Origin: Hysterangium stoloniferum
Lineage: Eukaryota; Basidiomycota; Agaricomycetes; Hysterangiales; Hysterangiaceae
Direction: 5' to 3'
Assembly (NCBI GenBank): GCA_015178975.1
Contig: WHVD01000029.1
Location: 248,001-312,000 of the forward strand
Length of the DNA: 64,000 nt
Shown here in pieces: positions 1 through 64,000 of the stretch. The translations under genes and the position numbers were made by a program. Below the pieces are notes generated by a model. It ran no database searches. It had not been told where the DNA came from and was given only the letters and a program-made list of their open reading frames with translations. Position 1 is the stretch's first letter. Each line of letters opens with the position of its first letter.

Positions 1-521
1 CATTTTACCTACTGTAACTATTGTGTACTTCCATCTCTGTTCATAGATGAATATACTCGAGTCCTATCAATGTTTGGACTGAGACTCAGTGAGGCAGCAA
101 TTGATGGCAGCCTTTCACAGGAATTAATATCAATAATGACTCACAGGGAAGCACAAGCTATTCAAGTCCAATAGGCAGAACTCAAGCACAGTGGAGCACT
201 TTGAAAAAAATGCTACAATATGTCACGAATGTGGTGTTGCACACAGCACATCCTCAGAGGTCCTTGACCCTGGAAATACTGCTACTGCTGGTGACTATAA
301 TGCAACATCTGAATTGCCACAACCAAAATTAAATAACAACCCCTCAACCCACAACAAGTCAGCCAGGATGGTCAAATGGACATGACTGGTCAATTTAAAT
401 TGTCAGAGGATTCACCAACCATAATATTCCACCCAGTGGGGGGAATGTATAATGTGCCAATGGCTTATTCTCCTCAAACAGGAGTAAGGTCTGGAGTGGC
501 TTCACACTGGTCTAGTCTCTT
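1..521. other. no gene recognised
   Basis: Short open frames only. None shows a recognisable domain, consistent codon use or paired splice sites. The segment ends at the first copy of the CATCAGG element. Confidence 0.4.
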
Positions 522-1098
522 CATCAGGAAAGTGGGAAGATCAGGAAATCTCCTGTCTATGTTGTCTAGAGCAATCTAGGAGAGCTAGCTAGCTCAGCTA
601 GTGTAAGACTGTCGGTATCAGCCTCACTCAGTCAGTAGCAGACAGGACAAGAGTATCATGTTTTTGGTGGTGCTTAATTTTTTAGACTGATGTATGGTGT
701 AGCTAATATATAGAATGTGGAACCATTGAATGATCATGACAATGGAAATCAAAAAGAGGAATGAGGGTTCTAGATCATGGTAGTCAAGAAAAGAGGAGAA
801 GAGAATCGAGATCTTGATCTGGTTCAACCAGGAGGGGGACCACTAGGAGAGTGAGCTCTTGATCAAGTCCAATTGCGGGTTGGGACTTGATCAGGGGAAT
901 AATGGGAGGATCACCAGGGGTGGCTAGGGGTCAGTGCTGTGGCTCTGCATGTGTGGAAAGATGGCCAGGACTACACTGGCCAGGATTACAGCTAGACACA
1001 CTACTTTCGCAAGATCCCTATTTACTAGTCAGTATAAAAGCTTACTATAGATCTAGGAAGTCTACATAATGGGTGTAGACATTTCCAAATCCCTGATG
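522..1098. mobile_element. MITE-like element, copy 1 (long form)
   Basis: The element starts CATCAGG and ends CCTGATG. The outer 15 bases form an imperfect inverted repeat (CATCAGGAAAGTGGG against CATCAGGGATTTGGA/G). The first about 75 bp and last about 120 bp match the shorter copies at 3064-3271 and 10488-10676. The middle (about 600-985) is missing from those, so they look like internal-deletion derivatives. No transposase frame is present. CAGG-type ends resemble hAT elements, but no 8-bp target duplication was found, so the superfamily is unassigned. Confidence 0.6.
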
Positions 1099-3063
1099 TT
1101 AGCAGCCGCATGAAATTTAGGCTACACTTCAAAATGTTGATATTGAACCAAGAGTTCAATACATCGCAAATCCCGCCCTTAAGAAAAGCTAAATGGTAGA
1201 GTTGACTCGGATTTTGTCCACAAGTAAGACTAATTCATTTCAATAATTGCGTCCTTTTTTTCTGGGAGCCTGAGTATCAATTGGCATTGCCACTGTGTCA
1301 CCCCAGCGGCCCTGTAGAACGCCACAGAGAGCATCCCAGGAAACTGCTAAGCGATTATTAGCAACTAGATTGTTGCCGTGCGATACTTACATTTTTTTCA
1401 AGGTGTTAATTGACAGAGTGGCAAGTCAAAATTTAAATAATTGCTGGAAATTACACCATTTCACGAGAGAACAACACATACAAAACACAGTATGCCTCTT
1501 TTTATACACAGTGTTCCCATGAATCAAATAATAATTAAATCAATGAGTATTTACAGAAAAATAGAATTACTACCGATACCAACTATACAGCCCCAGATCC
1601 TGTTATCAATGCAGGTGCACAGTGGCTTTCTCGGCATACACAACCCCACACAGATGAATACATCCGGAGAAACTACCATTACTATCAATAGGACAACTAT
1701 TATTGCTTCCGGGGCAGAGCACCATACAAAGGATAGAAAGTGAGAGAATGGGAGGGAAAGTATTTGTAGGGAAGTTGGGGTGTACGGCCGGGACACTATT
1801 GTGCTCCAGTACACGCAATTATTGCTCTGGTCGTAGCAGCTGCCCACTGAAATGGATAAAATAGATATTTGTCCGAGTTCTTTCAGGAACGCACGACCTA
1901 CTACTGTCTCCCACCTTTCTATTCAGCGCCATGATTACCCATGCATGTAATCTCCACACCCGAAACCAGTCTCACAAACGTGGCACGTTCGAAATTCATT
2001 TATCAAACAATATGAGGCATTTTTACACATAGAATGCAGTCTTTTTTCATCTCGCATTGTCCTGTACCGGCGGAAGTTGCATGTATGTTCGGCATACCTA
2101 TAGACATCAGGGCATCGCCACATCTTCACTTCCACCTAGGCTTCACAAATCAATAATTAGAGTTGTACATTTTAAAAGTATTCAATCAACTTAAACTCCT
2201 ATTTGATGCATGGGTGTGGACTTACAGCCTGAGGTCTATACAATGACTATAGGTGGATACGTCAAATATGTTTCGATCAATGCCTACTCAGTCGAACAAG
2301 CAAATGCCTTGTAAGCTCCGTGCTCAGCTGCTTCGCCTAGCGGAGGTAGTTCTGGTAATTGTACTTGGGAAATACATTTCCCCTTTCTTGGTTTATTCTT
2401 TCTTACCTTGATATTCATGCTTCTTTTCACATTCCTTAATTGCAATATCATGATTTTTATAATCCCGAGTCTTACTTATATTCGTGCTGTAGTTAGTTTC
2501 ACCTCAGCTGTTTAGCCCCCACTATCGCGTGCAAACACTGAGATGAGTTATGAGACCTATATTTATTGCAACATTTGTCCTCATTATGTACACCTAGATA
2601 ATTGAAATATCTAGGTATATATATATATATTAGCTGTTCAACCCCTCTATCGTGTGCAAACACTGAGATAATTACATTATCAGGTACGCACTTTAACATA
2701 CTCTACAGGGGTGTTGATGCAGGAGGGGGCGCATATGCTGGTACATGGTGTAAGTGAAGAAACAGCGTTGGCTTGCTAAGCTTCTGTAAAGAAATACATA
2801 GCCTAGCGCAAAATAAGTATATTGGGGACTCACAAGTGTCCATGGAATAAGATTACAACTGAACAACCAAAAATTCAACAAGAGGTAATGCATTAAGAAT
2901 CATTTCATTTATTCTTTGATCATTATTGGGAAATCTCCCAAGACGCCACATAGCGTTTTTTTTTCTTGCGACCTGGATGAGTTGAAACAATCATGTAATA
3001 TACTTATGAGCATGGACTCATGACTATGTCCAGTTGAAATAGGCATCACCCAACCGCAAAAAT
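1099..3063. other. no clear gene; possible cysteine-rich fragment
   Basis: Two minus-strand frames (1551-1847 and 1935-2135) contain closely spaced cysteines, such as CHVC-ETGFGCG and GSCYDQSNNC. They might be exons of a small secreted protein, but I found no splice pair that joins them in frame. A 43-bp segment ending CGTGCAAACACTGAGAT occurs at 2508-2550 and again, diverged, at 2634-2676, separated by an AT microsatellite (2616-2630). Confidence 0.25.
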
Positions 3064-3271
3064 GATCAGGAAAGTGGGAAGATCAGTAGGTATGCCATCT
3101 ATATTGTCTAGAGCCATCTAGGAGAGCTAGCTAGCTCGGCTAGACACGGCTAGACACACTACTTTCGCGAGATCCCTATTTACTAGTCGGTATAAAAGCT
3201 TACTATAGATCTAGGGAGTCTAGGGATGCTAGGGAGTCTACATGGATGTAGACATTCCCAAATCCTTGATG
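3064..3271. mobile_element. MITE-like element, copy 2 (short form)
   Basis: Same family as 522-1098. It shares the GTGGGAAGATCAG 5' segment, the GAGAGCTAGCTAGCTCGGCT block, the ACTTTCGCGAGATC block and the CCAAATCC 3' end. The central about 380 bp is absent. A short repeat of GGGAGTCTA lies near its 3' end. No coding capacity. Confidence 0.6.
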
Positions 3272-5137
3272 TAAGGACCCGATTTGGATGCAAACCATTG
3301 TATGTTTTTTTTTGGAATTTACCTGAAGGTATGGCTGATATATTCAGGTTATAGTTATTTCATGTGTTGATCCAACGCTTGTACGTCTTCGGTTTCAATT
3401 ACTGTAGCATCCTCGATTCGGTTCATACGGTCTCTCTTCAACGTGTAGTCACTGCTATATACCTAGAATACAACATATTAAGGAAAGCCTGAACGAATGA
3501 ATTGATGGGATAGTATCGCCATTAATAAATAGTGTTTTTCGCACCCCCCACTCTTCGCAGCCATTGTACAAGTCACTCGAGGAGCGTCTTGGGTCCATCG
3601 TACTATTCATTACTGACACACTTAACGACCAAATCCGGCTATATATGTTAAATTAGGAGCAGTACATAAGATACCTTTGGTAAGCTAGAACGCAGTAAGT
3701 ATAGAACAACTGTATAGTTCCACATCGCTTACGGGCACTGCATACGGAATTGAGACTAACCGCGTGGTCTCTCAATGAAGGTTTATCACTCAGTGAGAGG
3801 TTATATTTTGAACTGCACAAGTAACTCCAACAATTTATCCCTGTCTGCTGCACATCCTTTCCGGTTCTTACAACTACCTATCCTCTTATGGAACCTGTGC
3901 CCTCTTCCAGTTCGCCCTCTTCATATTCCGCTCCGTCAAGCTGGTAGAGATATACTCTGTCCAAATTTTAATGCAAAATACGAATTGAACCTGATCATTT
4001 TTTAAGTTGTGAACACGATTATGGATAAAACAATTGCCACTGGAATGTGTTTCTATCTCATGGAGAATCTTCAGACTTTGGGAAAGTGTGTGGTGGCGTA
4101 GTGGATCAGTGGACGTGCCAGTTGCTAATCAAGTCAGTCTAACACCTCATCGGATGGTGGAGAAGATTACGTTGTACAAGATCTGTGAGTTGTATGTCTA
4201 TTCACACCATACCAGCTCATAGCAAGTGAATACCTCACAGAAGTTGGATCGAACACGTGGTGCTTTTGTGTCTTTTTTAATAGAACTATAACATGAACCC
4301 GTTATTTGCGAATGTCTTGTTAGACGAACGAACTTGCGGTGCTATGATACGTGGACGAGACATGAAGGCTTGGGGAGTCTTCAAGCCACACAGTAGAACG
4401 ACCAAGGCCCGACAAGCAACAGCTGCATAACCAACTCACACTCGCGACAGCTCTCTGAGACTTGCATGCCTTACTGCAATCGTAAAGCAAGTTATGGCTA
4501 TAGAAAGCGGAAGAAATAATTAGAGAGTTTGTATATTACGTGGGATGCAGCCCTCAATAGTACGAATATAAAAGAAGAAAAAGGCCTCCCACAAGCTGTA
4601 GTACAAGCAAGAACATTAATTAGAATTGGTTTGTGTAGACAACAGAAATGCCATACGAGGAATCCGGGCATTAGACTAGGCTCCCATGCAACACCCATGT
4701 AGCTCTGGATAATGTTATGGTAAACGGATAGGCTATTTTAAGTAAGATTCAGTAGTACAAATTAGCATTCATTCCTTGGGGTTCATCTCCTTGGGAAGGA
4801 TTTTGCGGTCCACCAAAAGCGTTCCACCTAAGCGTGAACTGTGCACTGTGACTGTGGCAAGAACTTGGTGTTTCTTGGCGCCACGTGTGCAGATAGGGAG
4901 ATTCAATAGATTTGCAACTAATGTTAAGTAATAAGCTTCTTGAGCGAGTTCACGGTTGGATGGGGAACTATTGAATTTTTTTTTTGAGTAAAGCGAGCAG
5001 TCGGAGTCATATGGGTCACTAATACCCACATTCATTATATTAGTATATAATCTTCGTAGTTACGCATGAGACCCCCATGCGTTTATAACCCTACAATGTC
5101 ACTCAGACTGTACTGCGCTCGTACTCTCGAGATCTGG
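3272..5137. other. no gene recognised
   Basis: Several frames of 60-90 codons exist, for example minus strand 4769-5035, but none has a known domain or a credible exon structure. A decayed exon or two may be hidden here. Confidence 0.3.
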
Positions 5138-5468
5138 TCATATTTGTTCTGAAAAGTTAACAGAACCATCACGGGAAAAAGCCCTAGATCCAAAACAAAG
5201 GATCTTTGGTAGAGGCTGAGTGTGATATAAACCCCGCCAGTCACCCATCAGATCCTTTACTCGGTCATAGATTTGGGGATCCTTAGCCGATATTAAATCG
5301 CTTAAGGAGTTGGTGAGTGATTCGCGAGGTGTGGATCCGGCTGGGGCTTTTTCCGGTATGACCTTCGAATGATCCGAATTCCCCACTTTTCTGGCACTTC
5401 GGCTTCATGAAACAAGTGCTTTTGTCACAAGCACCGCACTTCGTGTGACTGTTTGATCTTTGACACAC
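5138..5468 (-). pseudogene. fragment of a CxxC small protein gene
   Basis: Reading leftwards from 5468, the frame encodes a cysteine-rich start (KCGACDKSTCFMKPKC). The adjacent frame then continues from about 5386 with a hydrophilic segment containing ESLTNSLSDLISAKD. The two are joined only by a frame change near 5385, so this is either two exons or a frameshifted relic. A diverged match (MCCACDKIFF then stop) occurs on the minus strand near 19840, in the same position upstream of the second P450. It therefore belongs to the duplicated block. Function unknown. Confidence 0.3.
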
Positions 5469-5711
5469 AGATTATATCTTACCCAAAGCACGGCTGGCTC
5501 AAATATGGATCTACCACCGCTTTCGGATATCTAGTTGAACGCCACCAATTAATATGAAGTCCGAAAACCCCAGAGCCGAGGTTCTTTGGGCAACATATCT
5601 ATGTCAATAAATAGTCAAAGATCGTCAGAGTGTAGTTGGCCAGCCAGATATCATCTATTCTCATCAAGACTGCCTTTCTGTTGTTACTCGTAATCAGTGA
5701 AATAGTATTAT

Positions 5712-7532
5712 ATGCTCCTCATCACTAGCTTTTTCGTTGCCCTTCTATTGTATGCCATACATCATGGCTACAAGAGGCCACGCACAGGCCCTCTTGAACC
5801 TGATATATCCACAAAGCGGGCTTTATGGTACATCGGCACACCGGAATCCTTCTTGGATCCCTTTCGGTTTATTTCAGAATCAATGGAATGGGCTAAAGGT
5901 TCTATGTTCTCGTTCAAGGTTCTGAGTGTACGTCCATCTACTTATTGGTACTTGTATTTTTTGCTGACATACACGCACTCCGCTATAGAACACAGTTGTT
6001 GTACTGCGGGGTATACCTGGAAGGGATGCATTTCTCTCTAAAGGTAACTCCGCCTACTTTGTATGACAATAAGAAACTTACCTCGAACCTCATTCCTAAA
6101 AGGCTTGGATTTTATGACTGGATATCGGTTGCTGGTATGTACTGCCGACCTAGCATACTATCACATAATAACCCTTGCCCGCCTCTTCCACCATAGAATC
6201 CTCAATTGGTTGACATAACACCAGTGAATGAGATATCCGGTGATGAAACATGGACCCGCTTTATGGCAAAGTTCATACAGGCTGGGGTATTGGGGAAAAG
6301 TGGGTTAATTTTTCTTTTGTGTGGGACACTCAGGAAACTTCCTAAAATTTAGTGTATCCCACCATGGTTCACGACGTCTCCGAGATTCTCGACACTTGGG
6401 GTAATTGTGGGGAGATAGATCCTTTTGAGAATGTCTATGAGGCAAGTTCCTTACATTTATGACAGAAGACATAGATCCCTGAGAAAAGTTTCCAAAAGAT
6501 GATTTTTGTCTTGTCAGTTAGAGTTACAACATGCAGGGAATTCTCAGACAATCCCAAATCGATCAAGAGACTGATGAAGATATTTGACCGCATGGAAGCA
6601 GGATCAAAACCGACATCAATTTTATTTCCGTGGGTTCCTACCCCAGCCAGAATTGGCAGACTTCTTGCGGGAGGAGAATTGTACAAAATGATTAACGATG
6701 TTGTTCAAACTCGCAAGACGGAAGGCAGACATGAAGACGACCCTTTACAAGCTCTTATTGACAAGGAATTCTCTCTAATTGATATCACCAGGGTGCGCAG
6801 TTTGACATCATATTTCGAATCAATGAAGTATAACGAGACGCTGTTTAAACAAAGTTCATTGCACTGATGCTTTTCGCGGCTGTCAATAATACGGGAAATG
6901 TACTATGCTGGGTTATGCTCTACCTCGAAACCAACCCAGCTTGGAAAGCACGGGTACAGGGTGAAATCGATAATTTCATCCAGGATAATTGCCCTGATTC
7001 TCCAGATATCCCGTCCTTCCTCGCAACAGTTTCCATAGATTATTTGGACAAGGCAACCAGTGACTTGGAATTGTCTATCCACGAAACACTTCGCATGATC
7101 TTCACCGGCACATTCATGAGACAGAACATCGGGGATGACATTTTCGTCTCGGGAAGACGCATAAAACACGGGACCTTTCTCATGTTCCCCACAGGCGATC
7201 TGCATTTTAATCCTACATTCTACCCGAACCCCGACGTATTTGACCCTACCATATTTACAGCCCAGGCAATAGAGGCTCGTCACAGGCATGGCGTTACCTT
7301 TTTGGGCTGGGGAGCTTCCCGGCATGTGTGTGTGGGGCGTCGCACAGCCCTTCTTATGATGAAGACAACTATGGTTCTCATCATGTCTAGATTTCGCACA
7401 GATTTAGTTGATGCCAAAGGTACGCCTGTGCAGCAAGTGCCCCCCGCGTTACACAACGCGTTATTCAAAGTGTGTTCACCGGCTCCAGAGCACCGGGTTC
7501 AACTCAGATATCGTATGGTATCGGTAGAATGA
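5712..7532 (+). CDS. cytochrome P450 monooxygenase, copy 1
   Basis: A predicted haem-thiolate monooxygenase of 488 residues, normal for the family. Seven exons join in frame: 5712-5927, 5989-6043, 6103-6134, 6197-6299, 6353-6441, 6499-6792 and 6855-7532. The N terminus has one hydrophobic helix (LLITSFFVALLLYAI) followed by basic residues, as in ER-anchored P450s. The I-helix region reads FAAVNNTGN, the K-helix ExxR is ETLR, then FDPTIF, and the haem loop is FLGWGASRHVCVG with cysteine as axial ligand. Five introns are GT-AG. The fifth (6442-6498) starts GCAAGT, a GC-AG intron that is conserved in the paralogue at 20059-21878. Substrate is unknown. The sequence resembles fungal P450s that have the FLGWGxxRHxCxG loop, but I do not assign a CYP family. 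Confidence 0.9.
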
Positions 7533-7952
7533 TGTCAGTTTGGGTTCTTAAATATTTTTGTATCTTTAAAAGATTTGTGGTTTCAGTATTCAAATGCAAA
7601 TATTTAATAATTGGGATATACCGTAGTAGATAAACGCTCTGTCATCCTAGTTATAAGAATACGTATTATCTATGAACCAGAATATTTTGGGTAAGTGAAA
7701 AGTATATACAGATGAGTTTACTATATTGTCCCCGTAATGCAATAGCCGATCGTTCTTACTTTTCACATGCTTTATCGGTCGCAATTCCTCATTCACAAAA
7801 TATCATCTAAATGTAAAGCGTCGTGATAACTAAGTATGTCTTGAACCTTGCGGCCGATGTCGGAAAAAAGCGTTCACTAGCACCCCTCACTCGGCAGATG
7901 AAAAGGAAAGGCTACATCAATAACTCCGAAAATTATTTGACATTCTGTCAAC
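7533..7952. other. 3' flank of P450 copy 1, no gene
   Basis: AT-rich DNA. Patches to about 7850 match the flank after the second P450 (about 21880-22230), for example GTATTTTTG and GTAATGCAATAG against GTAATGCGATAG. The duplication therefore runs past the stop codons. Confidence 0.4.
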
Positions 7953-8310
7953 TTAGGATGTCTCAGGTGTAACCGTGAAGAAGAGACCTGCCACAATCGC
8001 CGAAACCGGCGGGAAAATCAACAAGAACCAAGAACCACCAATAGCCGGTGCAGCCCAGATTGAGTTGTTTCCAAGACAGATGATGCTTCGACTTTCACTC
8101 CATGAACCCTTTCAAGAAAGATGACGATTCCGATGATGATATGGGAGACATAGTTTCACGAGGAGTTCTCAAGCCTTGCTAGGGCTCTTGACATGTCAGA
8201 TCTCGTATTCGCGCACCAGCACGGAAATGATTCGACAGAAATTCCATTGATTTTCTCCGACAGCTGCGCCAGTACCAGCAAGGTTGTGGCAGGGTGAACC
8301 TTCTAAACTC
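7953..8310 (-). pseudogene. remnant of a polytopic membrane protein
   Basis: The minus strand near 7953-8090 reads GNNSIWAAPAIGGSWF, then a long hydrophobic stretch (LLIFPPVSAIVAGLFF) and a stop. Another frame near 8200-8290 reads AGTGAAVGENQWNF, which resembles the G-E-x-Q-W-T-F-G-Q motif common in Agaricomycete orphan multi-helix membrane proteins. I found no splice that joins them and no start. I infer the eroded 3' end of such a gene. Function unknown. Confidence 0.35.
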
Positions 8311-8458
8311 CACCAAGATGTCCCTGTCACACTTCTGGCGATGCCATACATTACACGATTGTGGCATATTTCAATCATGTATACATCTCACAATGCATAG
8401 CTTTTGGAGGCTATGCGTTACGAGAATATCAACCTTAAGGACTATGGGTAGAGGGCTA

Positions 8459-8586
8459 TGATAAAAGTGTAGATAATGAATGGCCAGACTGGGGATTGAA
8501 CCCAGGGCTTCTGCATATATAGCAGGGGTGTTAACCATTACACCACCTGACCCTGGGAAGCACTGCTAGCATTACTCAAACTAACA
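8459..8586 (-). repeat. TRIM 3' LTR
   Basis: 128 bp, almost identical to 8742-8869, which implies recent insertion. Preceded on the plus strand by GGCTA. Confidence 0.88.
8482..8552 (-). ncRNA. tRNA-like unit in TRIM 3' LTR
   Basis: 71 nt. The acceptor arm GGTCAGG pairs with TCTGGCC including G-U pairs, the D stem is GTGT/ACAC, and the T arm is CTGGG-TTCAATC-CCCAG. The A box TGGTGTAATGG and B box GGTTCAATCCC fit the Pol III consensus exactly. The anticodon stem has one mismatch and the loop TATATAT lacks U33, so decoding function is unlikely. It may drive Pol III transcription of the element. Confidence 0.7.
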
Positions 8587-8728
8587 CACTCCCTTAATGC
8601 TAGCACTCAACTATACTATAAGCAGATATAGGTCCTCTCTGGCTCTTTTGTCCAGACTTGTCCACTATACCACACACAAATATAGCTGTTCACTCTACAC
8701 ACAGGAACCATGCCCTATAGCACACAGT

Positions 8729-8741
8729 GGGGCCCATAACC
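8729..8741 (-). promoter_or_regulatory. TRIM primer-binding site
   Basis: The minus strand reads GGTTATGGGCCCC immediately after the LTR end. This is complementary to the anticodon stem-loop of eukaryotic initiator tRNA-Met (GGGCCCAUAACC), the half-tRNA priming mode known for copia. Confidence 0.75.
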
Positions 8742-8869
8742 TGTTAAAAGTGTAGATAATGAATGGCCAGACTGGGGATTGAACCCAGGGCTTCTGCATA
8801 TATAGCAGGGGTGTTAACCATTACACCACCTGACCCTGGGAAGCACTGCTAGCATTACTCAATCTAACA
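8742..8869 (-). repeat. TRIM 5' LTR
   Basis: 128 bp, the second LTR of the element. The minus strand ends TTTTAACA directly before the primer-binding site. Followed on the plus strand by the GGCTA duplication. Confidence 0.88.
8765..8835 (-). ncRNA. tRNA-like unit in TRIM 5' LTR
   Basis: Identical in sequence and predicted fold to 8482-8552. In this LTR it sits upstream of the primer site, where a Pol III transcript could cover the element. Confidence 0.7.
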
Positions 8870-8874
8870 GGCTA

Positions 8875-10487
8875 ATCCACTATAGTATAATATATATTAT
8901 ATTGAGGGTGATAGGTGTCTTGGTGTATCAATCAAGTTAGGACGTCGTCTTAGAAGCCTCTTCATCATCTGATCGCAAACTTATGGTGACTGTGTTCTTC
9001 TTACCTCAAAGTTACCTTGCCTGACACAGCCCATTCATCGCCTAATAACATGTTACATTAGCAAGCGTGTTGTACAGGAGAAACAAACTTGCTGTTCATC
9101 CTTTGACTGAGAAACCCACATTACATCCCACTGGCATCAACATATTTGGCACGATATCGGCTTCCAAGAAGGACATGCTAACATATGCAGAGTGTCTTGT
9201 GTGAACTGGAAACCACTTTTTGCTTTGTCGTTGTTACAGCTCCAGAGGTGGGAGAGGTGGCACCTCGCCCCCCGAAATTTGTTTGATGATATCAATACAG
9301 TAGAGTATCAATCCCATAACAGCTTCACGGAGCGCCTACTACTACTAGTAGGGAACTGCATTTCGATCGAGCCCTTTGAAAGGCTGTCGTTATCAACCTC
9401 ACTCGGTCAACATGGACAGGACTAAGTTTTCTTTATTTTAATAGCAGTATGATACAAGATGAATGTGAGGGTCCCTAGAGAGGAGTGGGAAAGGATTTTA
9501 TGGTCAAAAAGATTCCCCTCTTATTGCTGTGGAATGTATACTTATCAAGTGGAATGCTTGAGTAGTCGAACAAAGGGAGTGGTTGGGAATGGTGGTGTAT
9601 ATAATAAGGTGGCCAGGCTTACACCCTTACCCTCGATCTCCCCCTTTATGGACAAGACACTGCTCGGTCGTCTCCTACAGCGCATTCGTAAACAAAATTA
9701 CAAGACAATACTATAGGTTGTCTAGGTATATTGGCTCATATATTCTTCATTATTTCTAGGTTGACAAAAGATTAGCATGCAGGGCAGGTGAGTTTAATCA
9801 TAGCCTTCCCAACAGACATTGAGTTTGAGGGTGAAAATGAAGTGGGAGGCGTGCCTATCAACAGTGTATCATGCGCCTCATTTTCTCTTCTCAATTCCCT
9901 TATCCTGCCTTGTGATGGCATCCAGGGCTATAAGGGCTGTGGTAATTGGGAGAGAGTAGCGCGACTGTAATAAATATACTTAATATGATGTTTAATGGTA
10001 AGAAGTGAAGTGACGGTTAATTTCACCCCTCAGATGGCCTGTAAGTTCCAACACGGTCGTTATGTCATGATAAAGTTTTCACGAACTCAAAGCGAAGTCG
10101 AACCTCTCGCATCTCGATTATACAGTCAAACTTTATATTTTATCAATAATTTTTTCTTACAACTGAAACCATACAATATTTTCTTTGATCCTGCTCATTG
10201 CATGACCAAATATCTTCCCCTTGAAATGAAAGAGCATAACACATGAGTTATGTGCTTTGTTTTATTGCACGAACTAGATACAGAAAGGAATCCCCATACT
10301 GTGTTTAAAAATAATCCAAGACCCAGACCCATACAAAAAAAAACACACGATTGGTGATAGGCCGAAGGACCAGCCCCCTGTAAAGAAAGGCACTATGACA
10401 CTCAGGAGATGGGCGAGAATCAGTTATAATGAGTAATGGGCAGGTGCATCAGGGATTTGGAAAAAACATCACAAGTATGTCACCTAT
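8875..10487. other. no gene; relic of the long CATCAGG element
   Basis: About 9380-9480 (AGGCTGTCGTTATCAACCTC, then ATGGACAGGAC) resembles the interior of the long MITE-like copy near 605-650. The rest has no recognisable gene. CATCAGGGATTTGG at 10447-10460 is an isolated terminal repeat in opposite orientation, 28 bp before the next copy. Confidence 0.4.
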
Positions 10488-10676
10488 CATCAGGAAAGTG
10501 GGAAGATCAGTATGCCATCTATATTGTCTAGAGCCATCTAGGAAAGCTAGCTAGCTCGGCTAGACTCAGCTATACACACTACTTTCGCGAGATCTCTATT
10601 TACTAGTCAGTATGAATGCTTACTATGGATCTAGGGAGTCTACATAATGGGTGTAGGCATTCCCAAATCCCTGATG
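10488..10676. mobile_element. MITE-like element, copy 3 (short form)
   Basis: Starts CATCAGGAAAGTGGG and ends CCCAAATCCCTGATG, 189 bp. It is collinear with 3064-3271 but has C-to-T or G-to-A changes. Non-coding. The orphan inverted terminus at 10447-10460 suggests an adjacent broken copy. Confidence 0.6.
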
Positions 10677-10806
10677 TGTGTTTAATGATGAGACATGATT
10701 TACCTCTCTAATCTTTTGATAGATACGCAACGGCGTAGAAGAGTATAAAGGTTACAAAGTCTCAGTCAACACAAGGTAAGAGATCGACTAAATATATATT
10801 GATACC

Positions 10807-11111
10807 TATAAAGGTTACAAAGTCTTTCGTATGTGTGAGCATTTGCATGTGAATATGCAACATTTGTAACGTACCTCAGTCGACACAAGGTAAGAGATCG
10901 ACTGAGGTTGGCTAGTTGAGCAGCTCGTAATTTATAGTAGTCTGAAAAAAACTAGAAATAGTACGATGTCTCGGATTGGTATCACGAGTGCACACTAGGC
11001 ACTCATTAGGCTTGAGGCACGTATTAAGCTTCGATCCATACTTTGATTAGGTACACATTAGACTTCGATCCATACTTTGATTATGCACACATTAGGCTTC
11101 GATCCATAACA
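10807..11111 (-). repeat. Copia-1 3' LTR
   Basis: 305 bp. Its purine tract (CCAGGGGGAG on the minus strand) is directly adjacent. It differs from 15499-15803 at about ten sites, several of them CG in one copy and TG or CA in the other, for example GCATTTGCATG against GCATTCGCATG. Confidence 0.9.
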
Positions 11112-11121
11112 CTCCCCCTGG

Positions 11122-14100
11122 CTAAGTGTGCTCGATGGATTCGCAAATGTGGAGGGCAATGCATTGTTGCTTGTGTGCACGGCATGGCAGTTGTTTAGTG
11201 AACATATCCGCGAGATTCTCTGAGGAAGCGAGGTGGCCTATTTCCACATCACCATCTGCGACTCGTTCACGAATGTAGTGATAGCGAATGTCAATATGTT
11301 TAACCCTGGAATTGTGTTTCGCATTCTTTGTTAGTGATACAGCCCCTGCATTATCGTTCCAAAGAATTGCTGGCCGTGGTTGGGGGTATCCAACTTCGTC
11401 CATTGCTGAATACATTTAAAGTATCTGTTTCATTGCCCTGGTTAGGGCCATATATTCCGCCTCAGTAGTTGAAAGTGCGACGGTAGGTTGATACTGCGTC
11501 CCCCATGCAGTAGGTCCACCTGCTTGGATAAAAACGTGCCCAGAACATGAGCGACGGTTGTCATGGTCCCCCCCGTAATCTGCATTGACATATCCAATTG
11601 GTCTGAGATCCCTATGGTTTCCCCCATATGTTATTTTATAGTCGAGTGTTCCCTTGAGATAACGAAGGACATGTGTGAGGGCATTCCAGTGAGCGCGGCC
11701 TGGGTTAGACAAAATTTGCTGAGTGTAGATATTGCATAGGATAGATCAGGTCGTGTAGCAATTTGAGCATACATTATGGACCCAAGCAGTTCGCGGTAGG
11801 GTTTATCGGCCATAAAAGCGTGGTCCTCCGAAGTTGATGGTGCCATGTCCTGTGTGAGAACCACTCCTGGGGGAAGTGGTGTCTGTCTAGGGTTACAATC
11901 TGTCATCCTGAATCGTTCTATAATTCTTTCCAGGTAAGCCCGTTGAGATATGCTTATGGTTCCAGTGGTTCGGTCCCTGTCGATTCGTATGCCTAGGACC
12001 AGATTCACGTCCCCCAAGTCCTTTATTTTGTATGTCCATCCCAACTCCTCCTTCGCCCTCTGCGCTTCCTCCCTAGTTGATGAGATCCCTGTGGTGTCAT
12101 CTGTGTACGTACTGGTGATAGTTATGTCCCCGTTATTGTGTCGTGACTGCACCGCTGGATCAGCTTTGGACCTGTAATACCCTAATTCCCCCATCTCTTT
12201 ATTCAGAGCCTCCGCCCAGTTGAAAGCACCATCCATAGTCCCATATAGTGTTTTGTTGAGCTGTCCGATCTTTCCTTCTACTTTTGCCCCATCGGGCAAC
12301 TCAATGTATGTGATTGCTTGGGGGTGTGAGTTTAAGTATGCTGCCACATAGTCGATTTGCCAGGCCTCCATATCCATGGACGCCACGATGGTGAGATTCA
12401 TACGTAGGGACTCATAGTGGACGACGGATGCGTAGGTTTCGAAAAAATCTACCCCCAGGATCTGTGTAAAACCCTTTGCCACCAAACGTGCTTTCCGAGC
12501 TATAAGGTTTCCATCCGTGTCATACTTATTTGCAAAGGTCCAACGTGTTTGTATTAGTCGGACATCTGAGGGTGGGTCAATTACCTTCCATATGTTTCTT
12601 TCTTTCATGACTGCCAACTCCTTTGCTATAGGTGCATCCCAGATATCTGGGTGTGTCATCGCCTCAGCATATGAACTTGGGAGCCAATAGTTCTGTGGGT
12701 CTGGAAGCTCGGCCATTGGCACTTCCCTCACAGTGGCTTGGATACTGTTAACGTTGGTAGGCCTTTTCCCATCCAATGCCCAATCTTCCCCAGCTTGTCT
12801 GGCATTTTCAGTATTACGTTCGGAATCTTGTGAATTGATAATTGCCTGCGTTGGAGTGCGAATATGATTTGATGTATGGGGTGCGACTGGCAGATCAACT
12901 ACAGGAGCAGTTTGAGGATCAGTTGTATTATCTGTCAGGTCAGTATTGTTATTGTGTTGTCCTTGATCAGATGGTGTGATGCTGCCCTCGTCCTCACTCG
13001 TTGATGACAATGGGAGGGGAGGTAACATTTTGTGTCCAACACCTTCCTCAAATATTACATCACGTGACCGGATGATGTTCCGAGTAGTGGGGATATACAG
13101 GCGGTAAGCGTCATGTCCAAAATAGCCAATCAACATACACTTAACAGATCGCGGTTCTAACTTGCCTAAACCATTGCCTGATTCCACAGGTATTTTTGCA
13201 TATGCGATGCATCCCAGGGGCCGCAAGTGTGAGACATTTGGCTTCATGTGGTGCCACAGTTCGAATGGCGTGATGGATGGGTTTCTTGCTGTAGGCACAA
13301 AATTGTGAAGGTAAATGAGTGTAGAGGCAATTTCACACCACATTGGAGGGGGCAACCTCGTCTCATGTAGTACAACTCGTACCCATTCAATAATGGTTTG
13401 ATGGGTACGCTCCACAATACCGTTAGACTCGGAGGAGTATGCACTAGTTGTTTCATGTAATATACCTCATTCTGCGATATAGTTGTCCCATAACGCATTG
13501 CAAAACTCAGTGCCCTCATCCGTTCGTATACAGCGAATCATTTGACCTGTTTGTCATTCTGCCAAAGTGACACTACATTTCAGGACATCCAATGTCATTT
13601 CTGCCTGCTTGTGCGCCAAGAAAGAGCCTTGAATTAAACCGGAGAAACCATCAATGATAAGCATCATGTAGGATTTACCTCCAGCAGACTTCACATGGGA
13701 CGGCCCCCACAGATCGATATAAATACATTCCCCGATAATCACTTCTCGTTGGTCATTGGTATAGAAGGGGCGTCGGGTGTGCTTGCCCATGATACAATCC
13801 TCGCAGGTCCCAGGTCTAGGAACTAGCGATGTTATATCTATCCCATTGGCAATTTGATTGTTATGCATATCCCTGATCGCCTTGTAACCGACATGTCCAA
13901 AACGGCGATGCCACATATCAATGTCTGTCGGCCAAACATGTGAGCAGGTGGTATACGCTGTTACCATGTTCTTGATGGTGATAGGATTCTTGGCCTCCTG
14001 GGAGTTCGGAGTAGAGTTGTTGTAGTGGGTTGGTGAGTGCAAGTCTATCTCATACATGGTCCCTACATTTCTTCCTCTCATAAAGGGGGCATTGGTTCTG

Positions 14101-14528
14101 TCGACGAAGGTTACCCCTCCTCCACCAAAAATCGTATAACATCCAGCCTTATCGAGGCGGCCGATTGAAATCAAGTTGTGGGATAGATCTGGAGTATATA
14201 GGGCATTTTTGAATATAACATTGGTTACCTTATGATCAAGAATAACCTGTTTTCTGACAGTGCCAATTCTGTGGATGTGGAATGTTCCCCCAACTGTAGC
14301 CGTTGTTCCACTATTTCTGTCGCATATAGTGTATGATGAGAAATTGTTGACATCGACGAAACAATGATCACTTGCTGCTGAATCAGCATATGTGATGGTA
14401 TAGGATTTTTGGTCCTGGTCCTGGATACCTTGTGTTATAAGAACACAGTAATTTTCACTGGATGTGGTAGTTGTTGACCCTGCTGGTATTATTATGGCAT
14501 TTGCTACTGTTGTTTGGCCAGGTTTCAC
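11122..14528 (-). pseudogene. pol: Copia-1 pol (protease-integrase-RT-RNase H), broken
   Basis: Recognisable blocks in order: protease YADSAASDH, integrase zinc region (HRRFGHVGY, CEDC), integrase core around YIDLWGPSH and RTDEGTEF, RT with SYTDDT-like YTDDTTGIS, then RNase H with ADYGGDHDNRRS, STTEAEYMAL and KHIDIRYHYIRE. In-frame TGA at 13554-13556 and 13467-13469 both fall where arginine is expected (AE-R-QTG and AE-R-GIL). A frameshift near 11710 and a TAA near 11416 further disable it. Confidence 0.88.
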
Positions 14529-15361
14529 GGTGGAGGTATCGGTAGGGTATCAGTGGCTTTCCCTTTCTTCTTCCACCAATCAGGGTACTGGCCCTCCATT
14601 CCCCCTCCTGGCTTGAAACACCTGTCAATCGTATGTCCTACTCTTTTACATGCTGGATTGGTACAGATGAGAGAGCTGCGCGTTCCCCTTTGCTGTGTTG
14701 TGAGTAAGGACTGAGTATTTTGGGGCGTCGCCTTTCTATGTCGTGCTATTGTGGCATCATGCATAGCAAACCTCACGATAACATCAGCTGACGTCTTTTG
14801 CTCATACAGCATGCTGACATAGATTGACCATTCGCTGGGCATTGACCCTAATATAATGGTGCGGAACTCGGAGTCGTCAATGGTACTACCTTGACTAATT
14901 GCCCTTTCCCAGGCTTCCCAGAGGGCTGCGAAATGTGCAGTTATGTCAGTACCATCAATATGTCTGATAGATCGTAACATGTTTTCTGCATTTAGTCGGC
15001 CAATGTCAGAAACGGCATTGTATGTTGTGATGAGGGCTTTCCATGCCTCCGCTGCAATTTGCGTTGACTTGATTCCAAAGCCAAGTGGGTTCTTGACATT
15101 AAGCGTAATCATGCTTTTTGAGTAAGTATCTCGTTGTGCCCATTCATCAGGGGTCAGTGTCATTGTGCCCCAGTAGCTCGTTGGTGTTGGGACTGGTGCA
15201 TTCAGAGTGTTCATTGCGGGTCTGATAATACTGCCATCTAGGTAGCCCTGAACTCCTCTGGCATGTGCTGCAGACAAAATGGTCTCCTTCCAAGTGAACC
15301 ATCTGTTTCCATCGAAGCGCTCATCAGCAGGGAGTTGAAACAAAGATGGTTGCGTAGTCAT
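14525..15361 (-). pseudogene. gag: Copia-1 gag
   Basis: 278 codons open from an ATG. The start region (LPADERFDGNRWFTWKETIL) is typical of UBN2-type Copia gag. Near the C terminus is a CX4CX4HX4C zinc knuckle (CTNPACKRVGHTIDRC). It ends in a proline run, and pol continues from 14528 in the -1 frame. That could be a frameshift site or simply damage. It is scored as part of a dead element. Confidence 0.8.
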
Positions 15362-15484
15362 ATTGATTGTAGTCGGGTCAGGGTCAGGGTCAGTTGGTCA
15401 ATGGGAGTCAGCGTGATCGTGGTCGGTTCCGGGTTCATCAGTCGATTGTTTTAACAGCGTTTGACAGAGTTCAGCAACGTAGGT

Positions 15485-15498
15485 CGGGGCCCATAACC
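15485..15498 (-). promoter_or_regulatory. Copia-1 primer-binding site
   Basis: The minus strand GGTTATGGGCCCCG follows the 5' LTR and matches the TRIM primer site. It is complementary to the initiator tRNA-Met anticodon arm. Confidence 0.75.
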
Positions 15499-15803
15499 TA
15501 TAAAGGTTACAAAGTCTTTCGTATGTGTGAGCATTCGCATGTGAATATGCAACATTCGTAACGTACCTCAGTCGACACAAGGTAAGAGATCGACTGAGGT
15601 TGGCTGGTTGAGCAGCTCGTAATTTATAGTAGTCCGAAAAAAAATAGAAATAGTACGATGTCTCGGATTGGTATCACGAGTGCACACTAGGCACTCATTA
15701 GGCTTGAGGCATGTATTAAGCTTCGATCCATACTTTGATTAGGTACGCATTAGACTTCGATCCATACTTTGAATATGCACACATTAGGCTTCGATCCATA
15801 ACA
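15499..15803 (-). repeat. Copia-1 5' LTR
   Basis: 305 bp, same length as the left LTR. On the minus strand it starts TGTTATGGATCG and ends ACCTTTATA, a non-canonical TG...TA. Confidence 0.9.
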
Positions 15804-18800
15804 AAGTAACCTCATCCCTTTACCGTGGGATGAGTTCCGCCAAAGGCTGGGATAACCGTGCTTACCTTATTCTACCGACAGTTAAGGCATACACAAGTAG
15901 GACTGAGCGGGAAGCCGTTGCATTGGGAACAAGTGTCAGACACCCATTAAAAGGCGCGTTCAGCTTAATGGTTTGTGCCAGTGAAATTGAAAGAAGGCTA
16001 GCAATGTCTGATAAAGAGCTACTAATAAGCCACTTATATCCTAGTTTTGATGTTATCTATGTTGGAATGTGTACATCATGAACAACAGATTCCGAGATCG
16101 GTATTTTTAGGACATGAGATTGAGGATACACAAAAAGAACACTTTGTCCCTTTGCAACTAACGGAATTGTGCTGTCCATTTATTGAGGGAGTGGAGTGTC
16201 GAAACCTATTTTAAAGGGGTGGGAGACTGAGAACAATGGAAGACTTGTATCATGATCCTCGATGCTCATGGGGAATATACCTGTTCCACATCAGGGTGTC
16301 CTAGTATCACCATTGCGCGCGACGACAAAATAGTAATAATATGAAGATTGTTTTCCATTGCTTTTTGGAGGAGTCGCCTAAACACCATGTGAAGAGCGAT
16401 TGTGAATCACCTTACGATTTGCTACCCGAGCAACATCCACTCGGGGGAGAGCTGGCGCCGATCACGAAAATTTAATCTGGAAGAATTTTTTTCGAAGGGT
16501 GGCCTAGTGAGAATCAAGTGCCGTATAGAACCTCACGCTCATCAACCATTCAACTCACCGAAGTCATTGTGTGAGCTGATGCTTGGTTGCGAAGGACTGA
16601 GCTGAGCTTGATCACACCAGGGTGATCAGGCTTTTAGGATACTAACGTTTATTTATAAATATAGCAAAACTCTTCTGTCTTAAATAAAATCCGGCAGATA
16701 ACTTTTCCATGACCACATGGGCCCCAATTTTGGGGGTCGTACGAATGTAACACAGTTATGTGCTAACCACGATCAGATCAAGCGCTGGTTGAGAGATTTA
16801 TGCCTATGCGCTGTGAGCATGGGCGCCAGATATCCCTTGTGTATGCTGGATCAATTCGTACGTTGATTCCACGTCGACTCGGCATTCTGTCCCTGTCGTA
16901 TAAACGCCTGTCTTCGTATCGATTCTTCCCAGAAGTAATAGAACGAGTCGGGATCCCTGTAGTGAGATAAACATGGGTAATGAGACACAGTTTAACAATC
17001 ACACAAACACTCATTGAATAGATAGTAACAAGCCACCTAAAGGAAAATGTATTCAAACCATGCACTCCATGAATATCTGTAATAACTCACGGCGTTGCGA
17101 TAAATGGAAGCTGAGAATGGGGTAATGCGAGAACAATGACAAGATTAAACAATATGACCACTGGAAAGTGATGCCATCAGTTATAATAGTGTGCTGCTGG
17201 ACCAACATGGTACCCTACAAAACGTCCTGTGGCAAGTAAGATATCGCTATGATTGAAATAGGAGTGAATTCTACTAACATAATATAAAATATGATATTAT
17301 CTCGAACAAAGAAAGACAATATCGAAGTTATCTTCTTACTCTCTCTGACGGATTGCAGGCTCGACATAAGTATACGTTCTCTGACGTGGCCTACAAATTT
17401 CCAAAGAGCAAGACCAAGATATATTCCTGAAATTGAAGTCGGTGCTTTGTTATGGTTTCTTCATTAAAACATTTACCTGCCGAGATAAAACTTGGGATTC
17501 TTCCGAATGAAGGTTTTATGAGAGTAATGGATGTGTACAGATGACGCATGGACTCACGCAGCAAACCCGGGGGAGAAACGTTCGCTAGATGTCTGAAAGC
17601 AGCCCAAATACCCCTTTGGAGTCGGAAGGACAGTGAAGATTTGTTTGGCAGCAAGGGTAAATAAATAAACTTGTTCCTGTAATCCTCTGTGAGCTTTAAA
17701 AGATGTGATATTCGTTCTAGACATACCACGGCTTCGGCTGCAATCAAGAATGTTATCCTATTATAAGCACTTGTACAGTGGGAGTAACGCCACACCTGTA
17801 AACATGGTTCCTCTTATAGCGCGGACTGCAGCAGTTAGTTGTCTGATCAGAGAGAGAGAGAGAGAGGGAGAAAACCCTAAACGTACTGGATGTAACATTT
17901 TGAAATAGAACGCACAACCGCAGGGCTAATATAGCATTGCAAGGAATCATAGAGCTCAAAATTACACCTCTACATAAAGTTCATATATGAATAATCAAAC
18001 GTTGAAGGAGCACTCACAGTGTGGAATACCAATTCCAGACATCACAACTATCACCAACGGTGTATGCCAGTGGTCAACGAACCCTAGATCAGCTGTGATT
18101 GAGTACTCACACCTGCTCTCCATTAAGTAGATATTTTGCACCTATATTATGCACTTACAGATTCCGGTACATTGTGGCTGGACTGGACTTTAAATTGAGC
18201 CAATCAAAGAGATGTCAGTTGGGGACAGCCAATGCAATTAAAGGCAAGGCTGCACCTAGAAACATGACACTTTAAAAAAAAAAAAGAATTATCCCACATA
18301 CTCAAGAGAATTGAAGTATTTTAACTACTCACAAGCCATTTAACAGTCCCAAATATCGGCACGACAGGTAGAAGACTTTGGTAAGTGACCATGGTTTGCT
18401 GCCATGATATTCATAAATAGACCAAAGTCTACATTAGGATTCAAACATTACCTCCATATATAATCTTTCTATATAAACCACGTCTTGTGTGGAAAATATT
18501 TCGTGGAGTGAAATACATACCTCAGCGTCCAGCATGAGGTTTGTGTCAAAAAGCATGAGGGTGAAGGTGGAGGCTACTCTTCTTACATGAGTTATTTATC
18601 TCACCGACAGATTTTGACATACCAGCTGACCGAGACAGAATGTGACTGTCAGATATTGCTGGTATCAGTGGTGTAGGTACAGCCGTCGAATTGTTGTTAA
18701 TAGACATAATTGAGTTAGGGGAGTTGGAGATGATGGCATCGTCAAAACTCGTTGTTATAATGGGACAGTGTAGCCCTGTTTAGACGCAACTGAAGCTAGC

Positions 18801-19590
18801 GCTCAGTCGTTTCTATGAATTTCAATGCTCTGAAAGCCCAAATTTTGATCAGCGTGAGGTGAGGAGGTTCAACCCTGTGGTGGAGTTGCCCTCAAGGCCT
18901 GTTCGGCTGCTTCGCAGTTGCCCTGTGCTCCGAGATGCTGATTTGACCGTCGGTGGTTGTGATCCGAATTTGGTAAGCAGTGTCCAATAAAACAAGGACA
19001 TCATTTTTGCGTGTGCATTTCATCTTATCTAATGCTTGTAATTTTGTGTCATTAGTGTATTGTAGCTTACATGTGAATTTCCTTCTTCAGCTGTCTCATT
19101 TCTCATGTCTTGCTTTGTCGTGCTTTTCCTGCTTTTCTTTGCTCTCCGGCTAACATTGCCACCACCACTTTCTCTCTGTCCCACATTACCACTGCCTCTT
19201 TCTGTTTGCCTGATGTTACCACTGCCGCTCTCTTTTCTATACATTTTTTGCCATTATCGTTATCGTGCGCTTCTTCTCCTTATGTTTCACTTTCCTTTTA
19301 TGTTACTTTTCCCCTCATGAACAGCTTGACTTTGTATCCCATGCTTTGCTTTACTGTCGTTTCAATAAATACGTTGAAATACATGACATGGCCACATATC
19401 ATCATCTTTTCCTTACAGTGGTGCGTTTTATATCACAAACATGTCGATTTATCGTAGCTTAATGAACATTAAAACGCTTTACTGTACTTTGGACGTCCAC
19501 TCAACACATGCATTGTATATCAGACATAACAAGGACTTGGTGCTTTTTCGGTGTTCCTACCTCGCCAGACAAGGCGTCATAGGCTTGGAC
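15804..19590. other. no gene recognised
   Basis: 3.8 kb without a supported gene. The longest frame, minus strand 17391-17795 (134 codons), has no domain I recognise. A GA microsatellite lies at 17849-17868. A roughly 30-bp pyrimidine-rich repeat, about three copies, occurs at 19150-19245 and explains the open frames there. Confidence 0.4.
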
Positions 19591-20058
19591 TTCACCGAAA
19601 GTAGGAAAGAAATGAGGAAGTAATTGTAGTGTTTACGCATCCACTTGTTGCGGTGGTCGCATAGCTAAGTTTGTAGAGGACTTGGTGGTTGTAACTGAAG
19701 GATCGTGACGCCGCCCATACGAACTGTATAGAACGATAGTAGGGTGTACCAGGCCCAGGGTTCTTCCTTGACGATCTCGAACGAGTTACTAACCTTCTCA
19801 GGGTCGGCTTCCTTGTCACAGACTCCGTTCCGTTAAAAAAAGATTTTGTCACAAGCGCAACACATCGCAATTGAATTTGACTGTTTCATTAATGTGGACT
19901 CCGGAAACTCCCACGAGCGGAGTTTCTGACGAACTCTTCTGGCGTGGTGATTTAGTGCTTTATTTATCTCAATCATAGTAGTCAAAGACCGTCTGAGTGC
20001 TGTAGGCGGTCCTTATCAAGACTTTTCCTGTTGTTACTCGCATCAGTGACGTAGTATT
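19591..20058. other. 5' flank of P450 copy 2
   Basis: Matches the flank of P450 copy 1: TAGTCAAAGA-CGTC-GAGTG, TATCAAGACT and TTGTTACTCG recur at similar spacing before both start codons. A decayed CxxC fragment lies on the minus strand near 19840. No separate gene is seen. The shared proximal about 110 bp may hold the core promoter. Confidence 0.45.
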
Positions 20059-21878
20059 ATGATGCACCTCATCACTCTTTTCGTTACCCTTCTCTTATAT
20101 GTCATATATCATGGCTACAAGAGGCCACGTTCAGGCCCTCCTGAACCTGATATGCTCACAAGGCGGGCTTTATGGTATATCGGCACACCGGAATTTTTCC
20201 TGGATCCATGGCGGTTTGTGTCAGAATCAAAGGAATGGGCTAAGGGCTCTATGTTCTCATTCAAGGTCCTGAGTGTGCGTTCATCCACTTATCGGGGGAT
20301 ATAAATTGCCATATTTTGCTGATATCCAAGTCTCCGTAATAGAGCACAGTCGTTGTACTGCGTAGCATACCTGGAAGGGACGCATTTTTCGCTAAAGGTA
20401 ATTCCGCTTACTTTGTAATGATAAGAAACATACTTCGAACTTCATTCCTAAAAAGGCATGGACTTTTTGAGCGGATATCGGTTGCTGGTATGTATTGCTA
20501 GCCGAGTTTACTCTCACATAACAGTCCTTGCCTGCCTCTGTCACTACAGAATCCTCAGTTGGCTGACATAACACCGGCGAAGGAGAAATCGGGTGATGAA
20601 AGTCAGGCCCGCGTCATGGCAAAGTTCATACAGGCTGGAGTATTGGCGAGGAGTGGGTTGATTATCTTTTGTATGGGCTACTCCGGAAACTGTCTAAAAT
20701 TTAGTGTATCCCACCCTGGTTCAAGACGTTTCCAAGATTCTCGACACTTGGGGCAATTGCGGGGAGACCGATCCTTTTAAGAGCGTCCATGAGGCAAGTT
20801 GCTTACATTTATGACAGAACACAGGTCTCTGAGAAAAGCTTCCAAAAGATTATTTTTGCCTTGTCCACCAGGGTAACAACATGCAGGGAGTTCTCAGACA
20901 ATCCCAAGTCGATCAAGCGACTCATGAAGATATTTGACCGCATGGAAGCAGGATCAAAACCGACGTCAATCTTATTTCCATGGGTTCCTACCCCAGCGAG
21001 AATGGGCAGATTTTTTGCGGGAGCAGAATTGTATAAAATGGTCAACGATGTTGTTCAAACTCGCAAGAAGGAAGGCAGACATGAAGACGACCCTTTGCAA
21101 GTTCTCATTGACAAGGAATTATCTCTAGTTGATATCACCAGGGTGAGTAGTTTGACATCATGTTTCGAATCATGAAGAGTGACAAGGCGCTGTTTAAACA
21201 AAGTTCATTGCAATGACGCTTTTCGCGGCTGTCATTAATACCGGCAATATACTATGTTGGGTTATAATCTACCTCGAAGCCAACCCAACTTGGAAAGCAC
21301 GAGTGCAGGGTGAAATAGACAAGCTCATACAGGACAATTGCCCTGGTGATTCCCCAGGTATCCCGTCCTTCCTCGCGACAGTGTCCATAGATTATTTGGA
21401 GGACGCAACGCGCAGCTTGGAATTGTGTATTCACGAAACACTTCGCATGATCTTCACCGGCACATTCATAAGGCAGAACATTGGGGATGACATTGTCGTC
21501 TCAGGAAGACGCATAAAACACGGGACCTTTCTGATGTTCTCCCCAGGCGATCTGCACTTCGATCCTACAATATTCCCGAATCCAGACGTATTCGACCCTA
21601 CCAGATTTACAGTCCAGGCAACAGAGGCTCGTCAGAGGCATGGCGTTACCTTTTTGGGCTGGGGAGCTTCCCGGCATGCGTGCGTGGGACGTCGCACAGC
21701 CCTTCTCATGATGAAAACTACTATGGTTCTCATTATGTCTAGATTTCATACAGATTTAGTTGATGCCAAAGGCGAGCCCGTACGCCAAGTGCCCCCCGAG
21801 CTACACACAATGTTATTCAAAGTGTGTCCACCGGCTCCAGAACACCGAGTCCTACTCAGATATCGTGAATATCGATAG
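20059..21878 (+). CDS. cytochrome P450 monooxygenase, copy 2
   Basis: Paralogue of 5712-7532 with 487 residues. Exons are 20059-20274, 20343-20397, 20456-20487, 20550-20652, 20705-20793, 20849-21142 and 21204-21878. The first six have exactly the same lengths as in copy 1. Motifs: N-terminal hydrophobic helix, FAAVINTGN in the I helix, ETLR, FDPTRF (a better match to the PERF motif than copy 1), and haem loop FLGWGASRHACVG. The GC-AG intron at 20794-20848 is kept. All junctions remain in frame, so both copies look functional. It is convergent with the FAD monooxygenase at 22633-24021. Substrate unknown. An alternative start is the second ATG at 20062. Confidence 0.9.
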
Positions 21879-22632
21879 TGATACCAGGCTGGGTTCTCCA
21901 TGTAACAATTGCATTTAAAAATGGTTATCATCAAACAAGACAGGGGGAACTTGGACGGTGTCGGGTGTGAGATATTTCCGTATTTTTGCACGATTTGTAG
22001 CTTCCGATACAAAGATTTATTGATTGCCATATGTATATCTAGAATTTTCGGGGCACCGCACGTTTGACTTGAGTTGGATACATGAGAACCCGTCACAAGA
22101 GCGGAAGAAAAGTATTACAGGCACAGTGACTATATACCTACCTCTTCCTGTAATGCGATAGTCAACTGTCCTTAATTTTCATCATTTTATATCGGTGGTA
22201 GTACTGGTTTCTATGAAAGGTTATATATAAGTAGAAGTCGATCCTCAAGTTATTCTGATATCTGTCAATGTCCGCAGCAGATACAACGGTCGACCTCTGT
22301 AAAAACATCACTGGAACGGCGAGTGCATAGTTCATGATCCTCTCTTGTATTGACCGCATGTATCAGGCAGCCACAATACTGTCGTATGCTCCATTGAAGC
22401 GAAAATGTAAATATTTAGGGATCTCGTTGATAGACAAAGTGAGGCCGGAAAGGCTAGGCAAACGATCAGTTAAAAAGGGCATTCCTTCCTTTGATTTAAT
22501 CGGGGTCTTGCCTGTGGCATTAGACACCCGCACGAAACGGTCTCCCTCGTTATTGTAATTATTCAGTCAGATTATAATTTTAGAGATGGAAGTTAAATCG
22601 AAAAGTAATTAACCCAACATGGGATTTGCCCA
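21879..22632. other. intergenic, convergent gene ends
   Basis: Lies between the P450 stop and the monooxygenase stop. The first about 350 bp match the copy-1 3' flank in patches. No gene seen. Confidence 0.4.
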
Positions 22633-24021
22633 CTAATCCCGATTCTCTAATCCAGACATGCTCCACGCGGCCGTCCTCCTAAAAATTGCCAGAGTCCCAA
22701 CAACACGCAAGAATAAATTCCTCACAACCCTTTGCCACCCAGTCCTCAAGTTGATCATTGCCGTCACCCCCTTCGTCATACCAACGACCCTTTCTCCAAT
22801 GGCATGCCGAGACTCCGAGTATCGCTGCAATATCGCATCTGCCTCAGCCTGTCCCTCGCTGTCATTGTCATGGCCGTTCAATTTGATCGCCTCCATATGC
22901 GCCGAGATAGCCCGCGCCGCAGAAACAGCATCACAAATTCCCAAATTCATCCCCTGCCCTCCAACCGGCGAGTGCACATGCGCCGCATCTCCCGCGAGCA
23001 AAATATTCCCAATCCCCATCGGGTGATAATAAGCCCCCGCGAGCGCGAAGCGCATGCGGTATCTCGATGACGCGACGACGTCGGTAATCTCCATTCTCGT
23101 GTCCCAGGGATTGCGCTTATCTAATTGTTGTTGGAGATATTCGAGAGATGGGTTGTGGGGAATTTCAGGGCCACCGATGGGGGTACCGAATGCGATGCGC
23201 CATAGCTGGTCATGGGTATCATTGCTGGAAGGAAGAGGGACCAGGAGGAAGAATGTGTTGAGGTGGACATACAGGCTATTGCGGGGTAATGAGGATGGTG
23301 TTGGCTTTTTGATGTGGACATCGGCGAAGACGATGTTGAATAATGGAGCGAAGGAAGGATCATCGTAAGCGATGCCGGTGGTGGGGTCTTTAAAGCTAAT
23401 ATTGGCTAGTTTTCGGACCTGAAAAAGCGTGTCAGGAGGACGTCTGAGAAGTATGGAAAAACTTCCGCACCGTAGAGTGTGCACCATCGGCACCGACAAC
23501 GTATCTCGTGTGAGTAATACTTCCGTCGGCAAAAACCACTTCTAGATCCTGCTCTGCGTTACGTATATCAACCACGGTCATGTTGGTATAAACTGAAGCA
23601 CCATGTTGCTTCAATTTACTCCGGAAAATATTCTCAACGTCATGCTGTCCAATAAAAACGGAATTGGGAAACGGGGTAGCCCCTTCTAATACGGACAAGT
23701 CAATATCTAGTATCTTGTTGGTACTGCCATAAACTCGTGCCCCGGTGCATCGAATACCATATTCAAGGATGGGTTCGGCTAAGCCGATTGTGTTCAATAC
23801 CTGGAACAGAGTCATGAAAACGAGTCATCGAGAATAAGAGGAGACAGACAAACCTCTAATGTCCTCGAATGAACAATTCCAGCACGAGAATCTTTGCGAG
23901 TAGTTGTAGATGAGTCGACTATGGCGACTTGGCGACCTAATTGAGAAAGGGTAATGGCTGCAGCAAGGCCAACTGGTCCAGCTCCGACTACTAATACTTC
24001 CACTTTGTTTGGAAGAGACAT
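22633..24021 (-). CDS. FAD-dependent aromatic-ring-type monooxygenase
   Basis: A predicted 427-residue flavoprotein of the PHBH / phenol hydroxylase-like class (FAD_binding_3), which uses NAD(P)H and oxygen to hydroxylate small, often aromatic, substrates. Three exons join in phase 0: 24021-23854, 23800-23471 and 23418-22633. The introns are 53 and 52 bp, GT-AG. The N-terminal Rossmann motif is VVGAGPVGLAAAITL. GADGAHSTVRK is split by intron 2. The second FAD motif is GDAAHVHSPVGGQGMNLG. No C-terminal thioredoxin-like domain is present, so it is shorter than classical phenol hydroxylases. All conserved motifs are intact and the gene appears functional. Its closeness to a P450 suggests a shared oxidative pathway, which is inference only. 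Confidence 0.9.
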
Positions 24022-24879
24022 TTAAATGTGAATGATGCAGACATAATTTCGTCCCGTCCCTCATATATACTTTGAGGAATCCGCAGAATGAGGAGGACCG
24101 CAAAATGACTATCGGCGGGGGTTGATGATTACTGACGGCCATGACATAAGCTCATAAGCCATAGGAACACTGTCCGAAACTCATGGATAGCTGTGGAAAG
24201 CGCCTAATGAGAGTTGAGTAAAGTAAAGCAGAAAGGACCTCTGATTGTGGACCCTGTTGACACGGCGCTTCTTTCCGTGATTTGAGGCCACAAATAGTGT
24301 TTGCTCGGCTCGGCGATAGATCTGGCAGCCAATAGCCAAATTAAAAGCCGGGTCGTTAATACCTGCTCCGACTCAGCTTCGAGAAGTCGGGTGCTGATTG
24401 GCTGCTGATTAATAACAAGTTGCAAGCCAGGATGTAGAAATTGATGGATAAACATTGTAAGCCTGTGTGACCCGGACCCAGTGATCCCATTTGACGACGG
24501 GATTACAAACATGTTATTAAAAATAGTTCGAGTTGGCTTATTGTAAATGCACAAACTACAAGGGAATAAGAAATACTTGTATCAATCAATGTGTCAGTCA
24601 GTAAATCACCTTCTGACATGATAGGTTTGGTGATAGTTTAGGTGTACATGGGTTAAATCATGCATCAGCCTCATTGTGCATGCTTGTTTTACCTTACACA
24701 GGGCAATAATTTACATATAAAAATGGCTACAAAACAAAACATAAAATGTTTTCCCCATTATGAACTATATAGTACTAGTATAATGACTATTAAGTTGGTG
24801 GCAAAGATTCATGACTGGCAGCCTACTGATTGTCATCAGCAGTGATAAAGGCAAGAAGCCAGATCTATGTAGATGATTA
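24022..24879. other. intergenic, no gene recognised
   Basis: The segment upstream of the monooxygenase start (about 24022-24200) would hold its promoter. The rest to 24879 has no supported gene. Confidence 0.35.
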
Positions 24880-25954
24880 ACCAAATATCAAGAAGCATGC
24901 CTCTTTTCTGATAAAGTCTCAAGTGGTGTTTGAATCAAAGTAGGTTTGAATGACACATGGCTAGATTGCCAGTGAATCTCAGGATTGTATTGCTTCAGCC
25001 AGTTGAGTCCAGATTTGTTAGATAGAATGACAATTCTTGAGTTTGTCTGGATGGGAAATAAACTTGTAGCTTAGTCATATATGTAATTTGTCCAGATGTC
25101 AGAATTGATCTGTCAATTAATTTCAAGGATAATGGATTATTAAGTCAATCAAAGGATACATTTTTTTTGTCAAGCAAAGGTTTTGTCCATGAATATATGA
25201 CTAGATCCTGAATCAATTAATGCTTTTATTTTCGAGATTTTCTCTGATTTAAGTTTGATAATTATGTAACAAATCAGAAATTGTCACCACTTGTAATATT
25301 ACACTGGAATCTTTTTTGACATGATCAAAGTTTCTTTTATACTCTTCATATGTCTAAAGAGTATCCCTTTTCAATTTTCCAATTGAAGTTTCAATTCTTG
25401 ATTCAACTGGTCAAATTGAGCTGTCAAATCTTGACATTCAACAATTCATCCTTTTGCTACTGGTCAAGATCATCATTTTGGTCAATTCCTTGCTGAATGG
25501 CCTTTTCCTCCAGATAAAATACAAAATCCTTCTTTAAATCTCCTCTCTCACTTGGCAGGTTATAATACCAGCAGGTCCTAGAATTGTAGTTTGTTTTCCT
25601 TGAATTGAAGGCCTAATTATTCTTGAAGTCTGTGTTGGTTTTGAAGTCAAAGATATTCTTGATGTCAAAGTTGATGTTGAAGGGATTGTCAATTGTCTTC
25701 TTTCAAATCTTCATGGAGTCAAAGTTGATCCCATATCTCATTGTCATTATTTTCTTGCATCCAATAATAAGAATCAAGTCAAAGGGCCACTGTTTGTAAT
25801 TTGGAAAAACTTTCCAGTGAACTTGAAGCTTCACAATTTCATCCTTGATTCAATCAGGAAGTCCTTTGTAAAATTGATGTTGTGGAGCATGTGTCCCTGG
25901 CAGCAGTTCTTCAGGTGGACCAAATACTTCATGGTCAACCATATTCTTCCATTC
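24880..25954 (-). pseudogene. Gypsy gag-protease relic, minus strand
   Basis: Reverse complement of the same family as 31149-39640. The GATACTCTT...GAAGAGTAT region, AAAAGCATTAATTGATTCAGG (protease) and GGATGAAATTGTGAAGCTTC (gag) all recur, riddled with stops. It is cut at 25955 by the end of an LTR remnant. Confidence 0.75.
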
Positions 25955-26174
25955 TGTTAAGGAGTGTGCGCAGAGCTTATTGGAGGGTTTCTGGACAAAC
26001 CCATGGGAAAGCTGGTAGGACTTGGCTTCAGCTTATAGGCTGCACCCTCGCGAGATCATGTCGTCCAATTTCAGACAGGTGGATGGGAATCCTGGGGAGT
26101 CTGGGAGTAGTTGGTGGGTTGAGGGTCAACTGCAGGAATCCCACAGAGGTTGAGGGGTCAGGCAGTGATGGGTC
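25955..26174 (-). repeat. LTR remnant split by Copia-2
   Basis: On the minus strand it ends CTCCTTAACA at 25955 and contains the motif CATAAGCTGAAGCCAAGTCC-like block (26018-26047) also seen at 36067-36096 and 57280-57309. The Copia at 26175-31033 interrupts it. Sequence to the right of that element (31039 to about 31140) is probably the rest of the LTR. Its other end is not resolved. Confidence 0.5.
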
Positions 26175-26486
26175 TGTTGGAATATTAGCGCGACGCGTCT
26201 GTGTCACATGACGGTGTTTAGGTCCACTACGGTCCACAACTGCCGGATGGGTATGCGGTGTCAAAAGTTCTATATATGCTATACTTCTGAGTTAGAAAAG
26301 TTTTCCTCAGTCTTTCGTTTACTTTATACAAGACTGAGGTTAGTAGATATTCTAGAATTAATGCTTCATAACTGATACTGATTTCTTATTAGTATATTGT
26401 TATAGGTTAGCAATTATAGAATATAGTCTTTCGTTTACTTTATACGAGACTGAGTATATTGTTATAGATTACTTCATATCTCAACA
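26175..26486 (+). repeat. Copia-2 5' LTR
   Basis: TGTTGG...TCAACA, 312 bp, containing a repeated CTTTCGTTTACTTTATAC-GAGACTGAG block at two positions. Confidence 0.93.
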
Positions 26487-26501
26487 GGTTATAGGGCCCC
26501 C
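26487..26501 (+). promoter_or_regulatory. Copia-2 primer-binding site
   Basis: GGTTATAGGGCCCCC directly after the 5' LTR. It is like the sites at 8729-8741 and 15485-15498 but has one extra A, so pairing with the initiator tRNA-Met anticodon arm would be bulged. Confidence 0.6.
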
Positions 26502-26526
26502 GTAGCACACTCACTGCAAATTCGAC

Positions 26527-29500
26527 ATGTCAAATTCCCAAAGTACCAACTCCATTGAGAAGGCCTCTTCTCGTCTTTACGACATCCCATATCTAGATGA
26601 CACCAGATCAAATTTCCAGTCATGGAAATATCGCACTCAAACAGTTCTCAAAGTTCGTGGATTGTCGAAAGCTCTCGAAGGCACTGAAACAGATCAGTCA
26701 AAAATCCGGGAAGCTAGAGCCCAGATTGTACTGACCTTGAAAGATGAACCTTTAAATGGAATCATCGGCCTCGAGTCTGCTAAGGAGGTGTGGGAGAAGT
26801 TATGTGCTCGATATGAAGGAAAAGGGACACAAAAAGTAGCTTACCTCATTGGTGAACTATTCCGAAGTAGCCTTGTGGACTCAGAAGCACTCGAACCACA
26901 GATGAATAAAATGCGGACTACTGCCAGATCACTCAGAGCACTTGGAAACGAGATAAAAGACAACCTTATTGCCATTGCAATCATCCTATCACTTCCCCCT
27001 TCCTACTCGACTCTCCAGACCATCCTTATGTCACTCAAAGATCAGAAGACTGAAGATGTTATCGCAAAAATCCTTGCCGAAGAATCTCGCTGAAAAGAAT
27101 CAGCCACACAAGCGGCATTTCTAGCAAAATTCTGGATCAATGCAGGAAAATCTAAAGATACATCAGCTTCTGGGAAAGAGAAGAAGAAGAAAAAGGAGTA
27201 CAAGAAATGTGATAATTGTGGAAAGAAGCATCCTGGCGAATGCCGAAAACCCAAAAATGATTCAAAAGATGATAAGACTGACAAACCAAAGATTCCTGAA
27301 GCCACAGCCAAAATCGCACAAACGGCAGTATCCATAAGCCAGCCGATCCAACTCTTCATGGCTAGTGAACGATCCATAAATCACAATATCCAACAGAAAT
27401 GGATAGTTGACTCTGGTGCATCAGCTGCCATGAGCTCACACCGTGAATGGTTTGTCACTTACCGAAAACTTGAAGAACCCATAAAAGTCTGGTTGGGTGA
27501 TAACAGCTACATACTCGCTGTAGGAGAAGGCTCAGTAAAACTCGAACTATCAATTGGGAATCAGAAAATCACCGGCATTGTACAACAAGTCCTACATGTA
27601 CCAGAATTGCATGGAAATCTTCTATCTGTGTCCAATCTCACATGAAATGGACTTCAGGTTGCTTTTGAAGCGAATCAAATGTGTCGCATCTATAACGAGC
27701 AAAATCAGCTTGTTGGAGAGGCACACCTGGAAGGAAACATATACATTCTTCATGCCGACGTTGTGCTATCTGAACAAATCCACATCAGTAGGATTATCCC
27801 AGGAAGTGAAATAAAATCACAAGCACTTACCGCAGTTGCTAAGGAGTCGAAGGGTGACATAAAATTGTGGCATCGCCACCTAGGTCACATTAGTGCCAAA
27901 TCCGTCCTCAAAATGATTCGAAAAGGGATGGTCAAAGGAATGTCAATTGTAAAAGGCAAAACAATTGATAACTCACCTTGTGAACCATGTCTCCATGGAA
28001 AGCAAACTCGCAAACCCATTCCGAAGTCCACTGAAAATCGAGAAACAACCATTCTTGCACGAATACATTCAGATATTTGTGGAAAAATGCCAACAAGATC
28101 ACGCACCGGATATGAATACTTCATCACATTTATTGACGATGCAAGCCGAATGCTTGACCTCACATTTCTGAAGGAAAAGTCCGAAGCGCTTGAAAAGTTC
28201 GCCGCATTTGTAGAAAGGGTCGAAGTCGAGACTGGAATGCGAGTTACAAAACTGAGGTCAGATGGTGGTGGCGAATACATCTCCAAGAAGTTTGAGGCAT
28301 ACCTTACTTCAAAGGGCATCAAGCATGAGAAGACAAATGCATATACACCACAAGAAAATGGCGTCTCCGAAAGGATGAACCGCACTCTTGTGGGAAGTGC
28401 AATGTCAATGCTTAAAGATGCCGGGTTGCCCAATTCTTACTGGTCGGATGCTGTTGAATATGCTGGACAAATATACAATGTGGTTTTAATACGAGTTTTA
28501 TCAGATTCAACTCCATATGAAGCCTGGTCTGGAAACTTACCAGATATTAGTCGTTTTCGGATTTTTGGCTGCACCGCATATGTGCTAATCCCGGAAAATA
28601 AACGACGAAAGCTAGATGGGAAGACCATTAAATGCATATTCATCGGTTATGCAAGGGACAAGAAGGCTTACCGTTGTATCGACCGAAGCACTGGTCAGGT
28701 GTATGAAAGTCGCGATGTCGTATTTGTTGAAGACATGGCCAGAACACCTGAAAGAGTCATCATTGAGGTAACCCCAAGCTCAAACGACACAGGAACTGCT
28801 CGAGCAATCACCCCAGTTGAATCTATCGAAAATAACAGTGACATACCAGACTTAATGGAAGTTGAAGATTCAGATGACGAAGGAGACAATGAACTACACG
28901 ATAGTTACTTCAATGAGTCAGATGGTGATCAAGAGGAAAATAGCAGCTCACATACCTCGGAACCCATGCAGTCCTCAACAGTGTCGGAAACCTCACAATC
29001 AACATCCCTACCTGTGGCAAATGAAAACTCTCGACCAGTCCGCACCCGAAAAGCTCCAATACAAGATGATGACAATCGTTATTTTGTTACTTCATATGGA
29101 CCTAAGAATCAAGAGTCAGTGAGTGAAACTCAAGTGAATGTGGTCCAATCAATCATAAATGAACCAGAGACTTACGAAGAAGCAATGTCTCGACCTGATG
29201 CACCTCAATGGAAAGCCGCCTGTGCAGAAGAACTTCTATCATTTGTCAAAACAGAGTTATATGATGAGGTTGAAAGACCCAAAGGCCGCCGTGTTGTGGA
29301 TTGTAAATGGGTTTTTCGACTAAAACGTGGACCAAACGGTGAAATACTTCGATACAAAGCCAGGCTGGTTGCAAAAGGGTTCACTCAAGTTGAAGGGATC
29401 GACTATAATGAAACCTTCGCACCAGTAGTCAAATTTACATCCATTCGAACCCTCCTAGCTTTGGCAGCTGAACTTGATCTAGAATTGCACCAGATGGATG

Positions 29501-30714
29501 TCAAAACAGCTTTTCTCAATGGGAACCTCGAGGAAGAAATATTCATGCACTTACCTCCTGGATTTCGCAAGCCAAATACAGTTTGGAGGCTGAAAAAGGG
29601 CTTATATGGGTTAAAACAAGCTAGTCGAGAATGGTACAAAAAACTACATACCAAATTTGAGGCACTGGGTTTCATTCGTTGCCATTCAGACCATGGGATT
29701 TTCATCAAACATGATCATGACATCCTTGTGATCATTGCTGTATACATTGATGACCTATTGCTGCTGTCAAATTCAATGAGCGCAGTTGAAAAGGTCAAGG
29801 AAGATCTCAAACGGAGGTTTGAAATGACTGACCTAGGTGAAGTACGTTGGATCCTGGGAATGGAAATAACCCGAGATCGCAAAGCCCACACACTCTCTGT
29901 CTCTCAGCGCCGTTATGTGCTTGATATCCTCGAGCGGTTCGGAATGTCGGACTGCAAAGCTGTTATAACACCTATAGAACCAAACATGTCACTGACGAAA
30001 TTGACGGCTCCAGAAATCGAAGCAAAAGCTTACCAGAGTGCAGTTGGATCCTTCATGTATGCCATGATAGGCACTCGCCCAGACCTTGCCTTTGCAGTGG
30101 GCGTGCTCAGCCAACATTGCGCAAATCCTGGAAAGGATCACGAAAAGGCAATTAAACGAGTCTTGAGGTATCTAAAGGGATCATCAGATCTAGAAATCGT
30201 TTTCAAGAGATCTGGAAACACAAAAGTTAGAGGATATGTCGATGCAGACTGGGCAGTGGACAAAAATGATCGCAAATCACTTACTGGGTACATTTTCTTG
30301 CTCGCAGGAGGTTCCATCAGCTGGAGTTTGAAGAAGCAGTCTTCTACTGCTCAGTCCAGTACTGAGGCCGAGTATATGGCTGCGGCACATGCTGGAAAGG
30401 AAGCCCTCTGGCTTAGGTCATTTATGGAAGAACTCGGTTTTATTCAAGAGTCACCGACACCACTCTATGTGGATAACCAATCTGCCATAGCCCTCTCAAA
30501 AAATCCAGAGTCGCATAGTCGAATGAAACACATTGGCGTACGCTATCATTTCATACGCGATCATGTCGAATCTGGTGAAATCGAACTGTTATACACTCCA
30601 ACAGGTGAACAAGTTGCTGATGCACTAACCAAAGGACTCACGAAGATTAAGTTGGATAAGTTCATTGTTGGGATGGGATTAAAAAGAATCGGGAGCGTTG
30701 TGAACGCGCAGTGA
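26527..30714 (+). pseudogene. gag-pol: Copia-2 gag-pol polyprotein with two TGA codons
   Basis: About 1,395 codons in one frame, broken only at 27091-27093 and 27643-27645. Both are TGA between residues where the family has arginine (EES-R-KES and SNLT-R-NGL), consistent with CGA to TGA. Order: UBN2 gag, short zinc knuckle CDNCGKKHPGEC, protease WIVDSGASAAM, integrase zinc region LWHRHLGH...CEPCLHGKQTR, catalytic D/D/E (FIDDAS, RSDGGGEY, PQENGVSERMN), RT with VYIDDLLLL, RNase H with DADWAVDKNDRKS and STEAEYMAA. The two stops probably stop autonomous movement unless they are read through. Confidence 0.93.
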
Positions 30715-30721
30715 GTGAGCG

Positions 30722-31033
30722 TGTTGGAATATTAGCGCGACGCGTCTGTGTCACATGACGGTGTTTAGGTCCACTACGGTCCACAACTGCCGGATGGGTA
30801 TGTGGTGTCAAAAGTTCTATATATGCTATACTTCTGAGTTAGAAAAGTTTTCCTCAGTCTTTCGTTTACTTTATACGAGACTGAGGTTAGTAGATATTCT
30901 AGAATTAATGCTTCATAACTGATACTGATTTCTTATTAGTATATTGTTATAGGTTAGCAATTATAGAATATAGTCTTTTGTTTACTTTATACGAGACTGA
31001 GTATATTGTTATAGATTACTTCGTATCTCAACA
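30722..31033 (+). repeat. Copia-2 3' LTR
   Basis: 312 bp, paired with 26175-26486 and followed by the GGGTC duplication. Confidence 0.93.
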
Positions 31034-31148
31034 GGGTCAGAGGTTGAGTGATAGATAGGTCAGAGCCTGTGGGCTCCGACAAGGTAAATAGTGGTGTTTC
31101 AAAGAGAGGAATAGAGTGGAAAATGTACTGAGATTACTGGTATAGACT

Positions 31149-31310
31149 TGTCACAACTGTCACAAGTCACAATATTATTCAACAACTCTTCGACTCATCA
31201 AATTCAACTCAACAAACCCAAACATTATTTGACAACATTGAATCTCTTTTGACATGTCTCATTTCGACACTTCTTTGACAAATACTTCAGTTTTCTGTCC
31301 TTAACAGTAC
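31149..31310 (+). repeat. Gypsy 5' LTR
   Basis: Starts TGTCACAACTGTCACAAG and shares over 150 bp with 39327-39490. The inner boundary is unresolved. Confidence 0.7.
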
Positions 31311-31407
31311 TACAGCACTTCAATCCGTAGCCCCCATTCCTTCACTGACAGTTATTCAGCCATTGTGAATTCCTGTTTCTCCTTTAACCAAAACTAGAAG
31401 AGCTGCA

Positions 31408-33357
31408 ATGTCTTTAATTTGAGAACCCGAAGAAGTTCGAGAACTTGAAGAAATTCAAAAAGAGCCCATCTTGCCAATTCAAGAAGAATCTGAATCTCCT
31501 TTAATGCCTTTGCCTGAATCTCTGCCTCCTGAACCTGTTATGTCTGATGATGAAACAATGTTACGACATTTCAGAGATGTGCTCAGAAAAGTATTGAAGG
31601 ACCAAATGTCTTTGAAGGAGCCTGAAATCACAGTGAATAAGCCCGAAGAGTTTACTGGAGAAGAACCTTCAATGTTAAAAATTTTATTGCTCAATGTGAA
31701 ATGGTTTTTCAATCTCGACCAAAATCATTTGAATCTGATCATTTGAAAATTACAATGGTAACTTCATATTTCCGGAAAATGGCTCAAGAGTGGTGGCAAC
31801 CTTTTCTATTAAATCCTCCAATTCCGCCTCCATCTTTTCTTGTGGATTATCTTGATTTTCTAGATGAATTATATGCTCAATTTGGAGAAATTGATACAGA
31901 AGGAGAAGCTGAAGAAAAACTCGACAATCTTTGAATGAAAGCTCATCATCATGTTGCGAAGTATTCAATTCAATTTACAAGTCTCACTGCTCAAACTTGA
32001 TATGACAAATTTGCTTTACGACAACGATTTTGTAAAAGACTTCCAAATTGAATTAAGGATGAAATAGTGAAGCTTCAAGTTCAGCCTGAAAGTTTTGCCG
32101 AATTGTGAACGGCAGCCCTTCAACTCAATTCTTACTATTGGATGTAAGAAAATGAACAACAACGTGAAACAGAATCAAGTTCAACTTCATGAAGATTTGA
32201 AAGAAGACAACCAATGACACCTTTGACTTATCCTTCGACATCACGAACACTTTCAACTTCAAAACCGACAAATTTGACTTCAAGAACATTTAGGCCTTCG
32301 ACTCAAGCAAAACCATCTTTGACAATTTTAGGACCTGATGGACGATTACTTCCTACTGAATGAGACAGAAGATTTAAAGAAGAGTTATGTATATTATATG
32401 GAGAAAAAGGCCATTCAGTGAGGGATTACCCAAAAAGAAAAACTCGTCAAATTACAAAAGGACGAATTGTTGAAGTTCAGGATTTGACAGCTCAATCTGA
32501 TCAGTCGAATCAAACATTGAATGTTAAATCAGAAAATTGAAAAGGGATACTCTTCAGGCATGTGAAGAGTATCGAAGAAAACTCGATCATGCCAAAAAGA
32601 TTCCTATGTAATATTATGAGTGGTAACAATTTCTGATTCTTTAATTATCAAACTTAAATTGAAGAAAATTCCGAAAATAAAAGCATTAATTGATTCAGGA
32701 TCTAGTCACATTTTTATGGACAAAACATTTGCATGACAAAATAATCTACCTTTCGACCAATTGAAAAATTCATTATCATTAAAATTAATCAAAGGATCAA
32801 CTCCCACATCAGGACAAATTACATATATGACTACGTTACAAGTTTATTTTCCATCCAGGCAAACTCAAGAATTACAATTCTTTTTAACCAATCTCGACTC
32901 GTCTTGTCAAGTGGTATTAGGACTCAACTGGCTGAAGCAACACAATCCTGTGATTGACTGGCGATCTGGCCATATATCGTTTGAACCTACTTCGACACCT
33001 TCAACAAATCTGAATCCGATTCAACTGTCAATTGAAACGTTATTGGAAGAGAAGCATGCTTTGACCTCAGCAAGTCATTCATCTACATCTGAGAAAATCT
33101 GTGAAGAATCGAAACCCAAGACTATTAATCCGAATATCAATATAGTCAATCAGAAGACATTCCTACGAGCTGCGAAAGCAAAATATTCTCAAACCTTTGT
33201 AGTCTTTATTCGTGATGAATCTTTCAAGACTTGTAAGGCCTCTGGTGCAAAAACTACAACTTTGACTTCATTTGACATACCGAATGTTCCAACCAAATAT
33301 TCCGATTTCTCAGACGTCTTCGACAAAAAAGAAGCTGAAGCTTTACCTCAACATTGA
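31408..33357 (+). pseudogene. gag: Gypsy gag and protease
   Basis: Gag core reads NKPEEFTGEEPSMLK, then QEWWQPFLLNP and LYAQFGEIDTEGEAEEKLDNL. A knuckle-like segment ILYGEKGHS follows, where the usual first cysteines are weak. The protease near 32690 reads ALIDSGSSHIFM and VVLGLNWLKQHNPVIDW. Many TGA codons sit where arginine would fit, such as LDNL-R-MKAHHH and LPN-R-IKDE. There is no intact frame longer than 200 codons. Confidence 0.85.
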
Positions 33358-33375
33358 AGTTATGATCACACTATC

Positions 33376-34623
33376 TGTGAGGTATCAGCCTCATCTCATA
33401 ATATTCTCTTAATTTTCTGTGAATTTATTGTATTTTTATTATTTTTTATTGTGAAATATAAGGCCTTATTCCTTTTAACTTCACATAATAATAGCATATA
33501 TGAGCTTATATAATGCTATTATATCTTATTTATTTTATTATAATTTTTAACTAATTATTTATATTTTATTTACTTAGTTATTGCTTTTCAGCACCTTGCT
33601 GCAGCCTTGTTTGCGCATTTTTGGAGTCACGTGACTTATTAGATAAGCCTCCGGTGTCGGGATATCACACAAGTCACGGATGTGACTACTCGAGTAATTA
33701 ATTGATTCCGCCGACTCATCGTTTGCTTCCGTCCTGGGACCGCAGCCTTGAACCTTCATGTTCAAGCAAGAGGTTAGAACCCTTGTCTCAGAGAGGGGAA
33801 TCACATGGTAAATAAAGGGTAAAAAATAAGTAGAATATGAGGTCATTATGACCTAACTAATGACCTCATAAAATAAATAAATGGTTAAATATTTAGTTAT
33901 CAAAATGTATATAAGGAGGGCCAAGTTTCCAATAAAATCAATCATATCACACCCATATTTTACTGCACAGCTCAGAAGCTTATCTAATCATCCTAAGGAC
34001 AATAATAGCCTTAGTCTGATACACTAACTGCAAGCACCTACACTTGCAGAATCTTGAATCTTTGTCAGCAACTCTTGAACTTAGCTAATCATCTAAGTTC
34101 CCCCAGCCTCACAGCTACCCTTTAGGCTTATTAATTACATAATAAATCTAATAGGTATCTAAGTATCCTTACTGAAATTCCCTGCCAATACTAGATTATT
34201 CAAGGCCCAGCCCTAAGTTTATTGAATTAATCAAGTTCAAGCACTCAGATAATCCAATACAAAATATTTTCTCTATTAATAAATTATTTAACACCTTGTT
34301 AAATAACTATTAATAGTTACAAATAAGCATACAAGAATCCGAAGCTTTATATCAAGTCTCTGCTAAGGTACTGCACATATACTCAGCTTCTAGCCCCTAT
34401 TCTCAAGGAATAGTTCTTTTATTTGCTAAAAGAGTCATATATTGTTCTATTGAACCTTTCAATAATCAAAATAAGCATTGATTTGAGTTGTTTAAGCTTA
34501 ATAGCACAGCTCATTAATCTATCAGTATTTAAATTACTGGACCTTTGCTTGTTTTATTGTTGAAGCTCTGTGACACTATAGCATATATTGAGCTATCTAA
34601 GAGAAACCCCTGAATACATTACA
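33376..34623. mobile_element. solo LTR inserted between Gypsy protease and RT
   Basis: 1,248 bp running TGTGAGG...ATTACA with target duplication CTATC at 33371-33375 and 34624-34628. Removing it rejoins the Gypsy coding sequence at SYDHTI / [12 protein letters not shown]. It starts like the solo LTR at 56285 (TGTGAGG), suggesting a related family. No coding sequence. Confidence 0.85.
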
Positions 34624-34628
34624 CTATC

Positions 34629-35407
34629 CCATTAGAAGAAGGAACTACTCCACCTATGGGTCTGATCTATTCATTATCCAAGACAGAACTTCAAGTGCTA
34701 TGGGAATATCTCCAAGAAAACCTTTTGAAGAAGTTTATTCGATCGTCACAATCTCCCACCAGCGCACCGATTTTATTCATTAAGAAAAAAGATGAAAGCC
34801 TATGACTTTGCGTCAATTATCGAGGACTTAATAAAATTACTCGAAAAAACCGATATCCACTCCCTTTAATTCCTGATCTTTTGGATTGACTTCGAATGGC
34901 AAACTATTTTACAAAAATTGATCTCAGAGGTGCTTATAATTTAGTTAGGATTGTTCCAGGTGATGAATGGAAAACTGCCTTTTGGACTTGATATGGATAT
35001 TTCAAATGCCTTTTGGACTATGCAACACTCTGGCAACTTTTCAACAATTAATGAATGAAATATTTTCAGATTTACTTGATATTTGGGTAATTATTTATCT
35101 CGACAACATACTAATATTTTCCGACAATCTCAAAGCACATTTACAAAATGTTCAAGAAGTTCTTCAACGGCTTTGACAAAATTGATTATTTGCAAAACCC
35201 GAAAAATGTGAATTTCACAAAACCAGTGTTGAATTTCTAGGATATGTTATTTCTCCTCAAGGTGTATATATGGATGAAGAAAAAATCAAAGTTATTCAAG
35301 ACTGGCCCGAACCACAAAATGTCTGCAACATTCAATCATTTTTAGGATTCATGAATTTCTATTGAAGATTGATTCCAAGTTATTCTGAAATCATTTTACC
35401 GTTGACT
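34629..35407 (+). pseudogene. pol: Gypsy reverse transcriptase
   Basis: Reads [19 protein letters not shown], then [53 protein letters not shown] and a YLDNILIFS active site (Gypsy usually YLDDILIFS; the second aspartate is Asn here). At least seven TGA codons sit where the family has arginine, for example DLLD-R-LRMA and FY-R-RLIPS. It is truncated at 35407, where the RNase H domain is lost. Confidence 0.88.
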
Positions 35408-36133
35408 CAACTACTATTGAAAGATATTGTTACGACCGTGTCGCAACCCTATCGGTCCCGAGGTTATCGCCACTTGTCAACGTTTCAAGTCACCATCTCG
35501 GAAACCATCGGCCCCGAAGCTGACGAATGTTTTCGCGAAGATCAAACTCCGTTTACGCCCACGTCAAAATAACTCGTATTGTCTGGTCAAACTTTGATAC
35601 GTCCCCTTTATTATGTTGATCCATTCAATCTTATGTTTCACATATGTCTATCTATATTTGTAGTCCTTGAACTATTTCCTTTTATCGTAATCCCACTCTC
35701 GGTTATCATCGGCCTCCGAACTAATCATAAACTTCCCGTTCCTAGTCAAGCTTATTGTTAATACCGTGTTCCGCCCTTCTCCCCATTAGTATTTTCCAGA
35801 CACCTGTTACTTGTATATGAACCCGCTGTAGTTGTAGTCACTAGGCAATCAGAATATCGACTCAGAATACCCTCATACGCCTGTATCAGTCTCATACTAA
35901 GAATCCCCCCATCCACCTTCGCGTGCGCTCGCCCACTTCCAGCCCCGACCCCTTGGCCTGACGCTTGACTTGTCCTTCGATTCCGATCGGTATCACGCCA
36001 AAAGGTACTCATTAGGATTAGTCTTCACCCGCCCGAAATTTATGGACACCCTATGGATATTTGCAAGGGCGCAGCACATAAGCTGAAGCCAAGTCCTTCC
36101 GATCGGTCCCTGTCGGCCACCGACATTAGTCAG
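35408..36133. mobile_element. solo LTR replacing the Gypsy RNase H region
   Basis: About 726 bp from TGTTACGACC to CCACCGACA, rich in CG unlike the surrounding Gypsy, hence younger. It carries the AAGCTGAAGCCAAGTCC motif 37 bp from its end. There is no matching target duplication, and the host element has lost the RT tail and RNase H here. An insertion-linked deletion or recombination between two insertions is likely. Confidence 0.65.
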
Positions 36134-37611
36134 TTTTCAGTTCTTAACAGATATACTCAAAGCTCAAAAAGAAGATCAATTTACTCTCGACAAAATTCGA
36201 CAGATTTCTGACAGTACCGAAGAAGATTGGCAAAAGAACGAACAAGACTTTTTATGTTTCCAAAACAGAATTTACGTTCCCAACTATCAAAATATTTGAC
36301 TTCAAATTCTTCAATTAAGACACGATCATATTACCGCAGGCCATTTGGGTCAAATGAAAATGTATCGAACAATATATTGAGATTTCTTTTGGCCACAACT
36401 CTGACAAGATATTCAAGATTTTATTTGATCATGTGTAACATGTACAAAATCAAAACTCCATGACATTGACGCATTGGATTACTTAAGCAACTTCTGATCC
36501 CTCTTTGACCATGGCATTCAATCTCGATGGATTTTATCGAACAATTACTGACCTTGAATGGTTACAACTCAATACTCGTAATTGTTGATCGACTTTCAAA
36601 CAAGCAATATTTATTCCAACTCATACTACGATCAATGCTCCCGAACTCGGTCGACTTTTCATACTACATGTCTTTTCAAAACATGGAGTCCCAAGTCATG
36701 TAACTTCTGATTGAGGATCCAAATTTGTGTCGCATTTCTTTCAATCTCTCAGAACAGCACTCGACATGAAACTTCATTTTACTTTGGGATACCATCCTGA
36801 AGGTGATGGACAAACCGAATGAGTCAATCAAACTCTTGAACAATATTTACGAATATATTCCAATTATCAACAAGACAATTGTGCCAAATTACTCCCTTTA
36901 GCTGAGTTCACTTACAACAATACACCTTCCGAAACAACTGGTGAAACACCATTTTTGCTAATAAAGGTTATCATCCATTGTTAGAAATTCACCCTGAAAA
37001 AGATCTAGCTTCAAAAAGATCTAGCTTCTGCTCTAGCTCACGATTATACAACAGATCTCGAAGCTCTACATAAACATCTTAAATCAAATATCCAGAAAGC
37101 ACAAATATGTTATCAAAAATATTCTGACATACATCAAAAAGAGTCATTTGACTTCCTGATCCATTCTCAAGTCTTTGTATGATCCGACTTTATTCAAATG
37201 ACTTGACCATTGAAAAAATTATTGGAAACATTATTAGGCCCATTCGAAATCATTGCTCAACCAGGATCTCATTCATACACATTAAAACTTCCCAATCATC
37301 TCAAAGGAATTCACCCTGTCTTTCATGTTTCAATGTTAGAACCATTTCATCCCAATACTTTCCCAAATCGAAAACAACCTCCTCCTCCACCAATTTATGT
37401 TGAAGAAGAACCCAAATATGAAATTTGAGAAATTTTGGATTCAAAATTCGATAAAAGATATAAAGATTCATTACAGTATTTAGTTGCTTGGTTAGGTTAT
37501 GAAGGAACAGATGAAGAAACTTTGTGGTTAGGATCTCAAGATCTCGAACATGGTTTCGACCTTATTGAAGAATTTCATCAAAAATATCCAAATCTTCCAC
37601 GACATTGAAAA
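36134..37611 (+). pseudogene. pol: Gypsy integrase with chromodomain
   Basis: Integrase zinc region HDHITAGHLGQMKMYRTI followed by CVTCTKSK. The core has VPSHVTSD, LGYHPEGDGQTE and LLPLAEFTYNN-like blocks. A GPFEIIAQPGSHSYTLKLP segment and HPVFHVSML follow, typical of chromoviruses. The chromodomain is near 37414-37606 (EILDSKFDKRYKDSLQYLVA, then WLGYEGTDEETLW). Frequent TGA codons and one duplicated segment near 37005-37030 (AAAAAGATCTAGCTTC). Confidence 0.88.
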
Positions 37612-37620
37612 TTTCACTTA

Positions 37621-38322
37621 CAGCACTTTGCATTACGTAAGGTGTGTGCTAGATTTGTGTGGAAATCTTGCTGAAAGTTGCGAACCTCGTAGCTTGCTCA
37701 ATAATTGACCAATTGTCTTGTAACTTCATATACATATTTTACTACTATATATCTAGTATATTATGATGTTATAACTCCAAAATTTGACCTACAGCATGTT
37801 TCCCAAAATTGCAGTCTATTTGAGCTTCCGAACCAATTTATGAGCCAACAAATGTATCACTCCCAATGAGCTTGTAATATGTTGTTTTATATGTATCTAG
37901 GTAGTAAAAAATGACAGCGCCTGGCTTTTTCTGTCTAAATACCAGCTGCAAACCTGTATGAGGGTAGTTGTATGCATTTACTTGGCAACCTCACTCACAT
38001 TAGCTCTGACCGCAAAAGCCAGGTGCTGTCATTTGTTACTATCTATATACATGTAAAACAACATATTACAAGCTCATTGGGAGTGACAGATCTGTTGGCT
38101 CATGAATTGGTTTGCAAGCTCAAATGGACTGCAATTTTGGAAAACATGCTGTAAGTCAAATTCTGGAGTTATAACATTATAATATACTAGATATATAGTA
38201 TTAGAATACGTATATGAAGTTACAAGACAATTGGTCAATTATTGAGCAAGCTACGAGGTTCGCAACTTTCAGCAATATTTCCATGCAAATCTAGCACATG
38301 CCTTACGTAATGCAAAGTGCTG
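37621..38322. mobile_element. foldback / long-TIR MITE with TA target duplication
   Basis: The left arm starts CAGCACTTTGCATTACGTAA and the right arm ends with its reverse complement. Arms of about 315 bp (37621 to about 37936, and about 38006 to 38322) surround a 70-bp centre. TA dinucleotides flank it (37619-37620, 38323-38324). There is no transposase. CAG ends with TA duplication fit a Tc1/mariner-pogo-type origin. The arms differ mostly by point changes, with some CG/TG differences. Confidence 0.8.
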
Positions 38323-38574
38323 TAACTATCTTTCGACACTTATTTTGACAAAATTCGACAAAATTGAAAAAAATCATCAAAATGTCAAAACATCAATTAA
38401 ATCAAAATTTCAAATATCTATAAATATTCAATTCCCTCCTCTCTCAACTCTGCCATCTTATCAAACCATGCCCCTCTAAATCTCCCACTATTAATGCTAA
38501 TATCAGTTTCCTTGCTAAAATCCCCACTTTTGACCAATTTTTTCGACAAAATCGAAAAATCATCCCTGAATGCT

Positions 38575-39248
38575 TTAACCACCAATTAAATCCTCCATTC
38601 TCTTTTCCATTTTCGACATTCTTTCGCTCATCAATTTCATTTCTCTCTCCAAGTGATTATCTGATCGAATTTCCAACCTTCTTAACCATCTAGAAAAATT
38701 TGACAACTTCGACATGATGTTGCGATGAATATTCTTCCTTTGTCCAAGTTTGTGAATTCCAGGACTGCCATTTTCAATCTCATCATCTGACTCTTCAATT
38801 ACATTTCGACTTTTCTTTCAGTTTCAATGTGGTTTTCTGGCTGGCCTATTTATGGTCCAATAACAGGCCTGATGCAATCGATTGCAGCAATCACAGTTTG
38901 ATGATGTGTTTGTTTTCTTGCACACGAAATTTGTATTAAAACACATTGTGCAACTGAAAAAACAAATTAGCAAAATTGGAAAAAATTCAACAAATCGAAA
39001 AATTACAAATTTTCCGATTTTGCTTCAAATTCCCATTGCATTCCAATTCCTTTACGAGTTGCCTTATTGAACGGTTCTTCGCAATCTGCTAAACACTTTT
39101 TGGGAATTTCTTCTAAAAAATAACTAATTAACTAATTTAAAGAAATCCCAGAAATCAACTTACCAATCACATCAACAACTATATCTTTCTCTTCGAAACC
39201 CAAGAATTTGGATTCTGATTTGAATTGATCACCTTCTATGTCAGACAT
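38575..39248 (-). pseudogene. antisense spliced cysteine-rich gene inside the Gypsy element
   Basis: It lies on the strand opposite gag-pol, between the chromodomain and 3' LTR. The ATG at 39248 opens MSDIEGDQFKSESKFLG. Intron 1 is GTAAGT...TTTTTTAG and intron 2 is GTAATT...TTTTTCAG. Both are about 50-60 bp and join in frame. Exon 2 holds KKCLADCEEP. Exon 3 has the cysteine cluster CTMCFNTNFVC...CDCCNRLHQAC, an acidic patch (VIEESDDE) and a charged helix likely to be a coiled coil (LEREMKLMSERMSKMEKRM), ending at 38575. Two TGA codons (38818-38826) fall in an R-rich stretch and look like CGA to TGA. I infer a metal-binding, possibly nucleic-acid-binding accessory protein of about 190 residues, now inactivated. 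No family name is assigned. Confidence 0.65.
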
Positions 39249-39326
39249 TGATTGATGAAAATGAAAATAGATAATGAAAATTTTTCAAACTCCGACCTCA
39301 TGGGCTCAGTCACAAGGGAAGGATAC

Positions 39327-39640
39327 TGTCACAACTGTCACAAGTCACAATATTGTCACAAACATTCAAAGGTAATATTCAACAACTCTTCAACTCATTG
39401 AATTCGACTTGATAAACCCAAACATTATTCAACAACATCGAATCACTTTTGACATGTCTCATTTCGGCATCACGAATGATTTCATTATTAGATTATAATA
39501 TAGTCATAATGATATGAAGAAAAACATAAAAGGGCCACAAAAGGAGTGAGGGAAGTCAGTCAAAATATCTGTAAATTAGTGATATTAATAATCTAACTTG
39601 TCGTAACTTCTTTGACAAATACTTCTGTGAGTTCTCGTGA
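39327..39640 (+). repeat. Gypsy 3' LTR (disrupted)
   Basis: TGTCACAACTGTCACAAG start, matching 31149. About 120 bp of unrelated sequence separates the ACATGTCTCATTTCG and TCTTTGACAAATACTTC blocks, which are contiguous in the 5' LTR. Confidence 0.6.
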
Positions 39641-39739
39641 CTGGTAATAGCCTCTTATTCATCGACAGGGTGAATATATAATTTGTCGAACAAGGCTTTT
39701 GAGTTCAATCAATAGAATACTATTCAACTTTATTGAAGA

Positions 39740-40225
39740 ATAATTGATTTGTGACAAGACTGGAATGTATGTTATACCAAATCCAGTAATCATGAAATCC
39801 AAACTAGTAATCATGAAACAAGATAAGTAAACATTAAATTAGGTGTTAGGAGCAGAATAGAATGGGGGTGGAGTCCAAAACATGACAGGTCATTAGACCA
39901 TAATGGGAACGGGGTGGGAGCAGAGTCTGAAATGTGACAGGTCATTTGACCATAATGGGAACAGGGCTCAGTTAGAGAGCTGATGGGTTTTCCAAGCGGA
40001 GTCCAGTGACTGATGTGTGGGACAGGGTTGGAGATAGACAGGTACAACATGCATGGGTCCTGGTGGGTATTCCGGTGACTGATTCATGAGACAATGAAGG
40101 TCGGACATGGACAGGTTTGATGTCCAGGTGCCAGTGGGTGTTCCAGTTAACTGATAACTGGTGCATGTAGGGTGTGGGTGCATATAGGGTAGTGCCCAGA
40201 GTCTGGTGGGTTTTCTGGTCATAAC
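39740..40225 (-). repeat. LTR fragment related to the solo LTR at 56285-57508
   Basis: The reverse complement shares TATGGTC-AATGACCTGTCA, ACTGGATTTGGTAT and the TCACTGGACTCCG-type blocks with 56285-57508. It interrupts the RT start of the adjacent Copia relic. Neither terminus is preserved. Confidence 0.65.
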
Positions 40226-42060
40226 ACATTCACCCTGTCTTGCTTCCTCCCAGGCCCTACCTTCCTCTCCAGGCATATTCAACACTTCTTCAATTGTGGG
40301 ATCTCTTGTCATTGCAGAAAATGTGACTGGCTTGTCATCCATATTTTTACTTCCAGCATCATGTTCTTCTGCTGAAACTGCACTAGCTCCATCATGAATT
40401 TTTCCAGATCTCATCATACCCTGCAGATAATCTGGGATGTTTGAAACCAGACATGGTTCTTCTAATAGTTTATCCTTTTCTTCACTAGGTTGATAAATAT
40501 GAGGATGATGTGGGATTATAATTGTCAGCCTGGGCTGTGGTGGACTTGTTGTTGATTGTGTCAGAAGTACATTTGTTATTTCTTTGAATTGACCTTCATC
40601 TCCATATAGCACTGGTGATGGTAACATCATAGCATCCTCATGAAATATTGCATCTTATACCTTTCAATTCATCTTGTCCCAGGAAACCACACCAAATAAC
40701 CTGAAGGATATGGTTCATAACCCACTAAGTAACCCATCCTCAAACAAGAGTCCCATTGCTGATGTTTTTGTTTGGGAATCGCCACACTAACTGGACTTCC
40801 AAATATACACAGATGCAACAAATCTGGTTTTTTACTCATAATACCTTCAAGTGGTGTATGTCCATTGTTAGCATGCAATGGACTGTGGTTATCAGGTAAA
40901 CCATTATTTTCACTGCAATTGACCATAAACACTTGGGAGGTTTTGACACATATAATAGGGTTCAAGCTTCTTCTGCTATTTTCGTCACATACAACATAGT
41001 TTGCACCCCTTCTGTAATGGTGCATATTCCCCTGTCTGCAACACTATTCTGCTGTGGTGTATATGACACTGAGGTAAATAATGCTATTCCTTTTGTTAAC
41101 AGATGATTCCTAAATTCTGAATTTATTAGCTCAGTTCCATTGTCCATCATAACTCCTTGGACTCTTGTATTAAATAATGTCTCCAGCTGAGTCACATATT
41201 CCTGTACTTTGTGGACTGTTTCCAGCTTGCTTCCTAACATTTCAATCCATATAGGATGGGAAAAATCATTGACAATGATAATAAAATAATTCTTCTTGTC
41301 AAAACATGTTGGTTCCATAGGTCCTGCAAGATCCAGATGAAGTAATTCACCTAATTTGCTTGCTCTGGATCATCCAATTTTGAATGGGCTTTTATTGCTG
41401 TTTGCCTTCAATACGTGCAATACAATAAGCCTTGGGACCTTCAATTTCATCAATTTCTATCCCAGTTGCATAATAACATGAGAGATTCCTAATAGTGTCT
41501 GCATTCAAATGCCCTAGACACTGATGCCTTTTCATTATGTAGCATTTCGAATTTGCAGAAAAAACTAAAGGTACATATGTACATCTTCCAGCCTATTCTT
41601 CAATTTGTCATCCCATTGACTCATATATTCACATATTTCCAGTGATGCAAAGATCGTGTCCAACTGAAAAGGATAAACATTATCTCTCTCTTTTGTTTTA
41701 ATGAGAGTGTGGCCAGAAGGGTCAATAATAGTTGAACTGCTTTTACTCAGCACAATGCAATAACTATCCTTGAAGAATTGTGCTGGGTTACAGAGTTGCA
41801 CCTTGACTTCAGCAGTCCATTTGACATTTGGGATTTCACCATGAATTCCAGCCCAAAATTCATCACTTTAAATCACCAAGTGCTGATACACTGGGCATGG
41901 ACATAAGCACCATTTGCCATCAGTATTTTCTTCAAAGTTCTATATGCTATAAAATCATGTACATCTTGCATACTTGGTACATAATGTCCTGATGCTGTTG
42001 AATCCAGGAAATATTTGTGTTGCACACTCTCCTTACTCAATAAGAATGTTGATTCTATGG
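40226..42060 (-). pseudogene. Copia protease-integrase relic
   Basis: Minus-strand blocks in order: protease LDSTASGHYVPS near 41990, integrase core (NDFSHPIWIEML, VMMDNGTELINSEF, YTPQQNSVADR), integrase C-terminal region (HTPLEGIMSKKPDLLHLCIF, MGYLVGYEPYPSGY), and the start of the RT linker (DPTIEEVLNMPGEEGRAW). It has several stops, and gag and most of RT are missing. Confidence 0.8.
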
Positions 42061-42068
42061 AATACCTG

Positions 42069-42828
42069 TTAGGGAAACACTAACAAGGCTACAAAAACAA
42101 AGAAAGAGAGGAAGTAATGTTAGAAATGGGAAAATACAATATCTATATGTGACAGACTGTTATAAGACCCAGGTTTGCCATCAGTTATATAAACTGTTAT
42201 AAGAGCACAAGTTGGCATCATAAGTCCTTATATATATGTATATATAATCCATCATATAATACTAGACTATAGGTCCAGTAGCTCAGTGCTTAAGAACACC
42301 TGCATATAAAGCCAGGAGGTCCTTGGTTCAATCCCAAGCTGGCTCAATTCTTTTCTATGCCTTACCAAGTAAAACAAGTAGGAGGGATAAGAGATGGAAG
42401 TTCTAATGACTCAAGATCACACTTGTATGTAGTGGAAATCCTAAGAGATTGAAACTGGGGTTTGACTATGTACATCTTAGGTATTTATACTAAGGGGAAA
42501 ACTAAAATAAATTTAGAAAAGAAAACTAAACTAAGGTTTCAAGTTTATTTATTATCATGTGTTGTGTGCATTGCACAATGGATGCAGACAGCCATTTCAG
42601 TGCAAATGTGCATTCACATGTTTGCTTAATGCTGCACACAAACATGTACATGGCACTGTTGCAGATGACACCACATGCAGGTGACATTGTGTGTGTCACA
42701 TATTGTTACATTATGTGCATCATGCATTGCAGTTCATCATAGCATCATCGTGAACAGATGCTTGTGTGGCATCACACATGTATGTGTGAACTAAATTATG
42801 TAATACAAATACAAATTAAAATAAACAA
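42069..42828 (-). repeat. LTR of the Copia relic, carrying a tRNA-like segment
   Basis: Minus strand starts about TGTTTATTTTAATT and ends GTTAGTGTTTCCCTAACA beside the relic. Its 3' third (TTTCAATCTCTTAGGA, ACAAGTGTGATCT, GTAGCCTTGTTAGTG) matches the LTRs of the chromovirus at 56115-59767. The 5' limit is inferred. Confidence 0.55.
42272..42345 (+). ncRNA. tRNA-like sequence
   Basis: GGTCCAG...CTGGCTC acceptor arm with one mismatch. A-box-like TAGCTCAGTGC and exact B box GGTTCAATCCC, with T stem CTTGG/CCAAG. The D and anticodon arms are poor. Probably a tRNA pseudogene or SINE head captured in the LTR, not a working tRNA. Confidence 0.5.
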
Positions 42829-43265
42829 GGCTGTGACCCGTGGGGGGCAAGCCCCCACCATGCTACCACCCCACAACTTTACTCGGTCACTTCGCGACCT
42901 GGTGGATCAATCATAATGTCTTTAAACACTGCATCAGTAGTAGTAGTCATATCCTATTCTGATTCAGAGACTTATCTTAAAATGATTAAAGTCTACATTA
43001 TTCAGAATTATATACACTATATACTTTTGTAAATTCACTGAACTTAAAAAACATAAGTCGGTCTCCTGTTTGAACCTTGCTGAATACTTACTCATGGATC
43101 AATAATAACATCCTTAAATACTACATTCAGTCATATCAGTGTTATGGAGTATGATTTTCACTCTTCTCCAATTTTTTTCTCTTGAAACACCAACATACAA
43201 CTGTCTATGTGGGAAGACAGATCCAATCCAATTAATTTTAAAGATTTACCCTGTGACTTATTGAC
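42829..43265 (-). mobile_element. Helitron 3'-end remnant
   Basis: The minus strand retains the C-terminal helicase motif region: KSQGKSLKLIGLDL and, one frame over, QLYVGVSREKNWRRVKII. These match the full Helitron near 47640-47800. A GC-rich hairpin (GTGGGGGGC-A-AGCCCCCAC, 42840-42858) lies near its end, as at 47485-47505. Confidence 0.75.
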
Positions 43266-43379
43266 TACTTAACTTTAGACATTGAATCTATGTAGAATTG
43301 AGCAGTTTCACACAGTTTGCTTGCATTTGGTCAGTTGGCACTTCATTTTTGATTCAAGCAGTTGAGGTTTTTGAATTGG

Positions 43380-43590
43380 TTGCAATTATTTGCTTTGATT
43401 GGAAATTTGCCATTTTATTTTGATTTGATTTATTCTATTTTTAAACTTTTTATTTTTATTTATTGTATTATTTTTATTTATAGTATTATTTTTATTTATT
43501 CTATTTTATTTCATTTTTAAGACATTTTTATTTATTGCATTATTTTGGATTTATTCTATTTTATTTTATTCTCAAACTTTTATTTTGATT
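43380..43590. repeat. AT-rich tandem repeat, left block
   Basis: Degenerate about 20-bp units of the type TTTTATTTATTGTATTATT. A similar block lies on the far side of the satellite at 46544-46790. Confidence 0.7.
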
Positions 43591-43599
43591 CAAAAAAGC

Positions 43600-45535
43600 A
43601 GTGGGAACAGGATGGAGAGAGAAGGAAACAGTGCACGCACCAACTGGAGGAAAGAGAGCAGTCTGATCAGTGCAGGATGGAGAGAGCAGGAAAGGGTATA
43701 TGCACCAACTGGAGCAAAGAGAGGAGCCCATTCAGAGGAGGGCAAAGAAAGAAGGAAAGGGTACATGCACAAACTGGAGGAAAGAGAGAAGAGGTCAATC
43801 AGAGGAGGGGGAAGAGAGAACAAAAGGGTAAATGCATGAACTGCAGGAAAGAGAGATCCTGATCAGAGGAAGATGGAGAGAGAAAGAAAGGGTACATGCA
43901 CAGCCTGGAGAAAAGAGAGGGGAGCCTGATCAGAGAAGGATGAGGAGAAGCAAAGGGTACATGTACTGCCTGGAGGAAAGAGAGAAAGGGCCAATCAAAG
44001 GGGGACGAAAAGAGAAGGAATGGGTACACACACATCCTTGAGGAAAGAGAAAGAAGGCCAGTCAGAGGATGAAGAGAGAGGAAAGGGGCACACACACAAA
44101 CTGGAGGAAAGAGGGAGGAGACAGGTCAGAAGAAGACAAAGAGAGAAGGAAAGGGTACATGAACATCCTGGAGGAAAGAGAAAGTGGGCCAATCAGAAGA
44201 GGATGACGGGAGAAGGAAAGGGTACATGAACTGACTGGAGGTAAGAGAGGAGGCCAGTAGGATGAAGAGAGAAGAAAGGGACACACACACATCCTAGAGG
44301 AAAGAGGAGGCCAATCAGAGGATGAAGAGAGAAGGAAACGGTACACACACCTCCTGGAGGAAAGAGAGAGGACGAAGGGAGAAGGAAACAGTACATGCAC
44401 TGGCTGGAGGAAAGAGAAAAGAGGCCAATTAGAGGAGGACAAATAGAGAAGGAAATGGTACACGCACCTCCTGAGAGAGGAGGCTGATCAGAGGACAAAG
44501 GGAGAAAGACACGGTACACCCACCAGCTGTAAGGGCGACTCTCTAGACCACACTGACTCGCACTGTGACTGAGCTGGGGTGCTAGCAGAGGAAATCTGAA
44601 GTGAGTTTTATACCTATCTAATTACATACATGTAGAATACAGTCTTACTTACCTAGCAGAGGAAATCCGAAGAGAAAAGTCTAAGGAATCCTCAGCTAGT
44701 GTGTGACTAACTAAAGGTGCAGCGGAGTTTGAAAATGTGATAACAGCAAGTGCCCTCACCCTTTATTTATGAAACTATATTAAGGAAAGTCAGGAGTGAA
44801 ATTGGAAAACTTAAGATTGTCCCCTGACACCAGCTGGAGGAAAGAGAGGAGGACAATCAGAGGAGGACAAAGGGAGAAAGAAATAGTACACACACTGGCT
44901 GGAGGAAAGAGAGGAGGCCAATTAGAGGAGGACAAAGAGAGAAGGAAATGGCACACCTCCTGGAGGAAAGAGAGAGGAGGACAGAGGGAGAAGGAGCAGT
45001 ACACGCACCGGCTGGAGGAAAGAGAGAGGAGGACAAAGGGAGGGAGCAGTACACGCACCGGCTGGAGGAAAGAGAGGGGGCCGATCAGAAGAGGACAGAG
45101 AGAGGGAAAGGGAACACACACCGGCTGGAGGAAAGAGAGGGGGCCAATCAGAAGAGGACAGAGAGAGAGGGAAATGGAATGTGCACCGGCTGCAGGAAAG
45201 AGAGAGGAGGCAAATCAGTGCAGGACAGAGGAAGAAGGAAATGGTAGATGCACCGGCTGGAGGAAAGAGAGAGGGTCCCAATGAGAGGAGGATGGACAGA
45301 GAAGGAAACAGTACACACACCTGGAGGAAAGAGAGGAGGATGATCAGAGGACAAAGAGAGAGGAAATGGTACATGCACCAGCTGGACAAAAGAGAGAAGA
45401 GGTCAATCAGAGGAGGACGGAAAGAGAAGGAAACATTACACACACTCGCTGGAGGAAAGAGAGAGGAGGCGGATTAGCACAGGATGGAGGGAGAAGGAAA
45501 GAGTACACACATCACCTGGAGGAAAGAGAGGGTGC
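43600..45535. repeat. purine-rich satellite, unit about 60-75 bp
   Basis: More than 20 diverged units of the form CTGGAGGAAAGAGAG, then CCAATCAGAGGAGGA, then AGAGAGAAGGAAA, then GGTACACACAC. It is strongly purine-biased on the plus strand. Open frames here are a by-product of composition. It is interrupted by a 298-bp insertion at 44530-44827. Confidence 0.85.
44530..44827. mobile_element. 298-bp MITE-like insertion in the satellite
   Basis: Flanked by direct copies of CACCAGCTG (44521-44529, 44828-44836). Its ends are loosely inverted (TAAGGGCGAC and TCAGGG-GAC). Inside, AGCAGAGGAAATC is repeated about 70 bp apart. Non-coding. The 8-9 bp duplication and -AGGG- ends are compatible with hAT. 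Confidence 0.65.
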
Positions 45536-45540
45536 ACTGC

Positions 45541-45868
45541 ACCGTGAATGGGAGAGGGTGCACCGTGAATGGGAGAGGGTGCACCGTGAATGGGAGAGGG
45601 TGCACCGTGAATGGGAGAGGGTGCACCGTGAATGGGAGAGGGTGCACCGTGAATGGGAGAGGGTGCACCGTGAATGGGAGAGGGTGCACCGTGAATGGGA
45701 GAGGGTGCACCGTGAATGGGAGAGGGTGCACCGTGAATGGGAGAGGGTGCACCGTGAATGGGAGAGGGTGCACCGTGAATGGGAGAGGGTGCACCGTGAA
45801 TGGGAGAGGGTGCACCATGAATGGGAGAGGGTGCACCGTGAATGGGAGAGGGTGCACAGTGGATGGGA
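45541..45868. repeat. 21-bp minisatellite A, about 15 copies
   Basis: Near-perfect units GTGCACCGTGAATGGGAGAG plus G. The unit is a multiple of three with no stops in several frames, giving artefactual heptapeptide ORFs on both strands. Confidence 0.92.
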
Positions 45869-45959
45869 GGGGGTGGATGGGTACACGGTGGATAGGTGCC
45901 GGTGGATGGGTGTGTGGTGGATGGGTGCAGGTGCGTGGTGGATGGGAGCAGGTGTGCGA

Positions 45960-46543
45960 TGGATGGGTGCATGGTAGGAGCAGGTGCATGGTGGATGGGA
46001 CAGGTGCGTGGTGGATGGGAGCAGGTGCGTGGTGGATGGGAGCAGGTGCGTGGTGGATGGGAGCAGGTGCGTGGTGGATGGGAGCAGGTGCGTGGTGGAT
46101 GGGAGCAGGTGTGCGGTGGATGGGAGCAGGTGCACTGTGGATGGGAGCAGGTGCACAGTGGATGGGAGCAGGTGCACAGTGGATGGGAGCAGGTGCGCAG
46201 TGGATGGGAGCAGGTGCACGGTGGATGGGAGCAGGTGCACGGTGGATGGGAGCAGGTGCGCAGTGGATGGGAGCAGGTGCACGGTGGATGGGAGCAGGTG
46301 CGCAGTGGATGGGAGCAGGTGCACGGTGGATGGGAGCAGGTGCGCAGTGGATGGGAGCAGGTGCACGGTGGATGGGAGCAGGTGCGCAGTGGATGGCAGC
46401 AGGTGCACGGTGGATGGGAGCAGGTGCACGGTGGATGGGAGCAGGTGCACGGTGGATGGGAGCAGGTGCACGGTGGATGGGAGCAGGTGCACGGTGGATG
46501 GGAGCAGGTGCACGGTGGATGGGAGCAGGTGCACAGTGGATGG
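45960..46543. repeat. 21-bp minisatellite B, about 26 copies
   Basis: Units GGTGCACGGTGGATGGGAGC plus A, related to array A. From about 46190 to 46400, GCGCAGTGG and GCACGGTGG versions alternate, giving a 42-bp higher-order repeat. Not a gene despite 300-codon open frames on both strands. Confidence 0.92.
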
Positions 46544-46790
46544 GATTTATTGTATCCCATTTTGATTTACTGTATCTTAGTTTGATTTATTGTATTTTAT
46601 TTTGATGTACTGTATTTTATTTTGATTTATTGTATTTTATTTTTATTTATTATATTGTTTTTGGATTCATTGAATTTGAATTTTATTTATTTTATTTTAT
46701 TTTCAATTATTATTTTTTCTTCTTGATTTATCACATTTTATTTTCATTTATTGTATTTTATTTGAATTATTATGATTTTATTGAGATTTT
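46544..46790. repeat. AT-rich tandem repeat, right block
   Basis: About 20-bp units TTTTGATTTATTGTATTTTA, the counterpart of 43380-43590. Confidence 0.75.
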
Positions 46791-46869
46791 CCCAGAAATC
46801 CTTACAGACCTCCCCCAGGGATATGGGATCCTTCTCCGGAGAACTGGCCTCAAAATTCCTCCATTGAAG

Positions 46870-47040
46870 GCTGTGGGAAATGTGCCCATGTGTAGTGTGG
46901 GAAATGCTGATATGAAGGTTGCGGGACATGGTCCCCTGAGCAGCATGGGAAATGGTTATGTCAACAGCACAGGAAATGGTTACATCAACGGTGCGGGAAA
47001 TGCTTATGTGAATGGCGTGGGAGAGAGTTGTGGGAAATAT
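46870..47040. repeat. 24-bp tandem repeat
   Basis: Six or so units of GGAAATGGTTATGTCAACAG type (peptide GNGYVNSx in the open frame). Part of the Helitron-flanking tandem repeats. Confidence 0.7.
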
Positions 47041-47074
47041 CTCCATTAGGGTGTGTGAACTGGTTCCACAAATG

Positions 47075-47300
47075 TGAGAAATACTCCCATGCATGTCCCG
47101 CGGCATTACAAAATACCTCTGCACACCCTGATATAATACTCCTGCACATGTCAAAATACTCCCGTGCATGTAAAAATACCTCCGCACGTTACAAAATACT
47201 TCCGTGCCTGTTACAAAATACTCCTGCAGCGCCAAAAATACTCCCGCAAGTGCAGAAAAACTCCTGTGGCGCTATGAAATACTCCCACGAGTGCAGAAAT
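47075..47300. repeat. about 22-bp tandem repeat
   Basis: Roughly ten diverged units AAAATACTCCCGCACATGT. It lies between the 24-bp array and the Helitron 3' end. Confidence 0.7.
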
Positions 47301-47484
47301 GCACCCGTGCTGACTAATAAGAGAATTCGGGCACTCCGCACCCTCACAAATTTGGGAAAAATTCAGGTGCTCTGCACCCTCACGCATTGGGGTGCCTGTG
47401 GTGCCTAAAAACGCCCACCACCCACCAAGCAACTTTACTTTATATGACAAGCCTGGGACTTGCTACGCTGTGGGCTCCGGCTTG

Positions 47485-47505
47485 TTGGGGGGCAAAGCCC
47501 CCCAA
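47485..47505 (-). terminator. Helitron 3' subterminal hairpin
   Basis: TTGGGGGGC-AAA-GCCCCCCAA, a perfect 9-bp stem. Helitrons usually have a GC hairpin close to the 3' end that signals termination of rolling-circle transfer. The related remnant has an equivalent hairpin at 42840-42858. Confidence 0.6.
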
Positions 47506-50500
47506 ACCCCCCACGTCCATGACTCTCAAGTATTTCTGAGCACTTCTAAGTATTTACATATCACAATTACTATTAAAAAAAAATTCAATCAAAACAATAA
47601 ATACATTAAAACTTCAATCTAATAATACATCTTTGTACACTATATTTGCTGTTCTCTTTGTCTCTTTTAATAATATTTTTATCCTATTCCAACTTCTTCC
47701 CCTTGAAAGTCCCACATACAATTGCCCATGTCCAAACACTGCCATTCTCAAATCTATTCCTACCACTTTCAAAGACTGTCCCTGTGACTTGTTAATCGTC
47801 ATTGCAAATGCCAACTGCACTGGAAACTGAATACAATGCAGTTTAAATGGCAGTTGATCATCATTTGTAATTATTTTGATCTGTGAAAGAAATGCCATTT
47901 TTCCAGTACGTGGTCCAGTTAGGATCTGCACTTGAAGCAAATGATTTTCCATTTTCACCAATTGCAATCGTGTCCCATTGAAAAGCCCCCTCTGTGGATC
48001 TATGTTCCGTAATAGCATCAATGGCACTCCTGGCTTCACCTCAAGTTGACTTGGTGAGATTCCACCAAAATTCAGGCTGTTCAAATACTCTACAAGATAC
48101 ATCTCTGTCTCACTGTCTCCCTCTGCAGTATCAGCACTGTGGTATATATGACTCTCCCCAGGGAATTTATTCAGAAGTTCTGAATTAATCTCATCAACCT
48201 CTGAATTCCTTGGACACAGAATTGCCCGGTCTAAGAAGTCTTCATCTTGCCAATCTCTTTGGTCTCTATCCACATGGATGTCTGGATATATCTCAGCAAT
48301 TAGATCAGACATTTCTGGACCACAGATCATATGAGGAGGAATATCCATTGTATGATCCAAAGGTACATCCTTTCCATGGCCTATATCCAATAGCCACTGA
48401 GAAAACTGTTGACTGTCTGGATCATCCTGGTCCACCCGCATATTCTTTTTCAAGAAGAGTACCTTGATATGCTTCCACAGTTCTGATTTCTGGATACATT
48501 GTCCAATGATCTGTTCTTTTGAATCCTTTGGTACAACAAGCAAAGTCTGCTGGAAGTCACCTCCCCAGGCCACAGGAATCCCTCCAAAGAGAAGATCCTC
48601 CTTGTCTAATAAATCCCTCAGGGTTCTGTCACCTGCCTCACATGTGAAACATGACTGACTGCATGGGAACTTCATCCCAGATAATCAGTCAGACCTTCTT
48701 CATAAGCTCTGCTTTTTCTGAACCCTTTTTGATATGACATAGGGCATCCTTCTCACAGGGAACAGGGATTGAAAATGTGCTGTGAGAAGTATGACCACCC
48801 TTGAGAATCATTGATGCAATTCCAGAAGATGCCACAGAGCACAATGTAGCCCTTGGCATGACATGTATGTGCCAGAGTATTCCATACAAAGGACTTGCCA
48901 GTGCCACCTGGACCATTCACAAAAAACAATTTTCCCTGCTGCTCCTGCTCATCCACTGCCTTCATTATAGTCTCAAAGGCAGCTCATTGTTCAGGATTAC
49001 ACTTTTAAAGATTGGCTTGGGCACTGGCATGCTCAATATCAACATCATAATCTGACTGCTCCCTAATGAGACGGTTGCCAACAATCCCATCCCAAACATT
49101 AGTGCAGTTTGGCATGGTTGGATAGTGTGAGAGGGACTTTCCAGAATAGCAGAGGATCTTATCAATCTCATAGAGACCAAAGTCATAAATCCTGTGTGGT
49201 GATGGATTGAGAATGCCATGTTTTTGCTGAAGTATGAACTTCAAATCATCACAAAGAAATACTTTGAAGTCATTCCAGAGTTCATGGGATTGTGCAGGGG
49301 AGGACATGGTCAAAATGATGGCAAACAACCTGCGAAGTTGAAACCCAGACTCTATGTGACTGGCTTCTGTGAGGCACATGTGCCACTGGCGATCATCCTC
49401 AAGCAAACCACGTGCAACATAGGCTTGCTGAAATGTGGGATAAGTCTCACCTGAAAAGTCCTGAGCTGTTCAAGTGAGGTGGCACCTTTGACAACAGTGA
49501 GCAAAGTACGGAGGTGGAATCTTTCACCACTGGCAATATTGACAAAATGAATGCACCCTATGGAAAAACCACTTTGATGTGGCTTCCATGATTTCTTCTT
49601 GGGGACATATGTGAAATACTCAGGAAAGTCCATATAAAATGTGTCCTGGGCATGCTGTCCATTATAACCAATGAGACCCTTGGCATTAGCTTCAAAATAA
49701 GCCATGAGAGTTGTCCCTGAATGCTCTGCCATTTGTAAAGCCTCAGCAGGACCTTGATCACCATCAAAAAGAACAGTGTTTTCCCCAGGAAGATGGACAC
49801 CAAGTGCCATTACTGCAGGAAAGTGGGTGTGGATTTCATTACGCATTAATCGCTAGACAGATTCATGTGCACTGACATAATGTGCATCAAGGTACTGTTG
49901 AATTTCATCTGGTGTCTTTCCAAATTCCATAGTTGTATGATCATGCCCCTTGTAACAGTATTTATGCATGTACTTCATTGACCTATTGGTAAATGTCAAC
50001 TCTACATTGATGTGGCATTCAAAGGTGAGAATCAAAATAGGGGAGTAAGGGACAACATGTCTGTTGTCATATGTAAACTTGGGAGTTTCATAAACCCTTC
50101 CATTGTTGGGGCGAGCATATGTTGGATAGCCTTCCTCATTAACAATAGTGGCTTCACACCAATCCTTTGGATAGTATTTACTGCACTTCTTATCAACCAT
50201 ACAGGCAGCATTTGGATGTTCAGCTCCACAGGGGCCATGGGTCATGAGTTGTCCTACTAAATTAAATAGTCTGGGATGTGTTTCAGGATCTGGAAAACAG
50301 GCAGAAACAAATGAGTCAACATCTTCTGATGTCCTTGGCTTATTCTGGTCATCAAACCATATGAGGCAGTGCATGTGTGGAAGACCACACTTTTGAAATT
50401 CAATGACATGGATATGGGCTACTGTTCTACCAAAGATGTGATCTTCTGTGATCATCTTGAGCAACTTAGCTTTCTTGGCAGCAAAGACATGGGAGATCAA

Positions 50501-51942
50501 ATCAGGTTGATCAGCAGCAGTCTGTCCAGGAAGCAATTCATCAGTAACCTTCTTCCACTTGGGATTAGCTGTCATTGTGATGAAACAGCTGGCATTGCCA
50601 TACTTGCATGCAATTGCAAATTAATTTTGTAGACTTTGTCTCATATCCCTTGAACTGCCAGTAAATGTAGAAGGGAGTATGACCCTCTGGCCAATACTAT
50701 TGGCATCTGTGTTTACATCCTGATTTGTAAATGCATCAACCACCTGGTTGTAGAGTTCTGCATGTAACCCTGGTTGATTATCCCTGAGAAATCTCAATCT
50801 GCGCTGCTCTGTTACTGCCCAAGCATTGACAATATACTGTTGGAATAGCTTTTGTGCATAAAAAAGGGTCATGGCTTCATATGCTCTGGGAAATAGGTGA
50901 TAGGCATAATATTCACATTGGGTCACTTTATGACTTTTCTCTTCATCTTCACCTTCTTCATCCTGCTGTCCAGGCTGAGGCTGCCAATTTTGATTTGCAT
51001 AGGGAATATCCCATGACCAACCACGCTCACCCCTGGGGAAGAGCATGACATAATGAAGGGGTGTATAAATGGCCTGTGCATCATGCACATGATGGAACTG
51101 GCCCCCCCTCCTCTGAACAATAATATCCCTTGGATCACCACGACCTGTGTCACCCTCTCCAGGAAGAATAATTGCAAGTTCATCACCAGTTGGAAGGTTG
51201 TACCACCTGGGATCATTAAAAGCCTTGTAGCTCAGCCTGACATGCAACCTTGGAGTCTCTGCCTGTGTCCTCAATCATTCATGTGCCTGGCAATAGAGTT
51301 CTATAAAGGGATTATATTGTTCCATCATATCTTGGAGATCAGAAAAGGTTTGGTTGTTTAGGTTCCAATTTGCCCTGTGATTCTGCCTCTGCTGCAATGC
51401 CTGTCTCAGTCCATCCTCCTCTGCTAATGCAGGATCATGGATGTAAAGCTGAGCATAACTATGTGATACACCTTCTGTGTAAGGAATCAAGGAGCCATGC
51501 TGGTGATACAATTCACCATGAATTTTGAAGACATATGGGCCACCACCACCTTGTAAGACAAATTCATCCAAATTGACACCCAATGATGTAAATGCAAATG
51601 CATTATTATAGGCACGAATATTCTTGAGAAATTCCCTGCTATTGTCTGTATTATCCTCCAGGAGAGCCCTTAAAGTATGAGGGACTGGCTCAAGTATTGG
51701 GAGGGCCACCTTTCCTCACTTGCAACACTTGCCAAATTTTGGATGTGTCTTAGAGCTATGTGAGAGATGCTCATCCATCCAGTGAAAGGCTCTGCAGTCT
51801 GGGCATTGTATAGTCATAGAACCCAAGTCATGTCTTGGAAACCTGGCCTCCACAACTGGTTGTCGTCCAATAGGTAATTGTGGAATAGGCGGTGGAGGTG
51901 GAGGTATAACTGCAGGCTGTAAAATTGCCGGAGGTTGGGGAA

Positions 51943-52215
51943 TAGCTGGAGGTGGAGGAATAGCTGGAGGTGGAGGAATAGCTGGAGGTGGAGGAATAGC
52001 TGGAGGTGGAGGAATAGCTGGAGGTGGAGGAATAGCTGGAGGTGGAGGAATAGCTGGAGGTGGAGGAATAGCTGGAGGTGGAGGAATAGCTGGAGGTGAG
52101 GATGGAGGAGGAATAGCTGGAGGTGGAGGAATAGCTGGAGGTGGAGGAATAGCTGGAGGTGGAGGAATAGCTGGAGGTGGAGGAATAGCTGGAGGTGGAG
52201 GAATAGCTGGAGGTG
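51943..52215 (-). repeat. 18-bp proline repeat in the Helitron
   Basis: About 15 units of GGAGGTGGAGGAATAGCT, encoding AIPPPP on the minus strand. It is followed rightwards by longer repeats (about 81-120 bp, QWAPPQLHHPPGNP type) to about 52900. Confidence 0.88.
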
Positions 52216-53044
52216 CAGCTAACTGTAGCTGCTGATGCTGTTGTTGTTGTGGAACTGGATTTCCAGGTGGATGGTGAAGCTGTAGTGGTGCCCACTGCAC
52301 AATGAGTGGTTGTTGTTGTTGTTGAACTGGATTTTGAGGTGGGTGGTGATGCTGTGGTGGTGCTAACTGCAAAGTATGTACCTGCTGTTGTGGAGCTGGA
52401 TTTTCAGGTGGATTTTGAGGTGGATGGTGAAGCTGTGGTGGTGCCCACTGCATAATAGGTAGTTGCTGCTGTTGTGGAACTGGATTTCCAGGTGGTTGGT
52501 GAAGCTGTGGTGGTGCCCACTGCACAATAGATGGTTGTTATTGTTGATTCTGAGGTGGATGGTGATGCTGTGGTGATGCCAATTACAAAATGGGTACCTG
52601 TTGTTGTGGAGCTGGATTTCCAGATAGATGGTGAAGCTGTGGTGGTGCCCACTGCACAATAGGTGGTTGCTGCCATTGTGGAACTGGATTTCCAGGTGGT
52701 TGGTGAAGCTGTGGTGGTGCCCACTGCACAATAGGTGGTTGTTGTTGTTGTGGAACTGGATTCTGAGGTGGATGGTGATGCTGTGGTGGTGCCAACTGCA
52801 AAATGGGTACCTGTGGTTGTGGAGCTGGATTTCCAGGTGGATGGTGATGCTGTGGTGGGGCTAACTGCAAAATGGGTCCCTGTGCCTGGAGTTGTGGTAT
52901 GACATTAACAGGTGGATGACCATGGTGCAGTGGTGCAGATTGGACAATTTTAGCAGCTTTATTTCCTTGTCCACAACCCCGCCTAAGAGGCTGTAATGGT
53001 GGCAAATCTGCATACTGTCTAAGCAAAAGATCCACTGCATCAGA

Positions 53045-53130
53045 GCCAACTGTGGCAGAGCCACTTGCAGCAGAGCCACTTGCAGCAGAGCCACTTGCAG
53101 CAGAGCCACTTGCAGCAGAGCCACTTGCAG
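53045..53130 (-). repeat. 15-bp repeat in the Helitron N terminus
   Basis: Five to six units of GCAGAGCCACTTGCA, encoding ASGSA on the minus strand. Confidence 0.8.
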
Positions 53131-53559
53131 TAGAGCCACCTGACTGAGCAACCAAAAATGGATTATCAGATTGACCTCTACCAACAGGAAGATGGAGATC
53201 TCAGAATGGTTGAAGAGGAGGTGGTATATTAGAATTCACAGCTAAATGCTGATGACGATCAGATGGAGATGTCATTTGCAATTGTGCCCTATGCTGCCTT
53301 TGCTCCTCTGCCCGATCATGCTCAGGTGTTCGATCCATAATAATGGAGGGATCTACTCAAGAGCAAAAAGCCAGTGCAATATGACAAAGAGAGCTATATA
53401 GCTTCTCTAAAACTAAGCAGCAGCAGCAGCAGACACAGAAAATCTGTTCCAGAGAGGGGGAGAGGAATGAGAGCATAAGTTGAATTGAATCAGGATAAAA
53501 TAAAGCATAAATCAATTTTCACAGAATGGGGGAAGGTATCAATACTAACCTTGAGGAAC

Positions 53560-53990
53560 GTCTTATCTTCTGGGAGAATAAAACAGTAACAAAGCAAAAA
53601 AGCCACACAATAGGAGTTAATTCCACAGAATAACAAGAGAGTCAAATAACAGAGTAGCATGGATGTAGTCCGCACGGATTGAGATAATGGTTTGAGTTTC
53701 GGCTAGTATAGTTCAAAGCTCTGATTGGGCTAGTAGTTAAAGTGCATCTGTGACGGTCAAGATGATACCCCAATCACAACTTACAGGACACTAACTGGGT
53801 GTCTGGGTAAGTCATGGTTGTGGGGTAAAAAGTGTCTGAGTTCTAACTACCAGCACTAGAATACATAAGTCTGGCATGTATGCGCCCACAAGAGTCAATG
53901 TACCGAATGCACAGGCCATTGAACTAAATATATAAATATATGTGTATGATAAAATAGAGAGAAAATAGAAATAATAATGGAAATATAGCA
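53560..53990. repeat. dispersed repeat, copy 1 (SINE-like?)
   Basis: Shares with 55150-55520 the blocks AACAAGAGAGTCAAA, GATTGAGATAATGGTT, ATGATACCCCAATCACAACT and GGGTGTCTGGG. A B-box-like GGTTTGAGTTTC is present. An approximate A box (TAGCATGGATG) lies upstream. Non-coding. Confidence 0.6.
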
Positions 53991-54006
53991 TGGACTCTTC
54001 TGGACT

Positions 54007-54975
54007 ATATTTCGGAGTATATTTCACAGTATCTCTCACACTTCTACTGGAGAGGATATCAGAAAGAAACAGCAGTCCGAAGCATTCTCTGAGCAAGTTC
54101 AGGAAGAAATAAAGATGCTCAAGAGGAAGAGGAGAGAGGAGTACCTAGAAGGACAACAGAAAATGGGTGCTAGGGTTGATGTCCCCTCTAAGCAGACACA
54201 AAAGGAATGGAGGAGAATGGAAGGAAGCAGCAATCCTTTAGCCATTGCTCCTCCCCTGGGCCATAAATGGGTTGACTTTGCTGAAACAGATTGCAGTGAC
54301 AGCAGCATGTCATGCATTTGGAGTGTAGGAAATAAAAGCAAGGAAGGAAAGGATGGCATCACCAATTGGGACAAAGTAAGGAGGATCAAGCTGCAAGGTA
54401 TCACATTGTGACATGGAGATGGAGCTGAGCTACCTCCCAGACCCCCCCAGCAATGCAGAACCCCGGAAAGAACCTATTGGATGGCGCCCATTGACTTGTC
54501 ATCTGATTTGGAGGAAGATTGATTGTGTTACCCAGCTTATGACAATAAGTACCTAGGCACGGATTGCCACAAAGGATTTCTACTCCCTGACAAGATTCAC
54601 TTCATTACGAGTGACCCTAACCAGCAAAGACAGTTACCAACTTCTGTCAGGGTTTGGAGGGGGTATCATCCATCCAACCCCACAATATCCCACATCTCCC
54701 CACCCCCATTCATCTCTTCTGCGCCCCCACTGCAGCACTTTACACCATTTTCTGAGCAGTTAGGAATCCTTGAGGCACTTTCCACTGGCCCACCTCCTTT
54801 TCCTTCCATACTGTTACCTCTTCCCTCAGCAAGCTCTTCCTCCACACCAATATCCTCTTCCATGCTGAAGCCGCCTCTCACACTGAGTTCTCCCTTCATG
54901 CCAATGCCCTCATCTGTGTCACAGCCCCTTCCTGTGCCAAGGATCACCCCATGTGAAGAGTGGTGGAAGATCTAA
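54007..54975 (+). pseudogene. unidentified coding relic with two TGA codons
   Basis: One frame is open from about 54007 to 54975 except for TGA at 54409-54411 and 54520-54522, both where CGA is plausible (ITL-R-HGD and LEED-R-LCY). A lysine/arginine-rich start (EEIKMLKRKRREEYLEG) is followed by a central WVDFAETDCSD region and a serine/proline-rich tail (LPSASSSSTPISSS). The first ATG is at 54115. I recognise no domain. Its setting between two copies of one dispersed repeat suggests it belongs to a mobile element. Confidence 0.45.
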
Positions 54976-55149
54976 CCATTCTATATCTGAAGAATATTGA
55001 CTGTTTAGGTATGACATGACAATGTATTGACTATCTAAGTCTAATACAGACCAAAGTGTGTATTGACTATCTAGTTCAATACAGTTGAAAGGATTAGCTA
55101 TCTTAAGTAGAATAGATAGCTAAGACGAATGAAAGAGAATCAACTTTGA

Positions 55150-55520
55150 AGTATGATTCTGAGCAACTGCTCTAGTGATTAAGGAAATAACAAGAGAGTC
55201 AAACAAAACAGAGTAGTGCAGATGTAGTCTGCATGGATTGAGATAATGGTTCGAGTTTCAACTAGTATAGTTTGAAATGGTGATTGTGCTGATAGTTAAG
55301 GCCCATCTGTGATGGTTGAGATGATACCCCAATCACAACTTGCAGGACACTAAGTGGGTGTCTGGGCAAGTCGTGGTTTCAGGGTAAAAGTGTCTGTTGT
55401 CATTTGGCACTGAGAGTGCCCACAAAGCTTCAAACTAATGAAATGGTGCAATAGTCAAAGAATGTAAAGGATAGGAAAATGTGAGTAAAAATATGTAAAA
55501 TATAAATGAAATAAAAGGAG
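55150..55520. repeat. dispersed repeat, copy 2 (SINE-like?)
   Basis: Same orientation as 53560-53990. It has an exact A-box match TAGTGCAGATG and B-box-like GGTTCGAGTTTC 27 bases further on, as in tRNA-derived SINEs. The tRNA fold itself is poor. Confidence 0.55.
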
Positions 55521-55640
55521 TGTTTTACTACAATGAAACTGTGGTAAAAGCATACTCCTCACACTGCACCCCTCTGTGTACCACCTGGTCCTCTCGTCCC
55601 CATTCCCCCACCCTGCACTACACCCCCACCCTTAGTCTCT

Positions 55641-56114
55641 ATGGAGCTGGACACATCTCATGCTTCTCCAACAGTTCAGAGTCCCCCGCCCAAGCCTCCC
55701 TGCTTGCCTTGTGTTTCCCTCGGGAGCCCCATCCACCAACCTGGTGTTGAATCGATGGACATTGATCCCCCAGCCATGGAAGACTTTGAGGAGCTTCCCC
55801 CATTCAGTGAAAAAGTGAAAGGGAAATGGAGAGCTGATGTCCAGGATGACAAGCCCCTTGTCATTGACTCCACTCCTGCTGCTGATCCTGTTTGCAGTCC
55901 TCCACCAAGACAGCCTTCTCCCCTATCTCCCCTACAGTTTCAGGGCATTACTGATCTGGCTCACTTCTCCCCAACAGGTTGGATACATATCTCCATAAAC
56001 TATCCCTCTGAACATTTTACTGTGGGATGTACACTAGAGCAACTGGGACAACCCTACAGCAACCCCTCCTTAAAGGACAAATCCAAGGGTATAGCAGGTC
56101 ACTCAGGCTGTCAG
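55641..56114 (+). pseudogene. proline-rich coding relic
   Basis: About 158 codons before the chromovirus LTR begins. It contains ESMDIDPPAMEDFEELPPF and KVKGKWRADVQDDKPLVID. MDIDPP-type segments are common in basidiomycete Gypsy gag and adjacent orphan ORFs, but I cannot identify it. The apparent C terminus runs into the LTR at 56115. Confidence 0.4.
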
Positions 56115-57960
56115 TGTCAGGGTATTGATTTTATTTTATTTTAGTTTATTTTATATGCACCTACAAAATAGTACAGGCAAAGGTGTGAGCACAATTACAT
56201 AATCACACTGCCACCTACAAGAAAAGCAATGTGACTGCTGCATCCCAATGCAATGCAGCAGTGGCATGGCCAAATAATGGTGCCTGTGAGGAACTGGAAG
56301 GCCCGCCAGCCTCCGGGCTCCCGGACCCCATCCTACATGCTCCCGACCCTCTATATTGTATAGTTACAACCAGAGTTCCCGCCAGAGCCTGCACGTCAAC
56401 TTGTTTATGCCTGACTCTCTGTATGCACCCCACCCTATCTGCCCCCAACTTGACACCTTCTGTTATGACCCAGAAACCATTGGACTCCACCCTTTGACAT
56501 TTAACTTTGTTACATGTTCTTGGTCATCTCTTGAATTGGACTCCGACCGGACTCCCAGGACCTGCATGTCACCCTATATGCACCAGTTGTCAGACTCCAC
56601 CAGACTTGCACCTCAACCTGTCTATATCCGACACTGTGTCATATACACCAGCCCTCGGACTCTGCCGGACCGGGACATCAACCTGCTTATACCCGACCCT
56701 CTGTATCTCACGGACCAGTCACTGGACTCTGACCGGACTCCTGGAACCCCTCTAATGGAGCATAGAAACCTGCTCCCTTTATGGTCGAATGGTCTGTCAT
56801 ATGTCTCATGTACCAATCGTCGGACTCCACCGGACTCTGAACTCCACCCTATATACACCCGACACTCCATATCTCACGGACCAGTCACCGGACCCTTACT
56901 GGACTCCCCAGAACCCCTCTAACAGAGCCCTGTTCCTGTTATGGTCTAATGACCTGTCATTATTTGTTCTCCGCTCCCATTCCATTCCATCCCTAATTCC
57001 CAGTTTAGTATTTACTTGTTTTGTTTTATGTTTAATAGTTCTGCCCCTCATTAAGACTGGATTTGGTATTATTACATTTCACAGTCTATATAAGTCTCCT
57101 ATATTCATGTACTTAGAATCCAGTTTGAATCTCGAACAAGTTACACCCCTGCTCCAGTCTCTAGTCCTCTTGTCTGTCTGCACACTCGATTCCCAGAACT
57201 CCCACAGGAACTCCGGAATCTACATCTTCCTGTATGCATTCTGTCAGCTCGAAATATGGACACCCAAATGAGTGTATGAGGGTGCAGCCCATAAGCTGAA
57301 GCCAAGTCCATCTCAGCAGTACCACACCTTTCTGGTAATTATTCTGATACCACACTCCCTTGTACTAATATCCCTGGAAACTCCCCCGGACTTATTACCC
57401 AGGGACTCCATGGGACATTTCCCGGAAAAAAAGTGTGTGTTCGGAATAATTACTGGAAACACTCCACAGGACTTCCTCAGAGCCTATCCCTTTGTTCTAA
57501 ACTTAACAGTGCCAACATAGGGCCGATGCTGCCACATATGCCCTGATGGACACATAGTGCTTCACACTGTGTGCCCATGTGGCCTCCTTGTGTGCTGGCA
57601 CTGCAAAGGCAGTCAGCACCTATGCAAGTGCCAGCATGCCATGTGGACCTACACAGTGCCGTGCAGGCCTACACAGTGCCATGTGGGCTTACATAAGCAC
57701 CGAGGCACAGCTATCCACTGTAGAGTGCATACATGCCATTTTTAGTATTTTTCTCAAACTTCTAATAAATGAAAAATACTAAAGATATTAAATAAATAGT
57801 ATAAATAGTAAACCTGTACATACTCATTTCTTGAGTTTCAATCTCTTAGGAATCCCACTAAAACAAGTGTGATCTCCGTTGTCATTGAGCTATCCCCTCT
57901 TCACTTCATATTTCTATATTCTATCTCATGTTTGGTAGCCTTGTTAGTGTTGCCCTAACA
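56115..57960 (+). repeat. chromovirus 5' LTR, split
   Basis: Two parts, 56115-56284 and 57509-57960, align with 59172-59767 once the solo LTR is removed. Confidence 0.82.
56285..57508 (+). mobile_element. solo LTR inside the chromovirus 5' LTR
   Basis: TGTGAGGAACTGG...AAACTTAACA, 1,224 bp, with target duplication GTGCC at 56280-56284 and 57509-57513. It contains many CCGGACTCC-type short repeats and the AAGCTGAAGCCAAGTCC motif (57280-57309). Related to the fragment at 39740-40225. Confidence 0.85.
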
Positions 57961-58039
57961 GAAGATTGAAACTCTTTAAAACAACTCTACCATCTATCTC
58001 TCTACCCCCCCCCCCTTCCACAAAGAATACAATGCCATC

Positions 58040-59053
58040 ATGGTAGTAGTGGATAGATTTAGCCAAATGATTCATGTCATACCCACTACAGACCAGATCA
58101 CTTCAGAAGGCATTACCAGGCTCTATAGGGACAATGTATGGAAACTCCATGGTCTCCCCTTACAGATCATCAGTGATAGAGGACCCCAGTTTGTCTCAAA
58201 ATTCACAAGAGAGCAGAATTCAATTCTAGGGATCAAAGTTGCAGCTTCTACAGCTTATCACTCTCAGACAGATGGCCAGACAGAAAGAGTAAATCAGGAG
58301 GTAGAACAATACCTTAGACTCTTTGTGAATCATAGACCAGATTACTGGGCGGAATGGTTGTCTTTAGCAGAATTCTGCCATAACAACAGAGTTCAAGCAT
58401 CTGCTAGGCAGACACATTTTATTCTGAATAATGGCAGGCATTCTAAATTGGGGACTGAGCCTTTCAGAAGCAGCCAAATAAAATCTGTGGAGCAGTTTAT
58501 TAAAGACATGCAGGAGGCAAGGAAAGAAGCAGAAGCTGCACTCCATAGGGCTGCTGATGATATGGCTAGGTACTATGACCAGTCTAGGAAAGAGGCAGAC
58601 ATCTATATGCCAGGAGATGAAGTATGGTTAGAGGGCAGAGACATTCAGACAGATAGCCCATCCAAAAAGCTAGAAGACAAGGGATATGGACCATTTGAAA
58701 TCACCAACGTTATTGGTCCAAATGCCTATGAGTTGAAATTGCCTTCTTCCATAAAAATCCATCCAGTCTTTAATGTAGCCAAGCTCAGGCCTTTCCAGGA
58801 GGACACTATTTAAGGGAGGATACCTCCAGTTAGGCCTCCTCCAGTTGTTAAGGAAGAAACTCCTGAATGGGAGGTTGAATATATCAAAGATAGCAGATTG
58901 GCAAGGGGAAAACTACAATACCTAGTGAAATGGAAAGGGTACCCTCAAGAGGAATGCATATGGGGACCTGCTGATAATCTTGGAAACTCCAAAAATGAGT
59001 GGGTAAATTCCATAGCCAACACCCCTCTGCACCCAGGAGGATTTCTGCTTTGA
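58040..59053 (+). pseudogene. pol: chromovirus integrase C-terminal half and chromodomain
   Basis: Starts inside the integrase core: VVVDRFSQMIHVIPT (first catalytic Asp), IISDRGPQFVSKF (second Asp), then HSQTDGQTERVNQEVEQYL (catalytic Glu). The C-terminal region is YMPGDEVWLEGRDI, GPFEITNVIGPNAYELKLP and IHPVFNVAKLRPF. An in-frame TAA at 58811-58813 is followed in the same frame by a chromodomain (EVEYIKDSRLARGKLQYLVK, then WKGYPQEECIWGPADNL). No upstream pol remains. Confidence 0.88.
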
Positions 59054-59171
59054 CCTTCAAAAGACTCCCTTTTCAAGCATATATCAATTTCACAGAGACT
59101 GTGGCTCAAACTGAAACCCTTTGGACCTCTGGCAAGCACATTGAGGGCAATATGCCTTAAGAAGAGGGTGA

Positions 59172-59767
59172 TGTCAGGGTATTGATTTTATTTTATTTTA
59201 TTATGCACCTACAAAACAGTACAAGCAAAGGCACAACTGTGATTACATAATCACACTGCCACCTGCATGAAAAGTGGCCACACAGTGACATGGCACAGCA
59301 ATGTGGCACAGCAGGACCATGACACAATGCAGTGGTGGCATGGCCAAACAATAGCACTGACATGAGGCTGATGGCACTGCCTATGCCCCGATGGACACAT
59401 AGTGCTTTGGACTGTGTGCCTATGGGGCCTCCTTGTGTGCTGGCACTGCAAATGCAGTTGGCATGCTGTGTAGGCCTACACAGCACTGGGTGGGCTTACA
59501 TAAGTGCTGAGGCACAGCTATCCACTGTAGGGTGCATACATGCTGTTTTTAGTATTTTTCTCAGATTTCTAATAAATAAAAATACTAAATAAATATTAAA
59601 TAAATAGTATAAATAGTAGACCTGTACCTACTCATTTCTTTAGTTTCAATCTCTTAGGAATCTGACTAAAACAAGTGTAATCTCCCTGTCATTGAGCTGT
59701 CCCCTCTTCACTTCATATTTTTATATTCTATCTTGTGTTTGGTAGCCTTGTTAGTGTTGCCCGAACA
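59172..59767 (+). repeat. chromovirus 3' LTR
   Basis: 596 bp, TGTCAGGG...CCGAACA, uninterrupted. Confidence 0.85.
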
Positions 59768-60806
59768 CAAAGTCACTGAATAAATAAAAGATGATAAAGG
59801 TGGTGCATGATTTAATTTGCATTTACTACAAGCAGGCCAAAAGGTTACATTGGCTTTTGAAGCTAGAACATCATGAAACTATAAAACATGTGAAGCTTAT
59901 GAGGGGCTCTTTGTCACAGGTTGTTGGTATTCATCTCCTGTCCATTTGGATGATTTGAACTGGGCTTGAAGTGAATTGAGGGTTTACCACAGGCTGAGGT
60001 TGGAGGCAGTATGAAGCCAGGAAGTGAAAATAAAAGAGATGTGAGATAGAGGATTTGTGGTACTTGCTAATGCATCAGTAGATGGCTCTCCGAGTCCCCA
60101 GGGGGGGCCTCTTAGCCAGAACATTCTTTAAGATACATTCCCCTGCAATATGCTATTTTTGATACCTCGTTAAGCACCATAATACAGATTTAGTTACATA
60201 GTCTGAAACCTCTAACAGGATGATCTCTGACCTCATCATTGTCATACTCATAGGCATATTCAAGGTGCCAGGAGTGAGTATGAGAACCAAACTCTATCTG
60301 CTGACTGAATTAAAAATAGAGTTATGAACGGGGCCACAGTCGCAAGGGACTTCCATTATGTCTGCCTGCGCCATCTCCTAATTGACTCCCCAACATGTGG
60401 ACTGTTTGTGGGAAAACTGGTAATGAAGCTAGGTGTGAGTATGAGATCACTTTCTACCTTACATATTTCATGGATTTTCCACCATCTTAATGAAGTTATC
60501 TGTTCTGAAAATGTACTAGTAATCGGTCCGAGTAGATAGAAGCAGATGGACCAATTGACAGATGATAGTAGGATGGTTCGAAAGAATGGAAACATGGCGG
60601 AGCACCCACCCCCATCATGTGGTGGGTAGGAATGAATGCTCAGGTCCTTCTTGGAATGTAACCAATTTCAAAAGGGAAACAAGGTTTGATGGCAATGCCT
60701 ACTCATTTAACCTCTATCTGGTCATAAATGTTCCGGAATCGATCCCGATTATCAGTCGAAAAAGGTGGAGACAGCTACTAACAAGGAGTTTTTCGAGGCA
60801 TACTCA
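59768..60806. other. no firm gene; possible 5' exons of the next gene
   Basis: Frames at 60324-60539 and 60562-60873 lack a splice solution linking them in phase to 60807. A short poly-G at 60106-60112. The first exon(s) of the gene below may lie here. Confidence 0.3.
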
Positions 60807-62542
60807 ATGCTTTGGGAATGGTCTCAAAGATACAATCACACCATCTTCCAATCAGGTTCCCGATCTACTATGAATGGTACATTGCCCACCACTGGACAAT
60901 CTACATATAATAGAACCTTTTCACCGCTCCGCCCCCTTAACATTGCTTTAAAACATTCACCATCACTGAAACCTACGATGGATGCCACTAGACTTCACCC
61001 ATTCAGCACCGTCACTATTCAAGAAAACGGCGACGCCACATAGTGAGTCATGTTATCCTTGCTGCTGTTGCTGCAACCTCTTACTGTTGCTGCAACCTCT
61101 TATATCTATCGTCAAGCAATCACGGCGGCGCGCCACTTCAGACAACACCGGATACCACGCGACATGCTTTCCCAAGGTGAGTTGAAAACATAACATCTGA
61201 CATTGCAATAAACGATAATTAACCCACCACCATTCGCAGTCACCACACAATGACAGTCACTCCTAGCGATTCCGCTCTGGGAGATCCCTCGGGATATGTC
61301 GATGACTCTTGGTCGTATGCTCAAACTGATGGTGAAAGGTAAGCCCATTGGGCAGTTTGCCCGACTGTCCAAACATATTTATACCTTTTCCTTTCTCAGG
61401 ATTTCACATTCAATGGGGAATGCAGGATTCTTCAGCACCGTTCAGCCTGAGGGGACAGACAGTAGTGGCAGCCCCAACCCCAATCGTTTGTGCAACGACG
61501 AGTCTACGATGAAGTGTGTGAATAATGTCGATTATACACCTGCGCCTACCAACAGCACAAGGTAAGCGTTCTCGTGAATGCTTCAGAATTTTTGTTAAAA
61601 TGAATCGCACAGTTCAACGGTTTTCCCCGACCACGCCGATGATTCCAGATCGTGGACAGGGATCGAACCTCTGTACTGTCCATCGCCTCTCCCTGGAGCG
61701 CTGCGACGCGGAGAAGTCCAAAGTACATTGTAAGTTGCGTGTATATCTCGAAATATGGTCCAGTTAAATTCCCAAAGCCTTACTTCAGGTGACAGTGAGA
61801 CGCAGAGTTCGTCCATTGGATCATTGAAGCCACCGGATAAATATCTGGTCGACGGAATGTAGGTACTTTATAATGAAATCTACGACAAATAACTAACTAT
61901 TGGCACAAATACCCGAAAAGATATTCATCCGCTGGCCAGACACAATCAATAACAGATCTCAGACCATCGTGGGACGGGGAATTGCACCCCACTCCTTATG
62001 GTGGGAGAAATGACTGTAGTGAACCGAGCGGAGAATCGTCCGCGGGTCCTATAGTTACCCCACAGGGTCTGGCATCTCCACCTATTAAGTCCCCATTGAG
62101 TTCATCCGCCAAACCCTCACCATCCTCATTTCCTCCTCGCTGCCCCTGGGGTGGGATCTTCCTTTCCGACGGAAGGAAATACTCCTGTATGTATGCTCTG
62201 AATGGCCAAAGCGAAAGCCAGATCTTGGAGCATTGGGCACGGGAGCACGTCGCCAACGAGATATTTGCCTTCCGGGCTAGAGTCATCACAGAGTGGGATC
62301 AAGCTTGTTTCTTAAACACTCCGCAGAAGTTATGGACTGCTCTCTCGCATCTCGGGATATGTCCAAATCAACCATGCGTAGGGGAGATCTATAAGGCGAC
62401 GGACGATAGGGAGGAAATGATTTATAGCCACCTGTTGAAACACCCGGAGTGCGAGCCTGCCTTCACGGTTGCCTTCACAGTTCCGCCAAACAGAGGGTAT
62501 ATGGACATGGCCGCAGAGCTCGGATATGATGATCCTCGCTGA
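60807..62542 (+). CDS. orphan protein with C-terminal zinc-finger-like motif
   Basis: Seven exons join in frame: 60807-61042, 61117-61176, 61240-61338, 61400-61561, 61613-61729, 61796-61858 and 61921-62542. All six introns are GT-AG and 51-74 bp, and every phase fits, giving 452 residues. That is strong evidence for a working gene. The N-terminal two thirds is polar, low in complexity and serine/threonine/proline-rich. The last exon is structured: CPWGGIFLSDGRKYSC, then ILEHWAREH, and ICPNQPCVGEIYK...SHLLKHPEC, where C-X4-C-X17-H-X3-H could bind zinc as an atypical C2H2 finger. The start is uncertain, since the exon stays open 5' of the chosen ATG. A paralogue reaches the right edge of the window in inverted orientation. 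I infer a nuclear or DNA-binding role only weakly. Confidence 0.72.
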
Positions 62543-62878
62543 CATATTTCCGCTGATGGCTGGGAGCCTATCGACGGGAGAGTACATGGAAGCTGACAGA
62601 CATCCCGCCTCACTCCTTAGATATGCCTAGCGTATTCCATGTGCTACATAATTAAAAGTACAACCAAATCTATTAATTGTACAACCTACCGAAGCTCACC
62701 GTGCCATCGATAGACCATCGTCCCGACACTGATAGTGAACATCGAAAATTTGGTGAGCATTTGTTGCATGTGGCTCACTCGGATCTAGGCGATCAAGGTT
62801 CACTGACCTAACTTGGATGTCAGCTGAAGTTTCTGTGGTAGTTATTCCAATCATACGAACGGCATGTCAGAATAATGT
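62504..62878 (+). repeat. inverted repeat, left arm
   Basis: From GACATGGCCGCA (the last codons of the gene above) to GGCATGTCAGAATAATG. It matches the reverse complement of 63630-64000 over about 370 bp with scattered differences. Confidence 0.88.
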
Positions 62879-62980
62879 ACGTGATTTATACCGCAAGGTC
62901 AAATACATTATTATTATTGTCAATGGCCCCATCCTGAATCAATTATAAAGAAACAACAGACGCTCACAACTATAGTTGTA

Positions 62981-63298
62981 TTATTTGGTGGTGCTATTTG
63001 TTCCGGACCCTTTATTTGCACCACAGATGTGACTCTTGAACCTCACCGGTTTTTGACTATCTGGTCGGAGTAGTTTTCCACTTTTGGAAAGCGTGCTGAA
63101 ATCACGTTTTCGGTTCGAGCGTGATTTTGTTCCCGAACGGGCCACAAGATCCATCTTTGTCTCTGTTCGTGGTTGGGTGAATGGACCCCCGGTGGAAGCG
63201 AATCCAGGGGCCGCAGGTTTCATTCCGCAAACATGCTGATGGGGGACGAGCAAGCCCCAAAAGCATGCCAAACTAATAGTAAATACATTAAAATCCAA
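62981..63298 (-). CDS. possible small secreted protein
   Basis: 105 codons from ATG to TAA. The N terminus MDFNVFTISLACFWGLLVP is hydrophobic and signal-peptide-like. The rest is basic, proline/serine-rich (FASTGGPFTQPRTETKMD, RSGTKSRSNRKRDF), with one further cysteine. No intron, no homologue recognised. It lies in the spacer between two inverted gene copies. It could be a chance ORF, so confidence is low. Confidence 0.35.
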   Translation of the reverse strand: MDFNVFTISLACFWGLLVPHQHVCGMKPAAPGFASTGGPFTQPRTETKMDLVARSGTKSRSNRKRDFSTLSKSGKLLRPDSQKPVRFKSHICGANKGSGTNSTTK

Positions 63299-63469
63299 TA
63301 TAACTACAAGTTTTAGGGCAATAAAGGAGCAGGAAAGGGTGGAATCGTGGGGAAAAGAAAATTACCCAAGGAAAGGCTGAGCAATGCTTTAGGGCCGGCC
63401 CCTTAGACGATGGTGGCAAGAGACAAAAGTCGGCAGGAGCTAACTGCACAATGGCGGAGCTTAAAGAAC

Positions 63470-63492
63470 ACGGACGAATTTCATTCGTCCGT
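63470..63492. other. perfect 10-bp stem-loop
   Basis: ACGGACGAAT-TTC-ATTCGTCCGT. It lies about 20 bp past the stop of the minus-strand frame at 63513-63737. Role unknown. Confidence 0.6.
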
Positions 63493-63512
63493 TCCAAAAA
63501 GCCTCTTAATAC

Positions 63513-63737
63513 TCAGTCGCACACAAGGATACACATACCGTTCGAGGGCAAATTAAAATCAAAACCGTACGCAATCATATGATGGAGGGTATCGGGCACA
63601 AGGTTGATCTCGTATCTTCTCACAGCCTCATTATTCTGACATGCCGTTCGTACAATAGGAGGAACGATTACATAAACTTTCCAAGTTAAAAACAGTAAAT
63701 CATGATCGCCTAGATCCGAGTGAGCCGCATGTAACAA
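63513..63737 (-). CDS. unidentified open frame in the inverted repeat
   Basis: 74 codons starting MLHAAHSDLGDHDLLFLTWK, then VYVIVPPIVRTACQNN. The matching stretch of the left arm (LHVAHSDLGD then stops) is not open. It may be one exon of a gene or chance. No domain recognised. Confidence 0.25.
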   Translation of the reverse strand: MLHAAHSDLGDHDLLFLTWKVYVIVPPIVRTACQNNEAVRRYEINLVPDTLHHMIAYGFDFNLPSNGMCILVCD

Positions 63738-64000
63738 ATGGTCACCATATTTTCGATGTTCACCGTCAATCAGGACAATAGTCTACTGATGGCCACTGGT
63801 AGCTTCGTTAGGTTGTACAATTAATAAAGTTGATTGTACTTTTAATTATGCAGCGCACGGAATACGTTGGGCATATATCTAAGGAGTTAGGCGGGATGTC
63901 TGTCCGCTTCCTTGTACTCTCCCGTCGATAAGCTCCGAGCCGTCAGCTAAAATATAATATGTCGGCAAAGATCGCCATATCCAAGCTGTGCGGCCATGTC
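63630..64000 (-). repeat. inverted repeat, right arm
   Basis: Reverse complement of 62504-62878. It runs off the window, so the full arm is longer. Confidence 0.88.
63947..64000 (-). CDS. 3' end of inverted paralogue (partial)
   Basis: Entering from the right edge, the minus strand reads DMAAQLGYGDLCRHIIF then TAG. This aligns with DMAAELGYDDPR-stop, the end of the gene at 60807-62542. The stop differs and adds five residues. The two genes converge. Only the last 17 codons are visible. Confidence 0.7.
   Translation of the reverse strand, partial: DMAAQLGYGDLCRHIIF

What the first reader, a model, noticed from the sequence alone, without database searches (positions are those of the whole stretch)
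38575..39248. Spliced antisense cysteine-rich gene hidden in a chromodomain Gypsy
Opposite the Gypsy coding strand, just before the 3' LTR, three exons join in frame through two fungal-type introns. They encode a protein with a cysteine cluster, an acidic patch and a coiled-coil-like tail. An intron-bearing antisense gene in a retroelement cannot pass through its own spliced transcript, so the introns persist only because retrotransposition uses the opposite strand. This suggests a regulated accessory protein, perhaps acting on integration or silencing.
Basis: partly seen in the sequence, partly recalled or inferred. Interest (0 to 1): 0.87.

Follow-up and report, generated by a model that had tools for sequence, protein, structure and literature searches.

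The report
Antisense spliced gene in fungal retrotransposon
A fungal "jumping gene" family carries, on its opposite strand, an extra intron-containing gene for a probable zinc-binding, coiled-coil protein that natural selection preserved while the element multiplied, a layout reminiscent of the antisense regulator HBZ of the leukaemia virus HTLV-1; what the protein does is not yet known.

Summary
The gene is real; the window's copy is broken. Three antisense exons with two ~50-nt introns lie between a Gypsy chromodomain and its 3' LTR. This copy has two in-frame TGAs and a 2-base deletion that made the finding's false end; the family's stop corresponds to 38418. In 80 copies, variants seen once look neutral in this frame (omega 0.97), while variants shared by 6 or more copies are constrained (0.21, no stops). 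Four control frames give 2.2-4.0, the mirror frame 0.34. Of the 85 best integrase hits, 79 have the gene within 2 kb. A younger sister family has its own antisense gene there, also two introns, constrained (dN/dS 0.21), six cysteines plus long helix. Both cysteine spacings fit fungal Zn2Cys6 clusters (rule recalled), but no profile or structure search confirms it. No protein relative was found. [quoted passage not shown]), spliced ones in HTLV. Best reading: an HBZ-like regulator made from the 3' LTR; function inferred.

The parts
31149..31291 (+). 5' LTR, internally shortened relative to the 3' LTR
   Evidence: LTR start found exactly at 31149 and 39327; blastn matches of the two LTRs
32737..33357 (+). 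piece of pol, weak match to retroviral aspartyl protease (RVP_2, E 0.0021, below the curated cut-off)
37207..37425 (+). integrase C-terminal SH3-like domain (SH3_Tf2-1, E 3.4e-15)
37429..37605 (+). chromodomain at the end of pol (PF00385, E 1.2e-6)
37618..38325 (.). palindromic insert (arms 37618-37935 and 38008-38325) between pol and the antisense gene in this copy
   Evidence: window self-comparison; in most other copies the two genes end about 113 bp apart
39164..39248 (-). antisense exon 1 with ATG at 39248
   Evidence: ATG kept in 66 of 80 copies
39113..39163 (-). antisense intron 1, 51 nt
   Evidence: GT in 67 and AG in 65 of 80 copies
39007..39112 (-). antisense exon 2
38954..39006 (-). 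antisense intron 2, 53 nt
   Evidence: GT in 52 (AT in 23) and AG in 76 of 80 copies
38418..38953 (-). antisense exon 3 to the family's stop codon (this copy: two TGA codons at 38826 and 38820, and a 2-base deletion near 38580)
38863..38952 (-). cysteine cluster CX2CX6CX8CX2CX6C with conserved His
38528..38748 (-). approximate stretch of the predicted long helix / coiled coil
   Evidence: AF2 model of exon 3, residues 70-144; coordinates converted by hand
39309..39361 (-). array of five TTGTGAC motifs over the LTR edge, upstream of the antisense ATG
39327..39628 (+). 3' LTR (at least to 39628), presumed source of the antisense transcript
   Evidence: promoter role inferred

Best explanation
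Shown: a chromodomain Ty3/Gypsy family carries an intron-bearing antisense gene, tail-to-tail with pol and with its start codon 79 nt from the 3' LTR edge. Its protein sequence was kept by purifying selection while the family multiplied, whereas variants private to one copy look neutral. Inferred: an antisense transcript starts in or near the 3' LTR, is spliced in the nucleus and makes a protein of about 242 aa. Its six-cysteine cluster and the basic stretch after it would bind zinc and DNA, and its coiled coil would make it a dimer, in the manner of Zn2Cys6 factors. It would be a nuclear, self-encoded regulator, most likely of the element's own LTR transcription, as HTLV HBZ and APH proteins are. 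The introns would persist because only the opposite strand is reverse-transcribed.
For: Selection in the predicted frame. Splice sites, start and cysteines conserved. Fixed position: integrase or chromodomain on the opposite strand downstream in 81 of 100 and LTR start upstream in 74 of 100 fetched loci; gene within 2 kb of 79 of the 85 best integrase hits. A sister family with an antisense gene of similar build in the same place. Cysteine spacing that fits the Zn2Cys6 rule (rule recalled), then a long helix. HTLV precedent: spliced antisense transcripts from the 3' LTR encode nuclear proteins that restrain sense transcription (PMC10186651, passages).
Against: No transcript data. No Pfam match to any zinc-cluster family; the nearest cysteine-type hits are weak and of PHD type. 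The cysteine part is not modelled with confidence, and Foldseek found no PDB match. There is no basic run between cysteines 2 and 3, as recalled for GAL4-type clusters. The mechanism rests on architecture and analogy. Introns are about as conserved as exon 3, so an RNA-level role may also exist.
Confidence: 0.5

Rival explanations
1. Integration accessory: the protein enters the nucleus and helps import or tether the element's cDNA or integrase, working with the chromodomain to choose target sites.
For: Selection; found in a chromodomain family and in its chromodomain-bearing sister; nuclear localisation reported for the Grande antisense protein (PMC7264820, passage).
Against: No evidence of an interaction with integrase; separate transcription and splicing suit regulation better than a structural part (inference).
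Confidence: 0.22
2. Anti-silencing factor: the protein counters host methylation, heterochromatin or RNA interference directed at the element.
For: Many copies differ at CpG/TpG/CpA sites and carry TGA codons, a sign of host targeting; zinc plus coiled-coil architecture would allow chromatin binding (inference).
Against: Copies decay despite the gene; CpG is not depleted overall in the region (observed/expected 1.17); nothing ties the protein to silencing.
Confidence: 0.14
3. The antisense RNA itself matters (double-stranded RNA or interference with sense transcription) and the protein is secondary.
For: Introns are about as conserved at non-CpG sites (pi 0.150 and 0.139) as exon 3 (0.131), and less variable than codon third positions (0.239).
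Against: Codon-level constraint: shared variants have omega 0.21 and no stops, so the protein is selected.
Confidence: 0.08
4. Captured host gene carried as a passenger.
For: It has introns, like a host gene, and no similarity to other retroelement proteins was found.
Against: Present beside 79 of the 85 best integrase hits; 94 of 100 fetched loci have the LTR or the integrase end beside it; selection within the family; no host relative found.
Confidence: 0.04
5. Chance: fortuitous open stretches joined by chance splice-like sites.
For: The window copy taken alone has two in-frame stops and a frameshift.
Against: Selection tests, 17 stop-free exon-3 copies, conserved splice sites and the sister family.
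Confidence: 0.02

Closest known systems
brtn, antisense gene of Boty-like Gypsy elements (Botrytis cinerea, Sclerotinia sclerotiorum; Zhao et al. 2011, paper not held; known here from passages of PMC7264820, PMC8365987 and PMC4227169)
   Same: Fungal Gypsy element with a chromodomain (PMC4227169) and an extra gene antisense to gag-pol between pol and the 3' LTR
   Different: Sequence not available here, so homology, introns and cysteines could not be compared; the host here is probably a basidiomycete
Plant antisense aORFs: Grande gene23, RIRE2, Retand TRP28, PvRetro13
   Same: Antisense, between pol and 3' LTR, present in most copies of a family; Grande's antisense transcript has its own promoter and its protein is nuclear; TRP28 is predicted to bind DNA (PMC7264820 and PMC11963269, passages)
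   Different: No TRP28 (PF04195) match in Pfam here; the word intron does not occur in the main text of either review; here there are two introns and a cysteine cluster
HTLV-1 HBZ and the APH proteins of HTLV-2, -3 and -4
   Same: Antisense, expressed from the 3' LTR, spliced; HBZ has a dimerising coiled-coil (bZIP) and is nuclear (PMC10186651, passages)
   Different: A retrovirus, and bZIP rather than a cysteine cluster; no sequence relationship tested or claimed
Zn2Cys6 fungal transcription factors (spacing rule recalled)
   Same: CX2CX6CX8CX2CX6C (window family) and CX2CX6CX10CX2CX6C (sister family), followed by a long helix
   Different: No profile match; no basic run between cysteines 2 and 3; an additional conserved His and YW

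Membership tests
Antisense additional ORF of LTR retrotransposons (aORF-3R) | Coding strand opposite to gag-pol | tested here: met
Antisense additional ORF of LTR retrotransposons (aORF-3R) | Located between pol and the 3' LTR | tested here: met
   Of 100 loci, integrase end downstream in 81, LTR start upstream in 74, both in 61, neither in 6
Antisense additional ORF of LTR retrotransposons (aORF-3R) | Present in most copies of the family | tested here: met
   79 of the 85 best integrase-tail hits (74% identity or more; 150 of 2530 candidates were scored) have it within 2 kb
Antisense additional ORF of LTR retrotransposons (aORF-3R) | Transcribed in antisense | not testable with these tools
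   No RNA data
brtn family | Sequence similarity to brtn | not testable with these tools
   The paper is not held and no brtn sequence was available
Zn2Cys6 (Zn_clus, PF00172) | CX2CX6CX5-12CX2CX6-8C spacing (recalled) | tested here: met
   Six Cys each kept in 73-76 of 78-80 copies; in the sister, five Cys in 14 of 14 and one in 13 of 14 copies
Zn2Cys6 (Zn_clus, PF00172) | Significant profile match | tested here: not met
   No PF00172 hit for the proteins at E up to 10, nor among the 25 families shown of the 63 matched
Zn2Cys6 (Zn_clus, PF00172) | Binuclear zinc fold | tested here: inconclusive
   Low-confidence cysteine part; Foldseek 0 matches for the window family's model; the sister's model was not searched
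PHD finger | C4HC3 ligand set with a second CX2C pair | tested here: not met
   No CX2C follows the His/Cys part within exon 3; PHD_2 matched only 2 of 29 members, best E 0.00083, and BRD1 PHD at E 0.64 in PDB
Homology of the window-family and sister antisense proteins | Significant profile similarity or shared intron phases | tested here: inconclusive
   hhalign probability 4.3% and 0.7%, though the Cys residues align; intron phases 1 and 2 against 0 and 0 (from the coordinates)

The most novel reading that the evidence does not exclude
Chromodomain Gypsy elements of mushroom-forming fungi carry an old, general class of spliced antisense genes encoding cysteine-cluster/coiled-coil regulators: a retrotransposon counterpart of HBZ that binds motifs at the LTR edge (such as the TTGTGAC array) and switches the element between sense and antisense programmes.
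Probability: 0.25. Interest if true: 0.82.

Novelty: new variant of a known kind. Interest (0 to 1): 0.62.

Why it matters
It shows by codon-level selection, not only by an open frame, that an LTR retrotransposon has kept an intron-bearing gene on its antisense strand, and that a related family in the same genome carries one of similar build. That makes two open questions testable: what antisense genes of LTR elements do, and whether HBZ-like self-regulation extends to retrotransposons. The host genome holds many stop-free copies of the sister gene.

Tried and rejected
Considered and rejected: a chance frame; coding on the Gypsy-sense strand (each of the 17 stop-free exon-3 copies has stops in all three sense frames); PHD finger (no second CX2C pair; weak matches); passenger host gene.

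Led nowhere: Pfam on the antisense proteins (nothing convincing); PDB sequence search (best E 0.36, CREB leucine zipper); Foldseek 0 matches, so VIA-align had nothing to compare; a DNA pattern in viral contigs, the sister exon 3 in viral contigs and prokaryote genomes, protein database searches.

Limits: of the 80 close copies, 40 were chosen by DNA similarity to the window and 40 by similarity of exon 3 to copy L036, so preserved copies are over-represented. The 17 copies of the pairwise dN/dS test were picked for open frames; the shared-against-singleton test used all 80. Singletons include misaligned stretches of frameshifted copies; they show 31 stops where 15.3 were expected. Only 11 of 80 copies have an open spliced frame, 8 of them with ATG and all four splice sites. 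The sister's splice sites were placed by eye in L109, helped by its alignment with L110; an upstream in-frame ATG leaves its start uncertain.

Full report
WHAT IS THERE. The finding lies just inside the 3' LTR of a Ty3/Gypsy element on the + strand (LTR starts at 31149 and 39327). The end of pol carries an SH3-like integrase tail (Pfam E 3.4e-15) and a chromodomain (PF00385, E 1.2e-6). In copies without the deletion the frame runs on by about 53 residues; the counterpart in the window ends at 38418.

THE GENE IN OTHER COPIES. The host genome (111 Mb, 554 contigs, unnamed) holds many copies. The DNA search scored 40 of 133 candidates; besides the window itself they are 82-86% identical. The exon-3 protein search scored 150 of 185 candidates and gave 155 matches, with listed identities from 39 to 100%. 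I fetched the 40 copies of the DNA search, 40 more from the exon-3 search and 20 diverged or fragmentary ones. In the first 40, the ATG is kept in 38, intron-1 GT and AG in 37 each, intron-2 AG in 40 and GT in 25. In the 80: ATG 66, intron 1 GT 67 and AG 65, intron 2 GT 52 (AT in 23) and AG 76. Several copies read TTC|GTAA at the intron-2 donor, so the donor G can lie in a CpG and be lost by CpG decay (alignment; inference). Intron 1 is 51 nt in 32 copies, 52 in 24 and 53 in 6. Exon lengths stay in phase with the reference copy in 69 (exon 1), 63 (exon 2) and 53 (exon 3) of 80, against 37 and 49 of 80 for introns 1 and 2. Eleven of 80 copies have an open spliced frame, 8 of them with ATG and all four splice sites. 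Several diverged copies, at roughly 40-60% amino-acid identity over exon 3, still show recognisable exons 1 and 2, the cysteine box and the C-terminus; others match only in exon 3.

SELECTION. First test: all 80 copies, leaving out every column that takes part in a CpG in any copy. Variants seen once split N:S 243:43 with 31 stops (omega 0.97); variants in two copies 126:35 with 12 stops; in three to five copies 101:35 with 6 stops; in six or more 55:73 with no stop (omega 0.21; singletons against six-or-more, Fisher p 1.2e-17). In the other five frames the six-or-more variants give 2.22, 2.47, 2.17, 0.34 and 4.04; the 0.34 belongs to an opposite-strand frame, most simply explained by its third positions coinciding with those of the gene (explanation inferred). 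Second test: pairwise Nei-Gojobori dN/dS in exon 3 of 17 stop-free copies: median 0.16, range 0.04-0.30, below 1 in 136 of 136 pairs; shifted frames 1.49 and 0.87. A result that complicates the picture: at non-CpG sites the introns (pi 0.150 and 0.139) vary about as little as exon 3 (0.131) and exon 2 (0.147), less than exon 1 (0.212) and codon third positions (0.239), so an RNA-level or sense-strand constraint may be superimposed.

PLACE IN THE ELEMENT. In 100 fetched loci the integrase end or chromodomain lies downstream on the opposite strand in 81 and the LTR start upstream in 74 (both 61, neither 6). The ends of the two genes are usually about 113 bp apart. As a check from the other side, of the 85 best integrase-tail hits (74% identity or more, not chosen for the antisense gene), 79 have an antisense exon-3 hit within 2 kb and 5 have none within 5 kb (from the lists). 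The antisense ATG is 79 nt from the LTR edge, so its promoter most likely lies in the 3' LTR (inference). TTGTGAC motifs span this edge, three or more in 61 of 75 copies examined. They overlap the LTR terminus, which is constrained for other reasons.

A SISTER FAMILY. The integrase search also returned 65 hits at 60-63% identity from a better-preserved family with frames up to 1302 aa. Two fetched copies (L109, L110, 90% identical) carry an antisense gene behind the chromodomain, with two introns placed by eye (phases 0 and 0, against 1 and 2 in the window family), a different N-terminus and a motif CX2CX6CX10CX2CX6C in exon 3. Its exon 3 was matched 150 times (150 of 905 candidates scored; 66-100% identity; about three quarters of the rows without a stop). 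Fourteen copies give median dN/dS 0.21, range 0.12-0.37, below 1 in 91 of 91 pairs, against 1.33 and 1.26 in shifted frames. Homology with the window family's protein is not proven: hhalign probability 4.3% and 0.7%, although the cysteines align. It could be an old relative or a parallel acquisition.

THE PROTEIN. Copy L036 encodes 242 aa. After a short N-terminal part come CX2CX6CX8CX2CX6C with a conserved His and YW (each of the six Cys kept in 73-76 of 78-80 copies, His in 76 of 80; mean residue retention in this box 0.86 against 0.82 overall), a basic stretch, an acidic patch, a long predicted helix (exon-3 residues 70-144, pLDDT above 90 only over about residues 101-130) and a conserved C-terminus. 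The model as a whole is weak (mean pLDDT 61, pTM 0.30; the cysteine part about 50), and so is the sister's (mean 52; helix 84-160 mostly at 60-88). The cysteine spacing fits the Zn2Cys6 rule (recalled), but Pfam shows no such domain. No relative was found in the protein database: 0 of 2319 candidates at E 1e-3 and 0 of 5210 at E 10. That database does hold fungal proteins: a control with the window's Copia pol returned 767 proteins, with Sparassis crispa on top and Sphaerobolus stellatus and others among the named ones. This also suggests that the host is an agaricomycete (inference; the classification of those genera is recalled). Genes inside transposons are often left unannotated, so the absence is weak evidence.

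HOW IT PROBABLY WORKS. Shown: a selected, intron-bearing antisense gene in a fixed place. Inferred: transcription from the 3' LTR, splicing in the nucleus, zinc and DNA binding, dimerisation, and regulation of the element's own LTR. The nearest worked-out model is HTLV: HBZ and APH are antisense, come from the 3' LTR, have spliced transcripts, and HBZ and APH-2 are nuclear (PMC10186651, passages). Works like is the claim here; membership is not.

KNOWN OR NEW. Antisense extra genes between pol and the 3' LTR are a known kind: Grande, RIRE2, Retand and PvRetro13 in plants, and brtn of Boty in Botrytis and Sclerotinia (PMC7264820, passages and section 5; PMC11963269, PMC8365987 and PMC4227169, passages; Zhao 2011 not held). 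What appears new is the combination of introns, codon-level selection against a neutral background, a cysteine-cluster/coiled-coil architecture, and recurrence in two families of one fungus. I saw no report of this in paper searches (listings; passages of seven papers). The library lacks most subscription papers, so this is not proof that none exists.

Noticed in passing
window 26162-31035: A Copia element with LTRs 26162-26488 and 30708-31035 that are 97.6% identical and a 1022-aa pol frame, 27646-30714, matching RVT_2 and rve; nearest named relatives are fungal.
   Followed up: partly
window 35428 to about 36145: Insert inside the Gypsy pol that begins TGTTACGACC, like the LTR start of the sister family, with a 31-bp match (93.5%) to L109; possibly a solo LTR of a related element. 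Its right end is a guess.
   Followed up: partly
window 37618-38325: Palindromic stretch with arms of about 318 nt, 91.8% complementary, between the pol stop and the antisense gene; probably an inserted inverted-repeat element.
   Followed up: no
window 45478-46605: Tandem repeat array of about 21 bp per unit, read as CTVNGRG and then WMGAGAQ/R units; strong GC skew around it.
   Followed up: no
window 8459-8869: Duplicated tRNA-Ile(TAT) gene, 8481-8552 and 8764-8835, within a 128-bp repeat 98.4% identical.
   Followed up: no
antisense introns 39163-39113 and 39006-38954 and their counterparts in 80 copies: Introns are nearly as conserved as coding sequence and less variable than codon third positions; unexplained, perhaps a second signal on the sense or antisense RNA.
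   Followed up: no
L019, upstream of the antisense ATG: One copy has 11 TTGTGAC motifs at the LTR edge, where most of the 75 copies examined have 3-5.
   Followed up: no
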